Below the pieces are notes generated by a model. That model did not search any database, was not told the DNA's origin, and was given only the letters and a program-made list of their open reading frames with translations. Shown here one piece after another: positions 1-64,000 of a stretch of DNA of 64,000 bases (position 1 is the stretch's first letter; each line of letters begins with the position of its first letter). Source of the stretch: an uncultured Prochlorococcus sp. (lineage in GTDB: Bacteria; Cyanobacteriota; Cyanobacteriia; PCC-6307; Cyanobiaceae). Position numbers and translations under genes: made by a program. The stretch lies in the NCBI GenBank assembly GCA_902563335.1, contig CACEWU010000002.1:1-64000 (forward strand), read 5' to 3'.

Positions 1-333
1 GTTATGCGCTTGGGAGATTTGGTTGTAGATACAAATAGACGTCAAGTCAGTCGAGGGGGCGAGAGGATTGGATTGACATATACCGAATTCAGTCTCCTTG
101 AGTTGTTGTTTAAAGATCCTGGGAGGGTTGTTCCGCGGGCAGAGATACTTGAACAGCTATGGGGTTATCCACCAAGGCGAGCCGCAGATTTAAGAGTGGT
201 AGATGTATATGTGGCTCGACTGAGAGGCAAGTTAGAGCCAGACCCTAGGAATCCGGAATTAATTCTTACTGTTAGAGGAATTGGATATGCTTCACAACGA
301 ATGGGAGAATTTCCTACTGCTATAGCTAGTTAA
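1..333 (+). CDS. rpaB: RpaB-like response regulator, C-terminal part (cut by window edge)
   Basis: The frame is open from base 1, so this is the 3' end of a longer gene. The visible ~110 residues form an OmpR/PhoB-type winged-helix DNA-binding domain: the YTEFSLLELL helix, the EILEQLWGY helix, the recognition helix around VVDVYVARLRGKLE, and the terminal wing GIGYASQ. The receiver domain lies outside the window. The wording is close to what I know of cyanobacterial RpaB, the essential response regulator that binds HLR1 sites in high-light and photosystem promoters, rather than RpaA. The OmpR-type fold is certain and the RpaB assignment is likely. Confidence 0.85.
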   Translation, partial: VMRLGDLVVDTNRRQVSRGGERIGLTYTEFSLLELLFKDPGRVVPRAEILEQLWGYPPRRAADLRVVDVYVARLRGKLEPDPRNPELILTVRGIGYASQRMGEFPTAIAS

Positions 334-404
334 CCAACCTTGGTTTTTCGAACATAGGAGTCGAGGATATACCGTCGATATGATCATCTATCTCATAAAT
401 TTCA

Positions 405-1919
405 TTGTCTGACCTTCGCAATGTACGGCTGGAAAAAGCTAAATCCCTACAAGATCTAGGGAAGTCTCCTTATGCTATTCGGTTTGAACCTAGTCATCAT
501 GCAGCTTCTTTACAAGCTAATCACGTTGATTTAGCTAATGGAGAAGAAAGATCTGAAACTGTTTCAGTGGCTGGCAGGGTTATGTCAAGACGGGTGATGG
601 GGAAATTGGCATTTTTTACTTTGGCTGATGAGACAGGCACTATTCAGCTGTACCTTGAAAAGAGAAGTCTTGAAAAAAATTCTGCAGAGAATGAGCCTCT
701 AGGCGCATTCAAGCAATTAACTGAATTTGTAGATGCAGGTGACTGGATTGGTGTTCAGGGTACTCTTAAAAGAACTGATCGAGGCGAACTTTCGGTCAAG
801 GTTCAGCAATGGGAGATGCTGTCTAAATCTTTACAGCCATTACCAGACAAATGGCATGGTTTGACTGATGTTGAGAAACGTTATCGACAAAGATATCTTG
901 ATTTAATTGTCAATCCTCAATCACGTGAGACTTTTAGGAGAAGGGCAAACTTAGTCAGTTCAATTCGTCGCTTTTTAGATGATCGAGAATTTTTAGAGAT
1001 TGAAACACCTGTCTTGCAGTCAGAAGCTGGTGGAGCAGAGGCTCGACCTTTTATTACTCATCACAACACTCTTGATTTACCACTTTATTTACGTATTGCT
1101 ACTGAACTGCACTTAAAGAGGCTTGTTGTTGGAGGCTTTGAGCGCGTTTATGAACTGGGTCGAATTTTTCGAAATGAGGGAGTAAGTACACGCCATAACC
1201 CTGAATTCACTTCTGTCGAGATATACCAAGCTTTTGCTGATTATAATGACATGATGAATCTTACTGAAGAGTTGATCTCTTCAACTTGTTTGCATACATG
1301 TGGTTCTACAACAATTACTTATCAGGGCATTGAAATTGATTTAACCCCTCCATGGCGTCGAGCAACGATGCATGAACTCGTTAAGGAATTTACTGGGCTT
1401 GATTTCATAAATTCATTTTCTAATCGATCTGAAGCAGAATTAGCTATGCAAGAGGCTGGCATGGAAGTCCCAGCTAAGGCTGATACGGTTGGTCGTCTTT
1501 TGAATGAAGCTTTTGAACAGAGCGTTGAGACAGCTCTTATTCAACCTACGTTTGTGATCGATTATCCAATAGAGATTTCACCTCTTGCTAGAAAGCACCG
1601 ATCTAAAAAAGGAATGGTTGAACGCTTTGAATTGTTTGTTGCGGGTAGGGAGATGGCCAATGCTTTTAGTGAATTGATTGATCCAATTGATCAAAGAGAA
1701 AGATTGGAATCACAGCAGGCTCGACGAGACGCTGGTGATCTTGAGGCGAATTCAGTAGATGAGGATTTTCTGAATGCTTTAGAGGTCGGTATGCCGCCTA
1801 CTGGTGGTCTTGGCATAGGAATTGATCGGTTGGTCATGTTGCTAACAGATAGCCCTTCTATACGTGATGTGATTGCATTCCCTGTACTTAGACCTGAATC
1901 AAGACCATTATCTTCGTAG
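405..1919 (+). CDS. lysS: Lysyl-tRNA synthetase, class II
   Basis: A 504-residue cytoplasmic enzyme that charges tRNA-Lys. An N-terminal OB-fold anticodon-binding domain (about residues 50-150) is followed by the class II catalytic core. Motif 2 is visible as [15 protein letters not shown] and motif 3 as [13 protein letters not shown] near the C-terminus. Length and motif order are normal. The start is TTG; no ATG or GTG lies in frame nearby upstream, and the N-terminus starting [12 protein letters not shown] fits the family. It begins 72 nt after the response regulator on the same strand. Confidence 0.96.
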
Positions 1920-1970
1920 AATTGCACCATCACAGTGGATAATTGATCCAGTGGTAAGGGTCCTCTTCAG

Positions 1971-2225
1971 ATGAGTGGTGAGCGTGTAGGTTTCCGCTTC
2001 AAGCACGCCGATGCGGTGGTTAAGCGCAATCCGCAGGGGCGCTCCCGGCGAGGTTGGGTAATGGAACCTGTCGAACAAACGACTAGTCGTGGCACCAAGA
2101 TGCCTGCTTATCGGATTCGCTGGCGTGATAGTGAACGTCCTGAAATCGTTCTCCAGCACATGCTAATAGCCGATCCAGATCCAACCCCACCTCCTGAGAA
2201 TGTCAGTCTTAATCCATCCTCCTGA
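1971..2225 (+). CDS. Conserved hypothetical protein, 84 aa
   Basis: A basic, compact 84-residue protein encoded 51 nt after lysS on the same strand. The first ~65 residues are rich in Arg, Trp and Gly and read like a small beta-rich domain (KHADAVVKRNPQGRS, PAYRIRWRDSERPE). The tail is Pro/Ser-rich and probably disordered. There is no signal peptide or membrane segment. It looks like a conserved picocyanobacterial small protein, but I cannot name the family. Coding is supported by protein-like composition and operon-like spacing behind lysS. Confidence 0.7.
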   Translation: MSGERVGFRFKHADAVVKRNPQGRSRRGWVMEPVEQTTSRGTKMPAYRIRWRDSERPEIVLQHMLIADPDPTPPPENVSLNPSS

Positions 2226-2259
2226 GTAGGTTAGTTTTAATCATTCAGGCCTATTTTTT
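2221..2259 (+). terminator. Possible intrinsic terminator between convergent genes
   Basis: CCTGAGT (2221-2227) can pair with ATTCAGG (2243-2249) through one wobble, followed by a run of six T at 2254-2259. It overlaps the stop codons of the genes on both sides. The stem is short, so this is weak evidence. Confidence 0.3.
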
Positions 2260-2719
2260 GTCGGAGAAGCTCTAGTTCTTCTTCGGTTTCAAAAGCAGCC
2301 CATTCGTCTGTGTGGCTGCTTATAGGCTCTTTTTTGAGAAGAGATATTTCGTTGATTTGATTATTCATGGCTTTTATCTCCACGCCTAATCGGATTAGTT
2401 TTGACCACAAATTCCTGCCGTGTTCCATTAATTGATTTAGGTGGTAGGAAGCTTTTTTTCCTAAATCACTTCTTCCAGCTTGATTTGCTATCGCTGATTT
2501 TCTTCTCCAATCTTGTATGTCTTCTGCAAGATGTAGCAGTTCTTTGCGAGTTGTCTGGGCTTCAAGCTTTAATTGTTCTTGGCGTAAAATGAGAGAATTA
2601 TAAAGATCTGTTTGGCTTTGATTCTTGAGAAGTTTATCTTGGGAAGGATTTGCTTGTAAGAACTCTGCCAGCCTATTGTCTAGGTTTTCTTCAAGTTTTT
2701 CGAACCAAGATTTTTCCAT
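2237..2719 (-). CDS. Coiled-coil cyanobacterial protein, TIGR04376/hercynine-associated type
   Basis: A 160-residue soluble protein, almost entirely helical and charged, with predicted coiled coil over about residues 1-125 and an acidic C-terminus (EEELELLRQKIG). There is no signal peptide or enzyme motif. It resembles, from memory, the cyanobacterial family TIGR04376, which databases label 'hercynine metabolism protein'; the name is a context label, not a demonstrated activity. It shares a TAATG stop/start overlap with the 74-aa gene before it, so the two are translationally coupled. No egt gene is visible nearby. Confidence 0.6.
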   Translation of the reverse strand: MEKSWFEKLEENLDNRLAEFLQANPSQDKLLKNQSQTDLYNSLILRQEQLKLEAQTTRKELLHLAEDIQDWRRKSAIANQAGRSDLGKKASYHLNQLMEHGRNLWSKLIRLGVEIKAMNNQINEISLLKKEPISSHTDEWAAFETEEELELLRQKIGLND

Positions 2720-2943
2720 TATTTATCCATATTTTTAGGATAGATCTTATTTAGAACATCTTGCAAGGGAATCGTGGCGGCTTCTTTAGAGTTCAGCAAG
2801 GCTTGAGTAAGAGCGGCTACTTTTCTTTCTGTGAGGCCAGTTTTGGTAAGTCGATCAAATGCTTGTCTATATACATGTTCTAGGCTTTTGATCGCTTCTT
2901 CACATTCGACCTGAATGATGAAGCTTTGTCTTTCTTGATTCAT
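2719..2943 (-). CDS. Small protein coupled to the coiled-coil protein
   Basis: A 74-residue, mostly helical soluble protein with several aromatic and charged helices (EEAIKSLEHVYRQAFDRL, ERKVAALTQALLNSKE). It is the first gene of a two-gene unit, and its TAA stop overlaps the next ATG by one base. It resembles the small partner called 'hercynine metabolism small protein' in databases; that name is from memory and describes genomic association only. Possible roles as a partner or adaptor of the coiled-coil protein are inference. Confidence 0.6.
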   Translation of the reverse strand: MNQERQSFIIQVECEEAIKSLEHVYRQAFDRLTKTGLTERKVAALTQALLNSKEAATIPLQDVLNKIYPKNMDK

Positions 2944-3032
2944 TTGTTTCTGTTTAAGCTTGCTGCTGGTTGAGCGTTAGCTAATTGTAAAGAGAATTCT
3001 TTGTTTCTTTTTTTGCGGTTATTAAATTCTTT

Positions 3033-3536
3033 CTAAAAGCGGGCTAGTGCAGATTTCATTTCACGAGTGGCTTCTTTTTTCTTTTCATCTTGCCTCTTGT
3101 CATGGAGTTTTCGGCCTTTCCCTAGCCCAATAGTCAGTTTGATCCATGAACCTTTGAGATGAATGTTTAATGGAATTAATGTCAGCCCTTTTTTGTCTAG
3201 CATCCCTTGCAGCTTGTTGATTTCCCTGCGGTGTGCCAATAGCTTCCTGACTCGAAGGGGATCGTGATTGAAGTAGCTGCTGGCATGGCTGTGTGGCGAA
3301 ATGTGGACGTTGTGGAGTTGAAGCTCACTTTTGCGTATTAGACAAAACCCGTCTCTCAAATTGGCTTTTCCAGCTCGAATAGATTTAACTTCGGTTCCAA
3401 CTAGTTCAATTCCCGTTTCTAAGGTTTCGATGATCTCGTATTGATGCCTGGCGAAACGATTTTCCGCCAGCAAACGATTAGCAGCTTTTCGCGCTAATTC
3501 CTTTGATTTTTTGTTTCCAGCTTTGTTCATCTCCAA
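3033..3536 (-). CDS. smpB: SsrA (tmRNA)-binding protein SmpB
   Basis: SmpB binds tmRNA and delivers it to stalled ribosomes for trans-translation. The conserved core is visible: [35 protein letters not shown], the HISPH segment, and the C-terminal [10 protein letters not shown] stretch, after which the family has its functional basic tail. At 167 residues the length is normal. The start is ATG at 3536, with an alternative ATG two codons in. It is divergent from ruvB, with about 44 nt between start codons. No tmRNA gene is seen in this window. Confidence 0.96.
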
Positions 3537-3580
3537 TTGTCGCTATTCCGACCCTATCCAGAGATCGGTACCCTTCCAAT

Positions 3581-4645
3581 ATGGCTATTTTGTCTTCTCG
3601 GATAGGTAAAGCTGATTTACCTACTTCTCCTCCTTTTGTGAAGCCTAGGGTGATGGATTCTGCACCTTTAGAAGAAGAGGTAACTATACCTAGGGAAGAT
3701 GGGCTGAGGCCAAGAGCTTTCGATGATTACATAGGGCAATCTTCACTAAAACAGGTCCTTGGGATTGCAGTAAAGGCTGCCATAGGTAGAGGAGATCCTT
3801 TAGATCATGTTTTGCTCTATGGCCCACCTGGACTGGGCAAAACAACTATGGCCCTTGTTTTGGCAGCAGAACTTGGTGTCAAATGTCGGATCACGAGTGC
3901 TCCTTCTTTAGAGCGGCCTAGGGATATAGTCGGATTATTAGTGAACTTGCAACCTCGGGAGTTGTTATTTGTTGATGAGATACATCGACTGACCAGAGTT
4001 GCAGAAGAGCTTTTATATCCTGCTATGGAGGATCAACGACTTGATCTAACTGTTGGGAAGGGTAGTACTGCTCGAACTAGGACGTTGGAGCTACCTCCAT
4101 TCACTCTTGTTGGTGCAACAACTAGGGCAGGGGCGCTTAGTTCTCCTTTAAGAGATCGTTTTGGTTTAACTCAGAGGCTTGACTTCTATTGTTTGCAAGA
4201 TCTTCAAGCAATTGTTCGCAGGACTGCTGATCTTCTTACCGTTCCTTTAACTAATAAGGCCTGCATGGAAATTGCCCGACGATGTAGAGGAACTCCAAGG
4301 ATCGCTAATCGCTTGTTAAGACGTGTTCGTGATTTTGCGTCTGTTAAGACAAAAATGACTGTCATTGAGGCTTCGATTGTCAAAGAAGCTCTGGATTTAC
4401 ATCAAGTTGATTCTTCTGGTTTAGATGAAAGTGATAGGCGTTTAATGAAGGTGATTTTTCATAGTTATGGAGGTGGCCCGGTGGGACTGGAAACCCTTGC
4501 AGCTGCTTTAGGAGAAGATCCCTCAACTCTCGAATCTGTGATAGAGCCATTTTTATTACAGATGGGGTTTTTACAAAGGACTCAAAGAGGGAGGATTATT
4601 ACTAGTGCAGGTCGAAAGCATCTCGAATCTATAGAAGTTAAATGA
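3581..4645 (+). CDS. ruvB: Holliday junction branch-migration helicase RuvB
   Basis: The AAA+ motor of the RuvAB complex, 354 residues from the ATG at 3581. Walker A is GPPGLGKTT, Walker B is [10 protein letters not shown], sensor 1 is LVGATTRAG, and the arginine-finger region is LRDRFG. The C-terminal winged helix contains [17 protein letters not shown]. The open frame extends upstream to 3503, but that stretch overlaps smpB and does not match the family, so 3581 is preferred. Its stop overlaps the next start by 4 nt (ATGA), heading a four-gene coupled run. Confidence 0.97.
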
Positions 4646-5448
4646 GTCGTTGGCTAATCACTAAACACCTAAGGCATATCTTTTTGGTGTTCTTGATGTT
4701 CAATTTGCTTATCTTTCAGCCTGAGCTATCACAGGCGCAAGAGTCAATGCAATATTTGTTTGAGCAAGCACTTGTAGCAAGTAAAGAAGGAGATTTATTG
4801 AATGCTTTGTCTCGTTGGGATAAGTTTTTAGATCTTTTCCCTAACGATGCTGCCGCATTAAGTAACCGTGGAAATATACGCCTTGCTTTGGGAGACCCTA
4901 CTGGTGCAGTTTTAGATCAGACAAAAGCAATTGAGCTTTTGCCTTTTGAGGCTGATTCTTATCTAAACAGAGGGATTGCAGAGGAGGCCTTAAAACAATG
5001 GGATGAAGCTGAAAGCGATTATCAATGGGTTATTGATAGGGATCCTGAGGATTCAGCAGCCCTTTATAACCTTGGAAATGTAAAACTTGCTCAAGGTCAA
5101 TGGACGCAGGCTCAAGCCTTTTTTCAAGAAGCTTTTTTAGCGCGACCAGGATTTGTTATGGCTCGGTCAAGTGAATCTTTAGTGAATTATCAGTTAGGAG
5201 ATCTTGATAAAGCTGAATCAGAACTTCGCATTCTTATACGTAAGTATCCGATGTTTGCTGATGCAAGGGCAGCATTGAGTGCTGTTTTATGGAGAAAAGG
5301 CTTAATAGGAGAAGCCGAAAGTAATTGGGCTGCTGTTCTTGGACTAGATAATCGCTATAGCCAAAGTGAATGGTTACTCAATATTCGTCGTTGGCCTCCT
5401 AGGCCTTCACAAGATTTGATGGCTTTTCTTTCGTTAGAGAATCCATGA
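4642..5448 (+). CDS. TPR-repeat protein with signal peptide
   Basis: A 268-residue protein with an N-terminal hydrophobic segment (about residues 12-28) ending in a likely cleavage site near SQAQE, suggesting export to periplasm or thylakoid lumen. From residue ~40 there are at least four tetratricopeptide repeats, recognisable as [37 protein letters not shown] and [21 protein letters not shown] arrays mediate protein contacts, and no catalytic motif is seen. It overlaps ruvB upstream and the M20 hydrolase downstream by ATGA. The specific partner cannot be told from sequence. Confidence 0.85.
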
Positions 5449-6647
5449 CACTTCTCATGAGCTCGATAGACCATCTAAATGAATTCCTTCCAGAACTAAT
5501 TGAATTGCGAAGGCATTTGCATGCACATCCCGAACTCAGTGGGGATGAACATCAGACTGCCGCTTTGGTTGCTGGGGAGTTGCGTAAATATGGTTGGAGT
5601 GTGAAGGAGGCTGTCGGGCGGACAGGAGTTTTAGCTGAGCTTGGTTCGATGAATGGTCCTGTCGTAGGAGTGCGAGTCGATATGGATGCTTTGCCCGTTG
5701 AGGAATTGACGGATCTGGAGTATTCATCCCTTCGAGATGGGGTGATGCATGCTTGTGGCCATGATCTACATACCTGCATTGGCCTTGGCCTGGCAAGGGT
5801 TTTGGCTTTAGAGCAGTCACATTTGTTGGATTTGGGCGTGAGGTTGCTATTTCAGCCAGCAGAAGAAATTGCTCAAGGTGCTCGTTGGATGAGAAATGAT
5901 GGTGCTACTGAGGGGTTAGATGCTCTTTTTGGAGTCCACGTTTCTCCTGACTTGCCTGCTGGTCAAGTTGGGATAAAAAGTGGAATTCTTACTGCTGCTG
6001 CTGGAGAACTGGAGATAGAGATTGTTGGTGAAGGAGGGCATGGAGCTAGACCTCATCAATCCGTTGACGCAATATGGATCTCTGCAAATGTCATTAGTGG
6101 TCTACAAGAGGCGATTAGTCGTCGGTTGGATGCACTTAATCCAGTAGTTGTAAGTTTTGGGCGAATTGAAGGAGGCAGGGCCTTCAATGTGATTGCAGAT
6201 CGAGTCAGACTTTTGGGTACGGTCCGTTGTTTAGATGGAGCATTACATCAGAAATTGCCTCTGTGGTTGGAAGAGACGGTTCAAGCCATTGCTTCAAGCT
6301 TGGGAGGAGTCGCTTTGGTGAAATATCGGTCCATTGCTCCTCCCGTGTATAACGATCCAGGATTGACAAATTTGGTTGAACTTAGTGCTAATGCAATTCT
6401 TGGGAAAGAGAAGGTGCGACGTTTAAATCAACCTTCATTAGGGGCCGAAGATTTTGCAGAACTTTTGCAAGGAGTTCCTGGGACTATGTTTCGTCTTGGT
6501 GTCGCTGGGCCAAAAGGCTGTGCTCCACTCCACAATGGTCAATTTTGCTTGGATGAGTCCAGTCTTGAAGTTGGAATTAAGGTTCTTAACGCATCTATCC
6601 TTAAATGGATTGAAGACCATTCCAAGTTGAGTTGTGATAAGCAATGA
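5445..6647 (+). CDS. M20-family amidohydrolase (IAA-amino acid/hippurate hydrolase type)
   Basis: A 400-residue dinuclear-metal amidohydrolase. Metal and catalytic positions of the M20D group are visible: VDMDALP near residue 80, HACGHDLH at about 102-109, QPAEE at 138-142, GVHVSPDLPAG, and the C-terminal LHNGQF histidine. Relatives cleave N-acyl amino acids such as hippurate or IAA-conjugates; the physiological substrate here is unknown. The start is ATG at 5445, overlapping the TPR gene stop; an in-frame ATG four codons later is an alternative. Cytoplasmic, with no signal peptide. Confidence 0.9.
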   Translation: MTLLMSSIDHLNEFLPELIELRRHLHAHPELSGDEHQTAALVAGELRKYGWSVKEAVGRTGVLAELGSMNGPVVGVRVDMDALPVEELTDLEYSSLRDGVMHACGHDLHTCIGLGLARVLALEQSHLLDLGVRLLFQPAEEIAQGARWMRNDGATEGLDALFGVHVSPDLPAGQVGIKSGILTAAAGELEIEIVGEGGHGARPHQSVDAIWISANVISGLQEAISRRLDALNPVVVSFGRIEGGRAFNVIADRVRLLGTVRCLDGALHQKLPLWLEETVQAIASSLGGVALVKYRSIAPPVYNDPGLTNLVELSANAILGKEKVRRLNQPSLGAEDFAELLQGVPGTMFRLGVAGPKGCAPLHNGQFCLDESSLEVGIKVLNASILKWIEDHSKLSCDKQ

Positions 6648-6862
6648 AACGCTTTGGTAATCCTTTGTTATCTCTGGCAGCACCTTTACTGATTCTTTTG
6701 GCAATTGTGGGAATAATGCAAAGGGATGGAAGTGATCGTTTCAAGGCTTTGCCAGCATTAGTTGTAGGAGCTGGATTGATTCTTAGTGGTGCTTTGGGGC
6801 GAAGTTATCGGCGTAAGCAGCTCCTAATGGCACTTAAGCAAAGTGGTCGGGATAGAAATTGA
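6644..6862 (+). CDS. Small two-helix membrane protein (DUF3188-like)
   Basis: A 72-residue protein with two hydrophobic segments (about residues 8-25 and 37-52) separated by a short polar turn, ending in a strongly basic tail. It overlaps the M20 hydrolase by ATGA and closes the ruvB operon-like run. It resembles the small cyanobacterial DUF3188 family from memory. The function is unknown. Confidence 0.65.
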   Translation: MKRFGNPLLSLAAPLLILLAIVGIMQRDGSDRFKALPALVVGAGLILSGALGRSYRRKQLLMALKQSGRDRN

Positions 6863-6942
6863 TTGATTTTTATAGAATTAATTTGCTTATTTTTTAATCA
6901 TGAAGCTTCCTTCTTGAAAGATAGCTAGCTTTTGAATATCAC

Positions 6943-7030
6943 TAGGGGTGCCAGAGAAGCTTTTGCGTACTGGCTGAGATCACACCCTCTGAACCTGATA
7001 CGGGTTGCGCCGGCGAAGGGAAGTGAAGAA
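6943..7030 (+). promoter_or_regulatory. TPP riboswitch upstream of thiC
   Basis: The THI-box consensus is present in order: GGGGTGCC at 6945, CTGAGAT about 30 nt later, ACCC, the GAACCTGAT core, and CGCCGGCGAAGGGAAG near 7010-7024. It sits 55-60 nt before the thiC ATG, and the downstream segment GAGTGATCTCTGGCC can pair with the riboswitch 3' region. Known biology: binding of thiamine pyrophosphate lowers expression of thiC. Motif order and position make this close to certain; whether control is at transcription or translation is not resolved. Confidence 0.97.
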
Positions 7031-7036
7031 GAGTGA

Positions 7037-8485
<1,449 letters not shown>

Positions 8486-8560
8486 ACTCAACAATTTCTT
8501 ATATTTAATCTATTAATTATGCAATTAATACTCTTTTAGCTTGGAGCTGAATAGTAATGC

Positions 8561-9505
8561 TTATTTAATTAATGACTCGAACCATTCAATTGTGAGTTCA
8601 AGTCCTTCTTCGAGTGATATTTTGGGCTCCCAGTTCAACTCTTTTTTCGCAAGATTAATTACTGGCTTCCTTTGCATAGGGTCATCGGCAGGCAATGATT
8701 TTTGCACTAGACCTAGTTCTGGGTTGATCCTTTGACGAATTAAATCTGCCAACTCTTTAATCGTAAACTCCCTTGGATTGCCAATATTCATTGGACCTGT
8801 ATGCTCACCATTCATTAATCTAATCATGCCTTCGATTAGGTCATCCACATAGCAGAATGATCTGGTTTGACTGCCATCTCCATAGATAGTTAATGGTTTT
8901 CCTTGTAAGGCCTGTGCAATAAAATTACTTACCACTCTTCCATCATCAAATAGCATTCTAGGTCCAAAAGTATTGAAGATTCGCATCACTCTAATTTCTG
9001 TTGAATGCATCCGTTGATAGTCGAAGCACAAAGTCTCTGCAATTCTTTTGCCTTCGTCATAACAGCTTCGAATCCCGATTGTATTAACAGAACCCTTGTA
9101 GCTTTCTGGTTGTGGATGTATCTCAGGGTCTCCATAAACTTCGCTAGTGCTAGCGAGTAATAATCTTGCGCCTACTCTTCTAGCTAATCCAAGCATATTG
9201 TATGTTCCCAGAAAGCTTGTTTTGGCTGTTTTAATTGGATTGAATTGATAATGTACTGGTGAAGCTGGACATGCAAGATGCCATATCCTATCAACTTCTA
9301 GCTGTATTGGTACAGTTACATCATGACGAATAAGCTCAAATCTTGGATGTCCTATCCATTGGTTTACATTCTCTTTACGACCTGTGAAATAGTTGTCTAA
9401 ACAGATAACTTCTTGTTCTGTTTTCATTAAACGATCAACAAGATGTGACCCAAGAAATCCTGCTCCTCCAGTGATTAGATTGCGCAATGTTTTTTTAGGT
9501 GTCAT
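8561..9505 (-). CDS. UDP-glucuronate decarboxylase-like SDR epimerase
   Basis: A 314-residue extended short-chain dehydrogenase. The Rossmann motif [14 protein letters not shown] is at the N-terminus, with [15 protein letters not shown] and the catalytic YDEGKR (Tyr-x3-Lys) centrally. The segments [16 protein letters not shown] and [15 protein letters not shown] are typical of UDP-xylose synthase (UXS), which converts UDP-glucuronate to UDP-xylose; this subgroup is more likely than dTDP-glucose dehydratase. It probably supplies precursors for surface polysaccharide. It is convergent with thiC. Confidence 0.88.
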
Positions 9506-9578
9506 TTTGCTTTTTCTCGTTAGATTTTGATTTAGAGGAGGTATCTTCTAAATCTTTATTCCTAAGGTAAAAGACCTG

Positions 9579-9625
9579 TAGGGATAACTGAACCTATGTA
9601 ATTTGATCGGAACTTGTTATCCCTA
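9579..9625. repeat. 10-bp inverted repeat between tktA and the SDR gene
   Basis: TAGGGATAAC (9579-9588) and its exact reverse complement (9616-9625) are separated by 27 nt, in the 143-nt gap downstream of transketolase and upstream of the SDR gene (both on the minus strand). It may be a transcript-end structure or a regulator site. There is no T-run characteristic of a strong terminator. Confidence 0.5.
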
Positions 9626-9648
9626 GAGATTTCTTTGCTCTGTTGAAT

Positions 9649-11658
9649 TTAAGTTAATAGCTTTTTAGCTTTGTTTACAACATTTTCGACGGTAAATCCA
9701 AACTTCTCCATACAAGTTCCTCCTGGTGCGGATGCGCCAAATCGATTCATTGTCACACTATCGCCATCTAGACCAATGTATTTGTGCCATCCAAATGTTT
9801 CCGCAGCTTCTACTACGAGCCGTTTACGAACTGCATTAGGAAGGACTTGTTGCTTGTATGCATCACTTTGCTCTTCAAATAGCTCTATGCATGGCATTGA
9901 AACCACTCTGATTTTGTGACCTGAATCAGAGAGTTGTTTGCCAGCTTGGACGCAGAGATCAAGTTCACTGCCAGTGCCAATGAGGATTAGATCAGGTGTT
10001 CCATCACAGTCTTCAAGCACATAGCCACCAAGAGCTACTTTCTCAATAGAGGAATTGGCTTGATTTGGCATGCCCTGCCTACTAAGGCATAGAGAACTGG
10101 GACGTTTGCGGTTTTCGATAGCTAATTTGTATGCACCACTTGTTTCATTGCCATCACCTGGACGGAAAACCAACATGTTTGGTATTGCTCTAAGAGAGGG
10201 GATAGTCTCAATAGGCTGGTGAGTTGGACCATCCTCTCCTACACCAATTGAGTCATGCGTTAAGACATAAATAACACCAAGTTCACTTAACGCTGAGAGA
10301 CGCATAGAGCCACGCATGTAATCAGCAAATACCAAGAAGGTTCCGCCGTAGGGAATTAGCCCACTGTTGTGATATGCAATGCCATTAAGAATGGCGGCCA
10401 TGGCATGTTCGCGTACTCCGAAATGCAGATAACGCTTGGCGGGAGTTTCAGGTTGAAAAGAGCCAGTCTCTCCCTTGATATCCGTGTAATTTGAATGTGT
10501 TAAATCTGCTGAACCACCTATTAGCTCAGGAAGATTTGGACCAAGAGCACCTAAGCAAATTTGAGAGTGTTTTCTGGTAGCAAGACCCTTGTCATTGGGT
10601 GTATAGCTTGGTAGACCTTTTCCCCAACCTTGAGGAAGTTCTCCCCGTAACATTCTCTCAAATTCAGATGATTCTGAGGGGTATTTACTTCGATAAGTAT
10701 CTAGGGTTTGATTCCATTCGGCTTCCAGTTTAGCGCCGCGATCAATTGCTTTTCTGTATTGGTCATATGCCTCCTTTGGTACCTCGAAAGGACCATATTC
10801 CCAATTAAGTTGTTTACGAGTAAGGGTTGCTTCTTCTTCTCCTAATGGTGCTCCATGAACCCCAGCTGTATCACTTTTATTAGGAGAGCCATAACCAATT
10901 GTTGTAGATACTTTAATAATTGATGGCTTGTTAGTAATTTTTTTGGCCGCCTCAATTGCCTTGGAAATAGCATTCACATCTGTATTACCTTTCTCTACAT
11001 GTTGAATATGCCAGCCATACGATTCGTAGCGTTTTAGTACATCTTCTGTGAATGAAACATCAGTGCGGCCATCAATTGTGATTTGGTTGTCGTCATACAG
11101 AGCTATGAGCTTGCCTAATTTGAGATGTCCTGCAAGAGAGCAGGCCTCAGAGGCTACACCTTCTTGATTGCATCCATCACCCATGATCACATAGGTGTAG
11201 TGATCAACGATTGTTGCGTCTGGTTTGTTGAATTTTGCAGCTAAGTGTGCTTCAGCTATAGCTAGACCTACTGCATTAGAAATTCCCGCTCCTAGGGGCC
11301 CCGCAGTGACTTCTACACCTGCAGTCTCGAATGTTTCTGGATGACCTGGTGTCCTGGCTCCCCATTGTCGGAATTGTTTGATGTCTTCAATGGTTACAGA
11401 GTCATACCCAGTTAGATGCAGTAACGCATATAGCAGCATGCACCCATGGCCAGCAGAGAGAACAAAACGGTCACGATTGAACCATTTTGGATTTTTTGGG
11501 TTGTGTTGGAGAAATTTATCCCAAAGTGCATAGCCCATTGGGGCACAGCCCATTGGCAGACCAGGATGGCCGCTATTGGATTTATTAACCGCATCGACGG
11601 CGAGCATCCGGATGCTGTTGATGCAGAGCGTGTCGAGAGAAGCGGGCGCGGCGACCAT
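9649..11658 (-). CDS. tktA: Transketolase
   Basis: A 669-residue thiamine-diphosphate enzyme of the Calvin cycle and pentose phosphate pathway. The ThDP motif runs from [13 protein letters not shown] to IALYDDN. Substrate and cofactor histidines lie in [17 protein letters not shown] and [16 protein letters not shown], and the pyrimidine-domain segment [16 protein letters not shown] carries the conserved Glu. The length is full for the family. Expected in the cytosol, using xylulose-5-P, ribose-5-P, sedoheptulose-7-P and related sugars. It stands 51 nt downstream of fabF on the same strand. Confidence 0.98.
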
Positions 11659-11709
11659 TTTGTTAGTTAGGGATTTGGGGATTCTGAAGGATTGGAGCTG
11701 AGTAGACCC

Positions 11710-12957
11710 TTAGCTCATTTTCCTAAAGGCAAGGCAGACATTGTGACCACCGAAGCCAAAGGAGTTGGATAACACAACATCTAATTCTTGCTGTCTTGCA
11801 GTATTTGGAACGTAATCAAGATCACATGAAGGATCAGCTGTTGAATAATTAATTGTCGGAGGTACAAAACTATGTTTCAGCGATAGCACACATGCAACCG
11901 CTTCAATGCCACCTGATCCTCCAAGAAGATGACCAGTCATAGATTTTGTTGAGCTGACAGGTATTTGATGCGCCCTGTCTAGTAGAACGCTTTTGATGGC
12001 ATTTGTTTCATTGCTGTCATTGGCAGCTGTACTGGTTCCATGCGCATTGATGTAGTCAACGCTATCTGGATTTAATTGGCCATCTTGTAAGGCTTGGCGA
12101 ATTGCTTCAGCTCCTCCTGTGCCGCCAGGGCTTGGTGAGGTTATGTGGTGAGCATCACAAGTTGTGCCATAGCCAATTACCTCTGCGTAAATATTCGCGT
12201 CGCGGGATTTTGCATGATCGAGAGTTTCTAGGACTAAGACCCCAGAGCCTTCTCCTATTACAAATCCATCGCGATTGGCATCAAACGGCCTACTGGCTGA
12301 AGCAGGATCGTCATTGCGGAATGAGAGGGCTTTGGCGCTTGCAAAACCAGCTACACCAAGAGGTGTGATACTTGCTTCAGCTCCACCACAGAGCATTGCA
12401 TCAGCTTTGCCAAGTTGAAGAAGTCTGAATGCATCCCCAATGGCATTGGAACCTGCTGCGCAAGCAGTCGCAATTGCAGAGCTAGGACCTTTTGCTCCTA
12501 GAGCAATAGCTGCTAGTCCTGTAGCCATATTGGGAATCATCATTGGCACAGTAAATGGGCTAACTCGACCCGGACCTTTGGCAGCCAAAACATGAGCTTG
12601 GCTTTCCATTGTCAGGAGACCGCCTACACCTGAACCAATAATCACCCCAATCCTTGCAGAATTGTCTTCGTTGACAGTTAGCCCCGAATTAACCAGAGCT
12701 TCTTTTGCTGCAATTACACCAAACTTTGAGAAGCGATCCCATCTTTTAGATTCTTTGGGCTCAAGGATCCCAATTGGATCAAATTCTTTGACTTCTGCCG
12801 CAAAACGACAGGCATGAGCCGAGGCATCAAAAAGGGATATGCTCGCAACTCCATTGCGAGCACACTTCAAACCGTCGAGGTATTGCTCAACGGTATTGCC
12901 AATCGGTGTAATCGCGCCGAGTCCTGTGACCACAACGCGATGGAGACCTTCAAGCAT
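11710..12957 (-). CDS. fabF: 3-oxoacyl-[acyl-carrier-protein] synthase II
   Basis: A fatty-acid elongation condensing enzyme of 415 residues with the KAS Cys-His-His triad: TACAAGSNAIGDA (nucleophile Cys), AHGTSTAANDSNE (His) and KSMTGHLLGGSGG (His). The N-terminus RVVVTGLGAITPIG and the C-terminus NSFGFGGHN are canonical. It follows acpP by 8 nt, so acpP-fabF is an operon, as in most bacteria, and provides malonyl-ACP condensation for membrane lipids. Confidence 0.98.
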   Translation of the reverse strand: MLEGLHRVVVTGLGAITPIGNTVEQYLDGLKCARNGVASISLFDASAHACRFAAEVKEFDPIGILEPKESKRWDRFSKFGVIAAKEALVNSGLTVNEDNSARIGVIIGSGVGGLLTMESQAHVLAAKGPGRVSPFTVPMMIPNMATGLAAIALGAKGPSSAIATACAAGSNAIGDAFRLLQLGKADAMLCGGAEASITPLGVAGFASAKALSFRNDDPASASRPFDANRDGFVIGEGSGVLVLETLDHAKSRDANIYAEVIGYGTTCDAHHITSPSPGGTGGAEAIRQALQDGQLNPDSVDYINAHGTSTAANDSNETNAIKSVLLDRAHQIPVSSTKSMTGHLLGGSGGIEAVACVLSLKHSFVPPTINYSTADPSCDLDYVPNTARQQELDVVLSNSFGFGGHNVCLAFRKMS

Positions 12958-12965
12958 TCGGATCC

Positions 12966-13208
12966 TCAGGCTTGCTTGTCTTCTATGTATTTGACGGCAT
13001 CGCCAACTGTGGCAATACCTTCAGCAGCTTCGTCTGGGATTTCAATATCAAAAGCCTCTTCTAAAGCCATGACAAGTTCGACAGTGTCGAGCGAGTCTGC
13101 TCCAAGGTCATTTTGAAAATTTGATTCTGGCTTGACTTCGCCAGCATCAACGCTGAGTTGCTCTGCAACGATTGAACGCACTTTTTCCAGGATCGCTTCT
13201 TGGGACAT
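12966..13208 (-). CDS. acpP: Acyl carrier protein
   Basis: An 80-residue acidic protein with the phosphopantetheine attachment serine in [14 protein letters not shown] and the typical [11 protein letters not shown] helix. The start is set at the ATG at 13208 ([10 protein letters not shown]), matching the family. The frame is open eight codons further, but those codons add an unlikely basic extension. First gene of acpP-fabF and divergent from psaC. Confidence 0.97.
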
Positions 13209-13325
13209 TTCCGTGAAGACGTGACGCCGCATCCTACGAGCTGAAGCAAGTAGTTAACAACAGTGACGGCCGTGTCACGAATATGTTTAATTTTCAGCAA
13301 GCAGAGTAAGCTTCTTGTTAGGTCA

Positions 13326-13335
13326 GTTCCGGAAC
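13326..13335 (+). repeat. Palindrome in the psaC leader
   Basis: GTTCCGGAAC is a perfect 10-bp palindrome ending 8 nt before the psaC ATG, where a ribosome-binding site would be expected. It may be a regulatory or structural element, or chance. There is no direct evidence for either. Confidence 0.35.
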
Positions 13336-13343
13336 GGACTCAC

Positions 13344-13589
13344 ATGTCCCACGCAGTCAAGATCTACGACACTTGCATTGGTTGTACCCAATGTGTGAGG
13401 GCATGCCCTCTTGATGTACTTGAGATGGTCCCTTGGGATGGTTGCAAGGCAGCTCAAATAGCATCATCTCCACGCACTGAAGATTGTGTTGGATGTAAGC
13501 GGTGTGAAACTGCATGTCCCACCGACTTCATCAGCATTAGGGTTTATCTCGGAGACGAGACAACTCGAAGTATGGGCTTGGCATACTGA
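13344..13589 (+). CDS. psaC: Photosystem I iron-sulfur subunit PsaC
   Basis: The 81-residue stromal-side subunit carrying the two 4Fe-4S clusters FA and FB that pass electrons from photosystem I to ferredoxin. Both cluster motifs are intact: [12 protein letters not shown] and [12 protein letters not shown]. The start is the ATG at 13344 ([11 protein letters not shown]), exactly as in the family; the open frame upstream is not coding. It is transcribed alone, divergent from acpP, with a strong hairpin about 55 nt after the stop. Confidence 0.99.
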
Positions 13590-13644
13590 TCCTTTTGCCA
13601 TTTTTGGCATTTGGGTTAGGTTTATTAAACTTATTTATTCGGCC

Positions 13645-13664
13645 AGCCCGGCTATAGCCGGGCT
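13645..13664 (+). terminator. Perfect 20-nt palindromic hairpin between psaC and glmS
   Basis: AGCCCGGCTATAGCCGGGCT folds as an 8-bp GC-rich stem with a 4-nt loop. It is followed only by CTTATTC and then the glmS ATG at 13670. It probably ends the psaC transcript, but its position five bases before glmS also places it over the glmS ribosome-binding region. Confidence 0.65.
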
Positions 13665-13669
13665 TATTC

Positions 13670-15574
13670 ATGTGCGGAATCGTTGCAGTTATTGGCTCTA
13701 GAGAGGCAGCACCATTGCTTCTAGAGGGGCTTAGGCAACTTGAATACAGAGGCTATGACTCTGCTGGTCTGGCTACAGTAAGAGTCTTAGAAGATAGTGG
13801 GGAGGCGGTACTTAGTTGTAAAAGAGCAAAAGGAAAATTAAAAAATCTCTCTGAATTAGTTGATACCCATGGATCTTTTGGGCATTTAGGGATTGGGCAT
13901 ACAAGATGGGCAACTCATGGCAAACCAGAAGAATGCAATGCTCATCCTCATAGAGATTCTTCCGGAAAGATTGCAGTTGTCCAGAATGGAATCATTGAAA
14001 ATCACAGATCACTTCGAGAGAGCCTTGAGTTAGAGGGCATTCACTTTTCTTCGGAAACTGATACAGAGGTCATTCCTCATCTAATTTCCCGTGAACTTTT
14101 GCGCCTTGAGATCTCTGGATGTAAGCCTGGTAGTTCGACATTATTAAAAGCTGTTCAGAATGTTTCTCAGCAGTTGAAAGGTGCGTATGCGATTGCGGTT
14201 ATTTGGGAATTAGCTCCTGATGCCCTTGTTGTGGCAAGAAAACAGGCACCACTTGTAATTGGGTTCGGTGAAGGTGAATTTTTATGTGCCAGTGATACAC
14301 CAGCGTTAGTTGGCTTTACCAGAACTATTTTGCCAATGGAAGATGGAGAAGTAGCTCTTTTAACTCCACTTGGTATTGAGCTATATGACGAGCGAGGTTA
14401 CCGACAGCAAAGGAGTCCTTCTTTGCTGTCGGGTGCTGAGCATGTTGTTGATAAGAGACATTTTCGTCACTTCATGCTTAAGGAAATACATGAGCAGCCT
14501 GAGACGGCTGAATTGTGGGTAGCAAGACATCTCCCTGAGGGTTTGCCAGCAGAGTCTCCAGTTGCTTTGCCATTTGATGAGTCTTTTTATGCGGGAGTTG
14601 AACAAATACAGATACTTGCCTGTGGCACAAGTCGTCATGCTGCAATGGTTGGGGCATATCTTTTAGAGCAGTTTGCTGGAATTCCGACCTCTGTTTTTTA
14701 TGCAAGTGAATTTCGCTATTCGGCACCACCCTTGGCCCCAAATACTTTGACAATTGGCGTTACTCAATCTGGGGAGACTGCGGATACACTTGCTGCCTTA
14801 GCTATGGAAGCTAATCGGCGAGAGGCGCATGGAGACCCTGCATTTGCTTCTCGTCAATTGGGTGTTACTAATAGGCCTGAAAGTTCTTTATCTAGGCAAG
14901 TATCTAATATTCTTGATATTGGTGCAGGTATTGAGGTTGGAGTAGCAGCAACAAAGACTTTTCTTGGGCAGTTGTTGGCATTTTATGGATTAGCACTTGC
15001 TTTTGCAGCGAGACGTAATAGTCGCTCCTCTAGTGAGATTTTGAAACTTTTGAAGGAACTTCGGTCTGTACCTAATCATCTGCGAATACTTGTTCAAAAA
15101 CATGATCAACTATCCGAAGCTTTAGCTCATCGATTTGCGGATACTCAGGATGTAATTTTTCTTGGACGTGGAATTAATTATCCAATAGCTCTTGAAGGTG
15201 CGCTAAAGCTTAAGGAGATTAGTTATATCCATGCGGAAGGGTATCCAGCTGGAGAAATGAAACATGGTCCTATTGCATTAATAGATTCAAGAGTGCCTGT
15301 GATTTCTATAGCTATGCCTGGAGTAGTTTTTGAAAAGGTTTTGAGTAATGCACAAGAGGCGAAAGCTCGTGATGCGCAACTTATTGGGGTTGCACCTGAG
15401 GGCCTAGAGACAGAGATTTTTGATGCTTTGATGCCTTTGCCAGAAGTTAGTGAGTGGATTAGCCCATTACTTTCAGTTGTGCCAATGCAGTTACTTAGTT
15501 ATCACATTGCAGCTCATAGAGGTCTTGATATCGATCAACCACGCAATTTGGCAAAAAGTGTCACAGTTGAATAG
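13670..15574 (+). CDS. glmS: Glucosamine-6-phosphate synthase (glutamine-hydrolysing)
   Basis: A 634-residue enzyme making glucosamine-6-phosphate from fructose-6-phosphate and glutamine, the entry to peptidoglycan and amino-sugar synthesis. Cys2 (MCGIVAVIG) is the glutaminase nucleophile, with HTRWATHG and QNGIIENH completing the N-terminal amidotransferase domain. Two SIS sugar-isomerase domains follow (LACGTSRHA; FLGRGINYPIALEGALKLKEIS), ending in LAKSVTVE. The length is normal. The gene abuts the convergent manC gene with no base between stop codons. No glmS ribozyme is seen upstream. Confidence 0.98.
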   Translation: MCGIVAVIGSREAAPLLLEGLRQLEYRGYDSAGLATVRVLEDSGEAVLSCKRAKGKLKNLSELVDTHGSFGHLGIGHTRWATHGKPEECNAHPHRDSSGKIAVVQNGIIENHRSLRESLELEGIHFSSETDTEVIPHLISRELLRLEISGCKPGSSTLLKAVQNVSQQLKGAYAIAVIWELAPDALVVARKQAPLVIGFGEGEFLCASDTPALVGFTRTILPMEDGEVALLTPLGIELYDERGYRQQRSPSLLSGAEHVVDKRHFRHFMLKEIHEQPETAELWVARHLPEGLPAESPVALPFDESFYAGVEQIQILACGTSRHAAMVGAYLLEQFAGIPTSVFYASEFRYSAPPLAPNTLTIGVTQSGETADTLAALAMEANRREAHGDPAFASRQLGVTNRPESSLSRQVSNILDIGAGIEVGVAATKTFLGQLLAFYGLALAFAARRNSRSSSEILKLLKELRSVPNHLRILVQKHDQLSEALAHRFADTQDVIFLGRGINYPIALEGALKLKEISYIHAEGYPAGEMKHGPIALIDSRVPVISIAMPGVVFEKVLSNAQEAKARDAQLIGVAPEGLETEIFDALMPLPEVSEWISPLLSVVPMQLLSYHIAAHRGLDIDQPRNLAKSVTVE

Positions 15575-17029
15575 TTATGCATTAAGGGTTTGACCAATAC
15601 GACCATATCTATCTTCAAATCTAACTATGTCATCCTCTCCTAAATAGGCACCACTTTGGATTTCAATTAACTCCATAGGCATTCTTCCAGGGTTGGTTAA
15701 GCGATGTTTGCAACCTAGAGGAATATATGTGCTTTGGTTTTCTCCAACTAGTTGTTTCTCTCCATCTCGTTCTACTAAGGCAGTGCCTTTGACTACTACC
15801 CAATGTTCTGCTCGATGATGATGCATTTGCAGAGAAAGACTTGCTCCTGGCTTGACTTCAATTCGTTTGACTTGCCATCTGTTACCTTCGACTACTCCTG
15901 TGTAGTTTCCCCACGGGCGATAGATTTTGCGATGAGCTTTTCCTTCGGGACTGCCGTTTGCTTCTAATTGCTTGACGATTGCTTTGACGTTTTGTGCTTG
16001 ATCGCGAGTTGCTACTAGAACTGCATCGTCAGTTTCGACGACTACTAGATTTTCCACACCAAGTCCGACTACAAGTCGGTGTTCGCTTCGCAAATAACAG
16101 TTTTTGCTGGCTTCAGTAATTACATGTCCTCTAATTACGTTCCCTTGTTTGTCTTGATCTGCTGTTTCCCAAAGAGCACTCCAACTGCCAACGTCGCTCC
16201 ACCCTGCATTAAGTGGCAGTACCGTTCCTAGTTTGGTTTGTTCCATTACTGCGACGTCAATTGCAATATTTGGGCATTTGGCAAAGGCCTCTTTTTCTAG
16301 TCTTAAGAAGTCAAGATCTGGTTCATCTTGTTCAAGGGCAGCTCTGCATGAACTAACAACTTCAGGAGCCAGTCTTTCGAGTTCGCTAAGCATTGCGCTG
16401 GCTTTGAAAAGGAACATTCCACTGTTCCAAGTGAAACGACTATCTGCGAGAAATTGTGTAGCTGATTTTTTGTCTGGTTTTTCTACAAATCTTGCTATTG
16501 CTACTCCTTGGAGTTCTTGCTGGGCTAGAGGTTCGGTTGCCTCGATGTATCCATAGCCAGTTTCAGGAGAAGTTGGAACAATTCCAAAGGTCACTAGTCT
16601 TCCTTGCTCAGCAAAAGTGCGTCCTGCTTCGACTACTCGACAGAATTCCTCTACATCTCGAATTAAATGATCTGCCGCTAAAACGAGAAGCAATGGATCT
16701 TCTCCTTGTTCAGTTGATTGGAGAGTTGCTAGTGCAACTGCGGGTGCAGTGTTCCGTCCAATGGGTTCTAGGAGAATTGCACTTGGCTCTACGTTGATTT
16801 GTCGCATTTGTTCGGCAACTATGAATCTGTGATCTTCGTGACAGATCAAAAGTGGCTCGGCTAAACCTTGCAGCCCTTTCAGTCGTTTTTGAGTTTGTTG
16901 CAATAAGGTTTCCTTACTACTTCCTCCCAATGGCCAATATTGTTTCGGGTAGCTTGCTCTTGAGAGAGGCCAAAGGCGTGTACCTGTGCCACCGCAAAGA
17001 ATTACTGGGATGAGAGGAGTAATGCTCAC
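15575..17029 (-). CDS. manC: Mannose-1-phosphate guanylyltransferase / mannose-6-phosphate isomerase
   Basis: A 484-residue bifunctional type II enzyme. The N-terminal nucleotidyltransferase has the pyrophosphorylase signature LCGGTGTRLWPLSR with the YPKQY lysine, the FVEKPD motif and WNSGMFLFKA. The C-terminal cupin isomerase domain (about residues 365-475) contains the metal-binding LQMHHHRAEHWVVVKG. It makes GDP-mannose for polysaccharide. Its stop directly abuts the stop of glmS on the opposite strand. Confidence 0.95.
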   Translation of the reverse strand: MSITPLIPVILCGGTGTRLWPLSRASYPKQYWPLGGSSKETLLQQTQKRLKGLQGLAEPLLICHEDHRFIVAEQMRQINVEPSAILLEPIGRNTAPAVALATLQSTEQGEDPLLLVLAADHLIRDVEEFCRVVEAGRTFAEQGRLVTFGIVPTSPETGYGYIEATEPLAQQELQGVAIARFVEKPDKKSATQFLADSRFTWNSGMFLFKASAMLSELERLAPEVVSSCRAALEQDEPDLDFLRLEKEAFAKCPNIAIDVAVMEQTKLGTVLPLNAGWSDVGSWSALWETADQDKQGNVIRGHVITEASKNCYLRSEHRLVVGLGVENLVVVETDDAVLVATRDQAQNVKAIVKQLEANGSPEGKAHRKIYRPWGNYTGVVEGNRWQVKRIEVKPGASLSLQMHHHRAEHWVVVKGTALVERDGEKQLVGENQSTYIPLGCKHRLTNPGRMPMELIEIQSGAYLGEDDIVRFEDRYGRIGQTLNA

Positions 17030-17084
17030 TTTTCAGTTTTGAGTGCCCTAAGAATCGCGTAACCTCTAGGGTCTTGTCGATACT

Positions 17085-17615
17085 TCATAGTTCTAAAAGT
17101 CCTGGAGGGGGTGTGATTTTTATCCAGCCTTCATTTAGATGTACTTCTGGGACAATAGTTTTTACAAAAGGGACAAGTATTTTTTTTCCTTCAATAAGGG
17201 TTATTTCAAGTAAATCATTTCCAGCTTTCTGTAGATCGGTCACCTTACCAAGTAAGTGTTCTTTTTTGTCTAATCGGACCTCTAGACCAATTAAGTCAAA
17301 GTAGTGAAATTCTCCTTTTGCAAGCGTAGGACGGTTGCAAAAGGGAACTAAAAGATTTTTTCCAATAAGTTTTTGTACAGAGCTTCTGTTGTTAATGCCA
17401 GCAAATTTCACAACATATAAAGATTTACCTGGTAATTGTCTTCCAGTTATCAACTCAACTTCAGTAGGCGTCTTCTCTGTGGCTTGTATCCAACGCTTGC
17501 CTGGTTTGGTAAAGCGTTCTGGAAACTCACTGCTTGGGTTGATTCTGACTTCCCCATGTAGACCCTGCGGGGCAACTATTCTGCCTATGGTTATCCATTG
17601 ATCTTCGTCAGCCAT
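17085..17615 (-). CDS. rimM: 16S rRNA processing protein RimM
   Basis: A 176-residue ribosome maturation factor that assists 30S assembly near ribosomal protein S19. The N-terminal RimM beta-barrel starts with IGRIVAPQGLHGEVRI, and a PRC-barrel domain follows (YFDLIGLEV to the C-terminus, with LLEITLIEGKKILVPF). It is divergent from ndhS, with only about 25 nt between start codons. Confidence 0.93.
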   Translation of the reverse strand: MADEDQWITIGRIVAPQGLHGEVRINPSSEFPERFTKPGKRWIQATEKTPTEVELITGRQLPGKSLYVVKFAGINNRSSVQKLIGKNLLVPFCNRPTLAKGEFHYFDLIGLEVRLDKKEHLLGKVTDLQKAGNDLLEITLIEGKKILVPFVKTIVPEVHLNEGWIKITPPPGLLEL

Positions 17616-17640
17616 CGCTAGTTAAGTAGATTATTGGGTA

Positions 17641-17856
17641 ATGAACATTATTAGGAGTTCTACTAGGTTAGTGGCTTCTTCCTCCCAACAAATCTTGCCC
17701 GGCTCAACTGTTTTAGTTAACGATGCTCATTCAATCTATAATGGATATCAAGGTTTTGTGCAGCGAATAAGCGGTAGTAGAGCTGCAGTTCTTTTTGAGG
17801 GAGGTAATTGGGATAAGTTGATTACACTCCCTATTAAAGATCTTGTCGTAATCTAA
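17641..17856 (+). CDS. ndhS: NAD(P)H dehydrogenase-1 subunit NdhS
   Basis: A small SH3-like protein of up to 71 residues. The core ILPGSTVLVNDAHSIYNGYQ, then GFVQRISGSRAAVLFEGG and NWDKLITLPIKDLVV, match cyanobacterial NdhS, the ferredoxin-docking subunit of the NDH-1 complex in cyclic electron flow. The family usually starts just before ILPG, so the GTG at 17671 is a possible true start; the ATG at 17641 leaves only 25 nt to the divergent rimM. Function by similarity. Confidence 0.85.
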   Translation: MNIIRSSTRLVASSSQQILPGSTVLVNDAHSIYNGYQGFVQRISGSRAAVLFEGGNWDKLITLPIKDLVVI

Positions 17857-17962
17857 ATTCAGCACAGTTTTCAGTAATTTAAAAAAAATATAAGCTAATC
17901 TTATGTAAAAGTAATTTCCTGTTTGTTGCTGGTTGGTATTGTGATTAATAGTCGCCACTGTT

Positions 17963-18703
17963 TTATACTTTTTTGAGTGCATTACTAGCAGCTTGTTTCT
18001 CGGCCTCCTGTCGGGAGCCACCCCACCCTTCCCCGGAAGTATCCTCCGCTATGTGAACTTTGCAGAAGAATCTTTTTGGGTCACCATGTTGCATGCTTGC
18101 TTCTTTAGTTTGGTAGTTTGGCCTGCCATACCCCCTTGCTTGACTCCATTCTTGAAGAGCAGACTTTGGGTTTTGTTTATGAGGATCTGCTAAAACTGCA
18201 ATACTTGACTCTTTCCAGTAGGGTGTAAGCCATTTGTGAACAGGATCTAGGTCTCTAAATAATTCATATATTGCACCAATAAGGGCTTCAGTAGCTTCTG
18301 CTTCGAGTGTTGCACATGCATGGACATCTCCAGCAGCTTTTGGTCCAAGAATTAGCATCTCTTTGATGCCAATTTTTTGACCAACTGTTGTTAGCCACTG
18401 ATCGCTGACAATCTGAGCGCGTAATGCAGATCTATCTCCTACTTTCATATTTGGAAAGTTGCGATCAATGAACTCTGACGCAGTTAATCGAAGTACTGCA
18501 TCGCCAAGAAATTCAAGACGCTCGTAATTTTTCTTAGCTTTTGCTGAAGTATGTGTAAGAGCTTCATCGATTAACTCGAAAACTCTTGTGTAGTTTATTT
18601 TGCTTTTAAACCGTTTAAATGAGTTAATGTTTATGCGTGATAAAAGGATTTGAAGCTGTTTTAATCTTTCTTTTGAGAGATGCTGGCTGTTACTGGGGTT
18701 CAT
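17963..18703 (-). CDS. rnc: Ribonuclease III
   Basis: A 246-residue double-stranded-RNA endonuclease. The signature NYERLEFLGDAVLRLTASE holds catalytic Glu and Asp, the second acidic site is in ATLEAEATEALIGAIYE, and a C-terminal dsRNA-binding domain (about 175-245) includes GEGWGGSRQEAEKQAASNAL. It processes rRNA and other structured transcripts. It lies immediately downstream of the RNase P RNA gene on the same strand, and convergent with ndhS. Confidence 0.96.
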   Translation of the reverse strand: MNPSNSQHLSKERLKQLQILLSRININSFKRFKSKINYTRVFELIDEALTHTSAKAKKNYERLEFLGDAVLRLTASEFIDRNFPNMKVGDRSALRAQIVSDQWLTTVGQKIGIKEMLILGPKAAGDVHACATLEAEATEALIGAIYELFRDLDPVHKWLTPYWKESSIAVLADPHKQNPKSALQEWSQARGYGRPNYQTKEASMQHGDPKRFFCKVHIAEDTSGEGWGGSRQEAEKQAASNALKKV

Positions 18704-18766
18704 TATTATTGAAATAAATCAATTGAATTGGTTAATAGGCTTTATATCGATTTTTTTGAAAAAGGT

Positions 18767-19167
18767 GAAAGCAGGTCATAAGCCGGGTTCTGTTCACATT
18801 CCACTAGGGATGTGGGTGATCATCTATCTGGGACCGTCGTTGCCGACAGCCTCAAGCGGCTAATTGTTTTGGAACTGGGCACCTGGCCAGCCTTAGTTCC
18901 GTTGCCTTGCTCCCAGCCGGGGTTTACCAAGCCAGTACCTCTCGATACTGCTGGTGCGCTCTTACCGCACCTTTGCACCCTTACCTGTGCTTGGGCAGAA
19001 CTGCCCGAAGAAGCCATCGGCGGTGTGTTTCTGTGGCACTATCCTCACGGTCACCCGCACTGGGCGTTACCCAGCAAGCTTGGCCAGAGGGGAGCCCGGA
19101 CTTTCCTCAAACGAGACTTTCAGCTAAATCACTGCAAGTTTCGTTTGTAATCACCTCTCCTGCTTTC
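18767..19167 (-). ncRNA. rnpB: RNase P RNA (bacterial type A)
   Basis: Read on the minus strand, the ends GAAAGCAGG (complement of 19159-19167) and CCTGCTTTC (complement of 18767-18775) pair as helix P1. Inside are the conserved 5' block GAGGAAAGTCCGGGCTCC (around 19090-19110) and the 3' block ending AGAACCCGGCTTATGACC (around 18776-18795), hallmarks of RNase P RNA. The length is about 400 nt. Any ORFs over this span are artefacts. Exact transcript ends are estimated from P1. Confidence 0.95.
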
Positions 19168-19205
19168 AAGGTCCATAATGCCTCCTGGGCATAATTCATT
19201 CCAGT

Positions 19206-19279
<74 letters not shown>

Positions 19280-19473
19280 TGATTCCAATCATTGATTGCA
19301 ACGCGTTTGATGGTCAACGTTATTCATTCGCCTTCCTAGGAGGTTTGCTTGCTAGGAGATTGAAGAGGCAAATTTACTTTGCTTTTCTTTCCTCCGTTTG
19401 CCTGAGTGAATTCCTTTGACTCACCTACAAAAGTTTGAGAATCTTCTGATATCGAAGGCTTAATTAATTGGAA

Positions 19474-20472
19474 TTAAAGTAAAAGATCCAAACTTAAAGG
19501 TGTTCCTCTGTTGAAAGTACGGCGGGCAGGTCGACCAAGGAGGTGTTTGTATAAATGGGGAGGAGCGCCATCACCTGGCCGAACAATGCGTATGTTCTCT
19601 GTTGTGAAAGCTTCACCCTCAGCTATATCACGGGCTGCATAAATCGAACGGCGAAATACGAGACTTTTTACTTCTGCTGCTGTAGGGCCATAATTCACTT
19701 GCCCAAGCGCTTGCCATGCCCTTTTGGACTCTTTCACAAGAGACTTTAGTTCCGCAGGCTCAAGGGAAAATGCACTATCTACTCCTCCATCTTCACGCGA
19801 AAGAGTGAAATGTTTTTCAATTACTGTGGCTCCTAATGCGACTGCCCCAACAGCTACTCCGACACCCATGGTGTGGTCTGATAAACCAACTTCGCATTCG
19901 AACAAATCGCGCAAGTTAGGAATGGTGAGAATATTGGAATTTTCTGGCGTAGCTGGATAGGTACTTGTGCATTTAAGAAGCACAAGTTCGGTACAGCCTT
20001 CTTCACGGGCTGTTTTGACGGCTTCTTCTAGCTCAGCAAGGGTAGCCATACCCGTAGAGATGATTAGAGGTTTGCCTGTAGAAGCAGCTTTCGCGATTAG
20101 AGGCAGATGATTATTTTCAAAACTAGCGATTTTGTAAGCAGGAGCGTTCAGGTCTTCCAGAAAATCAACAGCGGTTTCGTCAAATGGTGAGCTAAAGCAG
20201 ATCAGCCCAAGTTCCTTGGCTCGCTCCATAATTGGCTGATGCCATTCCCAAGGCGTGTAGGCCATTTTGTATAGGTCATGTAAGTTCTTGCCTGCCCAGA
20301 GTGAATCTTGATCAGAGATTTCAAAACTTCCTCCACGAATATCAAGTGTGATTGTGTCAGCGGTGTAAGTCTGTAACTTGATTGCATTAGCACCAGACTT
20401 AGCTGCAGCCGCAACAATTTCAAGAGCTCGCTCCAGGCTCTGGTTGTGATTGCCACTCATCTCAGCAATCAC
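19474..20472 (-). CDS. pseI: Pseudaminic acid synthase-like protein (PseI/NeuB family)
   Basis: A TIM-barrel synthase condensing a 2,4-diacetamido hexose with phosphoenolpyruvate to a nonulosonic acid. IAEMSGNHNQSLERALEI, then GANAIKLQTYT, AYKIASFE, TSTYPATPE, VGLSDHT and VIEKHFTL are family landmarks; LHDLYKMAYTPWEWHQPI resembles PseI rather than NeuB. A C-terminal SAF (antifreeze-like) domain begins near residue 270. The coordinates use a GTG start, but homology-like sequence (NISGRAIGKQHSPF) extends in frame to 20517, where ATT stands where ATG is expected. The gene may therefore be poorly expressed or damaged. Confidence 0.85.
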   Translation of the reverse strand: MIAEMSGNHNQSLERALEIVAAAAKSGANAIKLQTYTADTITLDIRGGSFEISDQDSLWAGKNLHDLYKMAYTPWEWHQPIMERAKELGLICFSSPFDETAVDFLEDLNAPAYKIASFENNHLPLIAKAASTGKPLIISTGMATLAELEEAVKTAREEGCTELVLLKCTSTYPATPENSNILTIPNLRDLFECEVGLSDHTMGVGVAVGAVALGATVIEKHFTLSREDGGVDSAFSLEPAELKSLVKESKRAWQALGQVNYGPTAAEVKSLVFRRSIYAARDIAEGEAFTTENIRIVRPGDGAPPHLYKHLLGRPARRTFNRGTPLSLDLLL

Positions 20473-20516
20473 AAATGGTGAGTGTTGTTTGCCGATTGCT
20501 CGGCCAGAGATATTAA

Positions 20517-21295
20517 TTATGTTTTTTCAGGCAAAGGGATCTCGGCCAATTTATCAAAACAGTACTCTTTTTAAATGAAAGGTATCCTTCGTTAGTGATT
20601 TTTGAATTGACTGTCTGCTGAACTTTTTGACCATGAGCACCGAATAATATGTTGTATTTCTGTATAGCTCCATGAAAATATATACACAATTAAAAGTTAG
20701 TTTGTTGTTGAAGTAACTCACATCTACCTTCCCAAACAACTCTCTAAAAGCATTTATAAAAAAAGATTCACCAAGTTCAATCGCAGACTCTACGGTGTTA
20801 GGTATCGGATGAAAGTCTTTAGCAAATTCCACCATCTCGTGTGGAACACAAGGCACGCTAATTACTAATCGACTCAATGTCATCTGCAGATTTTGTGCAA
20901 GTTTGGCAATTACAGCCCTAGTGTTAGAGGTATAGGGTAATGCCGATGAATAATGAGCAAGTGTTTATTCCCGTGATTTATTTAATTAATCGAAAAAATT
21001 CATTATATCTGCAATAAAAAACTCTCTGGTTGTTTCAGTAGCAATATGTTCCCGAAGGGAGTCTATGGATGTTTTGTGGATATCTACACAACTAAGATAT
21101 CCACTAGTTCCAATACATTTATCTATCATAGATAGACTGAGTACCATTGCCGCATGTAAAGTCCAGCACTTTTTCACCAGGCTGGACTGCAAGCCTATGT
21201 TGTAACCATGTTTGAAAGTTTTTATCTTGACATGTTTGATTGATTAATAGCCGTGGGGGCAAAAGTTCAAGAGATTTATCCTTGTTTTTGGTTGT
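20517..21295 (-). pseudogene. SAM-dependent methyltransferase pseudogene, multiply frameshifted
   Basis: Pieces of one class I methyltransferase lie in order in different frames. First, from 21295: LLPPRLLINQT, then AVQPGEKVLDFTCGNGTQ (motif I), stopping at about 21138. Second: CIGTSGYLSCVDIHKTSIDS (motif II), then REFFIADIMNFFD, stopping at 20986. Third: AHYSSALPYTSNTRAVIAKL through FGKVDVSYFNNKLTF and YRNTTYYS, stopping at 20554. Last: CFDKLAEIPLPEKT, ending at 20517. Internal stops and frame changes make it nonfunctional. The final TAA overlaps the former pseI start region. Confidence 0.75.
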
Positions 21296-21384
21296 CTAAA
21301 TCATTTCGCTTAAGTCACGTTAGGAGTAATTGACAATAAACTCATACCGATTGCTTTTTTTAAGAAGAGCGGCTGTTAAACAAG

Positions 21385-23613
21385 CTATTTCGAAACGGGT
21401 GGAATCTTCAAATATTTGATTTGCAGTTGATAGCGCATCCCTGCAAGATCAAAGAATGCGGGGTATCGCCTGTGATCCGTCACTCGGAGAAGATTGAATT
21501 GATCCTCGATGGACAGAGCTGGATCTAGTGCTGAATCAATTGAGCTTCTGCGGGGATAGTAGGTAGATTCTCCTTGCTGTGCCATCGCACCTTGTATCAC
21601 AGTTGAATAACAATCAAACCATTGCAAGCACAATTTGATAGTTGCTTTTTGCTGAAGTTTGCGCCATTGATCAATAAGTTCTGTCCCGTTTAGGTTGATA
21701 ACTTCTTGTAGATAAATTGGCCCTGCATCTATTTCAGATGTGGCTTCAAATAATGTGATCGGGATTTCATTAGCGCCCTCTAGTATTTGCCATGTCATAG
21801 GACTCCACCCTTGTCCTGCAGGTAGAGCACTTTCATGTACAACGAGATTATGGCGATGCAATTTGAGCTGATCTGGGTTAAGTAGATGACCGCAGCTAAG
21901 CAAGAGACATATGTCTGCTTTGGCAAGTTGATTTGGATCATGAATCCAGCGCAGTGAGTGTCCACGATGGAGAAGGGCTTGAATTAGGCCGATCAGATGC
22001 TCGTTTAGCCAACTGCCTTTATCACTAAGCAAAGTGACTCTGGAAGGTCCTAATGAGGGAGGACTGAGTTTTGAGTGTTTATGCGAAACCTTCTCAATAG
22101 GATTTGTTTTTGGAAGGTTTGAGTTTCTTTTTTCGCTGAGAAAGATCACATCAGAACCCCAAGTGCACTCTATTTTTTTCAATGTCTTTCTGAAGATTTG
22201 TTCGGTTATCTCTAGATTGGAAGCTGTCGGATCTAGTGAGATATCAATAGAGGCAGTGTGGTTGTTTATGGACCGGTCAAGGTGGACTTGGCCTAAAGGG
22301 CAACCATTGCCATCCATAACGATCCAGTGCAGTCTTCTTTCGCTGTTAGGTTCAGCGGTCAACGGAACCTTATGTTTTTTGGGTTTGATTGATTCAGTTA
22401 AATTTTTACTGATTAGTTCGCTTTGATAGTTGTTCCAACGTTTTAACAATGGTTGATCATTAGTTTGTAAAGGTCGCAAATGAATTGTTTTACTGCAGCC
22501 AAGCATTGCTGTGGCAAGTCGCTGACTGCCGTAGCCATCAGTTAATTCCTGGCCAGAAGCCAGGGGTTCTTTTTTTTGAAGGATTTGAAGTAACGCTTGC
22601 TTGATTTGTTCGGCCTTGATTTCAGAGTTTGTTTGCAGTAGTTGGATGTGTCCATGCTCTTTTAGGCCCTGAGCAATTGGGATTTGATTGGCCGCAATTG
22701 GCACCACTAGGCTTGGTAAACCTAAGCAGGCTCTCTCCCAAGTAGTAGTACCACCCGCACCTATAGCGAAATCTGCTCGGGCGATCAATCCTGCCAAGGT
22801 TGGTAAAGATGTATGCAAAGAAGCTTTATCAAACTCAGCCATCAAAGTTTTCACCGCTGCCAAATGCGGACTTTGCGTGCCTAGCACCACATCAACGGCA
22901 AGGTGACTGAGCTCAGGCGTCATCAAGGCAGCTAGTGCAGTAGCTGTGAGGTTGTTGGGATCAACGCCGCCGAAGAAAACTAGTACTCGTTGCAGTGTTG
23001 TACGTGTTGGTACCAATGGATGCAACTTTGCATATTCCGGCCCTAATAGAGCGAAGTGAGGACCAAGTAATTGCCTGCAATGTTTAGGAACTAGATTTGT
23101 ATAACGATTTTGAGTGGCTTCCCCAAAGAAGTTTTGGTCGAGCAAAATATCTGCTTGATGGGGTCTATCAGCGAGATCGTCAATTGATAGCAATCTGGGT
23201 CGAGTGGAGAGAGTTGTAGTTAGGCCTTCAATAACTGTTTGGTGCCAGCTTGCATCTAGACCGTAGTGATCCACTACTAACCAATCACAACTATCTATCC
23301 CGGACTGCTTTAGACCTGCCAGGGTTTGTATCGCATCCAGTTGTTGAGTACAACCTAGCCAGTTGGCATATAGATCTCGGCCTTCTAATGATTGTTGCTG
23401 TTCACTTTTGAACGTGGGATGCTTCTGATGCGAAAGGCCTATTACGGTAAATTCTCGCTTCAGCACACTGATTAGATCCCCTGGTTGATTGCGGCAGATA
23501 AGTATTATTTCCGCGCCTCGTTGAGATAGCTCTCGTGCGAGTGTGCGACAGCGCATCACATGTCCACTACCAATCGCAAGGGAGGCGTCACAACGAAAGA
23601 GAATGCGAGTCAT
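21385..23613 (-). CDS. Fusion: PseG-like nucleotide-sugar hydrolase + GNAT-like domain + formyltransferase
   Basis: A 742-residue three-part protein. Residues 1-~373 match PseG, the UDP-sugar hydrolase of pseudaminate synthesis, with catalytic-type His18 in IGSGHVMRC, FFGGVDP and AIGAGGTTTWERACLGLPS. Residues ~375-495 resemble a PseH-type GNAT domain (IHLRPLQTNDQPLLKRWNN; GQVHLDRSI), but the usual Arg/Gln-x2-Gly-x-Gly acetyl-CoA loop is not evident. Residues ~525-735 are a formyltransferase: NLVVHESALPAGQGWSP with His593, SEIDAGPIYL with Asp629, and the C-terminal RVTDHRRYPAFFDLAGMRY. ATG 23613 overlaps the deacetylase stop by ATGA. The substrate is inferred. Confidence 0.88.
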   Translation of the reverse strand: MTRILFRCDASLAIGSGHVMRCRTLARELSQRGAEIILICRNQPGDLISVLKREFTVIGLSHQKHPTFKSEQQQSLEGRDLYANWLGCTQQLDAIQTLAGLKQSGIDSCDWLVVDHYGLDASWHQTVIEGLTTTLSTRPRLLSIDDLADRPHQADILLDQNFFGEATQNRYTNLVPKHCRQLLGPHFALLGPEYAKLHPLVPTRTTLQRVLVFFGGVDPNNLTATALAALMTPELSHLAVDVVLGTQSPHLAAVKTLMAEFDKASLHTSLPTLAGLIARADFAIGAGGTTTWERACLGLPSLVVPIAANQIPIAQGLKEHGHIQLLQTNSEIKAEQIKQALLQILQKKEPLASGQELTDGYGSQRLATAMLGCSKTIHLRPLQTNDQPLLKRWNNYQSELISKNLTESIKPKKHKVPLTAEPNSERRLHWIVMDGNGCPLGQVHLDRSINNHTASIDISLDPTASNLEITEQIFRKTLKKIECTWGSDVIFLSEKRNSNLPKTNPIEKVSHKHSKLSPPSLGPSRVTLLSDKGSWLNEHLIGLIQALLHRGHSLRWIHDPNQLAKADICLLLSCGHLLNPDQLKLHRHNLVVHESALPAGQGWSPMTWQILEGANEIPITLFEATSEIDAGPIYLQEVINLNGTELIDQWRKLQQKATIKLCLQWFDCYSTVIQGAMAQQGESTYYPRRSSIDSALDPALSIEDQFNLLRVTDHRRYPAFFDLAGMRYQLQIKYLKIPPVSK

Positions 23614-24314
23614 ACGATGTTTCGCAATAGACAAAACGCCTCAGCAGTCTCAACACCTACTTGAGCTCCCCGCCAGTGGGCAAGATGTCCCACTGCCTCT
23701 ATTGATCGGGCGTGGGGCCAGCGGCGCATTTCGCTGTTATAGGCATTAAGGGCTTCTAGTTTGCGATCCCACTGGGCCGAGATCTCTACGAACCAATTGG
23801 GATGGAAAGCCGGTGCAGAATAAGGCGGCTGCCATTCTGTGCTACTGCAAACTTCGTAACTCAGTAAACGCTTGACGCAATTTCCCGGGGTCGCTCTGCA
23901 GGCGGTTACAGCTGCTTCATGAAGACGGCGATGGTCGATGTTTACATCACCAGAGTGATGTACATAAACCACTTGGGGTTTATGAAGTTCAATCTTGGCT
24001 TCTATTTGTTTAATAACGTCAAGGCGATCAATTGAGTCAAGTCGATTATCGGGTAAATCAAGCAGTTCAACACCAGCTGCGCCAAGAATTACACTTGCTT
24101 TTTGAGCAGATTGAGTCAGCTTTGAAAGCTCTTCAGATGCTTCATCGCGATTACGATGTTGCTGACGAGAGGTAGCTCCTTCGGCAACAATTGTTATCCA
24201 TACTTCATCTCCATTATCTGCATGGCGGGCAATGGTGCCTCCGCAACCAAGCACTTCATCGTCAGGATGGGCGGCAATTACGAGAACCTGCTGAGTTAAT
24301 GAAGTGGATGTCAT
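23610..24314 (-). CDS. PIG-L/LmbE-family N-deacetylase
   Basis: A zinc-dependent deacetylase of 234 residues from the ATG at 24314. The metal motif AAHPDDEVLGCGGT is near the N-terminus, with the third ligand region HHSGDVNIDHRRLH at about residue 120. Relatives remove N-acetyl from sugars such as GlcNAc conjugates. The frame is open to 24398, but the extension is not family-like. The stop overlaps the start of the PseG/formyltransferase fusion, so the two are translationally coupled; deacetylation followed by formylation of a sugar amine is a plausible inference. Confidence 0.9.
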   Translation of the reverse strand: MTSTSLTQQVLVIAAHPDDEVLGCGGTIARHADNGDEVWITIVAEGATSRQQHRNRDEASEELSKLTQSAQKASVILGAAGVELLDLPDNRLDSIDRLDVIKQIEAKIELHKPQVVYVHHSGDVNIDHRRLHEAAVTACRATPGNCVKRLLSYEVCSSTEWQPPYSAPAFHPNWFVEISAQWDRKLEALNAYNSEMRRWPHARSIEAVGHLAHWRGAQVGVETAEAFCLLRNIV

Positions 24315-24467
24315 TTGAAGAAGGGAGTTTGAAGCAATCAGCAATAGTTGTTTTTCTAGCTGTGGTCTTTTTTGTAGATGTGGGCCTAAGTAGATCAACT
24401 GTGGCCGTTGATTTTTAATGAATTGCTACGTAAGCGATTGCATATTGCATGTAATGGTTGGTTTGGC

Positions 24468-24512
24468 CTGTTCTCTAAACCGTAGGTGGTGAGTTTGAGT
24501 CTCGCCAGCCCG
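24468..24512 (+). repeat. Degenerate copy of the tRNA-Arg 3' part (att-like remnant)
   Basis: About 45 nt align with the anticodon arm through the acceptor 3' side of tRNA-Arg at 19206-19279, with roughly seven mismatches and a one-base deletion. CTAAACCGTAGGT and CGCCAGCCC are identical. There is no 5' half and no acceptor pairing, so it cannot be a tRNA. Same orientation as the intact gene. Confidence 0.85.
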
Positions 24513-24609
24513 TTTAGCTCAAATCTTTTTTTAATTAATTAGGTACTATATGTAGTGGGCTGTGCAAATCTGGCACTGCCGCTAGCGTAGGCACAGTGAA
24601 ACAGTCTCA

Positions 24610-24939
24610 ATGACCCAGCTTCACGATCTTCGGTTACGTCTTCTAGTTCAGCAGGAAAGCGAGAACATCGCTAATTCTCAGTCGACTGATCTTGATTTAT
24701 CAGTTGTTCAGGCACGTTGTCTTTGTTGGCTGGCTCTTTTGGCAGAGGCCCATGAAGATCAAGCTAGCGATGCTGAGCGCAGAGGTGATACTGAGCAGGC
24801 TATGGGATGGTTTGCTGATTCAATGCGGCTTAGAGATGTCATACAGGTTGTTACGACTATTGAAATACCTTTGCCAGATAGTGAAGATCAAGAGGATGGA
24901 GAAGATACTTTTTCGGGAGGACCACCATTAGCGGCATAG
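24610..24939 (+). CDS. Conserved hypothetical protein, 109 aa
   Basis: A 109-residue acidic soluble protein: a helical body (residues ~1-75, including VQARCLCWLALLAEAHEDQA and AMGWFADSMRLRDVIQVV) and an acidic tail (DSEDQEDGEDTF). There is no known motif, signal or membrane helix. It is the first gene right of the tRNA-Arg remnant, 37 nt before the next hypothetical on the same strand. It reads like a picocyanobacterial core hypothetical; the function is unknown. Confidence 0.7.
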   Translation: MTQLHDLRLRLLVQQESENIANSQSTDLDLSVVQARCLCWLALLAEAHEDQASDAERRGDTEQAMGWFADSMRLRDVIQVVTTIEIPLPDSEDQEDGEDTFSGGPPLAA

Positions 24940-24976
24940 CAGATGTAATGATGGAATTTGAGCTGGAGGGACTTAA

Positions 24977-25432
24977 GTGCCTGAAGAGCCCTGTCAATGT
25001 CCTGACTGTCAAAGATTTTATCGGGAGCATGACCGTTTAATACGAGAATCTCCAACTCTTCGCCAGCAACAAGAATTAAATTGGGCTGCGCTTCAATCGT
25101 TTAGGACTTTGTCTGGAAGGGTTCTAGAAGATCTTCAGAAACAATACGGTTCCAAAGCTAATGAACCCTCATCTCAGGTGACTTCTGCTGGTGTTGTGGA
25201 AGAGCCAGTTGATGAGTTGCAGCAAGCAATAGCTGAACTGGAAAATATAAATGCTCATCTTTATTCAATAGAAGCTTTGATGGAAAGAATTTTTGATGTA
25301 AAGGTTCCGGAAGCCGTTGAGCAAAAATTTAGAGAATTGGCAGGAGAGTTAGCCCCTGATCCTTTAAATGTTGATCGATTAAGACTGAATCGTCTATTGC
25401 ACCAAACACCTGATCTTCCTGATCGAAATTAG
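24977..25432 (+). CDS. Conserved hypothetical with N-terminal cysteine cluster, 151 aa
   Basis: A GTG start at 24977 is preceded by GGAGGG at 24965-24970, a good ribosome-binding site. The N-terminus has three closely spaced cysteines (CQCPDCQRFY), possibly a metal site. The rest is helical and acidic, with likely coiled coil around residues 75-110. There is no signal peptide. The adjacent 109-aa gene suggests a two-gene unit. The function is unknown. Confidence 0.7.
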   Translation: MPEEPCQCPDCQRFYREHDRLIRESPTLRQQQELNWAALQSFRTLSGRVLEDLQKQYGSKANEPSSQVTSAGVVEEPVDELQQAIAELENINAHLYSIEALMERIFDVKVPEAVEQKFRELAGELAPDPLNVDRLRLNRLLHQTPDLPDRN

Positions 25433-25553
25433 AGTAATAAAAAAGGTTAAAGTTTTTTGTGGACAAGTTATTGGGAATTTAACTTTATATTTGTTAATTA
25501 TGCTGGGTTTGAAGTTATTATACTTCTCAATTAATTATTGCATGGTTTTTCAT

Positions 25554-28076
25554 TTATCGAACATCACAAGTGATTTCTACCGGCAGTGGATCTACCGCCC
25601 ATATTCTCTGACAATATTCACGAATTGATCGATCTGAAGAGAAGAAACCAGACCTTGCGGTATTAATTAATGACATTCGATTCCATTCATTTCGATCAGT
25701 CCATGCTCTACTAACGTTGTCCTGTGCCCGCAGATAGTCAGCAAAATCTGCCATCACAAAGAAAGGGTCAATTCCAGTTAGGTTGTTTAGTATTGGGCGA
25801 AACAATTCACCATCTCCGTTGCTGAAATGTCCTAACTCAATTAATCTCATTGCTTCGGCTAACTCTGGTAAGGCCTGAATATATTCATTGGGTTGATAGT
25901 TGTTATTACGTAATTCCATTATCTCGGATTCGGTTTTTCCAAAAAGGAAGAAGTTTTTTGCTCCAACTCTTTCTCTAATTTCGATATTTGCTCCATCTAA
26001 TGTGCCAATGGTTAAGGCACCATTCATTGCGAATTTCATGTTTCCAGTCCCTGATGCTTCCTTCCCTGCGGTGGAGATTTGCTCAGAAAGGTCAGTCGCG
26101 GGATAAACCTGCTCTCCAAGTTTTACGTTGTAATCTGGCAGGAAAATAACCCTAAGTCGTCCATCCATATCGGGGTCTGCATTAACCATCTCTGCAATGC
26201 CATTTATCAATCTAATTATTAATTTAGCCATGTAGTAACCAGGTGCAGCCTTTCCACCAAAAATTACTGTGCGGGGAGCCATTCCTTGAGATTGGCCATT
26301 TTTTATTCTTAGATATTGAGTTATTATTTGAAGCGCATTAAGGTGTTGACGCTTGTATTGATGAATTCGCTTGACTTGTACATCAAACATGCTTGAAGGG
26401 TCTACAAGTATTCCTGTCTGACGATGTATATATCCAGCAAGTTTTCGCTTGCCAGATAATTTTGTGGAATAAAATTTATCAAGAAATCCAGTATCATTTT
26501 CTCTATCTTCAAGTTTGTTTAGCAATTCCATATTTGATATCCACCCAGCTCCAACCTCTTGATCTAGTAACTCTGCGAGCTCTGGGTTCGCTAAGGCTAC
26601 CCATCGTCGTGGAGTTACTCCATTGGTTACATTGGTAAATTTTTCTGGCCAGAATTCTGCGAATTCAGGGAAAAGTTGTCGTTTAATTAAATCAGAATGA
26701 AGAGCGGCTACTCCATTGACATGGTGTGCGCCAATAGTTGCTAAATGGGCCATTCGTACAGCTTTTCCTCCTTCTTCATCAATTATTGATAATTTTCTGA
26801 GGATTAAGTCATTGCCAGGGTAACGGAGTCTAACTTGTTGCAAGAATCTCCGATTAATTTCATAGATTAATTCTAAGTGGCGAGGGAGAAGGCTGTTAAA
26901 AAGAGATAGATCCCATTTTTCAAGTGCTTCAGGTAGCAATGTATGGTTGGTATAGGCGACTGATTTATTAGTAATTTCCCAAGCCTTTTCCCATTTAAAA
27001 TTATGATCGTCAATTAGAAGTCTCATCAACTCTGCGACAGCTATAGCAGGATGTGTGTCGTTGAGTTGAACTGTCCAATGGCTTGGGAATTCTTCAATAG
27101 GAATATTTCGCTTCTTTAGGCTGTTAATCATGTCTTGTAAAGAGCAGCTCACAAAGAAATGTTGCTGTTTGAGTCTTAGTCGTCGTCCCTCATCAGTCCC
27201 ATCATTTGGGTAAAGAACTTTCGAAAGAGTTTCTGAACCTACTTTTTCTTCTACTGCTCCGTAGTAATCACCAATATTGAATGCATAGAAATCAAAGCTT
27301 TCGGTTGCATCTGCTCTCCAAAGGCGTAATCGATCGCAAGTATTTACTCGATATCCCAGGACAGGAACATCGTGAGGTATTCCAATTGCATGTTCTGCAG
27401 GTATCCATCGACTACGGTAATGACCTTTTTGATCAAGATAACTTTCAGTCTTTCCACCAAAGCCAACAAAACAGGCTTCATCTGGTTGGGGCAGTTCCCA
27501 AGGCCATCCACCTTTAAGCCATTTGTCTGTGACTTCTACTTGCCATCCATCTCTAATTAGCTGGTTAAAAATTCCAAATTCGTAGCGAATTCCATATCCA
27601 ATTGCTGGTACTTGCAAACTTGCCAGTGACTCCATATAGCAAGCAGCTAATCGTCCTAGTCCACCATTGCCTAAGCCAGGTTCTTCTTCAACTTCAAGGA
27701 TTTCTCTCAAAGATTCAACCCCAAAGCGTTTTAATGCTTCTTCAGCTTCTTGTTGGATTCCTAAATTTAGAAGGTTGCTATTGAGTTGTGGGCCGATTAA
27801 AAATTCTGCAGAGAGGTAAGCAACAGTCTTTTGAGGTCTGGCTCTTATTGCTTCCTGACTAGCAAGATAGCGAGTCATTAATCGATCACGTACCGCATAG
27901 CTCAATGCCATATAGAGGTCATGCCGACTTGCAGTAGGTGCAAGTTTTCCAAGTGTGAAGAACAGGTGTTCTGTCATTCCATCGAAAACTGCATCCGCGT
28001 CGATCCCTGCTCTTTCAGGGTCCGCATAGCAACCGGGCGTTGGCAGGCGCAGGTCAAGTGGCTGGGAGCTGCTCAT
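25554..28076 (-). CDS. glgP: Glycogen/alpha-glucan phosphorylase
   Basis: An 840-residue GT35 enzyme that releases glucose-1-phosphate from glycogen, mobilising the carbon stored by day. Conserved stretches are GNGGLGRLAACYMESLASL, TNVTNGVTPRRWV, RIHQYKRQHLNAL, GGKAAPGYYMAK, and the pyridoxal-phosphate site EASGTGNMKFAMNGALTIGT with the Lys. The length is full for the family. It is divergent from the antiporter gene downstream on the plus strand. Confidence 0.98.
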   Translation of the reverse strand: MSSSQPLDLRLPTPGCYADPERAGIDADAVFDGMTEHLFFTLGKLAPTASRHDLYMALSYAVRDRLMTRYLASQEAIRARPQKTVAYLSAEFLIGPQLNSNLLNLGIQQEAEEALKRFGVESLREILEVEEEPGLGNGGLGRLAACYMESLASLQVPAIGYGIRYEFGIFNQLIRDGWQVEVTDKWLKGGWPWELPQPDEACFVGFGGKTESYLDQKGHYRSRWIPAEHAIGIPHDVPVLGYRVNTCDRLRLWRADATESFDFYAFNIGDYYGAVEEKVGSETLSKVLYPNDGTDEGRRLRLKQQHFFVSCSLQDMINSLKKRNIPIEEFPSHWTVQLNDTHPAIAVAELMRLLIDDHNFKWEKAWEITNKSVAYTNHTLLPEALEKWDLSLFNSLLPRHLELIYEINRRFLQQVRLRYPGNDLILRKLSIIDEEGGKAVRMAHLATIGAHHVNGVAALHSDLIKRQLFPEFAEFWPEKFTNVTNGVTPRRWVALANPELAELLDQEVGAGWISNMELLNKLEDRENDTGFLDKFYSTKLSGKRKLAGYIHRQTGILVDPSSMFDVQVKRIHQYKRQHLNALQIITQYLRIKNGQSQGMAPRTVIFGGKAAPGYYMAKLIIRLINGIAEMVNADPDMDGRLRVIFLPDYNVKLGEQVYPATDLSEQISTAGKEASGTGNMKFAMNGALTIGTLDGANIEIRERVGAKNFFLFGKTESEIMELRNNNYQPNEYIQALPELAEAMRLIELGHFSNGDGELFRPILNNLTGIDPFFVMADFADYLRAQDNVSRAWTDRNEWNRMSLINTARSGFFSSDRSIREYCQRIWAVDPLPVEITCDVR

Positions 28077-28358
28077 TTCGGATGTCTATGTGAATGAGGA
28101 AAAGGTTGATGAATACTCTGAGAAGGTACGCAGAGATATGAGTGAGGGTTTTAGAAAGAACTAGTTGTGGATGATTATTGAATTGCCAACGGATTTTTCT
28201 AGGGTTGTTTGACGGACCTTAGCCATAGTTTTTATTTGATTTGAAGAGTGACTTCAGATCAACACCTTCTAATTTTTCTTTGTCTTCACTACTAAAAGTT
28301 TTTTTCAGTCAGTCAGTCACGTATGTTCCAAAATGAAGAATAGAAAAAATTGATCTTA

Positions 28359-29732
28359 ATGATCTTGTCCACGATGCTGTCGGTGCTTAGCACACATGAT
28401 GTTGAAGTAGCAGAAACACTGATAGGGGTCATCAATTTCCTCTTGATTTTTGTAGCAGCACGAACTTTGGCAGAGGTCTTGGTCCGCTTACAGCTTCCAA
28501 CCATTGTCGGTGAGCTACTCGCTGGTGTGCTCATAGGTGCATCTGGATTACATCTTTTGATGCCACCTTCAACTAGTGCTCAGTTGAATGAAGGTTTTGT
28601 GAATGTCATAAGTGCTTTGGCATCCGTTCCTCCTGAGGCTGTGCCAGACCTTTATTTTGAGACATTTCCTTCTTTACAGGCAGTCGCAACTCTTGGCTTA
28701 TATGCATTGCTTTTCTTGACTGGCCTTGAGAGTGAGCTTGATGAATTAGTCGCAGTAGGAGCTCAAGCTTTTACTGTTGCGATGGCTGGGGTAGTTCTTC
28801 CTTTCGCATTAGGCACCTTTGGCTTGATGTTCATATTTCATGTTGATTTAATTCCTGCGATTTTCGCTGGCGCCTCAATGACTGCGACAAGTATTGGTAT
28901 CACTGCAAGTGTTTTTGGAGAACTTGGATACTTGAAAACGCGGGAGGGTCAGATAGTTATTGGTGCTGCTGTGCTTGATGACATTCTTGGCATTGTGATT
29001 CTTGCTGTTGTAGTAGCTCTTGCGACAGGTGGTTCATTGGAGATTGCACCAATTGTGAAATTAGTTTTAGCTGCGACAGTGTTTGTTGTTGGAGCAATAG
29101 CACTAAGTAGAACAGCTGCCCCAGCTTTTGACTGGTTACTTGACCGTCTTAAAGCTCCTGGTGCAGTGGTTGTTGCTTCATTTGTAATTCTTGTATTGAG
29201 TTGTTTTGTCGCGACTGCAATTGGTCTTGAAGCCGCTTTGGGAGCATTTGCTGCAGGTTTAATTCTTAGTAGTTCAAAAAACAATCACGCTATTCAGCAA
29301 TCTGTTCTGCCTTTGGTTTCATTATTTGCAACCATTTTCTTTGTATTAGTTGGAGCAGGAATGGATTTGTCAGTGATTAATCCTCTCGATCCAGCAAGTC
29401 GTTCAGCTCTTGTTGTTGCAGGATTCCTTCTTATTGTGGCGATTTTGGGCAAGATTGCTGCAGGCTGGTCATTTGTGATCGATAAACCTACGAATCGTTT
29501 GGTTGTCGGGCTTGGAATGATGCCTCGAGGTGAGGTTGGACTTATCTTTCTTGGTCTTGGTACAAGTGCAGGGCTGCTTACGCCTTCTTTGGAAGCGGCA
29601 ATTTTGTTGATGGTTATTGGAACAACTTTCTTGGCCCCAGTTCTTCTTCGACTTGTTCTTAAAGATCAAGATCCTGGAGGTGGGAATTCGATCCCAGATG
29701 ATGTTGCTGCAAATCCAGTTGGCCTGGTTTAG
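28359..29732 (+). CDS. Cation:proton antiporter (CPA2, KefB/NapA type)
   Basis: An integral membrane protein of about 457 residues with 12-13 hydrophobic segments. Landmarks are LPTIVGELLAGVLIGASGLHLL near residue 55, the GASMTATSIGITASVFGELG segment, the ion-site AAVLDDILGIVIL with paired Asp, and LGMMPRGEVGLIFLGLG towards the C-terminus. No cytoplasmic TrkA-N domain follows. It exchanges Na+ or K+ for H+, in the plasma or thylakoid membrane. The start is taken as the ATG at 28359; the TTG nine bases upstream is less likely. Confidence 0.92.
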   Translation: MILSTMLSVLSTHDVEVAETLIGVINFLLIFVAARTLAEVLVRLQLPTIVGELLAGVLIGASGLHLLMPPSTSAQLNEGFVNVISALASVPPEAVPDLYFETFPSLQAVATLGLYALLFLTGLESELDELVAVGAQAFTVAMAGVVLPFALGTFGLMFIFHVDLIPAIFAGASMTATSIGITASVFGELGYLKTREGQIVIGAAVLDDILGIVILAVVVALATGGSLEIAPIVKLVLAATVFVVGAIALSRTAAPAFDWLLDRLKAPGAVVVASFVILVLSCFVATAIGLEAALGAFAAGLILSSSKNNHAIQQSVLPLVSLFATIFFVLVGAGMDLSVINPLDPASRSALVVAGFLLIVAILGKIAAGWSFVIDKPTNRLVVGLGMMPRGEVGLIFLGLGTSAGLLTPSLEAAILLMVIGTTFLAPVLLRLVLKDQDPGGGNSIPDDVAANPVGLV

Positions 29733-29858
29733 TGAAGTGTGTATGAGAGATGCTTCTCAGTCTCTGAGGAATTTTTCCATTTCACCCACTTCGTTAGCAG
29801 CTTCTCTTGATAGGTGACTAGCATCTCCACATTCTGAACTACGTTTCCGAGTTTTCTG

Positions 29859-30776
29859 ATGTCTGCACTAGCTGCTGCGCCTAATGATTCTTGGAGCTAC
29901 CTAGGGCACGCTGTTCATTGTGTTAGTAGCAGCCCCTCTGATCATCCAGTTGATGGAAAGGATGAAAAAGGTCCGGCCATATTGCTAGTTCATGGTTTTG
30001 GGGCTTCCACAGATCATTGGCGCTTCAATATTCCCGTAATTTCTCGTACGCATGAGGTTCATGCGGTCGATTTATTGGGCTTTGGACGTAGTGCAAAACC
30101 ATCTGAACTGGACTATGGCGGACAACTTTGGAGAGAACAGCTTGTTGCCTATATCAATGAACGAATTCGCAGACCTACTGTACTCGTAGGTAATTCATTA
30201 GGTGGTTATGCAGCCTTGGCAGCTGGTGCAGACCTTGGTAAAGATGCCGCTGGTGTGGTCTTGTTGAATGCCGCCGGTTACTTCAGTGATACTGCTCAAA
30301 AAAGGGCCTCTAAAAGTTTGTTTTCGAAGCTTCGTCAAAGAATTGGAGGAGGACCTCTTCGCGATCCTTTTCATCAAAGGTTGATTTTTGAATATTTACG
30401 GCATCCTTTTATTATTCGGCGAACTCTTAATCAGGTTTATATCGACAGTACCAATGTTGATGATGCTTTGGTTGAAGCGATCCGTAGACCATCTTTAGAC
30501 CAAGGGGCTTTTGGTGTCTTTCGGAGTGTCTTTAATGGAAGCGGCCGTCTTCAAGGACAGCCTCTTGATGAATTATTTGCAGCATTAAAAGCACCAGTTT
30601 TGCTGCTTTGGGGTAATAGAGACCCGTGGATGAATGCAGCAGGAAAGCGTGCGAGCTTTCTTCGTCATGCTCCTTCTGCTACCACCGAAGTTGTATTAGA
30701 TGCGGGTCATTGCCCACATGATGAAGTGCCTGACCAGGTCAATTCAGCATTGCTAAATTGGCTAAAATATAGATAA
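29859..30776 (+). CDS. Alpha/beta-fold hydrolase
   Basis: A 305-residue alpha/beta hydrolase. The oxyanion region is LLVHGFGASTDHWR, the nucleophile elbow GNSLGGYAAL places Ser113, an acidic residue is in LLWGNRDPWM, and the catalytic His is in LDAGHCPHDEVPD. This form resembles plant and cyanobacterial esterase-type hydrolases, including those near pheophytinase, but the substrate cannot be assigned. Cytoplasmic, with no signal peptide. Confidence 0.9.
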   Translation: MSALAAAPNDSWSYLGHAVHCVSSSPSDHPVDGKDEKGPAILLVHGFGASTDHWRFNIPVISRTHEVHAVDLLGFGRSAKPSELDYGGQLWREQLVAYINERIRRPTVLVGNSLGGYAALAAGADLGKDAAGVVLLNAAGYFSDTAQKRASKSLFSKLRQRIGGGPLRDPFHQRLIFEYLRHPFIIRRTLNQVYIDSTNVDDALVEAIRRPSLDQGAFGVFRSVFNGSGRLQGQPLDELFAALKAPVLLLWGNRDPWMNAAGKRASFLRHAPSATTEVVLDAGHCPHDEVPDQVNSALLNWLKYR

Positions 30777-30843
30777 TTTGAATCAAATATATATTTAGGC
30801 TTGCTTTTTACCTCATAGCTTTATTGCCTAGCAAGATTAGTTT

Positions 30844-31716
30844 ATGTTCAAATCCCTTGTAAAGAATAGCTCTCCTTATCCTCATTGGGAGTTTATTGAA
30901 CATGAAACTGGCGATCGCATCCGATTGGTACCAGAGAGAGGTGGCTTGATTAGCCAGTGGTTTTGTAATGGCCAAGAAGTTTTGTATTTTGACAAAGAAC
31001 GCTTTGAAGATATTTCAAAAAGTATTCGTGGAGGAATCCCGGTTTTATTTCCTATTTGTGGTAATTTGCCTCATGATTTGTGGAAAATTAACGAAGCTAG
31101 TTATACAATTAAGCAGCATGGTTTTGCAAGAGATTATCCTTGGGATTTACGACTACTTGAAGATCGGAAAGGTATAAGCCTTACTCTTGTTGATAATGAC
31201 GAGACGCGTTTAATGTTTCCATTTGGATTTAACTTGGAGATGAGAGTTAGGCTGAGCCTAAACACATTAAATATTACAACTAAAGTTATAAATACAGGTA
31301 ATAAATGTATGCCATTTAGTTTTGGATTGCATCCTTATTTTTCAGTAGAAGATCTTAAAAAAGTTTCTTTTAATGGTTTGCCAAATATTTGTTTTGATCA
31401 TTTAGAAATGGCCGAAGCAAGGACTGAGGACCAGATCAAGCGAATTGCTGAAGGTGTTGACTTTATTAGTCATCCCTCTGCCTCAGTGAAACTTATAGAT
31501 CAAATAAACGGTCGTTCTATTGAGTTGAAAAATGAATTCCCAATTGATTTGACTGTCGTTTGGTCGGACCCTCCCAGGAGAATGGTTTGCTTGGAGCCAT
31601 GGACATCACCAAGATTCTCGTTAAATACTGGAATTCGTAGGCTTGAACTTCCACCAGGAGCTTCACAAGAATTTCAGTGCGAGTTCGTAAGTAAAAGAGC
31701 TGTTTCCTTATTGTGA
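30844..31716 (+). CDS. Aldose 1-epimerase-like (galactose mutarotase superfamily) protein
   Basis: A 290-residue beta-sandwich protein of the mutarotase superfamily, closer to glucose-6-phosphate 1-epimerase/YeaD-like members. Seen: GGIPVLFPICGNL, KQHGFARDYPWDL with the substrate-contacting His/Arg, FSFGLHPYFSV with the catalytic-type His, and the C-terminal CLEPWTSPRFSLNTG carrying a Glu as general base. It probably interconverts sugar anomers. It lies 67 nt after the hydrolase gene. Confidence 0.87.
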   Translation: MFKSLVKNSSPYPHWEFIEHETGDRIRLVPERGGLISQWFCNGQEVLYFDKERFEDISKSIRGGIPVLFPICGNLPHDLWKINEASYTIKQHGFARDYPWDLRLLEDRKGISLTLVDNDETRLMFPFGFNLEMRVRLSLNTLNITTKVINTGNKCMPFSFGLHPYFSVEDLKKVSFNGLPNICFDHLEMAEARTEDQIKRIAEGVDFISHPSASVKLIDQINGRSIELKNEFPIDLTVVWSDPPRRMVCLEPWTSPRFSLNTGIRRLELPPGASQEFQCEFVSKRAVSLL

Positions 31717-31829
31717 AAAAAAATTGAGGAACGTAGAAATAGATTTTTCTTATTAAGAGTTTACACAGGATTAATCAGCTCCGATATCAAACTATCCTTA
31801 AAGTAACTTTTTTATATTAGATTCGAGAG

Positions 31830-33530
31830 ATGAGGAATTATCGAATAGGAGAGTTAAATCAAGGCCTTTTGGAGATTGTTGGGCATAATAATGTGTTGAC
31901 AAATGAGTATGAAACACGTGCATATAGAACAGGAATACGTGTAGGGTATGGTTGTGCTTGTGCCGTAGTAATTCCAAGGTCCTTAGTTGAACTCTGGAGA
32001 GTTCTAAAGCTGTGCGTTTCACTAGATAAAATCATAATTATTCAAGCTGCTAATACTGGGCTTACAGGAGGATCGACTCCTGATGGAGATGATTATGATC
32101 GAGATGTTGTTATTATCAATACCCTGAAACTTGACAAATTAACCCTTCTAGAGAGAGGAGAACAGGTTTTAGCATTTCCAGGATCGACTCTTTATAAATT
32201 AGAAGAAATTTTATTACCAATTGGAAGAGGACCTCATTCTGTAATTGGCTCATCTTGTATAGGTGCTTCAGTAGTTGGTGGGGTTTGCAATAATTCAGGA
32301 GGGAATTTGGTTAATAGGGGCCCTGCATATACTGAGCTTTCTCTATATGCAAGACTCACGAGTGATGGAAAATTAGAATTAGTGAATCATCTTGGAATTT
32401 TTCTTGGTACAACAGAAGAGGAAATCCTTGATAATTTGGAGAAGTGTAATTTTCAAACAGAGAATCTTCCAGAAACAGAATATTTGGCATCAGATGATCA
32501 GTATCGGATTCGTGTTAGAGATGTTCAAGCATCAACACCTGCCCGATATAATGCAGATAAGAGACGCCTTTATGAATCAAGTGGATGTGCAGGAAAGCTT
32601 GCTGTATTTGCTGTTAGATTAAATACTTTCCCAAGGCCTAAAAAAGAGCAAGTTTTTTTTATAGGTACCAACCATCCTGAAAAATTAAGTGAATTGAGAA
32701 AGAGAATTCTCTCGGACTTAAGTTCTTTGCCTGATATGGGTGAGTATATGCATCGAAGTTACTTTGATGCTGCAGATAAATATTGTAAGGATACATTCTT
32801 TCTAATTAAGTATTTTGGCCCTAGTATTCTTCCAAAGCTTTTTAAACTTAAACGAAGAATTGATCTAGTTTTCTCTAGACTATTTTTTAATCAAAGCACT
32901 ATTTCAGATAAAATATTGCAATTTATTGGGAGGCTACTTCCGGATCAGCTTCCAAGATCATTTAGGGATTATAGAGATAGGTTCGAACATTACATGATTA
33001 TAATGTCTAGTGATTTAGTAATACATGATATAAGAAAGTTACTATCTGAACATTTTAATCAATCGGATCTTGTTGATTATTTTGAATGTACAGAGTCTGA
33101 AGGTAAGGATATTCTATTACATCGTTACGTAGCAGGCTCTGCCCCTGCAAGATGTAAAATAGTGAATGCTTCTGATTCAGGAGAAATTTTACCTCTAGAT
33201 GTTGCACTTCCTCGAAACTGTGACAATTGGCATGAAATTTTTCCTGAAGATATTATTTCTCAGATGGCTGATTCATTTAAGATGGGTCATTTCCTTTGCA
33301 TGGTATTTCATTGGGATTTTGTTCTTAAAAAAGGTGTAGACTTGAATTGTTTGAAATCTCGAATTCTCAAAATATTAGATAGTCAAGGAGCGAAGTATCC
33401 AGCTGAGCACAATGTTGGTCATATTTATAAAGCTGATAAAGATATGGCTAGCTTTCATCGTAAATTGGACCCTACCAACAGCTTTAATTCTGGCTTAGGA
33501 AAAACATCAAAGAAACGAAACTATGCTTAA
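31830..33530 (+). CDS. dld: Quinone-dependent D-lactate dehydrogenase
   Basis: A 566-residue FAD flavoprotein closely resembling E. coli Dld, which oxidises D-lactate and passes electrons to the quinone pool at the membrane. The FAD-binding domain shows IIIQAANTGLTGGSTPDGDD, HSVIGSSCIGASVVGGVCNN and SGGNLVNRGPAYTELSLYAR. The C-terminal membrane-binding and substrate domain ends with YPAEHNVGHIYKAD. The length matches the family. It is followed on the same strand by an FMN-type 2-hydroxyacid dehydrogenase and a DUF1537 kinase. Confidence 0.93.
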   Translation: MRNYRIGELNQGLLEIVGHNNVLTNEYETRAYRTGIRVGYGCACAVVIPRSLVELWRVLKLCVSLDKIIIIQAANTGLTGGSTPDGDDYDRDVVIINTLKLDKLTLLERGEQVLAFPGSTLYKLEEILLPIGRGPHSVIGSSCIGASVVGGVCNNSGGNLVNRGPAYTELSLYARLTSDGKLELVNHLGIFLGTTEEEILDNLEKCNFQTENLPETEYLASDDQYRIRVRDVQASTPARYNADKRRLYESSGCAGKLAVFAVRLNTFPRPKKEQVFFIGTNHPEKLSELRKRILSDLSSLPDMGEYMHRSYFDAADKYCKDTFFLIKYFGPSILPKLFKLKRRIDLVFSRLFFNQSTISDKILQFIGRLLPDQLPRSFRDYRDRFEHYMIIMSSDLVIHDIRKLLSEHFNQSDLVDYFECTESEGKDILLHRYVAGSAPARCKIVNASDSGEILPLDVALPRNCDNWHEIFPEDIISQMADSFKMGHFLCMVFHWDFVLKKGVDLNCLKSRILKILDSQGAKYPAEHNVGHIYKADKDMASFHRKLDPTNSFNSGLGKTSKKRNYA

Positions 33531-33617
33531 TTGAAAATAGAGTTTTTTGGAGAAATAAAATCTTTAATTATTATAAATTGATAGTTTTTCATACTTCCAT
33601 ATTATTTTGATAACTTT

Positions 33618-33655
33618 CAATAGTATAGTAGTTTTATAAAAGTACTATACTATTG
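33618..33655. promoter_or_regulatory. 38-bp near-perfect palindrome before the FMN hydroxyacid dehydrogenase gene
   Basis: CAATAGTATAGTA (33618-33630) and its exact reverse complement (33643-33655) flank G-TTTTATAAAA-G, whose centre is itself palindromic. Thirty-six of 38 positions are symmetric. It ends two bases before the ATG at 33658 and occupies the place of the ribosome-binding site. It is an operator, translational hairpin or terminator candidate. Confidence 0.7.
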
Positions 33656-33657
33656 AG

Positions 33658-34836
33658 ATGCAACAGAAAGTTGAGTCCCCGTATGTAGTTAATGTTAGTG
33701 ACCTTAGGACTTTGGCAGACAGGCGTTTGCCTAAAATGGTTTTTGATTATATTGACAGTGGTGCTGATAGAGAGCAGACATTATCTCAAAATTGTGAAGC
33801 ATATAAAGAGATTTTTTTTAGACCTCGTTGTGCAGTAGCTGTCCCTTCGCTTGATCTCAGCATTTCTGTAATAGGTCAGCAATTCCAGCTGCCATTTCTT
33901 CTTGCTCCTGTGGGGAGTAGCAGAATGTTCTATCCACAGGGAGAGGTTGTAGCTGCTCGTGAAGCTGGTAGAGCAGGCACTGGGTATACCCTTTCGACCC
34001 TTTCCGGTTGCCGTTTGGAAGATGTAAAGCAGGCAACTAATTGCCCTGCTTGGTATCAGCTTTATCTTCTAGGAGGGAGAGATGTTGCTTTAAAAACAAT
34101 CGATCGAGCTAAGGCGGCGGGCTTTTCTGCGATTGTTCTAACTATTGATACGCCAGTTTCTGGTTTGCGTGAGCGCGATGTGAGGAATGGAACTAAACAA
34201 TTACTTTCTAGGCAATTATTCAGCATGCTTCCTTATATCCCACAAATGTTAGTTAGACCCTGTTGGCTTTCTGATTGGTTGCTGGATGGAGGGTTGATGA
34301 ACTTTCCAAATGTTGAACTTGATAGTGGACCTATGGGATATACAGAAATAGCCCCTGCACTTGAAAGTTCAGTAGTGACTTGGGATGATCTGCAATGGAT
34401 TAGAGAGGCTTGGGGTGGAAAAATCATATTAAAGGGAATCCACATTGGAGCAGATGCAAGAAAAGCTATTGATTTGGGAGTAGATGCTATTGTTGTCTCA
34501 AATCATGGAGCTAGACAGCTTGATAGTGTTTCTCCAACAATAAAAGTACTTCCTGAGATCATCCAAGCAGTAGATGGCAAGATAGATGTTCTTTTAGATG
34601 GTGGTATTCGTAGAGGTTCTGATGTTATTAAAGCATTATGTTTAGGTGCAAAAGGTGTTTTGGTAGGGAGAGCATATGCATATGGCTTGGCTGCTGCTGG
34701 AGGGGCAGGGGTAGCGCGTGCGATCGATATTCTGCGAGCTGATATTGTTCGCACTATGAAATTATTAGGATGTGATTCAGTGAAAAAATTAGATCATTCA
34801 TATGTTGACTTTCCAGTTGATTGGCAGAAAAAATAA
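33658..34836 (+). CDS. lldD: FMN-dependent alpha-hydroxyacid dehydrogenase/oxidase (LldD/glycolate oxidase family)
   Basis: A 392-residue TIM-barrel FMN enzyme. Conserved positions: VFDYIDSGADREQT, LAPVGSSRMFYPQGE, WYQLYLLGGRD, VLTIDTPVSGLRERD, the LKGIHIGADA lysine strand, the catalytic SNHGARQLDSVSP with His and Arg, and the FMN-phosphate site DGGIRRGSDVIKALCLGAKG. The family includes L-lactate dehydrogenase (LldD), L-lactate oxidase and glycolate oxidase; the exact substrate is not readable. Adjacency to dld favours L-lactate. It begins two bases after a 38-bp palindrome. Confidence 0.9.
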   Translation: MQQKVESPYVVNVSDLRTLADRRLPKMVFDYIDSGADREQTLSQNCEAYKEIFFRPRCAVAVPSLDLSISVIGQQFQLPFLLAPVGSSRMFYPQGEVVAAREAGRAGTGYTLSTLSGCRLEDVKQATNCPAWYQLYLLGGRDVALKTIDRAKAAGFSAIVLTIDTPVSGLRERDVRNGTKQLLSRQLFSMLPYIPQMLVRPCWLSDWLLDGGLMNFPNVELDSGPMGYTEIAPALESSVVTWDDLQWIREAWGGKIILKGIHIGADARKAIDLGVDAIVVSNHGARQLDSVSPTIKVLPEIIQAVDGKIDVLLDGGIRRGSDVIKALCLGAKGVLVGRAYAYGLAAAGGAGVARAIDILRADIVRTMKLLGCDSVKKLDHSYVDFPVDWQKK

Positions 34837-34879
34837 GCTGATATGATAAAAACTAATTAGCGTTTTATTTTTTTCTCAT

Positions 34880-36244
34880 ATGAAGATTGTCGTCATTGAT
34901 GACGACCCAACGGGTTCGCAGACAGTTCATAATTGTCCTTTGCTATTTCGATGGGATAAGGATGTCTTAGTAAATGCTTATCGAAATAAATCGCCTTTAT
35001 TATTTTTACTTGCTAATACAAGGTCAATGCCACCGGCGTTGGCAGAAGGCCAAATTCGGACTATTTGTTATTCGCTGAGAAAATTATTTTTTGCTGAGAG
35101 GGTCTCATTAAATGATGTCTTTCTTATAAGTCGTGGCGATTCAACTTTGAGAGGTCATGGTGTTCTTGAGCCCAAAATTATTGAAGAAGAATTAGGACCA
35201 TTTGATGCAACTTTTCATGTCCCAGCCTTTTTGGAAGGAGGAAGGACTACCGTTGAAGGAGTTCATTTTCTTCATGGGGAACCTGTACATCAATCAGATT
35301 TTGCTAAAGATCAATTATTTGGTTATTCAACGAGTCATATACCTCTTTGGCTAGAAGAAAAGAGTAACGGAAGTATAAAAGCTAGCTCAGTTTTTTCAGT
35401 GAATATTCTATCGCTTGAATCTGCTTTAAATAGTCAAGCAGGTATGAATAATTTGTTGAATAATTTATCACGTCTTTCTGGTAATAGATCAGTTGTTGTT
35501 GATGCTAAAAATTCTTCTCATCTTGAGGTATTTGTTCGTGCAGTTAAGATGTTACAAGGTTCAAAACGGTTTTTATTTAGATCAGCTGCGAGTCTATTAA
35601 CTGCTTTTGCAGACCTTCCAGTTAATTCATATGATCTTTCTGACCTGATTTCTTTGAGATGTATTGATCAATTTAATAAATTAAAACCTGGCCTTGTAAT
35701 GGTTGGATCACATGTTTCTCTTGCAGATGCACAATTGACAAGGTTGTTAGATGAAGATGAATGTGAAGGGATTGAATTATCAGTTAGGGAATTAGCTGGA
35801 GTTTTGAATGATGATTGTTCTAGGCTGAATTTATCTGATTTTGAAATGCATTATTTCCAAAAACTTAATAAAGTCTTGGATTCATCTAGGACTCCAGTTC
35901 TTTATACCAGTAGGGGTGAGCTTGTGTTCTCATCTATACAGGAGCGTTTGAATTTTGGGATTTCTTTGGCTAACTCAATGGGACGATTGGCTGCAAAGAT
36001 GGCCCCCAAGCTGGGATACATTATAAGTAAAGGTGGAATTACAACCCAAGCTCTTTTGGAAAATGGACTGAAACTTAGCTCTGTTCAACTTAAGGGTCAG
36101 TTAATGCCAGGATTATCAATTGTTTCTGCTGTTCTAGGTGAGGCTAATTTAGAATTCCCAGTAGTTACTTTTCCAGGTAATCTTGGTGATAGAACAACAC
36201 TGTTTGACGCATGGGAATTAATGGAATCAGACGGAAAACCGTAA
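34880..36244 (+). CDS. Four-carbon acid sugar kinase family protein (DUF1537)
   Basis: A 454-residue protein with the two-domain layout of the OtnK/DtnK/DUF1537 kinases, which phosphorylate four-carbon sugar acids such as erythronate or threonate. The N-terminal domain has IDDDPTGSQTVHN, SRGDSTLRGHG and VPAFLEGGRTTVEG. The C-terminal nucleotide-binding domain has IISKGGITTQALLENGL and VVTFPGNLGDRTTLFDAWE. It sits 43 nt after the FMN dehydrogenase on the same strand, suggesting a cassette for hydroxy-acid use. The usual partner aldolase and dehydrogenase of tetronate pathways are not adjacent. Confidence 0.88.
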   Translation: MKIVVIDDDPTGSQTVHNCPLLFRWDKDVLVNAYRNKSPLLFLLANTRSMPPALAEGQIRTICYSLRKLFFAERVSLNDVFLISRGDSTLRGHGVLEPKIIEEELGPFDATFHVPAFLEGGRTTVEGVHFLHGEPVHQSDFAKDQLFGYSTSHIPLWLEEKSNGSIKASSVFSVNILSLESALNSQAGMNNLLNNLSRLSGNRSVVVDAKNSSHLEVFVRAVKMLQGSKRFLFRSAASLLTAFADLPVNSYDLSDLISLRCIDQFNKLKPGLVMVGSHVSLADAQLTRLLDEDECEGIELSVRELAGVLNDDCSRLNLSDFEMHYFQKLNKVLDSSRTPVLYTSRGELVFSSIQERLNFGISLANSMGRLAAKMAPKLGYIISKGGITTQALLENGLKLSSVQLKGQLMPGLSIVSAVLGEANLEFPVVTFPGNLGDRTTLFDAWELMESDGKP

Positions 36245-36325
36245 CATTCTTCGGGATAAACCATAATTATCTAATAAATTAAGGCCCTTTAATTAGAATT
36301 TTGTATATTTATGCGATTATAAATT

Positions 36326-37750
36326 CTAAAACCTGTCGATTACGGCCTCTGCGAATCCACTACAACTCACGGGATCTACTGCTGGCTCCATTAGACGTGC
36401 AAGATCATATGTTACGCATTGGTCAGATATAGATTGACTTAAGCCCTTTGTAATTAAATCTGCAGCTTCTTGCCAACCTAAAAATTCTAACATCATCACT
36501 CCACTAAGTATTACTGAACCGGGATTGATTCGGTCAAGACCAGCATGCTTTGGTGCGGTGCCGTGAGTTGCCTCAAAGATTGCTGCTTTGTCACCTATGT
36601 TTGCACCAGGTGCCATACCTAAACCGCCGACAATTGCTGCAGCGGCATCTGATATGTAGTCTCCATTTAGGTTTAATGTTGCCAGTATTGAATATTCTTG
36701 TGGTCGAGTTTGGATTTGTTGAAAAATACTATCTGCAATTCTGTCATCTATAAGCACTTTATGCTTCCATTGGTTTTTCCCATGTGTTTTTTCAATTGAG
36801 TCAATAACTGATTGAACTTCTTTAGCGATCTTTTCCTGTGCTTCTTTTGTAAGTGAATCATAACCAGGATCTATCATCCTCGCATTGGATTCAATACTAA
36901 TTCCTTGATGTGTTTCTATATTATTAAGAATCCAACTTTCACGTTCAGTAATGCATAAGTCTCTAAATTCATTGGTTGCTAGCTCATAGCCCCAATCCCT
37001 AAAAGCACCCTCTGTGAATTTCATTATGTTGCCTTTGTGGACAAGAGTTACATGTTTTTTTTTGCCTGTAAGTTTTAGTGCATGTTGAATTGCCTTTCGA
37101 ATATGTCTTTGGCTACCTTGTTTGCTGACAGGCTTAATCCCTATACCTGAACCAAGTGGAATTTGACGATTGCCCAGCTTTCCATTTGAAGGTATGACAT
37201 CAGAGTTCAGATGATTTATAAGCTTCCGCCCGATTGGATCACTGGCTTCCCATTCAATACCCATGTAGATGTCTTCTGTGTTTTCTCGATAAACGATTAC
37301 ATCTAGATCCTCAGGTCGCTTGTGAGGGCTTGGCGTCCCTTGGTAGTACCTACAAGGTCGAACACATGAATAAAGATCGAAGATTTGACGAAGAGCAACA
37401 TTTAAAGAGCGGATTCCACCTCCAATTGGGGTTGTAAGAGGGCCTTTTATTGCTATCCCATAGGTTTTAATTGCTTCTAATGTGTCTTCAGGTAGGTATT
37501 GGTAAGTCCCATAGATATCGCAGGCTTCATCCCCTGCATATACCTTGAACCATTCAATTTTTCTTTTATCTCCATAGGCCTTTGTAATAGCTGCATCAAG
37601 GACTTTCTGCGTGGCTGGCCAAATGTCGATACCTGTACCGTCACCTCTAATGAATGGGATAATTGGGTTGTCAGGTACTTTTGGGTGCCCATTTTTGAAC
37701 TGAATTGCATTGCCCCTTGTGGGTGCTGTGATTTTCTGGAACTGGGCCAT
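36326..37750 (-). CDS. icd: Isocitrate dehydrogenase (NADP-dependent)
   Basis: A 474-residue enzyme producing 2-oxoglutarate, the carbon skeleton for ammonium assimilation in cyanobacteria. Landmarks: IPFIRGDGTGIDIWPA, GPLTTPIGGGIRSLNVALRQ (phosphorylation-loop serine region), RENTEDIYMGIEW, VHKGNIMKFTEGAFRDWGY, NLNGDYISDAAAAIVGGLG and THGTAPKHAG. The insertion-bearing length (about 474) is typical of cyanobacterial Icd. It is convergent with the DUF1537 gene. Confidence 0.98.
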   Translation of the reverse strand: MAQFQKITAPTRGNAIQFKNGHPKVPDNPIIPFIRGDGTGIDIWPATQKVLDAAITKAYGDKRKIEWFKVYAGDEACDIYGTYQYLPEDTLEAIKTYGIAIKGPLTTPIGGGIRSLNVALRQIFDLYSCVRPCRYYQGTPSPHKRPEDLDVIVYRENTEDIYMGIEWEASDPIGRKLINHLNSDVIPSNGKLGNRQIPLGSGIGIKPVSKQGSQRHIRKAIQHALKLTGKKKHVTLVHKGNIMKFTEGAFRDWGYELATNEFRDLCITERESWILNNIETHQGISIESNARMIDPGYDSLTKEAQEKIAKEVQSVIDSIEKTHGKNQWKHKVLIDDRIADSIFQQIQTRPQEYSILATLNLNGDYISDAAAAIVGGLGMAPGANIGDKAAIFEATHGTAPKHAGLDRINPGSVILSGVMMLEFLGWQEAADLITKGLSQSISDQCVTYDLARLMEPAVDPVSCSGFAEAVIDRF

Positions 37751-37823
37751 AAAGATTTTTTGGAAAATATTTTTCTTTAGTTGAGCCTATGACTTCACAG
37801 GTAGCTTTCTGGGTCTTCTTGTA

Positions 37824-37946
37824 ATGGCTTATCTAGATTTTGTACGTAACCCAGCTCACTATGTCTCACGTGAAATCTTTGATGCATTCTGCATGAAGAA
37901 TCTCGTCTTTAACCGTCCTTCAACTCTCTCGAGATTTTGGTTGTAG
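37824..37946 (+). CDS. Possible 40-aa small protein
   Basis: An ATG-started frame of 40 codons in the 410-nt gap between icd and the next gene. It has protein-like composition (AYLDFVRNPAHYVSREIFDA; FNRPSTLSRFWL) and Arg codons typical of neighbours. No good ribosome-binding site is seen, so coding is only a possibility. The rest of this gap (37951-38150) shows nothing I can name. Confidence 0.3.
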   Translation: MAYLDFVRNPAHYVSREIFDAFCMKNLVFNRPSTLSRFWL

Positions 37947-38160
37947 CTGCTTGCTTTAATTAGGAAGAAGTTATTGCTCAATTCATTCGGCAATTAATGG
38001 CGTTGTTATGTGGTAACTCACTTAGCTTTATTAACCTTTTGAAGCTTCCTTTTCAATAAGGCTAGAGAAAGAAGATTGTGAACAGGCGAGTGATAAATCT
38101 TTCTCTGAGCTCATTGCATGGCATCTTCAGTAAGTGTTAGTGCTTTTTCAGGAGGTCTAG

Positions 38161-38604
38161 GTGAACGCTGCTGAGCAGGTGAATAGTGTGGTTTTTGCTC
38201 ATGCGCTAGCTTCTGCATTGACCTTGGTACGTCAACATTTTCCTGAGGCAACTCCGAACCTCACACCATGGCGTGATGATCCAGAGACACGAAAATGGCT
38301 TGAAAACGAGACTATTGACATGGCCTTTCATTTCCCTGGTTGGAGTCCTCGACTGGAATGTCGAAGCCTTTTAATGCAGTTAAGACTAAGCACCTACAAA
38401 GCAGGAGCATTCCCCCAGCTTTTGGGGGTATTAATTCGTGGTATGACATTTGATGGTGAACGTTGGCGGTTGGCCACTGTTGGTGATTGGCAGCCAACAG
38501 GTTCACACCTTCCCCAGCCTGCTCAGATGGATCAATTGCATGAAATTTGTAGAGAGCTCTTTTTTTTATTTGAAGCATGCACTCCTTCTGAGGAGTTGCC
38601 GTAA
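38161..38604 (+). CDS. Conserved hypothetical protein, 147 aa
   Basis: A 147-residue soluble protein from a GTG start with AGGAGG at 38151-38156 upstream. Mixed alpha/beta with several tryptophans (NLTPWRDDPETRKWLE, FHFPGWSPRLECRS, MTFDGERWRLATVGDWQPTG). The pattern of an acidic/aromatic N-terminal half and a single-stranded-looking core is familiar from cyanobacterial core hypotheticals, but I cannot name the family. It precedes the bilin genes by about 78 nt on the same strand. Confidence 0.75.
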   Translation: MNAAEQVNSVVFAHALASALTLVRQHFPEATPNLTPWRDDPETRKWLENETIDMAFHFPGWSPRLECRSLLMQLRLSTYKAGAFPQLLGVLIRGMTFDGERWRLATVGDWQPTGSHLPQPAQMDQLHEICRELFFLFEACTPSEELP

Positions 38605-38681
38605 CCCATTTCACTTCTATGCTTCTAGATTCATATAGGTTATTTGGCCTGATTTAACTAATCCCTTTTGCTCTTTTTACA

Positions 38682-39401
38682 ATGTCTATAGCCCTCTCAA
38701 GGCAACTTAGAGAAGGAACTAAGAAGGCTCACACAATGGCTGAGAACAGTGGGTTTGTTAGTTGCTTTTTAAAAGGAGTGGTTGATAAATCCACTTATCG
38801 AACTTTGGTGGCGGATCTTTATTTTGTCTATTCGGCCATGGAAGATGAGATTGAGAGGTTGAGCGATGAGGGGCATCCAGTAGTTGAAAAAATTAGATAT
38901 CCAGAACTTAATAGAAGGAAAACATTGGAGCAGGATTTATGTTTCTACTTTGGAGCGAATTGGCGTGAGGAGGTGAGGGCAACTTCAGCTGCCATTGCAT
39001 ATGTAGACCGTATACATCGAGTAGCAATAGATTTACCTGAATTGTTAGTTGGTCATCATTACACTCGATATATTGGCGATCTTTCTGGGGGGCAGATTCT
39101 TAAGAGTATTGCTCAGAAAGCGATGAATTTAGATGAACATGAAGGATTACGCTTCTATGAATTTGAGAGTATTCCAGATGAGAAGCTCTTTAAGAAGAAA
39201 TACAGTGAAACATTAGATTCACTCCCGATTGATCAATCGCTTGCAGACTTAATAGTGCAGGAAGCAAATGAGGCTTTTAAGTGCAATATGGATATGTTTC
39301 AAGAACTTGAGGGTAATTTAATAGCTGCTATTGGTAAACTTCTCTTTGGCTTTCTTACATTGCGAAAACGGAAGGGGAGCACTGAGGATGCGAGTATATA
39401 A
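38682..39401 (+). CDS. ho1: Heme oxygenase (biliverdin-forming)
   Basis: A 239-residue helical enzyme opening heme to biliverdin IX-alpha with ferredoxin electrons, the first step of bilin synthesis. The proximal heme ligand is the His in REGTKKAHTMAE. The distal helix shows YTRYIGDLSGGQILKSIAQKA, the family signature with the Gly-rich kink. It leads an ho1-pebA-pebB set on one strand, linking it to phycoerythrobilin production. Confidence 0.97.
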   Translation: MSIALSRQLREGTKKAHTMAENSGFVSCFLKGVVDKSTYRTLVADLYFVYSAMEDEIERLSDEGHPVVEKIRYPELNRRKTLEQDLCFYFGANWREEVRATSAAIAYVDRIHRVAIDLPELLVGHHYTRYIGDLSGGQILKSIAQKAMNLDEHEGLRFYEFESIPDEKLFKKKYSETLDSLPIDQSLADLIVQEANEAFKCNMDMFQELEGNLIAAIGKLLFGFLTLRKRKGSTEDASI

Positions 39402-39603
39402 TCCCATTTATTTTTCAGTTGTAGTGAAATTGAAGCGATATAAATTATCAAATCAAATGATTCGTCTAAAAGATTAACCCCTGTTGAATTAATTGCTCAG
39501 TGTTGATTACACATTTTTAATTCATTGGTCTATCACGACATAAGCTTTTGATATTCCAAGATTATTGTGGGTATTACATCTCAGTCCAGGGTCTTTGAGG
39601 TAA

Positions 39604-40335
<732 letters not shown>

Positions 40336-40344
40336 GTTCACAAC

Positions 40345-41118
40345 ATGAATATTCTTCGCGAGAGCAGCCTTGATCCAGTCTCAATATCTCAATGGCGATG
40401 GAGTCCATTTCTTGAAGAGACTATTAACCATTTATCTATATTTAATCCAAAACCATATTCAATACCTAGGGAATTTCTGCAAAAAGAGGTTTCTTTAGAA
40501 CTAAAGTCAAAGTCTTTAAAAGCAATAACTAATACGTGGGCTTGTAGTACAGAGAAACTGCGCCAGGTTAGAGCTGCTTGTGTAGAGGCTGGAAGTGCTG
40601 CATCAGTATTGAATTTAGTCATTAACCCTATGTATACATTTGACCTCCCATTCTTTGGAGCTGATTTCGTAACTCTTCCTTCTGGTCATCTTTTAGCGTT
40701 GGATTTGCAGCCAGCGCTTAGGGCTGATAAGCGTCATACGGAATTTGTTTGGGAGCGTTTACTCCCATTGCATGAGTATTGGCAACCTTTTCTTCCAGAA
40801 GGAGGTCCAATCCCTCAAGAAGCTAAGCCTTACTTTTCTCCAGGTTTTTTGTGGACCAGGTTGCCTTTGGGGGTGAAGGGAGATGAACTGATTTCAGATA
40901 TAATTAAGCCAGCATTTAGAGCTTATCTTTCTCTTTACTTAGATTTAGTTCGGGAGGCTAAACAGGTAGATTTAGAGAGATCCAAAGTCCTTTTGGCGGG
41001 ACAGAAATCTTATATGTGTTATAGAGCCAATAAGGATCCTGCAAGAGGAATGCTTTCTAGATTCTATGGAGTTGATTGGACTGACAACTATATTCACAAG
41101 GTGCTCTTTGATTTATGA
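40345..41118 (+). CDS. pebB: Phycoerythrobilin:ferredoxin oxidoreductase PebB
   Basis: A 257-residue bilin reductase that converts 15,16-dihydrobiliverdin to phycoerythrobilin, the chromophore of the residual phycoerythrin of Prochlorococcus. Family stretches: [52 protein letters not shown] and the C-terminal [17 protein letters not shown]. It follows pebA by 9 nt in the ho1-pebA-pebB run. Confidence 0.96.
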
Positions 41119-41227
41119 TTTTTGAGCGTGGGGAGAGGAATAAAATGAATATACACAAGAATTTTGCATTGAATCTATTAATGCTCTAGTTTTATATAAA
41201 ATCATCTCATGTTTTGATTGATCTCGC

Positions 41228-41698
41228 ATGAAAAAAAGAGTCCTGTTTGTTTGTTTGGGTAACATTTGTCGATCTCCTGCGGCTGAAGGGGTTTTTCTCC
41301 ATTTAATTCAATCTAGAGGAATAGAAGCTCATTTTGAGGTTGATTCTGCTGGCACTGGTAATTGGCATGTTGGTAAAAAGGCTGATTCAAGGATGATTAA
41401 TGCTGCTAAAAAACGTGGCATTTCTCTTCCAAGTTTTGCTCGACAAATAACGTTGGATGATTTATATAGATTTGATGTTATTCTTACTATGGACTCAGCA
41501 AACCTGGCAGCTGTTAAGACTTTGGCTTTAGAGATTGATTCAGAAAAAATTGCTGAAATAAAGCCTATTTTGAGTTATGCAAGATCTAGTAATTCTCTCG
41601 AGGTGCCTGACCCATACTATGGAGGAGACGATGGATTTGAAATTGTTTTAGACTTGTTAGAAGATGCTTGCAAGGGATTTCTTGCTGAATTTAGTTAG
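41228..41698 (+). CDS. Low-molecular-weight protein-tyrosine phosphatase
   Basis: A 156-residue cytoplasmic phosphatase. The active-site P-loop is VCLGNICRSPAAEG (Cys-x5-Arg-Ser) at the N-terminus, and the general-acid loop is EVPDPYYGGDDGFE near residue 125. Bacterial members often act on polysaccharide kinases, but here the target is unknown. Its 3' end overlaps the convergent panC/cmk gene by 8 nt. Confidence 0.95.
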   Translation: MKKRVLFVCLGNICRSPAAEGVFLHLIQSRGIEAHFEVDSAGTGNWHVGKKADSRMINAAKKRGISLPSFARQITLDDLYRFDVILTMDSANLAAVKTLALEIDSEKIAEIKPILSYARSSNSLEVPDPYYGGDDGFEIVLDLLEDACKGFLAEFS

Positions 41699-43244
41699 AA
41701 GGTGATGGCCAAACTTCTTCCGGAATTTTCATTCTAAATAGGTCTATTAAATGATCAACTACTGCATTAATATTCATTCCATCAGTAATTACTTCTTCTG
41801 CATCCTTAGCTTTAAATAAAGGAGATATTTCCCTAGTACTGTCTAATCTATCTCTTTCTTCAATTTGACACTTTAGCTCTTTAATATCTGGAATATCATA
41901 TCCTTGATTTTTTAAATCATTAGCTCTTCTGCGTGCTCGCTCCTCTGAACTTGCCGTGAGAAAGATTTTTAATTCTGCATTTGGGAATACTGCTGTCCCT
42001 ATATCTCTACCTTCTGCTACGAGGCCTCCACATTGCCCTATAGCTTTTTGCTGCGCAGTAAGAGCCTTACGCACATAGCTTTGGCTAGCAACTACTGACA
42101 CCAAGGAAGTGATCTCTGGGGAGCGGATTGCCTCCGAAACATTTTGTCCATTGATTAGAACTGTTTGGCCGCCCTTTTCTGAAGAAGTTAGTTCCAGGTT
42201 TAGATCCTTAAGAGCTTGGGAAACACTTTTGCCATCTTCTGGATTTATACCTTGATTGTTTAGTAGCCAAGTTACTGCTCGGTACATCGCTCCAGTATCG
42301 AGATAAAGCAGCCCTAACTTTTGAGCAAAATCTCGGGTAACAGTGCTTTTGCCTGCACCTGCTGGTCCGTCAATAGCAACAATTGGCTTGCGTGTCATAA
42401 GAAATGTGTGATCTATGAGCCTTGTCCTGCCAGAACGTACTGCGGCTGCAAGTAGGCACAGATTTGTTTGAGGATTGACAGGTTGTAGTCGAAATGGATC
42501 GACGGCCTCTAAATATTCCACTTCCAATCCTTTTTCTTCCAAAAGGAGTCTCATTGTTTTGAAATTTAATTTTTTGCCTTGGGAAAACTGATTGGATGCA
42601 TTGCTTAGTGTCACAGGTAATGCAAGAGCATTTGCTCGTTCAGATTTGCTTAGATATACGTTTCTAGAGCTATATGCCAATCCATCTTTTTCTCTAATAG
42701 TTGGGACTCCACATACTTTAATTTTGAGATTTAGATTGTAAATTAGTTGTCTAAGAATGATTAATTGCTGCCAGTCTTTTTCACCTAGCACGACTACTTT
42801 TGGATTAAGAAGAGTCAAAAGACGCAGCATGACAGTTGCTACACCATCAAAGTGCCCTTTCCTGAATCGACCACAAAGGTGTGATTGAAGGCCCAATGGA
42901 ACTTTGATATGAAAATGAGAAGAAGCTCCCCCAGGAAAAACATCATCTATAGATGGGACCCAAACTGCATTGGCTCCTGAATCTTTAGCTAATTCACAGT
43001 CTGCATCTAAATTTCTTGGATAATTTGCGAAGTCCTCATCTGGTCCAAATTGCAGTGGGTTTATAAAGATACTTACCAAAACAGTTGATGGGTTGTTTGG
43101 AAAATTCTTTTTTGCGGCTTGGATTAGTTGTTTGTGGCCTTCATGGAGGCCACCCATAGTAGGGACGAAATGAACTGGCAAAACTTGTCTTTGCAGCCAT
43201 AGCCGTAGTTCATTTTCAGTTTTTAGAATCTCAAGCTTCAACAC
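41691..43244 (-). CDS. panC/cmk: Bifunctional pantothenate synthetase / cytidylate kinase
   Basis: A 517-residue fusion. Residues 1-~275 are PanC, joining pantoate and beta-alanine (VPTMGGLHEGHKQLIQ, INPLQFGPDEDFANYPR, VVLGEKDWQQL, SSRNVYLS). Residues ~285-510 are CMP kinase (IVAIDGPAGAGKSTVTRDFA P-loop, YLDTGAMYRAVTW, VAEGRDIGTAVFP, ASSEERARRRAN). This fusion is known across cyanobacteria. It links coenzyme A and pyrimidine nucleotide supply on one polypeptide. Confidence 0.97.
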   Translation of the reverse strand: MLKLEILKTENELRLWLQRQVLPVHFVPTMGGLHEGHKQLIQAAKKNFPNNPSTVLVSIFINPLQFGPDEDFANYPRNLDADCELAKDSGANAVWVPSIDDVFPGGASSHFHIKVPLGLQSHLCGRFRKGHFDGVATVMLRLLTLLNPKVVVLGEKDWQQLIILRQLIYNLNLKIKVCGVPTIREKDGLAYSSRNVYLSKSERANALALPVTLSNASNQFSQGKKLNFKTMRLLLEEKGLEVEYLEAVDPFRLQPVNPQTNLCLLAAAVRSGRTRLIDHTFLMTRKPIVAIDGPAGAGKSTVTRDFAQKLGLLYLDTGAMYRAVTWLLNNQGINPEDGKSVSQALKDLNLELTSSEKGGQTVLINGQNVSEAIRSPEITSLVSVVASQSYVRKALTAQQKAIGQCGGLVAEGRDIGTAVFPNAELKIFLTASSEERARRRANDLKNQGYDIPDIKELKCQIEERDRLDSTREISPLFKAKDAEEVITDGMNINAVVDHLIDLFRMKIPEEVWPSPSN

Positions 43245-43379
43245 AGTGAGGAATACATCATTTGAATGATTTGTTTGTAAAGGTTGATTCCAAAACCTTT
43301 GTGGATTTTTTCATATTGCCTCTTAAGGCAATTCCATAGAAAGAACATTGCATTTGTTAGGGATTTATTATTAGTAACT

Positions 43380-44417
43380 ATGGATTACAAAACCTCTGGT
43401 GTAGATGTTGAGGCAGGTAGAGCCTTCGTTAATCGGATCAGAACCAGTGTTGAAGCTACTCGACGCCCTGAAGTTATTGGGGGGATGGGTGGTTTTGGTG
43501 GGTTGATTCGATTGCCAGAAGGATTGTCTAAACCTGTTCTTGTAGCAGGAACTGATGGAGTAGGAACCAAACTTGAATTGGCACAAGACTTTCAATCTCA
43601 TTTTGGTGTGGGTATTGATTTAGTTGCAATGTGTGCGAATGATGTCATTACTTGTGGTGCTAAACCATTATTTTTCCTTGATTACATTGCAACAGGATCT
43701 CTTAGTCCTAATGCAATGGCAGAAGTAGTTCAAGGTATTTCCGAAGCATGTGTGTTATGTGGATGTTCTTTGTTAGGAGGAGAAACAGCTGAAATGCCAG
43801 GTTTTTACCCTGAAGGTAAATATGATTTAGCTGGTTTTTGTGTTGCTATTGCTGAGGAATCTGAACTTATAGATGGCAGTCAAATGAAACCTGGTGATCA
43901 CATCATTGCTGTTGCTAGTAATGGAGTTCATAGTAATGGTTTTAGTTTAGTTCGGAAAGTTATTGCTCAAAAAGGAATCGATTATAAAAGTGTTTTTGGA
44001 CAAGATCGACTTCCTTTAATGGAGGCTTTACTTAAACCCACAAGCTTGTATGTGAGGCTTGTTACAGATCTCTTAGAAAAGAAGGTACCTATTAATGGTA
44101 TGGCGCACATTACAGGTGGGGGGCTGCCTGAAAATCTTCCTAGGTGCGTTCCAAAGGGCCTTAGCCCCTTATTGGACCCGACAACTTGGGCACGGCCTGA
44201 GATTTTTTCGTGGCTTCAATCTGTAGGTGATATTCCAGAGCAGGACCTTTGGAACACATTCAACCTAGGGGTAGGTTTTTGCTTAGTGGTTCCATCTCAA
44301 GGTGTGACTGCTGCCTTGGAGGTTTGTAGAGCGAATTCTTATGATGCTTGGCAGATGGGGCATGTTCAAGAATCTCCACCTGGTTCTTCAGGAGGATTGC
44401 TTGGATTACCTTTCTGA
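43380..44417 (+). CDS. purM: Phosphoribosylformylglycinamidine cyclo-ligase
   Basis: The 345-residue purine enzyme closing the imidazole ring to AIR. Seen: [66 protein letters not shown] and [15 protein letters not shown]. The start is the ATG at 43380 ([16 protein letters not shown]); the frame stays open 32 codons upstream, but those residues are not family-like. Divergent from panC/cmk. Confidence 0.97.
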
Positions 44418-44574
44418 AAATTGCTCAATTAACCCCATGCATTAGCAAGTATTTGCATCGGAGTCCTACGAGCTTGTTTTTTAGGACACATTCTTCTATA
44501 GGCGCTAGTAATATTTCCCCAAGCAAGCCTGATGATTTATCTGCTAGCTGCGTCGTTAGATTTTTATTAGTTCG

Positions 44575-45240
44575 ATGCCTTTTGATAGCCCCCAGCGTTT
44601 AACGCGTAGGCGAACTTCCGCAGGACCTGTACCTCCAAGGCGCCCACTTGGAATTTCAGCTGATGGAAGTAGCCCTCATCGGCAAGGCCCTAGGCCAACT
44701 TTCCTGACATTGAGAGATCATGGCAAGGTTTATGTAGCTGATTTGCCGAGTCTTTCTGATGGGCAATTGGCTCACATAGGTAAAGAAGCAGAGGAAGTAC
44801 TGGTAAGTCTTGAAAGAAGGCTTGAAGATCTTGAGAAAGAAGCAAACAATGGTCTTGGTGACAGTGATACCATCATTAAGGCTTCTACTAAGCGTGATGT
44901 AACCCATCGCTTTATTAGGGCTATTCATGATGAGCAAGCACATCGTCGCAATAATCCTGCTTTAAAGAGTGCTGCAGCTGAATCTTTGCCACGAACTTTT
45001 TTAGAGGTTGCTCGTCACAGATTGCCTGGAGCAACATTTGACTCTTTACTCAGAGAAGCCTTGGAGGCTTGTTCTCAGGAAGAAGAGAAATCTTCAAAGG
45101 ATGAGTCCAAAGCTGTACAAGCTCCAAAGGGTCCAAAAGCACCTGCTGAAAAGCCTGTCAAAGTTGTGCCACTGCGAACCACTTCAAGCAGTATGCCTGT
45201 AGTGGTTAGTCCCGATCCAGATTTAACAAACACTAATTAG
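44575..45240 (+). CDS. Conserved cyanobacterial hypothetical protein, 221 aa
   Basis: A basic, Pro/Arg-rich and probably disordered N-terminus (residues 1-~40) is followed by a helical central region (LADLPSLSDGQL-type, EEVLVSLERRLEDLEKEAN, HRFIRAIHDEQAHRR) and a low-complexity Lys/Pro/Ala tail. There is no signal peptide or membrane segment. It resembles a picocyanobacterial core hypothetical seen after purM; the function is unknown. The layout of a helical core with charged tails suggests a nucleic-acid or protein-binding role, which is inference only. Confidence 0.75.
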   Translation: MPFDSPQRLTRRRTSAGPVPPRRPLGISADGSSPHRQGPRPTFLTLRDHGKVYVADLPSLSDGQLAHIGKEAEEVLVSLERRLEDLEKEANNGLGDSDTIIKASTKRDVTHRFIRAIHDEQAHRRNNPALKSAAAESLPRTFLEVARHRLPGATFDSLLREALEACSQEEEKSSKDESKAVQAPKGPKAPAEKPVKVVPLRTTSSSMPVVVSPDPDLTNTN

Positions 45241-45300
45241 AATTTTTTCAAATTCAAGCTTTAAATTGGCTTGAATTCAAACCAGATATTTATTTTATTA

Positions 45301-46191
45301 TTAACAATTGAGAGAATTCTTAATTAGACTTTGTATAGAGATTTTAGGGGTTGGAGCTACCTTTATTGCCATTAGAGCTTGTTTATTGGTCAACAAGGAA
45401 TTTGCAATCTCTTCGATCTCTAAAATCGAAGATGCCCAAAAAATATCTTCTCTCTGAGCTAATGATAAATGTGCACCCAGGATTTTTTTAGTCCCAAATA
45501 TAATTTGGGGTATTCCTGCAGACATGATTTCAAAGAAACGATGATTTAAATCTTGATTCAATGGAATATTTAGAGCTAATGCATGTTGTGAATATATTTC
45601 AGCTGCTGATTTTGCGTTATCTGTATTGCAATGCTTGAAAGCAATACGCTTACGTTGTATCAGGCTATTAATTATGTTTCTTCTTGATTGATGATGGATT
45701 CCTATGCTCCCAATATGAATTAAGGAAAATATAGGGGATTCTGATTTTTTTGAACTAGGATACCTGAAGAAACTTGGTGGAAGACTGTTGACCGGAATGG
45801 ATATTGCATCCTTTACTTGATCGAGAAGAGATGGATTAAAAGTCAGAATTACTGCATCATGTCTTTCTTTAGAAAGATATGAGGATAATGTTGATATCGG
45901 CTGGTGTCCATGATGTAGGTCTCCGCATGCAAGTATGGCTGGAGCCATCCACTCTTTTAAACCTTTAAGCGGATTCTGCCGCATATAGAAAGGGTCTGTA
46001 TAGTGAATTAGTAAGTGTTTTTGATAAGGAAAATTTTGATTTAATTTCTTTTTTAATAAATGAATTGAAGTGTCTGGAACATTAATACTACTAATAGAAT
46101 CAGAGATATTTGGACCAGCTTGTATAAGAGTAGGCTGCTCCCATAAAGGTTCATAACAACCATAGTGAAATAGAACTACCAATACATCCAT
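45301..46191 (-). CDS. Glycosyltransferase-like protein (group 1 type)
   Basis: A 296-residue protein. The start is the ATG at 46191, preceded by AAGGAGG eight bases before; an upstream ATG at 46212 overlaps that site and is rejected. The C-terminal half has the donor-side pattern of group 1 transferases, with SQHALALNIPLNQDLNHRFF and EIMSAGIPQIIFGTKKI, as in the CgeB-like family. The acceptor is unknown. It is the left border of the accessory zone and is convergent with the preceding hypothetical. Confidence 0.65.
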   Translation of the reverse strand: MDVLVVLFHYGCYEPLWEQPTLIQAGPNISDSISSINVPDTSIHLLKKKLNQNFPYQKHLLIHYTDPFYMRQNPLKGLKEWMAPAILACGDLHHGHQPISTLSSYLSKERHDAVILTFNPSLLDQVKDAISIPVNSLPPSFFRYPSSKKSESPIFSLIHIGSIGIHHQSRRNIINSLIQRKRIAFKHCNTDNAKSAAEIYSQHALALNIPLNQDLNHRFFEIMSAGIPQIIFGTKKILGAHLSLAQREDIFWASSILEIEEIANSLLTNKQALMAIKVAPTPKISIQSLIKNSLNC

Positions 46192-46273
46192 TACACAACC
46201 TCCTTTTGGCATTCACTGGTAGATCTCTTTTCTGATCTTATGTAGAATAATCATAGAGCTATCTTTTGAACTG

Positions 46274-46705
46274 GTGACAAAAGCAATAGAATTTAGCCAT
46301 TTTTTTAGGCTGCTCAACTCTGTTAAGGAAGGTTCTGAAGAGAATAAGCAGCCTTTACAAGATTTGTTAGATCAATATCAGTCTTTAGAAAATTGTGATA
46401 GTGGCTTGCATCAATTAGGTCAGGCTTTCATTTATATAGGACTTATTGAGTTATTTGCCTATGCTGCAACTGATGATATTAATGTCATTGGAAGTATTGA
46501 TAGGTCAAGATGGGAAGAGATGGCAAAGGAGAAACAGTCAGACCTTCCTCCTCATCTAGCTAATACAATGATTAAGCATGCAAAAAAAGAAAAATTATCT
46601 GCACAAATTTCGAGCAAATGGCCAATTTCTAAAAGAGAAGTCGAGAAAAACATTGTACCTATGGCAAGATATATAACCGAAGGTATATTAGATGCTATTG
46701 ATTAG
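46274..46705 (+). CDS. Hypothetical protein, 143 aa
   Basis: A 143-residue soluble, helical, charged protein from a GTG start. One moderately hydrophobic stretch (QAFIYIGLIELFAYAA) lies near residue 50, too polar around it to be a clear membrane helix. The C-terminal half is basic (MIKHAKKEKLSAQISSKWPI). I do not recognise it. It is divergent from the glycosyltransferase-like gene, about 80 nt between starts. Confidence 0.55.
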   Translation: MTKAIEFSHFFRLLNSVKEGSEENKQPLQDLLDQYQSLENCDSGLHQLGQAFIYIGLIELFAYAATDDINVIGSIDRSRWEEMAKEKQSDLPPHLANTMIKHAKKEKLSAQISSKWPISKREVEKNIVPMARYITEGILDAID

Positions 46706-46741
46706 TTGTATTTTTTAAATTAATATCTTTTTTATATCTCT

Positions 46742-47041
46742 ATGTTCAGAAGATTAGTGATTTTCAAGTGTTTTCTTTATTGCTTATTGATTGCTTCTTT
46801 TGCTAATGGAGAACTAGCTTTTGGGCAAATTAGAATTTGTGAGATTAAATTTGGAGAGAGAGCATTGGACCTTAAATCATCTTCTGCTACTGCTGTATCT
46901 GAAAACCCTTGGAAGAAAATTTGTTATCAGATAGGTGTTGAGCACGACTCACAAGGTAACCCTGAAGAGAGTAAGCCAATATATGCATGCTGTAGGGATC
47001 CTGTGGGTGCGGAAGTTAACACTAGCTATTCTGAAGAATAG
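46742..47041 (+). CDS. Small exported hypothetical protein with cysteines
   Basis: A 99-residue protein with a signal peptide-like N-terminus (residues 1-~28: basic FRRL, hydrophobic core CFLYCLLIASFA, likely cleavage near ELAFGQ). The mature part has four cysteines (ICEIKFG, KKICYQIGVEHD, YACCRDPVG) that could form disulfides in the periplasm. The ATG lies 36 nt after the preceding gene. The family is unknown. Confidence 0.55.
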   Translation: MFRRLVIFKCFLYCLLIASFANGELAFGQIRICEIKFGERALDLKSSSATAVSENPWKKICYQIGVEHDSQGNPEESKPIYACCRDPVGAEVNTSYSEE

Positions 47042-47074
47042 AACAAAATTTTCAAGCCAAATAATCTTTTATTG

Positions 47075-47773
47075 TTAAATGGACAGATTATATTTTTTTA
47101 CCTTCCTTAGTTGATTTGAAGCAATTGCTGTGTATTCATAGAGACTACCTCTACTATATTTGATATTTATTTTGTATGGATTGGTGAAGATTGCAATTAA
47201 GATTTTAGTGAACCTTAGGAAGTTAATAAAGCTTTGGCTTTTTATATTTTGATGGCTAATATTTTTATTGATCTTCGTTGAGACTAAATCTATTAATAGC
47301 TCCTCCTTTAACAGCTTTTTCTCGTAATACGAATTGATCGTTATGGCTTGTTCTTCCTTGCTTAGCATTGCAAGTAGCTTTTTTAGATTTTTCAGAGAGA
47401 TGTCCCTTTGTGCTGAGTTTGATTGATGCCATTGTGAATTATTGATGCTGTCAGTCTCTATGATCTCCCTTAGGATGCTTTGGTATAAAACTTCCCACTT
47501 GTATGGTTCATTTATAAATAACTCTATACCTTCGCAATGGATTCCTTCTGAAGTTGCTTTTGAAATTCTCTTTTGCTCATCAACTTCGGTTTGATTCGAT
47601 TGCCAATAATTAAAAAGAGGGGAACTCTCTTCGATAGATCTATTTAATTTGTTTAGACTCTTTGTAGAACCCATTTTATTTGAGCTATATACAGTATGTG
47701 AGAGTGTAAAAATTGATTTGAAAATAGTTTTTTGGTTTTTGCTAATTAATTGTATTAACTCATTTTTCGGCAA
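47075..47773 (-). CDS. Hypothetical protein, 232 aa
   Basis: A 232-residue, Ser/Asn/Lys/Ile-rich protein with strongly AT-biased codons. It is mainly helical, with a weakly hydrophobic region around residues 180-200 (FINFLRFTKILIAIFTNPY). No motif is recognised. The composition differs from the flanking core genes and fits recently acquired or fast-evolving DNA. Convergent with the preceding small gene. Coding is likely from length, but the function is unknown. Confidence 0.5.
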   Translation of the reverse strand: MPKNELIQLISKNQKTIFKSIFTLSHTVYSSNKMGSTKSLNKLNRSIEESSPLFNYWQSNQTEVDEQKRISKATSEGIHCEGIELFINEPYKWEVLYQSILREIIETDSINNSQWHQSNSAQRDISLKNLKKLLAMLSKEEQAITINSYYEKKLLKEELLIDLVSTKINKNISHQNIKSQSFINFLRFTKILIAIFTNPYKINIKYSRGSLYEYTAIASNQLRKVKKYNLSI

Positions 47774-47776
47774 GTG

Positions 47777-47847
47777 TCTAGGACTAGTTTTTTTTAAGAT
47801 TGCTTTATTTTGACTTTTTCAAGTGTATTGCTATCTAGGACTGGTTT
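47777..47847 (+). repeat. Short direct repeat pair
   Basis: TCTAGGACTAGTTT (47777-47790) and TCTAGGACTGGTTT (47834-47847) differ at one base and lie 57 nt apart, in a 500-nt gap without a convincing gene (47774-48273). Both copies have a nearby upstream CAAGTGT. Confidence 0.45.
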
Positions 47848-48001
47848 CTTCTCAGCATTGAAATCTTAATTTAGTGAGAGAATTATATTATTAGTTGTAT
47901 GTTTCATAATCAAAGAAGTTTTAGTTATGTTGTTCTGTTATCTTTTTCTATTTTGAAGTTATTTCCCATATGGCTGGCGACTGAAGATTTTCATCCATTA
48001 A

Positions 48002-48042
48002 GAAAGGCGCCTTTGCTAACTGGGGACAAAAAGGCGCCTTTC
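48002..48042 (+). repeat. Perfect 13-bp inverted repeat/hairpin
   Basis: GAAAGGCGCCTTT (48002-48014) and its exact reverse complement AAAGGCGCCTTTC (48030-48042) flank a 15-nt loop; the 12-mer AAAGGCGCCTTT is itself a palindrome. It is GC-rich against an AT-rich background and followed by TCTTGTG. It could be a terminator or part of a small RNA. Confidence 0.6.
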
Positions 48043-48273
48043 TCTTGTGAATCAGAACAGATTTATTCGTGAGGAGTGTTCTGACTTTTTCTTTCTACTC
48101 ATGGTGAGGGCATAGTGGCATTAGGTAAAAAATACTATTTTTTGAATACAATTGACTCCATTTTTATCAGAGGCATTAGCTCTAGCAAAGGAGGCTGCTG
48201 CGCTCTGTTGAGTTTTTTGCCTTCTCATTGGGATTTTTGTCTTATTTCAGCCTTTGTTGTGAGAGGAGACCTG

Positions 48274-48378
48274 ATGTCCATCTTCAAGCTGCTTTTAGGC
48301 TTGGACAAATGTGCCTTGAGCCTCAAGAGGCCATCTATTCGTGGCCAATCAGAAGAGGCTGCTTGTTTTGTGTTCTAA
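48274..48378 (+). CDS. Possible 34-aa small protein
   Basis: An ATG at 48274 is preceded by AGAGGAGA (48262-48269), a good ribosome-binding site. The peptide starts MSIFKLLLGLDKCALSLKRP. The same frame is open back to a GTG at 48115, but that part is less protein-like. No family is recognised. Confidence 0.35.
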   Translation: MSIFKLLLGLDKCALSLKRPSIRGQSEEAACFVF

Positions 48379-48983
48379 CAAGGTAGTGTTTTTAGAACTA
48401 ATGTTAAGATGGTTTCATTTGCGGATTCCCTTATTAGAGAAGAGATTCTGATCTTTCAATAACTGTTTCTTTGAGGGGAAAAAGAACATCTATGAGCTGA
48501 ATTTCCTGGCAATATTCAGGCTCTGCCAAGATATGTTTGCCTAAGATAGGAAAACCCTGCTTAAGCCAAGTTGGCATTAAAAGAGAGGCTCTATCCTTAT
48601 TTATTTAGGAGTTAATGAACAGGGTCCTCATCTTTAACTGGCGTATTAGGCTAAGAGGCAAAAAAAGAGCGACCCAACAGGCATCGCTCTCTCTTCTAAC
48701 GATAGTCTTGGGGACAAATCGCTTTTCTCTTTTTACACACCTAGCAATCTTGTGGAAACTCAAGATGCTAATGCCCTGACATGAATGCATTGGATCCTTA
48801 ATATTTCCATGAGTCTTATTTTTTTGCTTTATTGATGAAAGGTTAATTTGTTAATTAACTGGTTCAAGCAGTTACGTTGACCGAATGGATCAAAATAGTG
48901 ATGTTTCTATTGACAAGGACTGCGAGCTTTTAGGAAGGCTTACCCAAATGTTGTAAAGGTGTTGTTAGGCAAATGGGTAGTAT
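48379..48983. other. Gene-poor stretch in accessory region
   Basis: No supported gene over about 600 nt. It holds a hairpin at 48666-48690 and a 23-codon ATG frame at 48885-48956 (starting MDQNSDVSIDKDCELLGRL), which may be a remnant or a micro-gene. Otherwise I see nothing nameable. Confidence 0.5.
48666..48690. terminator. Terminator-like hairpin
   Basis: AGAGCGA (48666-48672) pairs with TCGCTCT (48684-48690) around an 11-nt loop. A-rich sequence on the left and CTCTTCT on the right would make it act best for transcripts on the minus strand. Moderate support. Confidence 0.4.
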
Positions 48984-49220
48984 TTATGAGCCACCATTGC
49001 AGAAATTGACGGCTGCAGAAACACTCTTTCCACTGTCTTTAATCTCTTCGACACATTCATTGAAGAATTTTGCTTGATATTTCAGGGGATAAGTTTTCAT
49101 AGCAATTGCTAGTAATGCAAGAGCAGCTAATCCGCGAGCACCAAGACCTGCTGCACCAAAGAGATACCAAAGTATGCGCCTGCTTTTGCTTGAGGAGCAT
49201 TTTTGTGATTTTTTTCCCAT
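48984..49220 (-). CDS. Small single-helix membrane protein with C-terminal cysteine pair
   Basis: A 78-residue protein from the ATG at 49220 (a TTG eleven codons upstream is also open). A basic N-terminus (KKSQKCSSSKSRR) precedes a membrane helix at about residues 15-38 (ILWYLFGAAGLGARGLAALA). The C-terminal domain has FFNECVEEIKDSGKS and AVNFCNGGS, two cysteines spaced 19 apart. I recall similar C-terminal Phe-Cys-Asn-Gly-Gly tails in picocyanobacterial small proteins, but no function is known. Confidence 0.6.
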   Translation of the reverse strand: MGKKSQKCSSSKSRRILWYLFGAAGLGARGLAALALLAIAMKTYPLKYQAKFFNECVEEIKDSGKSVSAAVNFCNGGS

Positions 49221-49504
49221 TACCGTAGTGGCGAATACGCAGACTTTAGGCAAATATCAAAAAAAGGTGTGCTTTATGTGCGATTTCAGTAGACAAATGT
49301 TTTTGAAGTGCTTCCTTCTATACCTTCTATAAAATTGCTGAGCAGATAGTGAAAATAGACGAACCTTTGAGTTTGAGCTCAATGCAAATGAGTAAAGGGT
49401 GTTGCGGCTAAGAGAACAGATGAAACTAGCTCTTAGAGATTACTCAGAATTAAATCAGGTCTTGCCCTAGCCATTTTTCACAGGATGATTAATAAAAATG
49501 ATGC

Positions 49505-49765
49505 ATGAGTGGTATGAATGACGAAAATTGGAGAGACGAATTCAAGCAATGGAAGCCAGGTCTTAAACCTTTCCAAATTAAATTGCTTGATGAGGGGGCA
49601 CAAAGTCAAAATCAGCAATGGTTGCTCAATGACATGTGGTGTGAATGGAAAAAGCTTGCTGTCAAGAAAGAAATCAAGAAGATTGCTGGCCCACATTTAG
49701 AGATTAAAGATCCGTGGGAGGAAAAAACACAAGAAACCATTGAGCCTTATGGCAAAGAAAAATGA
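49505..49765 (+). CDS. LLDEGA-motif small protein, copy A
   Basis: An 86-residue charged soluble protein. The core ENWRDEFKQW, then IKLLDEGAQSQNQQW and EWKKL, aligns with the minus-strand protein at 51033-51239: about 18 identities over 47 ungapped positions, including Trp-Arg, Glu-Phe-Lys, Ile and Leu-Leu-Asp-Glu-Gly-Ala. A longer basic tail (KKEIKKIAGPHLEIKDPWEE) is unique to this copy. Its TGA overlaps the ATG of the following membrane protein (ATGA). The function is unknown. Confidence 0.7.
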   Translation: MSGMNDENWRDEFKQWKPGLKPFQIKLLDEGAQSQNQQWLLNDMWCEWKKLAVKKEIKKIAGPHLEIKDPWEEKTQETIEPYGKEK

Positions 49766-49998
49766 AATACCCAACAGATTCCAAAGGCCGCTACTTGCGT
49801 ATACCGACCCCTTTAAAAAGAGAGGCTTGGCAAAGTAGATCACCAGAAAATTCAATCAATCTGATTAAGAGCCATAAGATTTTCATCGCTTGGTATCAAA
49901 AGAAACTTGGGCTTAGTGATTACGGCTTGCTTTGGCTTACCTTCTTTAAAGGTGTAATACTTACTCTTATTATTGAGAGGTGGATCTTCATTGATTAG
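49762..49998 (+). CDS. Small membrane protein coupled to copy A
   Basis: A 78-residue protein whose ATG overlaps the stop of the LLDEGA protein. A basic soluble N-terminus (KYPTDSKGRYLRIPTPLKRE) is followed by a C-terminal hydrophobic helix around residues 53-72 (GLLWLTFFKGVILTLIIE). It parallels the partner arrangement at 50914-51036. No family is recognised. Confidence 0.6.
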   Translation: MKYPTDSKGRYLRIPTPLKREAWQSRSPENSINLIKSHKIFIAWYQKKLGLSDYGLLWLTFFKGVILTLIIERWIFID

Positions 49999-50176
49999 GG
50001 AATTTTTTGGAATTATCTGTTATGTGTTGAAATTAGACTTCTTGAGGATGAATATTCTTGAATGGATTGAAGAACTAATTTCCTAAAAGCGCTTACTAAA
50101 AGAAGACAAGTGTTGCTAACTAGGCCTCATTTTGAGTGCAAGTTTGGACCTGAGGTCTTATTACCTTTACCTTTAG

Positions 50177-50305
50177 GAATTCAACCTGCCCACCGAACCA
50201 TCCCGGTCTTTAATTGTCATAGTTCATTGGGAATTTGAAAAAGCTCTTGCCAAAGGTGATTTTTATGTAATTACTGAAGATGGTTGTTTTGCTTATTCTG
50301 TTTAG
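50177..50305 (+). pseudogene. Remnant of a small gene, coupled to the next gene
   Basis: The frame is open from just after a TAG at 50174 to TAG at 50303-50305 and encodes protein-like sequence (HWEFEKALAKGDFYVITEDG), but it contains no ATG, GTG or TTG start. Its stop overlaps the GTG of the next gene by one base, the usual sign of a former operon. It is probably a truncated gene. Confidence 0.45.
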
Positions 50306-50664
50306 TGAAGAACGAAGAAATCTCCTTTAAGGATTTGAGTAAGGCCCAATTAGATGCTTTAAAGGACTGTTATATCGATAGTCGTGTGGATTCAATGTCT
50401 GAGGTTGATCTCAAGAAATTTGTAAGAGACGTACTTGATCTCCAAATTAGAGGAACTGTGGGTAACCAGGAAGAGAGAGAAGTATGGAAAGAGATGAAAG
50501 AGTACTTCGATGAGACCTTTGAGCAGAAAATTAAAGAAGTTCTCAAAGAAAAAGTTTCAGAAGACTTATCCATTTCACCTGAGGAGCAAGAGTTTAAAAA
50601 GAGATTGGTCTTATTGGAACAACGAAAGGCAGAAGAAGGGCATCTGAATGAAGATATGTGGTAA
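50305..50664 (+). CDS. Conserved picocyanobacterial hypothetical, 119 aa
   Basis: A highly charged helical protein from the GTG at 50305, whose first base is the last base of the preceding frame's stop codon. Segments LSKAQLDALKDCYIDSRVDS, LKKFVRDVLDLQIRGTVGNQ and EEREVWKEMKEYFDETFEQK look like a family I have seen in several marine Synechococcus and Prochlorococcus genomes, without known function. Coiled coil is likely in the second half. There is no signal or membrane segment. The frame is open further upstream without a better start. Confidence 0.65.
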   Translation: MKNEEISFKDLSKAQLDALKDCYIDSRVDSMSEVDLKKFVRDVLDLQIRGTVGNQEEREVWKEMKEYFDETFEQKIKEVLKEKVSEDLSISPEEQEFKKRLVLLEQRKAEEGHLNEDMW

Positions 50665-50717
50665 CACAGGACACTATCTTTTTTTATCAATCTCTTTATC
50701 TGCGCCTTTTGAATTAT

Positions 50718-50873
50718 CTATTTGTTTAGTTGAGATAAAAGAATTATTTGTCTTTTAAGCTTCATATTTTCGTCTTTTAGTTCTTCCATTTCATTTTGAC
50801 ACTTTTCAATCAAGCCTAGTGTCCACTTCCAGTTTCTTTCAGAACAGTGCTCTTTTGCTGCGTTCCAGTCCAT
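50718..50873 (-). CDS. 51-aa coiled-coil protein, last gene of the minus-strand cascade
   Basis: ATG at 50873 with GAGG about ten bases upstream. The peptide begins MDWNAAKEHCSERNWKWTLG and continues as an amphipathic helix with heptad spacing (LIEKCQNEMEELKDENMKLK). It lies 40 nt after the 40-aa membrane protein. The length is below usual gene-calling limits, but the site and composition support it. Confidence 0.55.
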   Translation of the reverse strand: MDWNAAKEHCSERNWKWTLGLIEKCQNEMEELKDENMKLKRQIILLSQLNK

Positions 50874-50913
50874 AGTTAAAGCCTCGTAGGGCAGAAAAAT
50901 TTTGTGAGATTTT

Positions 50914-51036
50914 TTATATACTAATTACACCTTTTAGACTAGGGAAATAAAGTTGAGAAAACACAATTTGATTTGTAAATAGGATGATTAATCCAACAGT
51001 GGATGCAAATATGAACAGAGTATTCGAATAGTTCAT
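50914..51036 (-). CDS. 40-aa single-helix membrane protein coupled to copy B
   Basis: The ATG at 51036 overlaps the TGA of the LLDEGA copy B (ATGA). The peptide starts MNYSNTLFIFASTVGLIILF and is a membrane helix followed by a short tail (TNQIVFSQLYFPSLKG). It is the structural counterpart of 49762-49998 next to copy A, though the two membrane proteins show no clear sequence identity. Confidence 0.6.
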   Translation of the reverse strand: MNYSNTLFIFASTVGLIILFTNQIVFSQLYFPSLKGVISI

Positions 51037-51239
51037 AGATTTATTGTTGGAAGGTCTGGCGGTTGATTCCTCTTTAGGCGTTTGTATTCAGCATGGAGCG
51101 CCCCTAATCGCCAGGCGTCTTTCATTGTTTTCGCCCCTTCATCTAGGAGTCTGATTTCATCAATGGAAAGCGTCCCTCTGAGTCGTTTGAACTCTTCACG
51201 CCACTTGGTCTCATCGGCTTCTTTCCAATCAACAGTCAT
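51033..51239 (-). CDS. LLDEGA-motif small protein, copy B
   Basis: A 68-residue charged protein: DETKWREEFKRLRGT, then DEIRLLDEGAKTMKDAWRLG and AEYKRLKRN. It is a clear homologue of 49505-49765 on the opposite strand (Trp-Arg-(Asp/Glu)-Glu-Phe-Lys and Leu-Leu-Asp-Glu-Gly-Ala conserved). It overlaps by ATGA both the 61-aa gene before it and the 40-aa membrane protein after it. No known domain. Confidence 0.7.
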   Translation of the reverse strand: MTVDWKEADETKWREEFKRLRGTLSIDEIRLLDEGAKTMKDAWRLGALHAEYKRLKRNQPPDLPTINL

Positions 51240-51421
51240 AGAGCCGTCGACTCCCTTAAGCGATAAAAGGTTTCAGCACAGCGGACCACAATACTTTTGT
51301 ACTCAGTAGGAAAATATTCCTTCGTTAGTCCAGGAATCATTGTTGTTGGAAATGCACCTGGTATATGAAACATCACTTCTTTCTTCTTTTCTCGACCGAA
51401 GTGTGGTGGAAGATTTGTCAT
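51236..51421 (-). CDS. 61-aa hypothetical, first gene of the minus-strand cascade
   Basis: A 61-residue basic protein (starting MTNLPPHFGREKKKEVMFHI, then YKSIVVRCAETFYRLRE), with no membrane helix. Its TGA overlaps the ATG of the LLDEGA copy B. The tight overlap and position support translation. The family is unknown. Confidence 0.5.
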   Translation of the reverse strand: MTNLPPHFGREKKKEVMFHIPGAFPTTMIPGLTKEYFPTEYKSIVVRCAETFYRLRESTAL

Positions 51422-52170
51422 GCTGCCGCCAACTTTCCTTTTTTAACAATTGCTTGAACCATAGCCCCATTCATGCGTACTGGCCTTTAAATCATTGGCT
51501 GGATTTTTTGAGTATTATCAAAGATTTTTATTCGCGTATTTTCGATTAATTTATAGCCAGCTTTTCTATAAATGAAGACTGTAAATTTTGACGATAAGTG
51601 TTCTAAAATAATAGTTTTAATCCGTATTTTTACTTTAGCAAACAGAACACTTATTGAAACACTAAAGGCTTTTGATGATTGATTTTGGCCGGCTTAACGA
51701 GTGATATCGATACTGTTCTTAAACATGAATTTTTATTCTGAAAATATTTGGTGCTATTTGTTGATTGGATTCACGAAGAAACAATTGTTGAAACTCATGA
51801 GCAGAGGTTTGAATTTGAACTTGTGCTGTTTAATGCCTAGAAGTTTTAGCTGAAGATTGGTTTTAATAGCGCAAATATTTTGTATGTGATTTCTTTATGC
51901 TTGGGAGCATTGAATTCTGTTGCTTAAGGGTAATACGACGGGCTGGGAGAGCTTAAACACCAAGCTTCCCGCTAGGTGGCTTCTCCAATTATTCCTTTGG
52001 CAAGCAAGAAGAGTTCTGGGAAACTAGGTAAGGGTTACGAGTTGGTCGATCAGAATCCTTAGTTCCATTCCGCTCCCATCCGTTCTGAATGCCAAAAAGA
52101 ATTAGGAAAAGAGATCTAATAATTGAGTTCTTGCAGCTGACCATAGGGATCGGTCAGAAGAAAGGTAAGA
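51422..52170. other. Gene-poor stretch before tRNA-Cys
   Basis: About 750 nt without a supported gene. It holds a 10-bp inverted repeat, TAAGTGTTCT (51595-51604) with AGAACACTTA (51644-51653). A short protein-like frame near 51750-51840 (VDWIHEETIVETHEQRFEFE) looks like a gene fragment. A structured segment lies around 51939-52000. Confidence 0.5.
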
Positions 52171-52241
52171 AGGCGGCACCCAGATTCGAACTGGGGATAA
52201 AGGATTTGCAATCCTCTGCCTTACCACTTGGCCATGCCGCC
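52171..52241 (-). tRNA. tRNA-Cys (anticodon GCA)
   Basis: Minus-strand cloverleaf. Acceptor GGCGGCA/TGCCGCC; D arm GGCCAAGTGGTAAGGC; anticodon stem AGGAT/ATCCT with loop TTGCAAA giving GCA; T arm CCCAGTTCGAATCTGGG; discriminator U, as expected for Cys. It forms the right border of the accessory zone. Confidence 0.97.
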
Positions 52242-53528
52242 ATGGGTGGAGAAAATCTCTCCTCAGCGGATCGTATCAGTCACAATGCTCAATGCCTCTT
52301 AGTTTTATCGAATGGGCATGGTGAAGACGTTATTGCGCTGAGAATTCTTGAGCATTTGCATGTTCTGAGACCTGAGCTTTTGCTAGAAGTCCTCCCTATG
52401 GTTGGTGAGGGTAAGGCATATGCTTCAGCAGTCGAAGAAGGGTGGATACGGCGAATCGGTCCTTTAATGAATTTACCGAGCGGTGGCTTCAGTAATCAAA
52501 GCATCAGCGGGATGTTTGCGGATATTGGAGCAGGACTTTTAAAGAACACTGTTCAACAGTGGTTGCTTGTTAAGGATGCTGTCCACAAAGGGCGCTACAT
52601 ACTTGCTGTGGGTGATTTACTCCCACTTTTTTTTGCTTGGACTAGTGGAGCACCATTCGGTTTTATAGGGACTCCTAAAAGCGATTACACCTGGAGGAGT
52701 GGCCCTGGTCATGCTTTGAGTGATCTTTACCATCGATTGAAAGGAACTGAATGGGATCCTTGGGAGTACATCTTGATGAAAACATCTCGCTGCAAGCTAG
52801 TGGCTGTAAGAGATCGTTTAACAGCTAGAGGTTTGAGGCGACATGGTGTGATTGCAAATGCTCTGGGTAATCCAATGATGGATGGACTTAAGAAAGAAGC
52901 TCTTCCATTTGCATTGTCTTTTTGTCGACGTTTGTTAGTACTTTGCGGTAGTCGCATGCCTGAAGCAGGAGTTAATTTCCAGCGGCTCATCGATGCTATT
53001 GAGCTTGTTGATATACAAACGCCTGTAGCTATTTTGGTGGCTTTAAGTTCGCAACCAAATATTGATGAAGTGGAAATTATCTTGACTAACTTGGGCTATC
53101 AATTATCTAATCATCAAAATCAAGAGATAGGAGCCATCACTTGCTGGGAAAAGGGATCTAGGTTTGTATTTCTTGGACCAGGTCAATTTTCTTGTTGGGC
53201 TTCTTGGGCAGAAGTTGGCATCGCAAATGCTGGTACTGCTACTGAGCAATTGGTAGGGCTTGGTATTCCTGCCCTTTCCTTGCCAGGGGTGGGGCCACAA
53301 TTTAAAAGAAGCTTTGCTGTAAGACAGAGTCGATTACTTGGTGGAGCGGTAATGCCTTGTAGCAGTCCTGAAGGTCTTGCAAGCAAGTTGAAATTACTTT
53401 TGGGAGATGCTTATGAGCGACAAAAGCGTGCCACAGTAGGAGTTCAAAGGATGGGTGGAGCTGGAGCTAGCACTTCCTTAGCAAAATTACTTTTGAAACT
53501 TTTGTTTGTTCAAGAGAAAAATCTATAG
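52242..53528 (+). CDS. Lipid-A-disaccharide synthase-related protein (TIGR03492 type)
   Basis: A 428-residue GT-B-like protein from the ATG at 52242. The frame is open further upstream, but that part is antisense to tRNA-Cys and is not family-like. The N-terminus LLVLSNGHGEDVIALRI and the C-terminal nucleotide-sugar region AGTATEQLVGLGIPALSLPG match, from memory, the TIGR03492 family of cyanobacteria and plants, a distant relative of LpxB/MurG; the substrate is unknown. The start codon touches the 5' end of the divergent tRNA gene, so promoter or leader sequence must overlap it. Confidence 0.82.
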   Translation: MGGENLSSADRISHNAQCLLVLSNGHGEDVIALRILEHLHVLRPELLLEVLPMVGEGKAYASAVEEGWIRRIGPLMNLPSGGFSNQSISGMFADIGAGLLKNTVQQWLLVKDAVHKGRYILAVGDLLPLFFAWTSGAPFGFIGTPKSDYTWRSGPGHALSDLYHRLKGTEWDPWEYILMKTSRCKLVAVRDRLTARGLRRHGVIANALGNPMMDGLKKEALPFALSFCRRLLVLCGSRMPEAGVNFQRLIDAIELVDIQTPVAILVALSSQPNIDEVEIILTNLGYQLSNHQNQEIGAITCWEKGSRFVFLGPGQFSCWASWAEVGIANAGTATEQLVGLGIPALSLPGVGPQFKRSFAVRQSRLLGGAVMPCSSPEGLASKLKLLLGDAYERQKRATVGVQRMGGAGASTSLAKLLLKLLFVQEKNL

Positions 53529-53585
53529 AAGAAGATCCGGTGACAAACGATACTTATAACTACTAACTACCTAATTTGTTTTGCA

Positions 53586-53855
53586 ATGGCACCCATCGAG
53601 GACCATGTCTATTTAAAAATCTGTGCCGAGTTAGCTAATTGTCTAAGTATTAGTATTGCCTCTGCGAGAAGAAAAGTTGACTTAGCGTCCGCTCGAGAAG
53701 GCGTTAGGGCTTTAGAGGCACGCAAAGCTATTGCTCAAAGACTGTTGGATATTGCTCGTTCTAATGATCTGAAGAATGAAGAAACCTCAGCTGCTAAGTT
53801 TGATCAGCTTTTAGAGGCTTTGGCTGAAGATGATAATTTCATGATTGAGGATTGA
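53586..53855 (+). CDS. Conserved hypothetical protein, 89 aa
   Basis: An 89-residue soluble, helical, acidic protein (YLKICAELANCLSISIASAR; REGVRALEARKAIAQRLLDI) with an acidic C-terminus (LAEDDNFMIED). No membrane or catalytic motif. It looks like a picocyanobacterial core small protein. Convergent with the RNase D-like gene, 7 nt between stops. The function is unknown. Confidence 0.75.
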   Translation: MAPIEDHVYLKICAELANCLSISIASARRKVDLASAREGVRALEARKAIAQRLLDIARSNDLKNEETSAAKFDQLLEALAEDDNFMIED

Positions 53856-53862
53856 TTTTTAC

Positions 53863-54507
53863 TTAGTGTTCAAAAGTATGGGTAAATCTAAGTCTATCAA
53901 GCTCAGCTAATACTGGAATACAGTTAAAACATCTCTTGGCCAGATCGATTCTGCCTTCTCGCCTTAGCATCTCTTCAAGTCGTGTTTTTGCCTTGAGCAA
54001 AAATCGAACATCATTTGATGCATATTCAAGTTGTTTATCACTTAGCTCTTCAACTCGTCCCCAATCACTACATTGAGCCTGCTTATCTAGTTCTACACCA
54101 ACAAGTTCCATGATTAGGTCTTTAAGCCCATGACGGGGCGTATAAGTGCGTCCAAGTTTGCTAGCAACCTTTGTACAGAAAATTGGATTGACTTCAATGC
54201 CAAGACCACTTGCTAGTGCAGCTACGTCAAAGCGGGCGAAATGAAAAACTTTTTCTACTGATGAATTTTCCATTAAAGCCTTTAATTTTGGCGCTGAGGA
54301 TTGACCAAGCTCAACCCTTATGCAGGCCACATTGTCTTCGGCATCACAGATTTGCACTAAGCAAATTCTGTCACGCCCATGAATTAGACCCATTGCTTCG
54401 GTGTCAACTGCGAGTTCAGAGCTGGTAGTGAATCTTTGTGCCCATTGATTATTTAAGTCTTTATCAAAGACAGCAAAATTTGCTGGTGATGGTTTGGATT
54501 CGACCAT
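53863..54507 (-). CDS. rnd: RNase D-like 3'-5' exonuclease
   Basis: A 214-residue DEDDy exonuclease. Exo I is LAVDTEAMGL (Asp, Glu), Exo II is VFHFARFDVAALA (Asp), and Exo III is KQLEYASNDVRFLL (Tyr and Asp). It lacks the C-terminal HRDC domains of E. coli RNase D, so it is the short form common in cyanobacteria. It probably trims tRNA or other small RNA 3' ends. Confidence 0.9.
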   Translation of the reverse strand: MVESKPSPANFAVFDKDLNNQWAQRFTTSSELAVDTEAMGLIHGRDRICLVQICDAEDNVACIRVELGQSSAPKLKALMENSSVEKVFHFARFDVAALASGLGIEVNPIFCTKVASKLGRTYTPRHGLKDLIMELVGVELDKQAQCSDWGRVEELSDKQLEYASNDVRFLLKAKTRLEEMLRREGRIDLAKRCFNCIPVLAELDRLRFTHTFEH

Positions 54508-54745
54508 AAGGAAAATTTAGTGTGATAGGTAAAAGAGTTGGTTAAAAGCAGTGCTTAGGAATTTTTTGCGGAAGTTATTTTGATGATTTTATTCTGCTTG
54601 CAATATTGACGGACGTTTCAGGGTCTTTCTTTTAATGCTTTAAGTGTTGAAAAACGCATAAGTCAATTTTTAATAAAGAATGTTTATGTCATTGGTTTAA
54701 AAAGTCTTAGAAAAGGGTGAATGCATCCACACCATTCGTTTTTTG

Positions 54746-55303
54746 ATGCCAACAGTATTATCTTCCACACTTTTGCTTACTGTTTTATTAGCCATCGGGT
54801 TGGTTTTTTTTCTTCGTGCTGCGAGTAAAGACCGGACAACGGTTATAGATGTTCGATCATCATTGCCACCTCTTGATTTACTAAATGGAATCACACTTTG
54901 GTTAGAAGAAAGAGGATGGAAGCGTGATGGGGGTGATGCGGATAGACAGGTTCTGCGTTTTTCAGGGAGCGTTGAATCAAGTTCTAGTTTGACTGTGTTT
55001 TTATCTTTGTTAGGAGGGCTCGGCGCTGGTTGTTTGGGATTAGTGATTCGCCAGCTATATCCTCTGTTGGGTTGGTGGCCTCTATTACTTCCAATAGTTG
55101 GAGGACCGTTTGCTGGATTTGTATATAAGCAACGTTCTGCAAGAGTCGAAACTTTGGAGCTCCGGTTGATGAGCTCCAAAGAGGCTAAGGGAAGCATCTT
55201 GAGATTAAGAGCACACCGTGATGAATTGATTGTTATGGAATTGCAGCTTGCCAAAAGCCTTGATATGTCAAGTGATGGCTCATTGCTTTCTTCTCCAATT
55301 TGA
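54746..55303 (+). CDS. Cofactor assembly of complex C (CCB2/CCB4-like) membrane protein
   Basis: A 185-residue membrane protein: an N-terminal hydrophobic helix (VLSSTLLLTVLLAIGLVFFL), a soluble stretch, then two more helices (about residues 80-125: LTVFLSLLGGLGAGCLGLVI and LLGWWPLLLPIVGGPFAGFV). This layout matches cyanobacterial homologues of plant CCB2/CCB4, needed to attach heme c(i) to cytochrome b6. The start is the ATG at 54746; the TTG three bases before is ignored. The next gene starts directly after its stop. Confidence 0.8.
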   Translation: MPTVLSSTLLLTVLLAIGLVFFLRAASKDRTTVIDVRSSLPPLDLLNGITLWLEERGWKRDGGDADRQVLRFSGSVESSSSLTVFLSLLGGLGAGCLGLVIRQLYPLLGWWPLLLPIVGGPFAGFVYKQRSARVETLELRLMSSKEAKGSILRLRAHRDELIVMELQLAKSLDMSSDGSLLSSPI

Positions 55304-56077
55304 ATGATGTTTGAGGAAAGAACTCGTAGCTCAAGTATTTCTGTTGCTTTAACCAGTTTGATAATTCTTATGGGTTGCCCAGCCCTTGCTGAGAGTGATT
55401 CTTTGAGGGATTTTGAAACTTTAATTGGCCCGAAAGTTCGCTTGGAAGGTCAATGGGCCGGCAGGACAAAGGTCGACAAGAATATTTCGATATTGATTTT
55501 GGCTGGTCACGCAGACTCTCAAGGTATTGCTGGTGCTGGTACTGCTGGAGCTGCGGTTGATTTGAAAGCTGCTGCACCAATGGACTCCAGTATTAGTGAC
55601 GAGCTTTTTTGGAATTTGAAAGTTTGTGATGAGTTGCTTAAGCGAGGACGAGCGCGCGGGCTGAGAATTAGTTCATATATTCCTAAGAATCGGAATATTA
55701 ATGATGAAAATAATCCATTAACCAACTGGTCTGTGGGCGCTCAACATGCTCAAAAAGGATGGTATGTATTTGAAATCCATTTTGACTCTTATGGAGACTA
55801 TGGCTTCGGATCAGGCTTGATACCTGCTTTATCAATGGATTTAAATACTATTGATGAAAGTTTTGCAAAGATATTTGGTCGTTACCCATTGTTTTTCCGT
55901 GGAGGTCTTGGAGCACCTAGAAGAGGAATTAGGCTTCTTGAGATAGGAAAGCTTGATGGGAAATTAGAGAAAAGTCTTCGGGAAGAAAGTACACGGCAAA
56001 AAACTATAGAAAGTATTGCAGATAAGATTATTGAGAGTTTAGAGATAGGAATAAGAGGAAACCTTGCGGTTAATTAA
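55304..56077 (+). CDS. Exported amidase_3-like protein
   Basis: A 257-residue protein with a signal peptide (residues ~10-30, cleavage near ALAES). The core follows the N-acetylmuramoyl-L-alanine amidase (amidase_3) order of zinc and catalytic residues: His in [11 protein letters not shown], an acidic helix ([15 protein letters not shown]), His in [12 protein letters not shown], and a late Glu in [11 protein letters not shown]. The motifs are divergent, so either peptidoglycan hydrolysis or another amide is possible. It begins directly after the CCB gene stop and overlaps convergent hemF by 8 nt. Confidence 0.65.
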
Positions 56078-57116
56078 TAGCTTTGTACAGTTGACATTTC
56101 TCCTCAAGTGTCGAATCTGTAAGCCAGTCTTGGGGTTTTGTGAAGAGCTCAGTCAATAAAGATTCTCTAGACCCTTCCGGTGCTTTGTAACCGTATTCCC
56201 AGCGGGCTAATGGTGGTAGAGACATGAGAATTGATTCAGTTCGTCCATTTGTCTGAAGTCCAAAGATTGTTCCTCTATCCCAAACAAGATTGAATTCAAC
56301 GTATCTACCTCTTCGATAAAGTTGGAAATTACGTTCTCTTTCTCCATAGCTTTTATTTTGGCGTTTTTCAATGATTGGCACATATGCGGGTAGGAATGCT
56401 TTTCCGCATGATTCAGCTAATGCAAAAAGTTCATTCCAGGACCGTGGCTGTGAGCCAAGTTCTTTGGAGATAGATGCAGCTTTTCCATTAGAGTTTTGAC
56501 CTTTATATATATCGCCTGATCCATCTTGGTAGTCGTAAAAGATTCCCCCAATTCCTCTGGTTTCATTGCGATGTTTAAGAAAAAAGTATTCATCACACCA
56601 AGGTTTGAAGACTTTGTGAAGTTCAGGGCTGACTGAATCGCATGCCTTTTGATGAACTCTATGAAAATGGCGTGCATCTTCTAAAAAAGGATAGAAGGGG
56701 GTGAGATCTGCTCCACCGCCAAACCACCAAACTGGACCTGCTTCAAAGTAACGATAATTCAGATGAACAGTTGGTAGATAAGGGTTTCTTGGATGAAGCA
56801 CCATAGATGTGCCAGTTGCAAACCAAGGATGACCTTTTGCTTCAGGACGTTGATTCAGGATTGAGGGGGGTAATTCTTCTCCTTGTACTTCCGAGAAGTT
56901 GACACCTGCTTGCTCAAAGATTTTCCCTTCTTGGAGTACACGTGATTTCCCTCCTCCTCCTTCAGGCCTTTCCCATGTCTCCTCCTGGAACTTGCCATCG
57001 CCATCAAGAAGTTCCAGGCCAGAGCAAATTTCATCTTGTAGAGAAAGCACTAAAGTTCGCGCTTTCTCTCGTGAACCTGAAGGAGGAAGGGAGGCACCAT
57101 TTTTATGTTGAGCCAT
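56070..57116 (-). CDS. hemF: Oxygen-dependent coproporphyrinogen III oxidase
   Basis: A 348-residue aerobic enzyme making protoporphyrinogen IX in heme and chlorophyll synthesis. Family stretches: [74 protein letters not shown] and [18 protein letters not shown]. The length is normal. Convergent with the amidase-like gene. Strictly oxygen-requiring, fitting an oxygenic phototroph. Confidence 0.98.
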
Positions 57117-57283
57117 GATTTTCCTTTCGTATTAGGTGTGGTATTGGGAGCTCCTTTAAATGCATTAAGAAAGGAATGCATCAGTGAAAAGCTTTTGAGT
57201 TATAACCTTTAACTTTTGAGCAAAAGGTTTGGATTCGTTAATTCCTTAAGGCTACGCCACAAGATTCCAGACGTAGGATCGAA

Positions 57284-58378
57284 ATGACTAGATTTGAAGT
57301 TATGACAACGGTAGAGCAGGCAAAGATACTCCTGAGTGGGATCAAGGATTCTGGCAGCGGAAGGTCTGTTATAGACCTTGGCTGGCTTGATCAAATTCGT
57401 CTGGCTCTTCCTAAGGCAGTTGTTCGTTTAACACTTCCCGACTTTGCTCAAAGTCAACGAGATCGTCTAGCAGAAGAAATTCGAGAGTTGTTGAACGGTT
57501 GTGATGACATAACAGAAGTGCAAATTGAAATCGGCAATTCTTCAGCTCAAGGATCAATTGGTCAAGCAGGTCATGGGCAACCATCTCCTTTGCAGCCAAT
57601 TCCTGGAGTCGCTCAAGTGATAGCAGTAAGCAGTGGAAAAGGAGGCGTTGGCAAGAGCACTGTGGCTGTGAATCTTGCTTGTGCTATGGCTCAGAAAGGT
57701 TTGAAGGTAGGACTTCTTGATGCAGATATATATGGGCCTAATATCCCAATTATGCTTGGAGTAGAAGATAAGACTCCAGAAGTTATTGGAAGTGGAGCTG
57801 ATCAACAAATCATCCCGATCGAAAGTTGCGGCGTTGGAATGGTTTCGATGGGATTACTGATAGATGAGGCTCAACCTGTTATTTGGCGAGGACCAATGTT
57901 GAATGGAATTATCAGACAATTTCTATATCAGGCCTCGTGGGGTGAACGTGATGTTTTAGTAGTTGATCTTCCCCCAGGTACAGGTGATGCGCAGCTGTCT
58001 CTAGCTCAGGCAGTGCCTATGGCTGGAGTACTGATTGTAACTACTCCTCAAAAAGTTTCGTTGCAAGATGCGCGAAGAGGCTTGGCGATGTTTAGGCAAA
58101 TGGGTGTTCCAGTTTTAGGAGTCGTTGAAAATATGACGGCCTTTGTTCCACCAGATCAACCAGAGAAAAGTTATGCCTTATTTGGTTCAGGGGGTGGACA
58201 GCAGCTTGCGATTGAAAATGAAGTGCCTTTATTGGCTCAGGTTCCTATGGAAATGCCTATTCAAGAGGGAGGGAATGAGGGAATGCCAATTGTTTATCGA
58301 TCTCAAAATTCAATCAGTGCAAGGGTCTTTCGGGAAATGGCAACCAGTGTTTTGGAAAGTACTCGTGAAGCGAGATAG
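57284..58378 (+). CDS. mrp: Mrp/NBP35-type iron-sulfur carrier ATPase
   Basis: A 364-residue P-loop NTPase. An N-terminal DUF59/MIP18-like domain (about residues 1-90) is followed by a deviant Walker A SSGKGGVGKSTVAVNLA, VGLLDADIYGPNIPIMLG, the WRGPML segment, and VVDLPPGTGDAQLSLAQ (Walker B). Family members assemble or carry Fe-S clusters. The start at 57284 has AGGATC upstream; an ATG at 57302 (MTTVEQAKI) is a good alternative closer to many homologues. rodA follows 2 nt later. Confidence 0.93.
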   Translation: MTRFEVMTTVEQAKILLSGIKDSGSGRSVIDLGWLDQIRLALPKAVVRLTLPDFAQSQRDRLAEEIRELLNGCDDITEVQIEIGNSSAQGSIGQAGHGQPSPLQPIPGVAQVIAVSSGKGGVGKSTVAVNLACAMAQKGLKVGLLDADIYGPNIPIMLGVEDKTPEVIGSGADQQIIPIESCGVGMVSMGLLIDEAQPVIWRGPMLNGIIRQFLYQASWGERDVLVVDLPPGTGDAQLSLAQAVPMAGVLIVTTPQKVSLQDARRGLAMFRQMGVPVLGVVENMTAFVPPDQPEKSYALFGSGGGQQLAIENEVPLLAQVPMEMPIQEGGNEGMPIVYRSQNSISARVFREMATSVLESTREAR

Positions 58379-58380
58379 GA

Positions 58381-59661
58381 ATGCTTTCGAATTTTGACTT
58401 AAGACGAAGTGGAAATGTTTTACGCAGATCTGGACGTTTTAGGAAGAGGTTAAAGAATTTTGAGTTTGTACTTTGGGGAATACCAATTATTTTGGTTGCA
58501 TTGTCTGGGATTTTGATAGCGAGTACACAGAGGCAAGCAAACTATGCCGATTGGTATCAACACTGGACAACTGCTTTCATAGGCCTTTTGCTAGCTCTTG
58601 GACTTGCTCAAGTACCCTTGGGAAGAATTCGTGCATTTTTATTACCTATATATTTGATCACTATTGTTAGTCTTTTAGCAGTAAGATTGGTAGGGGTATC
58701 AGCTCTAGGTGCCCAGAGATGGCTAAGCATTGGCAGCATCAATGTTCAACCATCGGAATTTGCCAAGTTGACCATAATTCTTTCATTAGCGGCGATACTT
58801 GAAAAACACCGAATTGAACAACCTATAAATTTATTAAAGCCTTTGTCTGTGATTTTCTTGCCTTGGTTGTTGGTATTTGTTCAGCCTGATTTGGGAACAT
58901 CACTTGTGTTTGGCGCTTTGCTTTTGATAATGCTTTATTGGACGGGCATGCCTTTGGAATGGGCATTATTAGCACTCTCAGTGCTTTTTACTGCTGTTCT
59001 GGTTGGAATCTTTCCTTTAGCTTTATTGGGTTGGATCCCACTTATGGGGTTCATGGCTTATCGCTCTTTGCCGTACAAAAGGTCGGCAGCTCTTATAACC
59101 ATGTTTTGTCAAGGTGTCATAGCTTCAGTCACTCCTTGGCTTTGGGCGAATGGTCTTAAGGATTACCAAAGAGATCGATTAGTCTTATTTCTTGACCCCT
59201 CAAAAGACCCACTTGGAGGTGGTTATCACTTACTGCAAAGCACTGTAGGGATCGGCTCAGGCGGAACATGGGGTACTGGATTGCTACAAGGTCAATTAAC
59301 CAAGCTTCGTTTTATTCCAGAGCAACATACGGATTTCATTTTTAGTGCGCTTGGAGAGGAATTGGGGTTTGTAGGAACCATGTTTGTCTTGTTAGGTTTT
59401 TTTTTATTGATGCTTAGGCTTTTGAATGTCGCAAGAAATGCTCATACAGATTTTGAATCACTTTTTGTAATTGGTATTGGCACAATGCTGATGTTTCAGG
59501 TCGTCGTGAATATCTTTATGACAATTGGCCTGGGACCAGTTACTGGTATCCCTCTTCCGTTTATGAGTTATGGGCGATCTGCGTTATTGGTTAATTTTAT
59601 TGCGTTAGGGCTTTGTGTATCGGTTGCTAGACGTGGACATTCTGGTAGTCGAAATTGGTGA
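58381..59661 (+). CDS. rodA: Peptidoglycan glycosyltransferase RodA
   Basis: A 426-residue SEDS-family membrane protein with about ten helices. RodA/FtsW signatures: GAQRWLSIGSINVQPSEFAK, VFVQPDLGTSLVFGALLLIM, the acidic loop GLLQGQLTKLRFIPEQHTDF, and IFSALGEELGFVG, ending with GIPLPFMSYGRSALLVNF. It polymerises lateral-wall peptidoglycan. Its TGA overlaps the following kinase start as GTGA. Confidence 0.93.
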   Translation: MLSNFDLRRSGNVLRRSGRFRKRLKNFEFVLWGIPIILVALSGILIASTQRQANYADWYQHWTTAFIGLLLALGLAQVPLGRIRAFLLPIYLITIVSLLAVRLVGVSALGAQRWLSIGSINVQPSEFAKLTIILSLAAILEKHRIEQPINLLKPLSVIFLPWLLVFVQPDLGTSLVFGALLLIMLYWTGMPLEWALLALSVLFTAVLVGIFPLALLGWIPLMGFMAYRSLPYKRSAALITMFCQGVIASVTPWLWANGLKDYQRDRLVLFLDPSKDPLGGGYHLLQSTVGIGSGGTWGTGLLQGQLTKLRFIPEQHTDFIFSALGEELGFVGTMFVLLGFFLLMLRLLNVARNAHTDFESLFVIGIGTMLMFQVVVNIFMTIGLGPVTGIPLPFMSYGRSALLVNFIALGLCVSVARRGHSGSRNW

Positions 59662-61049
59662 ATAGTTTGATAACAATTAGAGATATCCAACAGCGGATGG
59701 CTGAAGGAGTTCCAATTGGCAGGGTTGATGAGCCGACAGTAAGGAGACTTTGGTGGGCAGCTTTGGAAACCTTACAAAACCATATTTTAGCTCCGATGGA
59801 TTTTGAGAAAGGTGTTTGGCTTGCATCTCCCTTACCAGCTTTGTATGAACCGAAATTGCTTAATCGATTGCATGGATGGGTTTGGGCTCCAGAAGCTCTA
59901 GAGAGTCTTCAATCTCCTCAGATTGGTTTATTGCCACCGAGTCGGGTGAGATCTGCGATGCAAGAAAAACATGAAGTAGAGGCGGAGCGGTATCGGCGTT
60001 TGCCTTTGCAAAAGGAAGATGGTCATGATCCTTTATTAATCATCATCACACCAGTAATTCAGATTGCTTTGGCGCTTCATGGGGATGATGGCCAACGCAA
60101 TTTGATTGTGCGAAGTGATAGAGAAACCTTAGGTGATTTATTAAAGATGCTTGATTTGAGGTTGAAGCATGAAGTTCCTAGTCAGGCCTTAGAACTGCGC
60201 AAATCGTTGGCCAATTTAGGCCAGTTACATACTAAAGATGGTTTAGAGCAGCTTTTTTGGCCACTTCTAGCTGAGAGGCTTGCAGGGATGGCTCCTAGCT
60301 TTACTCTTCAGACTCTTCCAGAAAAATCACAACCTGCAGATCAGTCAACTGATCCTAGTGGGGAGATCACATTGCTAGAGGCTCTTACTCATGAAATTAG
60401 AACTCCATTAGCGACGATTCGAACCCTCATTCGCTCACTTTTACGACGAACTGATCTTGCAGATTTAGTAGTTAACCGACTGAAAGAGATTGACGCAGAG
60501 TGCACTGAGCAAATTGATCGTTTTGGATTGATTTTTAATGCTGCGGAACTGCAGCGAAATCAATCAGATGAATCCAGATTGGCCAGTACTGATTTAGGAA
60601 GAATGTTGGTGATGTTGGAACCAGGTTGGAGTGAACAGCTTGAGCGCCGTGGAGTCACACTGAATATCAACATAGCTCCAGATCTGCCGCATGTTCTTAG
60701 TGACCCTCAGCGTCTGGAATTGATGTTAGGAGGCTTGATTGATAGAAATACTCGTGGGATTCAGCCAGGAGGGACTCTTTTGATGGAATTACGTCCTGCA
60801 GGGCATCGATTAAAACTCCAAATTCTTAGTAAAACTCCTAGCTCCCAAGAAGAAGGTCCTTCTGGAATTGAACCTAATGCTGATCTAGGACCTGTCCTGA
60901 GTTGGAACCCTAGTACTGGGAGTATGCAACTAAGTCAGGCTGCGACTCAAAAATTGTTAGCAAGTCTAGGCGGAAAAGTTAAACGAAGAAGAGACAGCGG
61001 ATTGACGATTTTTTTCCCAATATCGGAGTACAAAACCTCAGATTTTTAG
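59658..61049 (+). CDS. Sensor histidine kinase with degenerate ATP-binding domain
   Basis: A 463-residue soluble protein from the GTG at 59658 (overlapping the rodA stop). Residues ~1-230 form a sensor-like region without membrane helices. The HisKA H-box is intact as ALTHEIRTPLATIRTLIRSL, with phosphorylatable His245. In the ATPase half, the N-box position reads GLIDRNTRGIQPGG instead of Asn-x-x-Asp-Asn-Ala, and the Asp-x-Gly-x-Gly G1 motif is missing. It may be a pseudokinase or phosphotransfer scaffold. It lies upstream of psaD but is probably cotranscribed with rodA. Confidence 0.8.
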   Translation: MNSLITIRDIQQRMAEGVPIGRVDEPTVRRLWWAALETLQNHILAPMDFEKGVWLASPLPALYEPKLLNRLHGWVWAPEALESLQSPQIGLLPPSRVRSAMQEKHEVEAERYRRLPLQKEDGHDPLLIIITPVIQIALALHGDDGQRNLIVRSDRETLGDLLKMLDLRLKHEVPSQALELRKSLANLGQLHTKDGLEQLFWPLLAERLAGMAPSFTLQTLPEKSQPADQSTDPSGEITLLEALTHEIRTPLATIRTLIRSLLRRTDLADLVVNRLKEIDAECTEQIDRFGLIFNAAELQRNQSDESRLASTDLGRMLVMLEPGWSEQLERRGVTLNINIAPDLPHVLSDPQRLELMLGGLIDRNTRGIQPGGTLLMELRPAGHRLKLQILSKTPSSQEEGPSGIEPNADLGPVLSWNPSTGSMQLSQAATQKLLASLGGKVKRRRDSGLTIFFPISEYKTSDF

Positions 61050-61155
61050 GTCCTGAATGTTGACGGGTGTGAACTTACACTTATTAAGTGCCATAAGGTA
61101 CAAAACCTAGTGCTACTTTCTACTTGTAAAGGCACTCAGAATCTCGAGGACAGCC

Positions 61156-61584
61156 ATGTCAGAACAGGCGCTGAAAGGTAATCTCCCAAAGTGCATCGCC
61201 AGCACAGGTGGTTTATTAAATGCTGCTGAGACCGAAGAGAAATACGCCATCACTTGGTCTAGCTCTACGGAGCAAGCATTTGAGTTGCCTACTGGTGGGG
61301 CAGCCCTAATGAATGAGGGCGATAACCTTATGTACTTTGCTCGTAAGGAACAGTGTCTTGCTCTCGGTACTCAGCTAAGGACTTTTAAGCCGAGGATCGA
61401 TGATTACAAGATTTATCGCATCTTCCCTGGTGGAGACACAGAGTTTCTTCATCCAAAAGATGGTGTTTTCCCTGAGAAAGTCAATGAAGGACGTCCAATA
61501 GTTGGACACAATCCTCGTAGGATTGGTCAGAATCCAAATCCAGCAAGCGTAAAGTTCGGCGGTAGGACTCCTTACGACTCCTAA
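61156..61584 (+). CDS. psaD: Photosystem I subunit II PsaD
   Basis: The 142-residue stromal-side subunit that docks ferredoxin on photosystem I. Conserved stretches: [59 protein letters not shown] and [17 protein letters not shown] 106-nt leader separates it from the kinase gene, enough for its own promoter. The upstream segment GAACTTACACTTATTAAG has a partial match to an HLR1-like pattern, which is weak evidence for RpaB control. Confidence 0.98.
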
Positions 61585-61646
61585 GGAACTGCAAAAAGGG
61601 TTGTCTATTTTAATGATTTCTCGGCTTTGGCTGCGATGATTTACTC

Positions 61647-63173
61647 ATGCTCAGCTCTGACCGTGAATCTTTTTTAGAGGCTGCCTCCACGGGTGCCAAT
61701 TTCATACCTTTGGTACATAGTTGGCCTGCAGACCTTGAAACACCTCTTACAACTTGGTTAAAAGTTGGCCATGGAAAACCTCCAGGGGTCTTGCTCGAAT
61801 CAGTAGAAGGGGGTGAAACTTTGGGTCGATGGAGTGTTGTGGCTTCTAATCCTTTGTGGATAGTTACAGCTCGTGGGGATTGTTTGATTCGTAAATGGCG
61901 TAATGGTCATGTTGAGGAGTCGGTAGGGGATCCTTTTCAAGTTCTTAGGGATTGGCTTAGTAAATATCACGTTGCTTCTTTGAGGGATCTTCCCCCTTTA
62001 GGGCAGCTATATGGGATGTGGGGGTTTGAATTAATTAATTGGATTGAACCTACAGTTCCAGTTAATACCAGAGACAAGCAAGATCCACCTGATGGTGCTT
62101 GGATGCTGATGGATAGCATTCTTATATTTGATCAAGTAAAAAGAGTAATCACAGCAGTTGCATATGGGGATCTGACTAATGATGCATCTCCAGAAAAAGC
62201 TTTTGATAGTGCTTTAGCGCGTATAAACAATCTCGAGGAGAAAATGGCTGCTCCTTTGCCTTCAATTAAACCTTTGAGGTGGCAACCTAAAGGAAAGGAC
62301 CGATCAAAGGCATCAAGTAATTTCAGTAGATCTGAATTTGAGAATGCTGTTCAAGTTGGTAAAGAACATATTGCTGCTGGAGATGTCTTTCAACTTGTAC
62401 TTAGTCAGCGCTTAGAAACTCATGTAAACCAACACCCCTTTGAGTTGTATCGAAGTTTGAGGATGGTTAATCCATCTCCATATATGGCATTTTTTGATTT
62501 TGGCGATTGGCAGTTGATTGGTTCGAGCCCTGAGGTCATGGTTAAGGCAGAGCCGTCTACTAATGATGAAGGAACTCTTGCAAGTCTTCGTCCGATAGCT
62601 GGAACTAGACCTAGAGGACAAAACGATTTTGAAGATCAAGAATTGGAAGCAGATTTGTTAGCTGATCCAAAAGAATTAGCAGAACATGTGATGCTTGTAG
62701 ATTTGGGTCGAAACGACCTTGGGCGTGTTTGTAAGCCCGGAACTGTTTCGGTTAAGGAGCTAATGGTTATAGAGAAGTATTCACATGTCATGCATATTGT
62801 CAGCGAAGTTCAGGGATTACTTTCTAAGGATATGGATGTATGGGATTTATTGATTGCTTCATTCCCAGCAGGAACAGTTAGTGGTGCTCCAAAGATTAGA
62901 GCGATGCAATTAATTAATGAATTGGAGAAGGATGCGAGAGGGCCGTATTCTGGGGTTTATGGTTCATTGGATTTGACAGGTGCGCTAAATACCGCAATTA
63001 CTATTCGATCAATGCTTGTCCATCCCCATCCAGAGGGTGGTTGGCGTGTGCAGGTTCAGGCTGGAGCTGGAGTTGTTGCTGATTCTGACCCTGCTTCTGA
63101 ATATCAAGAGACTTTAAATAAGGCAAGGGGAATGCTTACAGCTCTTGCATGTCTTGAACCTTCAAAATCATGA
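61647..63173 (+). CDS. trpE: Anthranilate synthase component I
   Basis: A 508-residue enzyme forming anthranilate from chorismate and ammonia, the first step of tryptophan synthesis. The feedback site region is LLESVEGGETLGRWSVVASN, and the chorismate-binding core has NPSPYMAFFDFGDWQLIGSS, LRPIAGTRPRG, LVDLGRNDLGRV, FPAGTVSGAPKIRAM and VQAGAGVVADSDPASEYQET. Full length. Its stop overlaps the next start by ATGA. Confidence 0.97.
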   Translation: MLSSDRESFLEAASTGANFIPLVHSWPADLETPLTTWLKVGHGKPPGVLLESVEGGETLGRWSVVASNPLWIVTARGDCLIRKWRNGHVEESVGDPFQVLRDWLSKYHVASLRDLPPLGQLYGMWGFELINWIEPTVPVNTRDKQDPPDGAWMLMDSILIFDQVKRVITAVAYGDLTNDASPEKAFDSALARINNLEEKMAAPLPSIKPLRWQPKGKDRSKASSNFSRSEFENAVQVGKEHIAAGDVFQLVLSQRLETHVNQHPFELYRSLRMVNPSPYMAFFDFGDWQLIGSSPEVMVKAEPSTNDEGTLASLRPIAGTRPRGQNDFEDQELEADLLADPKELAEHVMLVDLGRNDLGRVCKPGTVSVKELMVIEKYSHVMHIVSEVQGLLSKDMDVWDLLIASFPAGTVSGAPKIRAMQLINELEKDARGPYSGVYGSLDLTGALNTAITIRSMLVHPHPEGGWRVQVQAGAGVVADSDPASEYQETLNKARGMLTALACLEPSKS

Positions 63174-64000
63174 GTAAGGAGCTATTTCTTAAAGGGTTTG
63201 AAGTTGAACTGTTTACTGGACGTGCAACTGGTGAACATGTTGGTGTCGCTTCTGCGGTCACTGAGGCTCTTCCAGACTTTGTAAAAGAACCAGATAATCG
63301 GAACCTGGAATACATCACTGCGCCTGAGCTTCAATATGCTCATCTGAAGGAAGCATTACTTGCACCTCGGAGAATATTGAGGGATTGGTTAGTGGCTAGA
63401 CAATTAACTCTTTTCCCATTTAGTACGCTTAGTTTAGGTGAGAGTCAAAAATTTGTTCGTTCTGATCCATCAAACTCTTATCACAATTTCATTGAGAATA
63501 CTTATGGCACAAGAGTTGTAACTGCAAGTATTCATATTAACTTAGGTATTGAAGATTTAGATTTGCTTTTTTCTGCTCTTCGCTTAGTACGTTGTGAAGC
63601 TTCTTTATTGCTTGCTTTAAGTGCAAGTTCTCCATTCTTAGATGGTGTACCTACTGGAGCGCATTCCCAGAGATGGCTTCAGTTTCCGCTTACACCGCAA
63701 GATGTACCTTTTTTCTTAGATCATTCTCATTATGTGCAATGGGTGGAGGCACAACTTGCTAGCGGACTAATGAAAAATGAGCGGCATCTTTGGACATCGG
63801 TACGACCTAATGGTCCTAATCGGCCTTATACGCTTAATCGGATTGAACTTCGTATATGTGATCTCATTACCAATTGCGATTTGCTTCTAGCTATTACGGC
63901 TTTTCTTGAATTGCGTGTATTAAGCCTTTTAAACCAACCAAATACTTTGGACCCTCTTGCTGCGAGTCAATTGACTCCTAATGAGCTTGCAACTTTGAGT
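63170..64000 (+). CDS. gshA: Cyanobacterial glutamate-cysteine ligase (5' part, cut by window edge)
   Basis: The frame starts at an ATG that overlaps the trpE stop (63170) and runs open to the window end, giving 277 residues. Seen: MSKELFLKGFEVELFTGR, then NRNLEYITAPELQYAHLKEA, FPFSTLSLGES, GTRVVTASIHINLGIEDLD and YTLNRIELRICDLI. This matches, from memory, the cyanobacterial/proteobacterial-type GCS2-related ligase that begins glutathione synthesis. The C-terminus is missing. Confidence 0.88.
   Translation, partial: MSKELFLKGFEVELFTGRATGEHVGVASAVTEALPDFVKEPDNRNLEYITAPELQYAHLKEALLAPRRILRDWLVARQLTLFPFSTLSLGESQKFVRSDPSNSYHNFIENTYGTRVVTASIHINLGIEDLDLLFSALRLVRCEASLLLALSASSPFLDGVPTGAHSQRWLQFPLTPQDVPFFLDHSHYVQWVEAQLASGLMKNERHLWTSVRPNGPNRPYTLNRIELRICDLITNCDLLLAITAFLELRVLSLLNQPNTLDPLAASQLTPNELATLS

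Follow-up and report, generated by a model that had tools for sequence, protein, structure and literature searches.

A Prochlorococcus PseG-formyltransferase fusion that contains a decayed GNAT domain and may serve the synthesis of an N-formyl pseudaminic acid

In an uncultured Prochlorococcus, a single gene on the minus strand (21385..23613; start codon ATG at 23613, last base of the stop codon at 21385; 742 codons plus stop) encodes a protein, P0001, in which a PseG hydrolase, the remnant of a GNAT acetyltransferase and a formyltransferase domain (FT1) are joined. The gene lies in a window of 64,000 nucleotides, which is the whole stretch of DNA that was analysed. We consider it fairly probable that P0001 is an enzyme with two activities, in which FT1 formylates the product of PseC and PseG removes UDP, that the GNAT part is a fossil of a PseH-like domain, and that the final product is Pse5Ac7Fo. 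In the standard pathway, as laid out in a Geobacillus study, PseC generates UDP-4-amino-4,6-dideoxy-beta-L-AltNAc, PseH acetylates N4, PseG cleaves off UDP, and PseI forms pseudaminic acid (PMC5109656). In the proposed variant, FT1 would use 10-formyl-tetrahydrofolate to formylate the 4-amine of this PseC product, the attached PseG domain would then cleave off UDP, possibly with channelling, and PseI would condense the sugar with PEP, so that the N-formyl group would be found at C7. An ancestral PseH-like GNAT would once have carried out the acylation and would since have lost its acetyl-CoA site.

A three-domain fusion at exactly this position had been recognized in a preliminary description of the DNA, and its three domain assignments (PseG, GNAT-derived, formyltransferase) are supported by HMM as well as fold matches. 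Structure prediction, which had been proposed there as a check, recovered PseG, GNAT and formyltransferase folds as PDB matches. In the AlphaFold2 model of P0001 (26 rows, mean pLDDT 84), the PseG part is followed by an incomplete alpha/beta domain at residues 378-492, a low-confidence linker at residues 494-518 (22060..22134, minus strand; pLDDT under 50), and the formyltransferase from residue 525 onward. The reading frame has no internal stop, and a search for the same arrangement elsewhere detected PseG-(GNAT)-FT1 fusions in separate assemblies (L034/G199, L035 and G185). Due to this recurrence, an assembly error confined to the Prochlorococcus genome is ruled out, and so is chance or a frame artefact, given the 742 open codons and the fusions in other assemblies.

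Judged by its sequence, the N-terminal domain (22498..23613, minus strand; residues 1-372) is a PseG, with a predicted function as UDP-sugar hydrolase. Residues 3-315 match TIGR03590 with an E-value of 7.8e-86 and 288.1 bits, which is above the equivalog cut-off of 153.55 bits and covers the full-length domain, and the glycine-rich N-terminal motif with its histidine (IGSGHVMRC, His18) is common to P0001 and the PseG structures 3hbm and 3hbn. Campylobacter jejuni PseG (3hbn) is the best structural match (VIA-align Z 28.9, rmsd 2.6, 277 residues), whereby the alignment of the whole P0001 model covered the PseG part only. What distinguishes P0001 from these PseG proteins are the appended GNAT remnant and formyltransferase.

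FT1 (21388..22047, minus strand; about residues 523-742) is a predicted sugar N-formyltransferase, most plausibly dependent on 10-formyl-tetrahydrofolate. Residues 561-643 match Formyl_trans_N (PF00551) with an E-value of 2e-9 and 37.9 bits (cut-off 26.1 bits), the motif NLVVHESALPAG...SEIDAGPIYL begins at residue 589, and ArnA, VioF and WbkC are the fold matches in the PDB. The catalytic histidine and aspartate of the N-x-H...D triad (H593 and D629) are invariant in 12/12 FT1 sequences, and they are likewise kept in ArnA, VioF, WbkC and PseJ, which belong to the same family. FT1 differs from ArnA, VioF and WbkC in that a valine (V591) takes the place of the canonical catalytic asparagine (Asn102 in ArnA) two residues before the histidine. 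This weighs against the proposed formylation, although an asparagine four residues before the histidine (N589 in P0001) is invariant in all 12 FT1 sequences. With the FT1 profile, the best PDB match was 1zgh (67 bits), next to ArnA at 61 bits and PseJ, an enzyme of pseudaminic acid synthesis, at about 31 bits, i.e. with remote sequence similarity only. PseJ is a formyltransferase with solved structures (PDB 6ci2, 6ci4). The best match, 1zgh, leads to a second, 1zgh-like formyltransferase, FT2, which in relatives is encoded between pseG and pseI. FT2 also has no canonical asparagine, but it is a family separate from FT1, as 1zgh scores 301 bits with the FT2 profile versus 67 bits with that of FT1.

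The middle region of P0001 (22129..22485, minus strand; about residues 377-495) has no Pfam match of its own, whereas its counterparts in intact PseG-GNAT homologues match Acetyltransf_3 at 44-60 bits. A model that was trained on intact GNATs only scored the P0001 region at 57.9 bits versus a shuffled maximum of 9.1 and the L035 region at 112.5 bits versus 1.9; it gave no score for G185, where the GNAT part has changed beyond recognition. When the P0001 region was modelled alone and template-free, its PDB matches were GNAT folds, with 3eo4 as the best (Foldseek E 5.5e-6, probability 1.00) and SpeG also among them; as the underlying alignment included intact GNATs, this fold match should not be counted as evidence independent of the sequence. 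An origin of the region outside the GNATs is ruled out by the score above the shuffled maximum and the fold matches. The acetyl-CoA loop (A/V)RGxGLA of most relatives reads ASNLEIT at residues 464-470 of P0001, which deviates from the pyrophosphate-loop pattern R/Q-x-x-G-x-G/A and bears out the earlier remark that such a loop is missing. Also the C-terminal half of the GNAT is absent, including the N-x-x-S-x-x-x-F motif. TIGR03585 (PseH) did not match P0001, and with this model even the intact relatives reach only 20-27 bits at a cut-off of 93. On a topology fixed from PseG, the terminal branch of P0001 measures 2.64 for GNAT versus 0.51 for PseG, a ratio of 5.2, as compared to 3.3 for L035 and 0.5-1.7 for the other ten proteins. 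In a separate comparison, the corresponding FT1/PseG ratio of P0001 is 0.99. GNAT alone is thus accelerated and FT1 keeps pace with PseG, which indicates that PseG and FT1 are constrained and GNAT is not. From these sequence data, we regard the middle part of P0001 as a dead GNAT remnant that derives from a PseH-like domain, and not as a third working domain.

The relatives form a natural series of GNAT alone, GNAT with FT1, dead GNAT with FT1, and FT1 alone, which makes an acetyl-to-formyl switch directly testable. There is no FT1 in G278, G004, G222 and G119. In G192, G264 and G291, an intact PseG-GNAT adjoins a broken FT1 (internal TAA, frameshift, 39-residue remnant), which is the mirror image of P0001. 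An intact GNAT co-occurs with FT1 as a full fusion in G199, as PseG-GNAT plus separate FT1 in G561, G511 and the Azoarcus locus L038, and also in L041, and FT1 therefore need not always replace PseH. At the other end of the series, PseG is joined straight to FT1 without GNAT in L037 (Legionellaceae), L042 (Verrucomicrobiaceae) and G320. L037 and L042 also encode PseB, PseC, PseF and PseI, and among the ORFs of their stretches there is no GNAT/PseH homologue. Such otherwise complete clusters with FT1 in place of PseH argue for a formylation of N4, which is the N7 of pseudaminic acid. Unlinked GNATs exist in some clusters, including that of G185 (L048 4456-4992), and were not found in L037 or L042; the one in the G185 cluster could be a PseH substitute that acetylates instead. 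In the hand-compiled presence/absence counts of 27 loci, there is a weak tendency for GNAT and FT1 not to occur together (Fisher p 0.057, relatedness ignored). Most likely, FT1 replaced PseH. That the formyltransferase took over the acylation role had already been suspected, and the GNAT-specific acceleration, the FT1 constraint and the GNAT-less clusters elsewhere back this idea. The accompanying proposal of a coupling between hydrolysis and N-acylation would apply to PseG with FT1 but not to the GNAT, which is a decayed remnant; we infer that the fusion couples two consecutive steps, formylation and UDP removal.

A single origin of the picocyanobacterial fusions is ruled out by the PseG tree, as a topology with the PseGs of P0001, G199, L035 and G185 forced into one clade is worse by 45.9 log units (AU p 0.0006, a value to be taken with caution in view of long branches), and G199 falls into a group with G032 and G264, which are both unfused. 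As the fused PseGs are not a single clade, the joining of PseG and FT1 recurred or was repeatedly lost. One may tentatively go further and envisage that PseG repeatedly captured a formyltransferase class with shifted asparagine (N-x-x-x-H), and that the N-acyl pattern of pseudaminic acids is set by swappable modules, in which the C7 nitrogen is served by GNAT or FT1 and that of C5 by PIG-L plus FT2; P0001 would then have been caught after an acetyl-to-formyl switch. The contig of L035 is labelled Crocinitomicaceae, and its pse cluster resembles picocyanobacterial ones; it may be mis-binned or transferred.

Which other functions of the locus can be envisaged? Upstream of the fusion lies a gene for a PIG-L family N-deacetylase (23610..24398, minus strand; PF02585 97.7 bits, conserved part about 23613-24308), whose stop codon overlaps the fusion ATG by 4 bases (ATGA), and PIG-L adjoins pseG in most relatives. 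One could therefore imagine that PIG-L removes the 2-N-acetyl group and that FT1 formylates the resulting amine, which would lead to a 5-N-formyl pseudaminic acid. This would agree with the joint occurrence of GNAT and FT1 in five loci, as expected for two different sites, and 5-N-formyl-legionaminic acid is indeed known from Halorubrum (PMC6137143). Nevertheless, we hold this alternative to be improbable, as L037, L042 and L035 have FT1 without PIG-L within the stretch, as no known acyltransferase would be left for the 4-amine in the window, L037 and L042, and as it is FT2, not FT1, that is tied to PIG-L: among the 27 pse loci, FT2 was seen only together with PIG-L (10/10; L047, L049, L051, L053, L055, L038, L041, L094, L099, L103; Fisher p 0.009, relatedness ignored), which suggests that FT2 and PIG-L form a deacetylate-then-formylate pair. 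Outside this set, the IMG/VR contig L104 carries FT2 and FT1 with no PIG-L within the stretch. In the Prochlorococcus genome, no convincing FT2 was found, the only matches being the fusion itself and a weak 31-bit match at C5:37006-37338; PIG-L is co-translated with the fusion nonetheless.

The locus might also be a relic, with an open fusion gene whose pathway is gone, so that neither activity matters. A methyltransferase pseudogene lies between the fusion and PseI (20473..21384, minus strand) and shows several frame breaks in comparison to its intact homologue in L052, which may point to a decay of the locus. Pseudaminic acid synthase PseI (19474..20472, minus strand, putative start; TIGR03586 490 bits, cut-off 340) is present, with homology that continues upstream (20472-20517) of GTG 20472, the first codon commonly used as a start, where relatives start at an ATG; PseB, PseC and PseF did not score above cut-off in the Prochlorococcus genome. 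This and the pseudogene also weigh against the pathway proposed above. However, this genome is 65% complete, and the three genes are clustered together in L047, L048 and L049. As moreover the fusion gene has remained open over its entire length and the PseG and FT1 branches of P0001 are equal and of moderate length, with GNAT alone being accelerated, we regard a relic as unlikely. The intact methyltransferase homologue (L052 of G291, 9773-10759) follows the FT1 remnant. Finally, the protein could be trifunctional, with a GNAT remnant that has kept a role in binding, as a scaffold or as a weak acetyltransferase. In favour of this reading are the fair confidence with which the N-terminal half of the fold is modelled and the intact GNAT in the G199 fusion, but it is very improbable with the acetyl-CoA loop and the C-terminal half gone, the strong rate acceleration, and a GNAT region that can no longer be recognised in G185 and is missing from L037, L042 and G320.

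Nonulosonic acids are cell-surface sugars, and swaps of their N-acyl groups alter the recognition by partners and phages. The two-activity enzyme proposed here suggests that in this lineage the acetylation of a sialic-acid-like sugar gave way to its formylation, and an N-formyl pseudaminic acid is thereby predicted from sequence for picocyanobacteria. The joining of PseG and PseH as such, which had been thought unusual, is not: PseG-PseH chimeras are common among the relatives of P0001, and one has been described in Aeromonas caviae Sch3N (Tabei et al. 2009, as cited in PMC7874193). Both proteins combine hydrolase and GNAT in one chain, but no formyltransferase is reported for the A. caviae chimera, and its GNAT is presumably active, whereas P0001 has a formyltransferase and a decayed GNAT. 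Formyltransferase genes occur in Geobacillus flagellin glycosylation islands, and the respective paper, the only one found that deals with both PseG and a formyltransferase, describes no such fusion in its accessible part (PMC5109656). In a literature search that had most subscription journals outside its coverage, we found neither a description of a PseG-formyltransferase fusion or of a decayed GNAT between the two domains, nor a paper that names N-formyl pseudaminic acid, be it for picocyanobacteria or for other organisms. FT1 had no match in plasmid records. The viral collection IMG/VR contains ten FT1 relatives, one of which, L103, belongs to a full pse cluster (924-8069) with separate PseG and FT1 genes that comprises PseB, PseC, PseF, PseG, FT1, FT2, PseI and PIG-L.

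Follow-up and report, generated by a model that had tools for sequence, protein, structure and literature searches.

The described systems closest to this locus are phage protein families and toxin-antitoxin systems. PHROGs 16908 (phrog_16908) and phrog_869, together with the cyanophage clusters T4-GC 410 and T4-GC 284, belong to the same protein family as P1 and P2, the two LLDEGA proteins described below. Type I toxins of the Hok and TisB kind are short hydrophobic proteins, and type II toxin-antitoxin operons have an overlapping two- or three-gene order with the soluble gene first. A survey of Prochlorococcus found no known toxin-antitoxin pairs (PMC5498466), and Prochlorococcus small ORFs of the size considered here are known to be under-annotated (PMC2518516). 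The window analyzed is a stretch of 64,000 nucleotides from an uncultured Prochlorococcus sp., and the locus lies at 49505-51421. A sequence-only reading had proposed two LLDEGA genes here, each coupled by an ATGA overlap to a gene for a single-helix membrane protein, and both the ORFs and the overlaps are real and at the positions given. That reading overlooked a third conserved gene inside the locus, gene A, whose stop codon overlaps the P2 start (ATGA), and it also overlooked that cyanophages share the family. The features are as follows.

48984..49253, minus strand: small membrane protein (GKKSQKC...RILWYLFGAAGLGARG)
49505..49765, plus strand: LLDEGA protein P1, 86 aa, subfamily A, C-terminus ...DPWEEKTQETIEPYGKEK
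49762..49998, plus strand: AWYQ-family small membrane protein, 78 aa, ATGA-coupled to P1
50284..50664, plus strand: DUF7326 protein, 126 aa, phage-shared (PF24012, 6.6e-18; phrog_1352)
50718..50873, minus strand: small coiled-coil-like ORF, 51 aa (MDWNAAKEHC...LSQLNK)
50914..51036, minus strand: NYS-family single-helix membrane protein, 40 aa, divergent copy, ATGA-coupled to P2
51033..51239, minus strand: LLDEGA protein P2, 68 aa, subfamily B (MTVDWKES...)
51236..51421, minus strand: gene A, 61 aa (..HIPGAFP..RCAETFYR..), ATGA-coupled upstream of P2
52171..52241, minus strand: tRNA-Cys, the island edge

P1 and P2 are homologous, as had been claimed. BLASTP aligned them without gaps at 18/47 identities (38%) with an E value of 2e-11 for this one single comparison. 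The resemblance is not due to chance because both proteins match phrog_16908 (2.2e-9 for P1 and 1.5e-10 for P2) and phrog_869 (0.005 and 2.5e-6) in a PHROG profile search. Neither protein had an above-chance Pfam match or any match in NCBIfam or PADLOC, and the LLDEGA family is represented by PHROG entries only, without a Pfam or NCBIfam name. The term "undescribed" thus holds for the function of a protein that sits only in unnamed PHROGs. A tree of 112 LLDEGA sequences, in which deep-fork support is limited by the short alignment, resolved subfamily A with P1 (clade support 100/99), subfamily B with P2, subfamilies C and D, and a main phage group. The LLDEGA genes belong to several old subfamilies. 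A recent duplication giving rise to P1 and P2 was ruled out by their placement in the separate, well supported clades A and B. The proteins are roughly 55-95 aa long, and W13, L31, L32, and G35 are invariant in alignments of 23 and 40 LLDEGA sequences. The AlphaFold2 model of P2 has helices at residues 9-20, 26-34, and 39-57 (pLDDT about 78-88 over residues 11-60; pTM 0.55), and the LLDEGA fold is thus predicted to consist of three helices. Foldseek found no match to the LLDEGA model in the PDB, and its best viral matches were uncharacterised cyanophage proteins. NblA is a small helical protein of cyanobacteria and phages; an NblA-like identity was dropped when neither a profile nor a fold match was found.

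The two membrane partners belong to different families. The 49762-49998 product shares 77% identity over 44 aa with the AWYQ query, and the 50914-51036 product matches the NYS query with an E value of 4.8e-5. Comparison of the two partner sequences gave no similarity, in line with the proposal that they are unrelated. The single hydrophobic helix proposed for each was assessed by Kyte-Doolittle maxima (19-residue window). The value of 2.02 for the 50914-51036 protein clearly predicts a membrane helix, and the value of 1.68 for 49762-49998 describes a weakly hydrophobic helix near the usual threshold, with a conserved Lys inside the hydrophobic stretch. The gene A product is 69% identical to the gene A query, and its family has 59 copies in 37 genomes. 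Its structural model (two strands, helix, strand, helix) has a pLDDT of 64, a low confidence, and its fold matches carry no meaning. The DUF7326 and MDWNAAKEHC homologues in the window lie between the P1 and P2 cassettes. In L015, a MDWNAAKEHC relative is coupled to a membrane gene of the AWYQ type, and in L035 a relative of the 48984-49253 protein lies 33 bases behind an LLDEGA gene of subfamily B.

Pairwise dN/dS values were 0.163 for the P1 subfamily and 0.142 for the P2 subfamily within an LLDEGA range of 0.14-0.21, 0.28 and 0.15 for the gene A subtypes, 0.157 for NYS, and 0.11 for AWYQ. The small genes tested are under purifying selection (dN/dS 0.11-0.28), and every component has orthologues in many genomes. 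The ORFs are short and mostly outside curated families, as chance open frames would be, but this explanation is scarcely credible with selection of this strength in each tested family and conservation across tens of genomes.

LLDEGA is present in 58/151 genomes of the window's own family, all of them small genomes, for a total of 110 genes. A phylum-wide scan of 244 genomes gave ten LLDEGA matches, all inside the same family, and the named cellular loci come from single-cell genomes of Prochlorococcus and from related metagenome-assembled genomes. The profile built from all subfamilies was too diverse for scans of the collections, and closer subsets were used instead. The host-type profile A2 found no viral relative in the collection scan, whereas the phage-type profile did. 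These data limit LLDEGA to Prochlorococcus-like genomes and T4-like cyanophages.

Gene neighbourhoods were tabulated in the same 151 genomes for each family, with adjacency defined as same-strand neighbours within 250 bases. The neighbour-family queries were themselves copies located next to LLDEGA, which means that the families were not chosen blindly, and because common descent links many copies (the six AWYQ pairs form a single orthologous group), the counts measure association and not independent events. The gene directly downstream of the 110 LLDEGA genes was NYS in 21 cases, AWYQ in 13, SSP in 4, another LLDEGA in 9, and none of the listed families in 63. The idea that the next gene is always a membrane protein therefore fails, since one of the three single-helix families directly follows only 38/110 LLDEGA genes. 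Of the 59 gene A copies, 29 have LLDEGA as the next gene and 9 have NYS. The upstream neighbour of NYS is LLDEGA or gene A in 30/36 copies (83%), and no listed family lies upstream of AWYQ in 64/78 copies. Most joints are 4-base overlaps, and the reverse of the A - LLDEGA - membrane gene order was not found among the 151 genomes. The 51033-type subfamily has NYS next in about 20/25 cases, and the 49505-type subfamily has a membrane partner next in about 9/36.

The membrane genes are not tied to one partner. AWYQ follows LLDEGA genes of subfamilies A and C and a C+D tandem, and SSP follows A and B, which indicates that the association either arose or was retained across deep branches. The membrane families also stand behind DUF7326, a 110-aa MPVLIIGW protein, a CCSDADY protein, the MDWNAAKEHC protein, and serine recombinases, and the ends of these alternative upstream genes often overlap or abut the membrane gene. 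DUF7326 directly precedes NYS, in the LLDEGA position, in L209 and L211, and the order in L211 is A - DUF7326 - NYS. A serine recombinase gene replaces gene A before a P2-type LLDEGA in L009 and L017. Because the same membrane families follow many unrelated small genes, the loci are exchangeable small-gene cassettes, soluble genes first and the single-helix gene last, with many-to-many pairing. The coupled soluble/membrane pair that was originally proposed stands insofar as it recurs with several subfamilies in a fixed order; it does not stand as a dedicated pair because partners are exchanged and most LLDEGA and AWYQ copies have no listed family on the relevant side.

Several other arrangements were recorded in these loci. 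In L009, L017, and L218, the stop of a serine recombinase gene, or of a recombinase-like end, overlaps an LLDEGA or AWYQ gene by ATGA; this may reflect recombination at such joints or a link to mobility. AWYQ has SSP as its next gene in 8 cases; the coupled AWYQ and SSP pair occurs in G070, G029, G119, G036, G078, G013, G028, and G006, also where genomes above 2 Mb lack LLDEGA. Locus L033 (G078:C9) has two identical A - LLDEGA - NYS cassettes at 1874 and 6995, a distance of 5,121 bases; their LLDEGA is shortened and their NYS contains charged residues. The twin cassettes reflect either a duplication or an artefact of assembly. NYS is preceded in four loci (among L204-L208) by a small ORF ending DFYEEPVGDEFAYQDW, and this ending is similar to the tails of LLDEGA proteins of subfamily D.

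The main rival to the adaptor role proposed below is that there is no functional pair at all. Short ATGA overlaps are common in bacteria, and streamlined islands may simply pack unrelated small genes with 4-base overlaps, with reshuffling and hitch-hiking producing the associations and LLDEGA acting alone, as in phages. The 63 LLDEGA genes without a listed downstream neighbour fit this explanation, as do the membrane genes behind A, DUF7326, the MPVLIIGW protein, the CCSDADY protein, and resolvase, and the phage copies that mostly lack a membrane gene. However, random packing does not readily account for an order that is never reversed, for several LLDEGA subfamilies going with the same membrane families, or for LLDEGA or A preceding so large a share of the NYS copies. 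We consider the absence of a functional pair a real possibility, although a somewhat doubtful one.

The cassettes lie in a genomic island. LLDEGA genes are beside tRNA-Cys and the same neighbouring gene (52089-53528) in five genomes including this one, and the versions of that gene in the four other genomes are relatives with 60-71% identity. The cassettes at tRNA-Cys differ: L109 has subfamily B with NYS, L120 has subfamily A with SSP, L121 has subfamily A with AWYQ, and L051 has subfamily A alone. These data identify the tRNA-Cys site (52171-52241 and 44575-52089) as an island hot spot with exchanged content.

Phages carry highly conserved LLDEGA copies. A tblastn search with P2 gave matches in 47 phage records, and the phage-type profile found at least 297 marine viral loci with LLDEGA. 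The LLDEGA protein itself is annotated as T4-GC 284 in the P-SSM2 and P-SSM7 records. The annotated protein in records labelled T4-GC 410 is an overlapping reading frame and not the LLDEGA frame, which has no annotation in the P-SSM4, P-HM1, and S-SSM6b records. In 77/80 viral loci (L124-L203), LLDEGA overlaps the end of the upstream T4-GC 410 ORF out of frame by a median of 182 bases (for example L197:2778-3243, a viral contig). The mean pairwise difference at LLDEGA third positions was 0.17 inside the overlap compared to 0.59 after it, and the third-position difference inside the overlap was still above that at positions 1 and 2. LLDEGA and T4-GC 410 form a conserved dual-coding overlap with the pattern expected when both frames are under constraint. 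LLDEGA lacked an adjacent membrane gene in 7/9 closely read phage regions, the exceptions being P-SSM2 and AG-345-F15. In the tree, the P-SSM2 copy falls together with a host protein close to subfamily D, which points to host-phage exchange. DUF7326 (PF24012, phrog_1352) is also phage-shared, with one copy per Prochlorococcus genome where it was found.

Sharing with phages, mostly without the membrane gene, raises the possibility of a toxin-antitoxin or abortive infection system in which membrane damage by the single-helix protein is held back by A and/or LLDEGA, and phage LLDEGA is the antidote. Such a system would suit a short hydrophobic gene at the end of the cassette, coupled to the small soluble genes before it, and a patchy, multicopy, and island-borne distribution. 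The NYS gene that is broken, shortened, or lost beside an intact LLDEGA in L015, L019, L022, L024, L025, and L034 would fit as well. We nevertheless judge this reading unlikely. The toxin-antitoxin suggestion made from the letters alone gained no direct support, with no toxin or antitoxin homology in Pfam, NCBIfam, or PADLOC, and the PADLOC defence models matched none of ten proteins scanned, including P1, P2, both partners, gene A, and DUF7326. A type II toxin would be expected only alongside its antitoxin; here, intact NYS stands behind A without LLDEGA, and AWYQ is under strong selection in many genomes without an upstream LLDEGA. The absence of known toxin-antitoxin pairs in the published survey also weighs against it, but that survey could not have detected a new family. 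It is a long shot that an abortive-infection or growth-control system not described before is formed by the A - LLDEGA - membrane cassettes, with the T4-like cyanophage LLDEGA as antidote or decoy.

The reading we favour, tentatively, is that LLDEGA proteins work as small adaptors or regulators, are kept at the membrane by interchangeable, co-translated partners, and act on a target that phages also use. Many host LLDEGA genes lie in compact, translationally coupled cassettes in which an optional gene A is followed by one or more LLDEGA genes and then a single-helix membrane protein. The coupled membrane protein may bind LLDEGA during synthesis and retain it at the membrane, where LLDEGA would act on a cellular target exploited by phages too. 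Since the membrane component (NYS, AWYQ, or SSP) is exchangeable, the cassettes evolve by swapping parts at the ATGA joints. The adjacency counts and the one-way gene order speak for the adaptor role, as do the recurrence of one membrane family behind different LLDEGA subfamilies, the low dN/dS values, the 4-base joints, the conserved phage copies, and the three-helix model. The LLDEGA and AWYQ copies without a listed neighbour, the phage regions without an adjacent membrane gene, the weak hydrophobicity of the 49762-49998 helix, and shared descent count against the adaptor role.

Prochlorococcus is among the most abundant photosynthetic organisms, and its genomes often have several copies of LLDEGA, which is shared with its viruses and strongly selected, yet has no curated family name. 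Of greater interest than the pair itself are the link to phages and the exchange of partners. The partner-swapping cassettes are a concrete case of island-gene recombination in streamlined genomes, and they are a testable candidate for host-phage conflict where the published survey found no known toxin-antitoxin pairs.

Compared with the described systems, the host cassettes differ from the phage members of the PHROG and T4-GC clusters, which mostly lack a coupled membrane gene. They resemble the Hok and TisB toxins and the type II operons in having a short hydrophobic protein and an overlapping gene order with the soluble gene first, but they differ in sequence (no match in Pfam, NCBIfam, or PADLOC), in having components that occur alone, and in that their products are not known to be toxic. 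DUF7326 is like LLDEGA in being small, phage-shared, and located in the same islands, and it takes the LLDEGA position between A and NYS in L211. Its sequence is unrelated to LLDEGA, and it is present in one copy per genome in the genomes searched.
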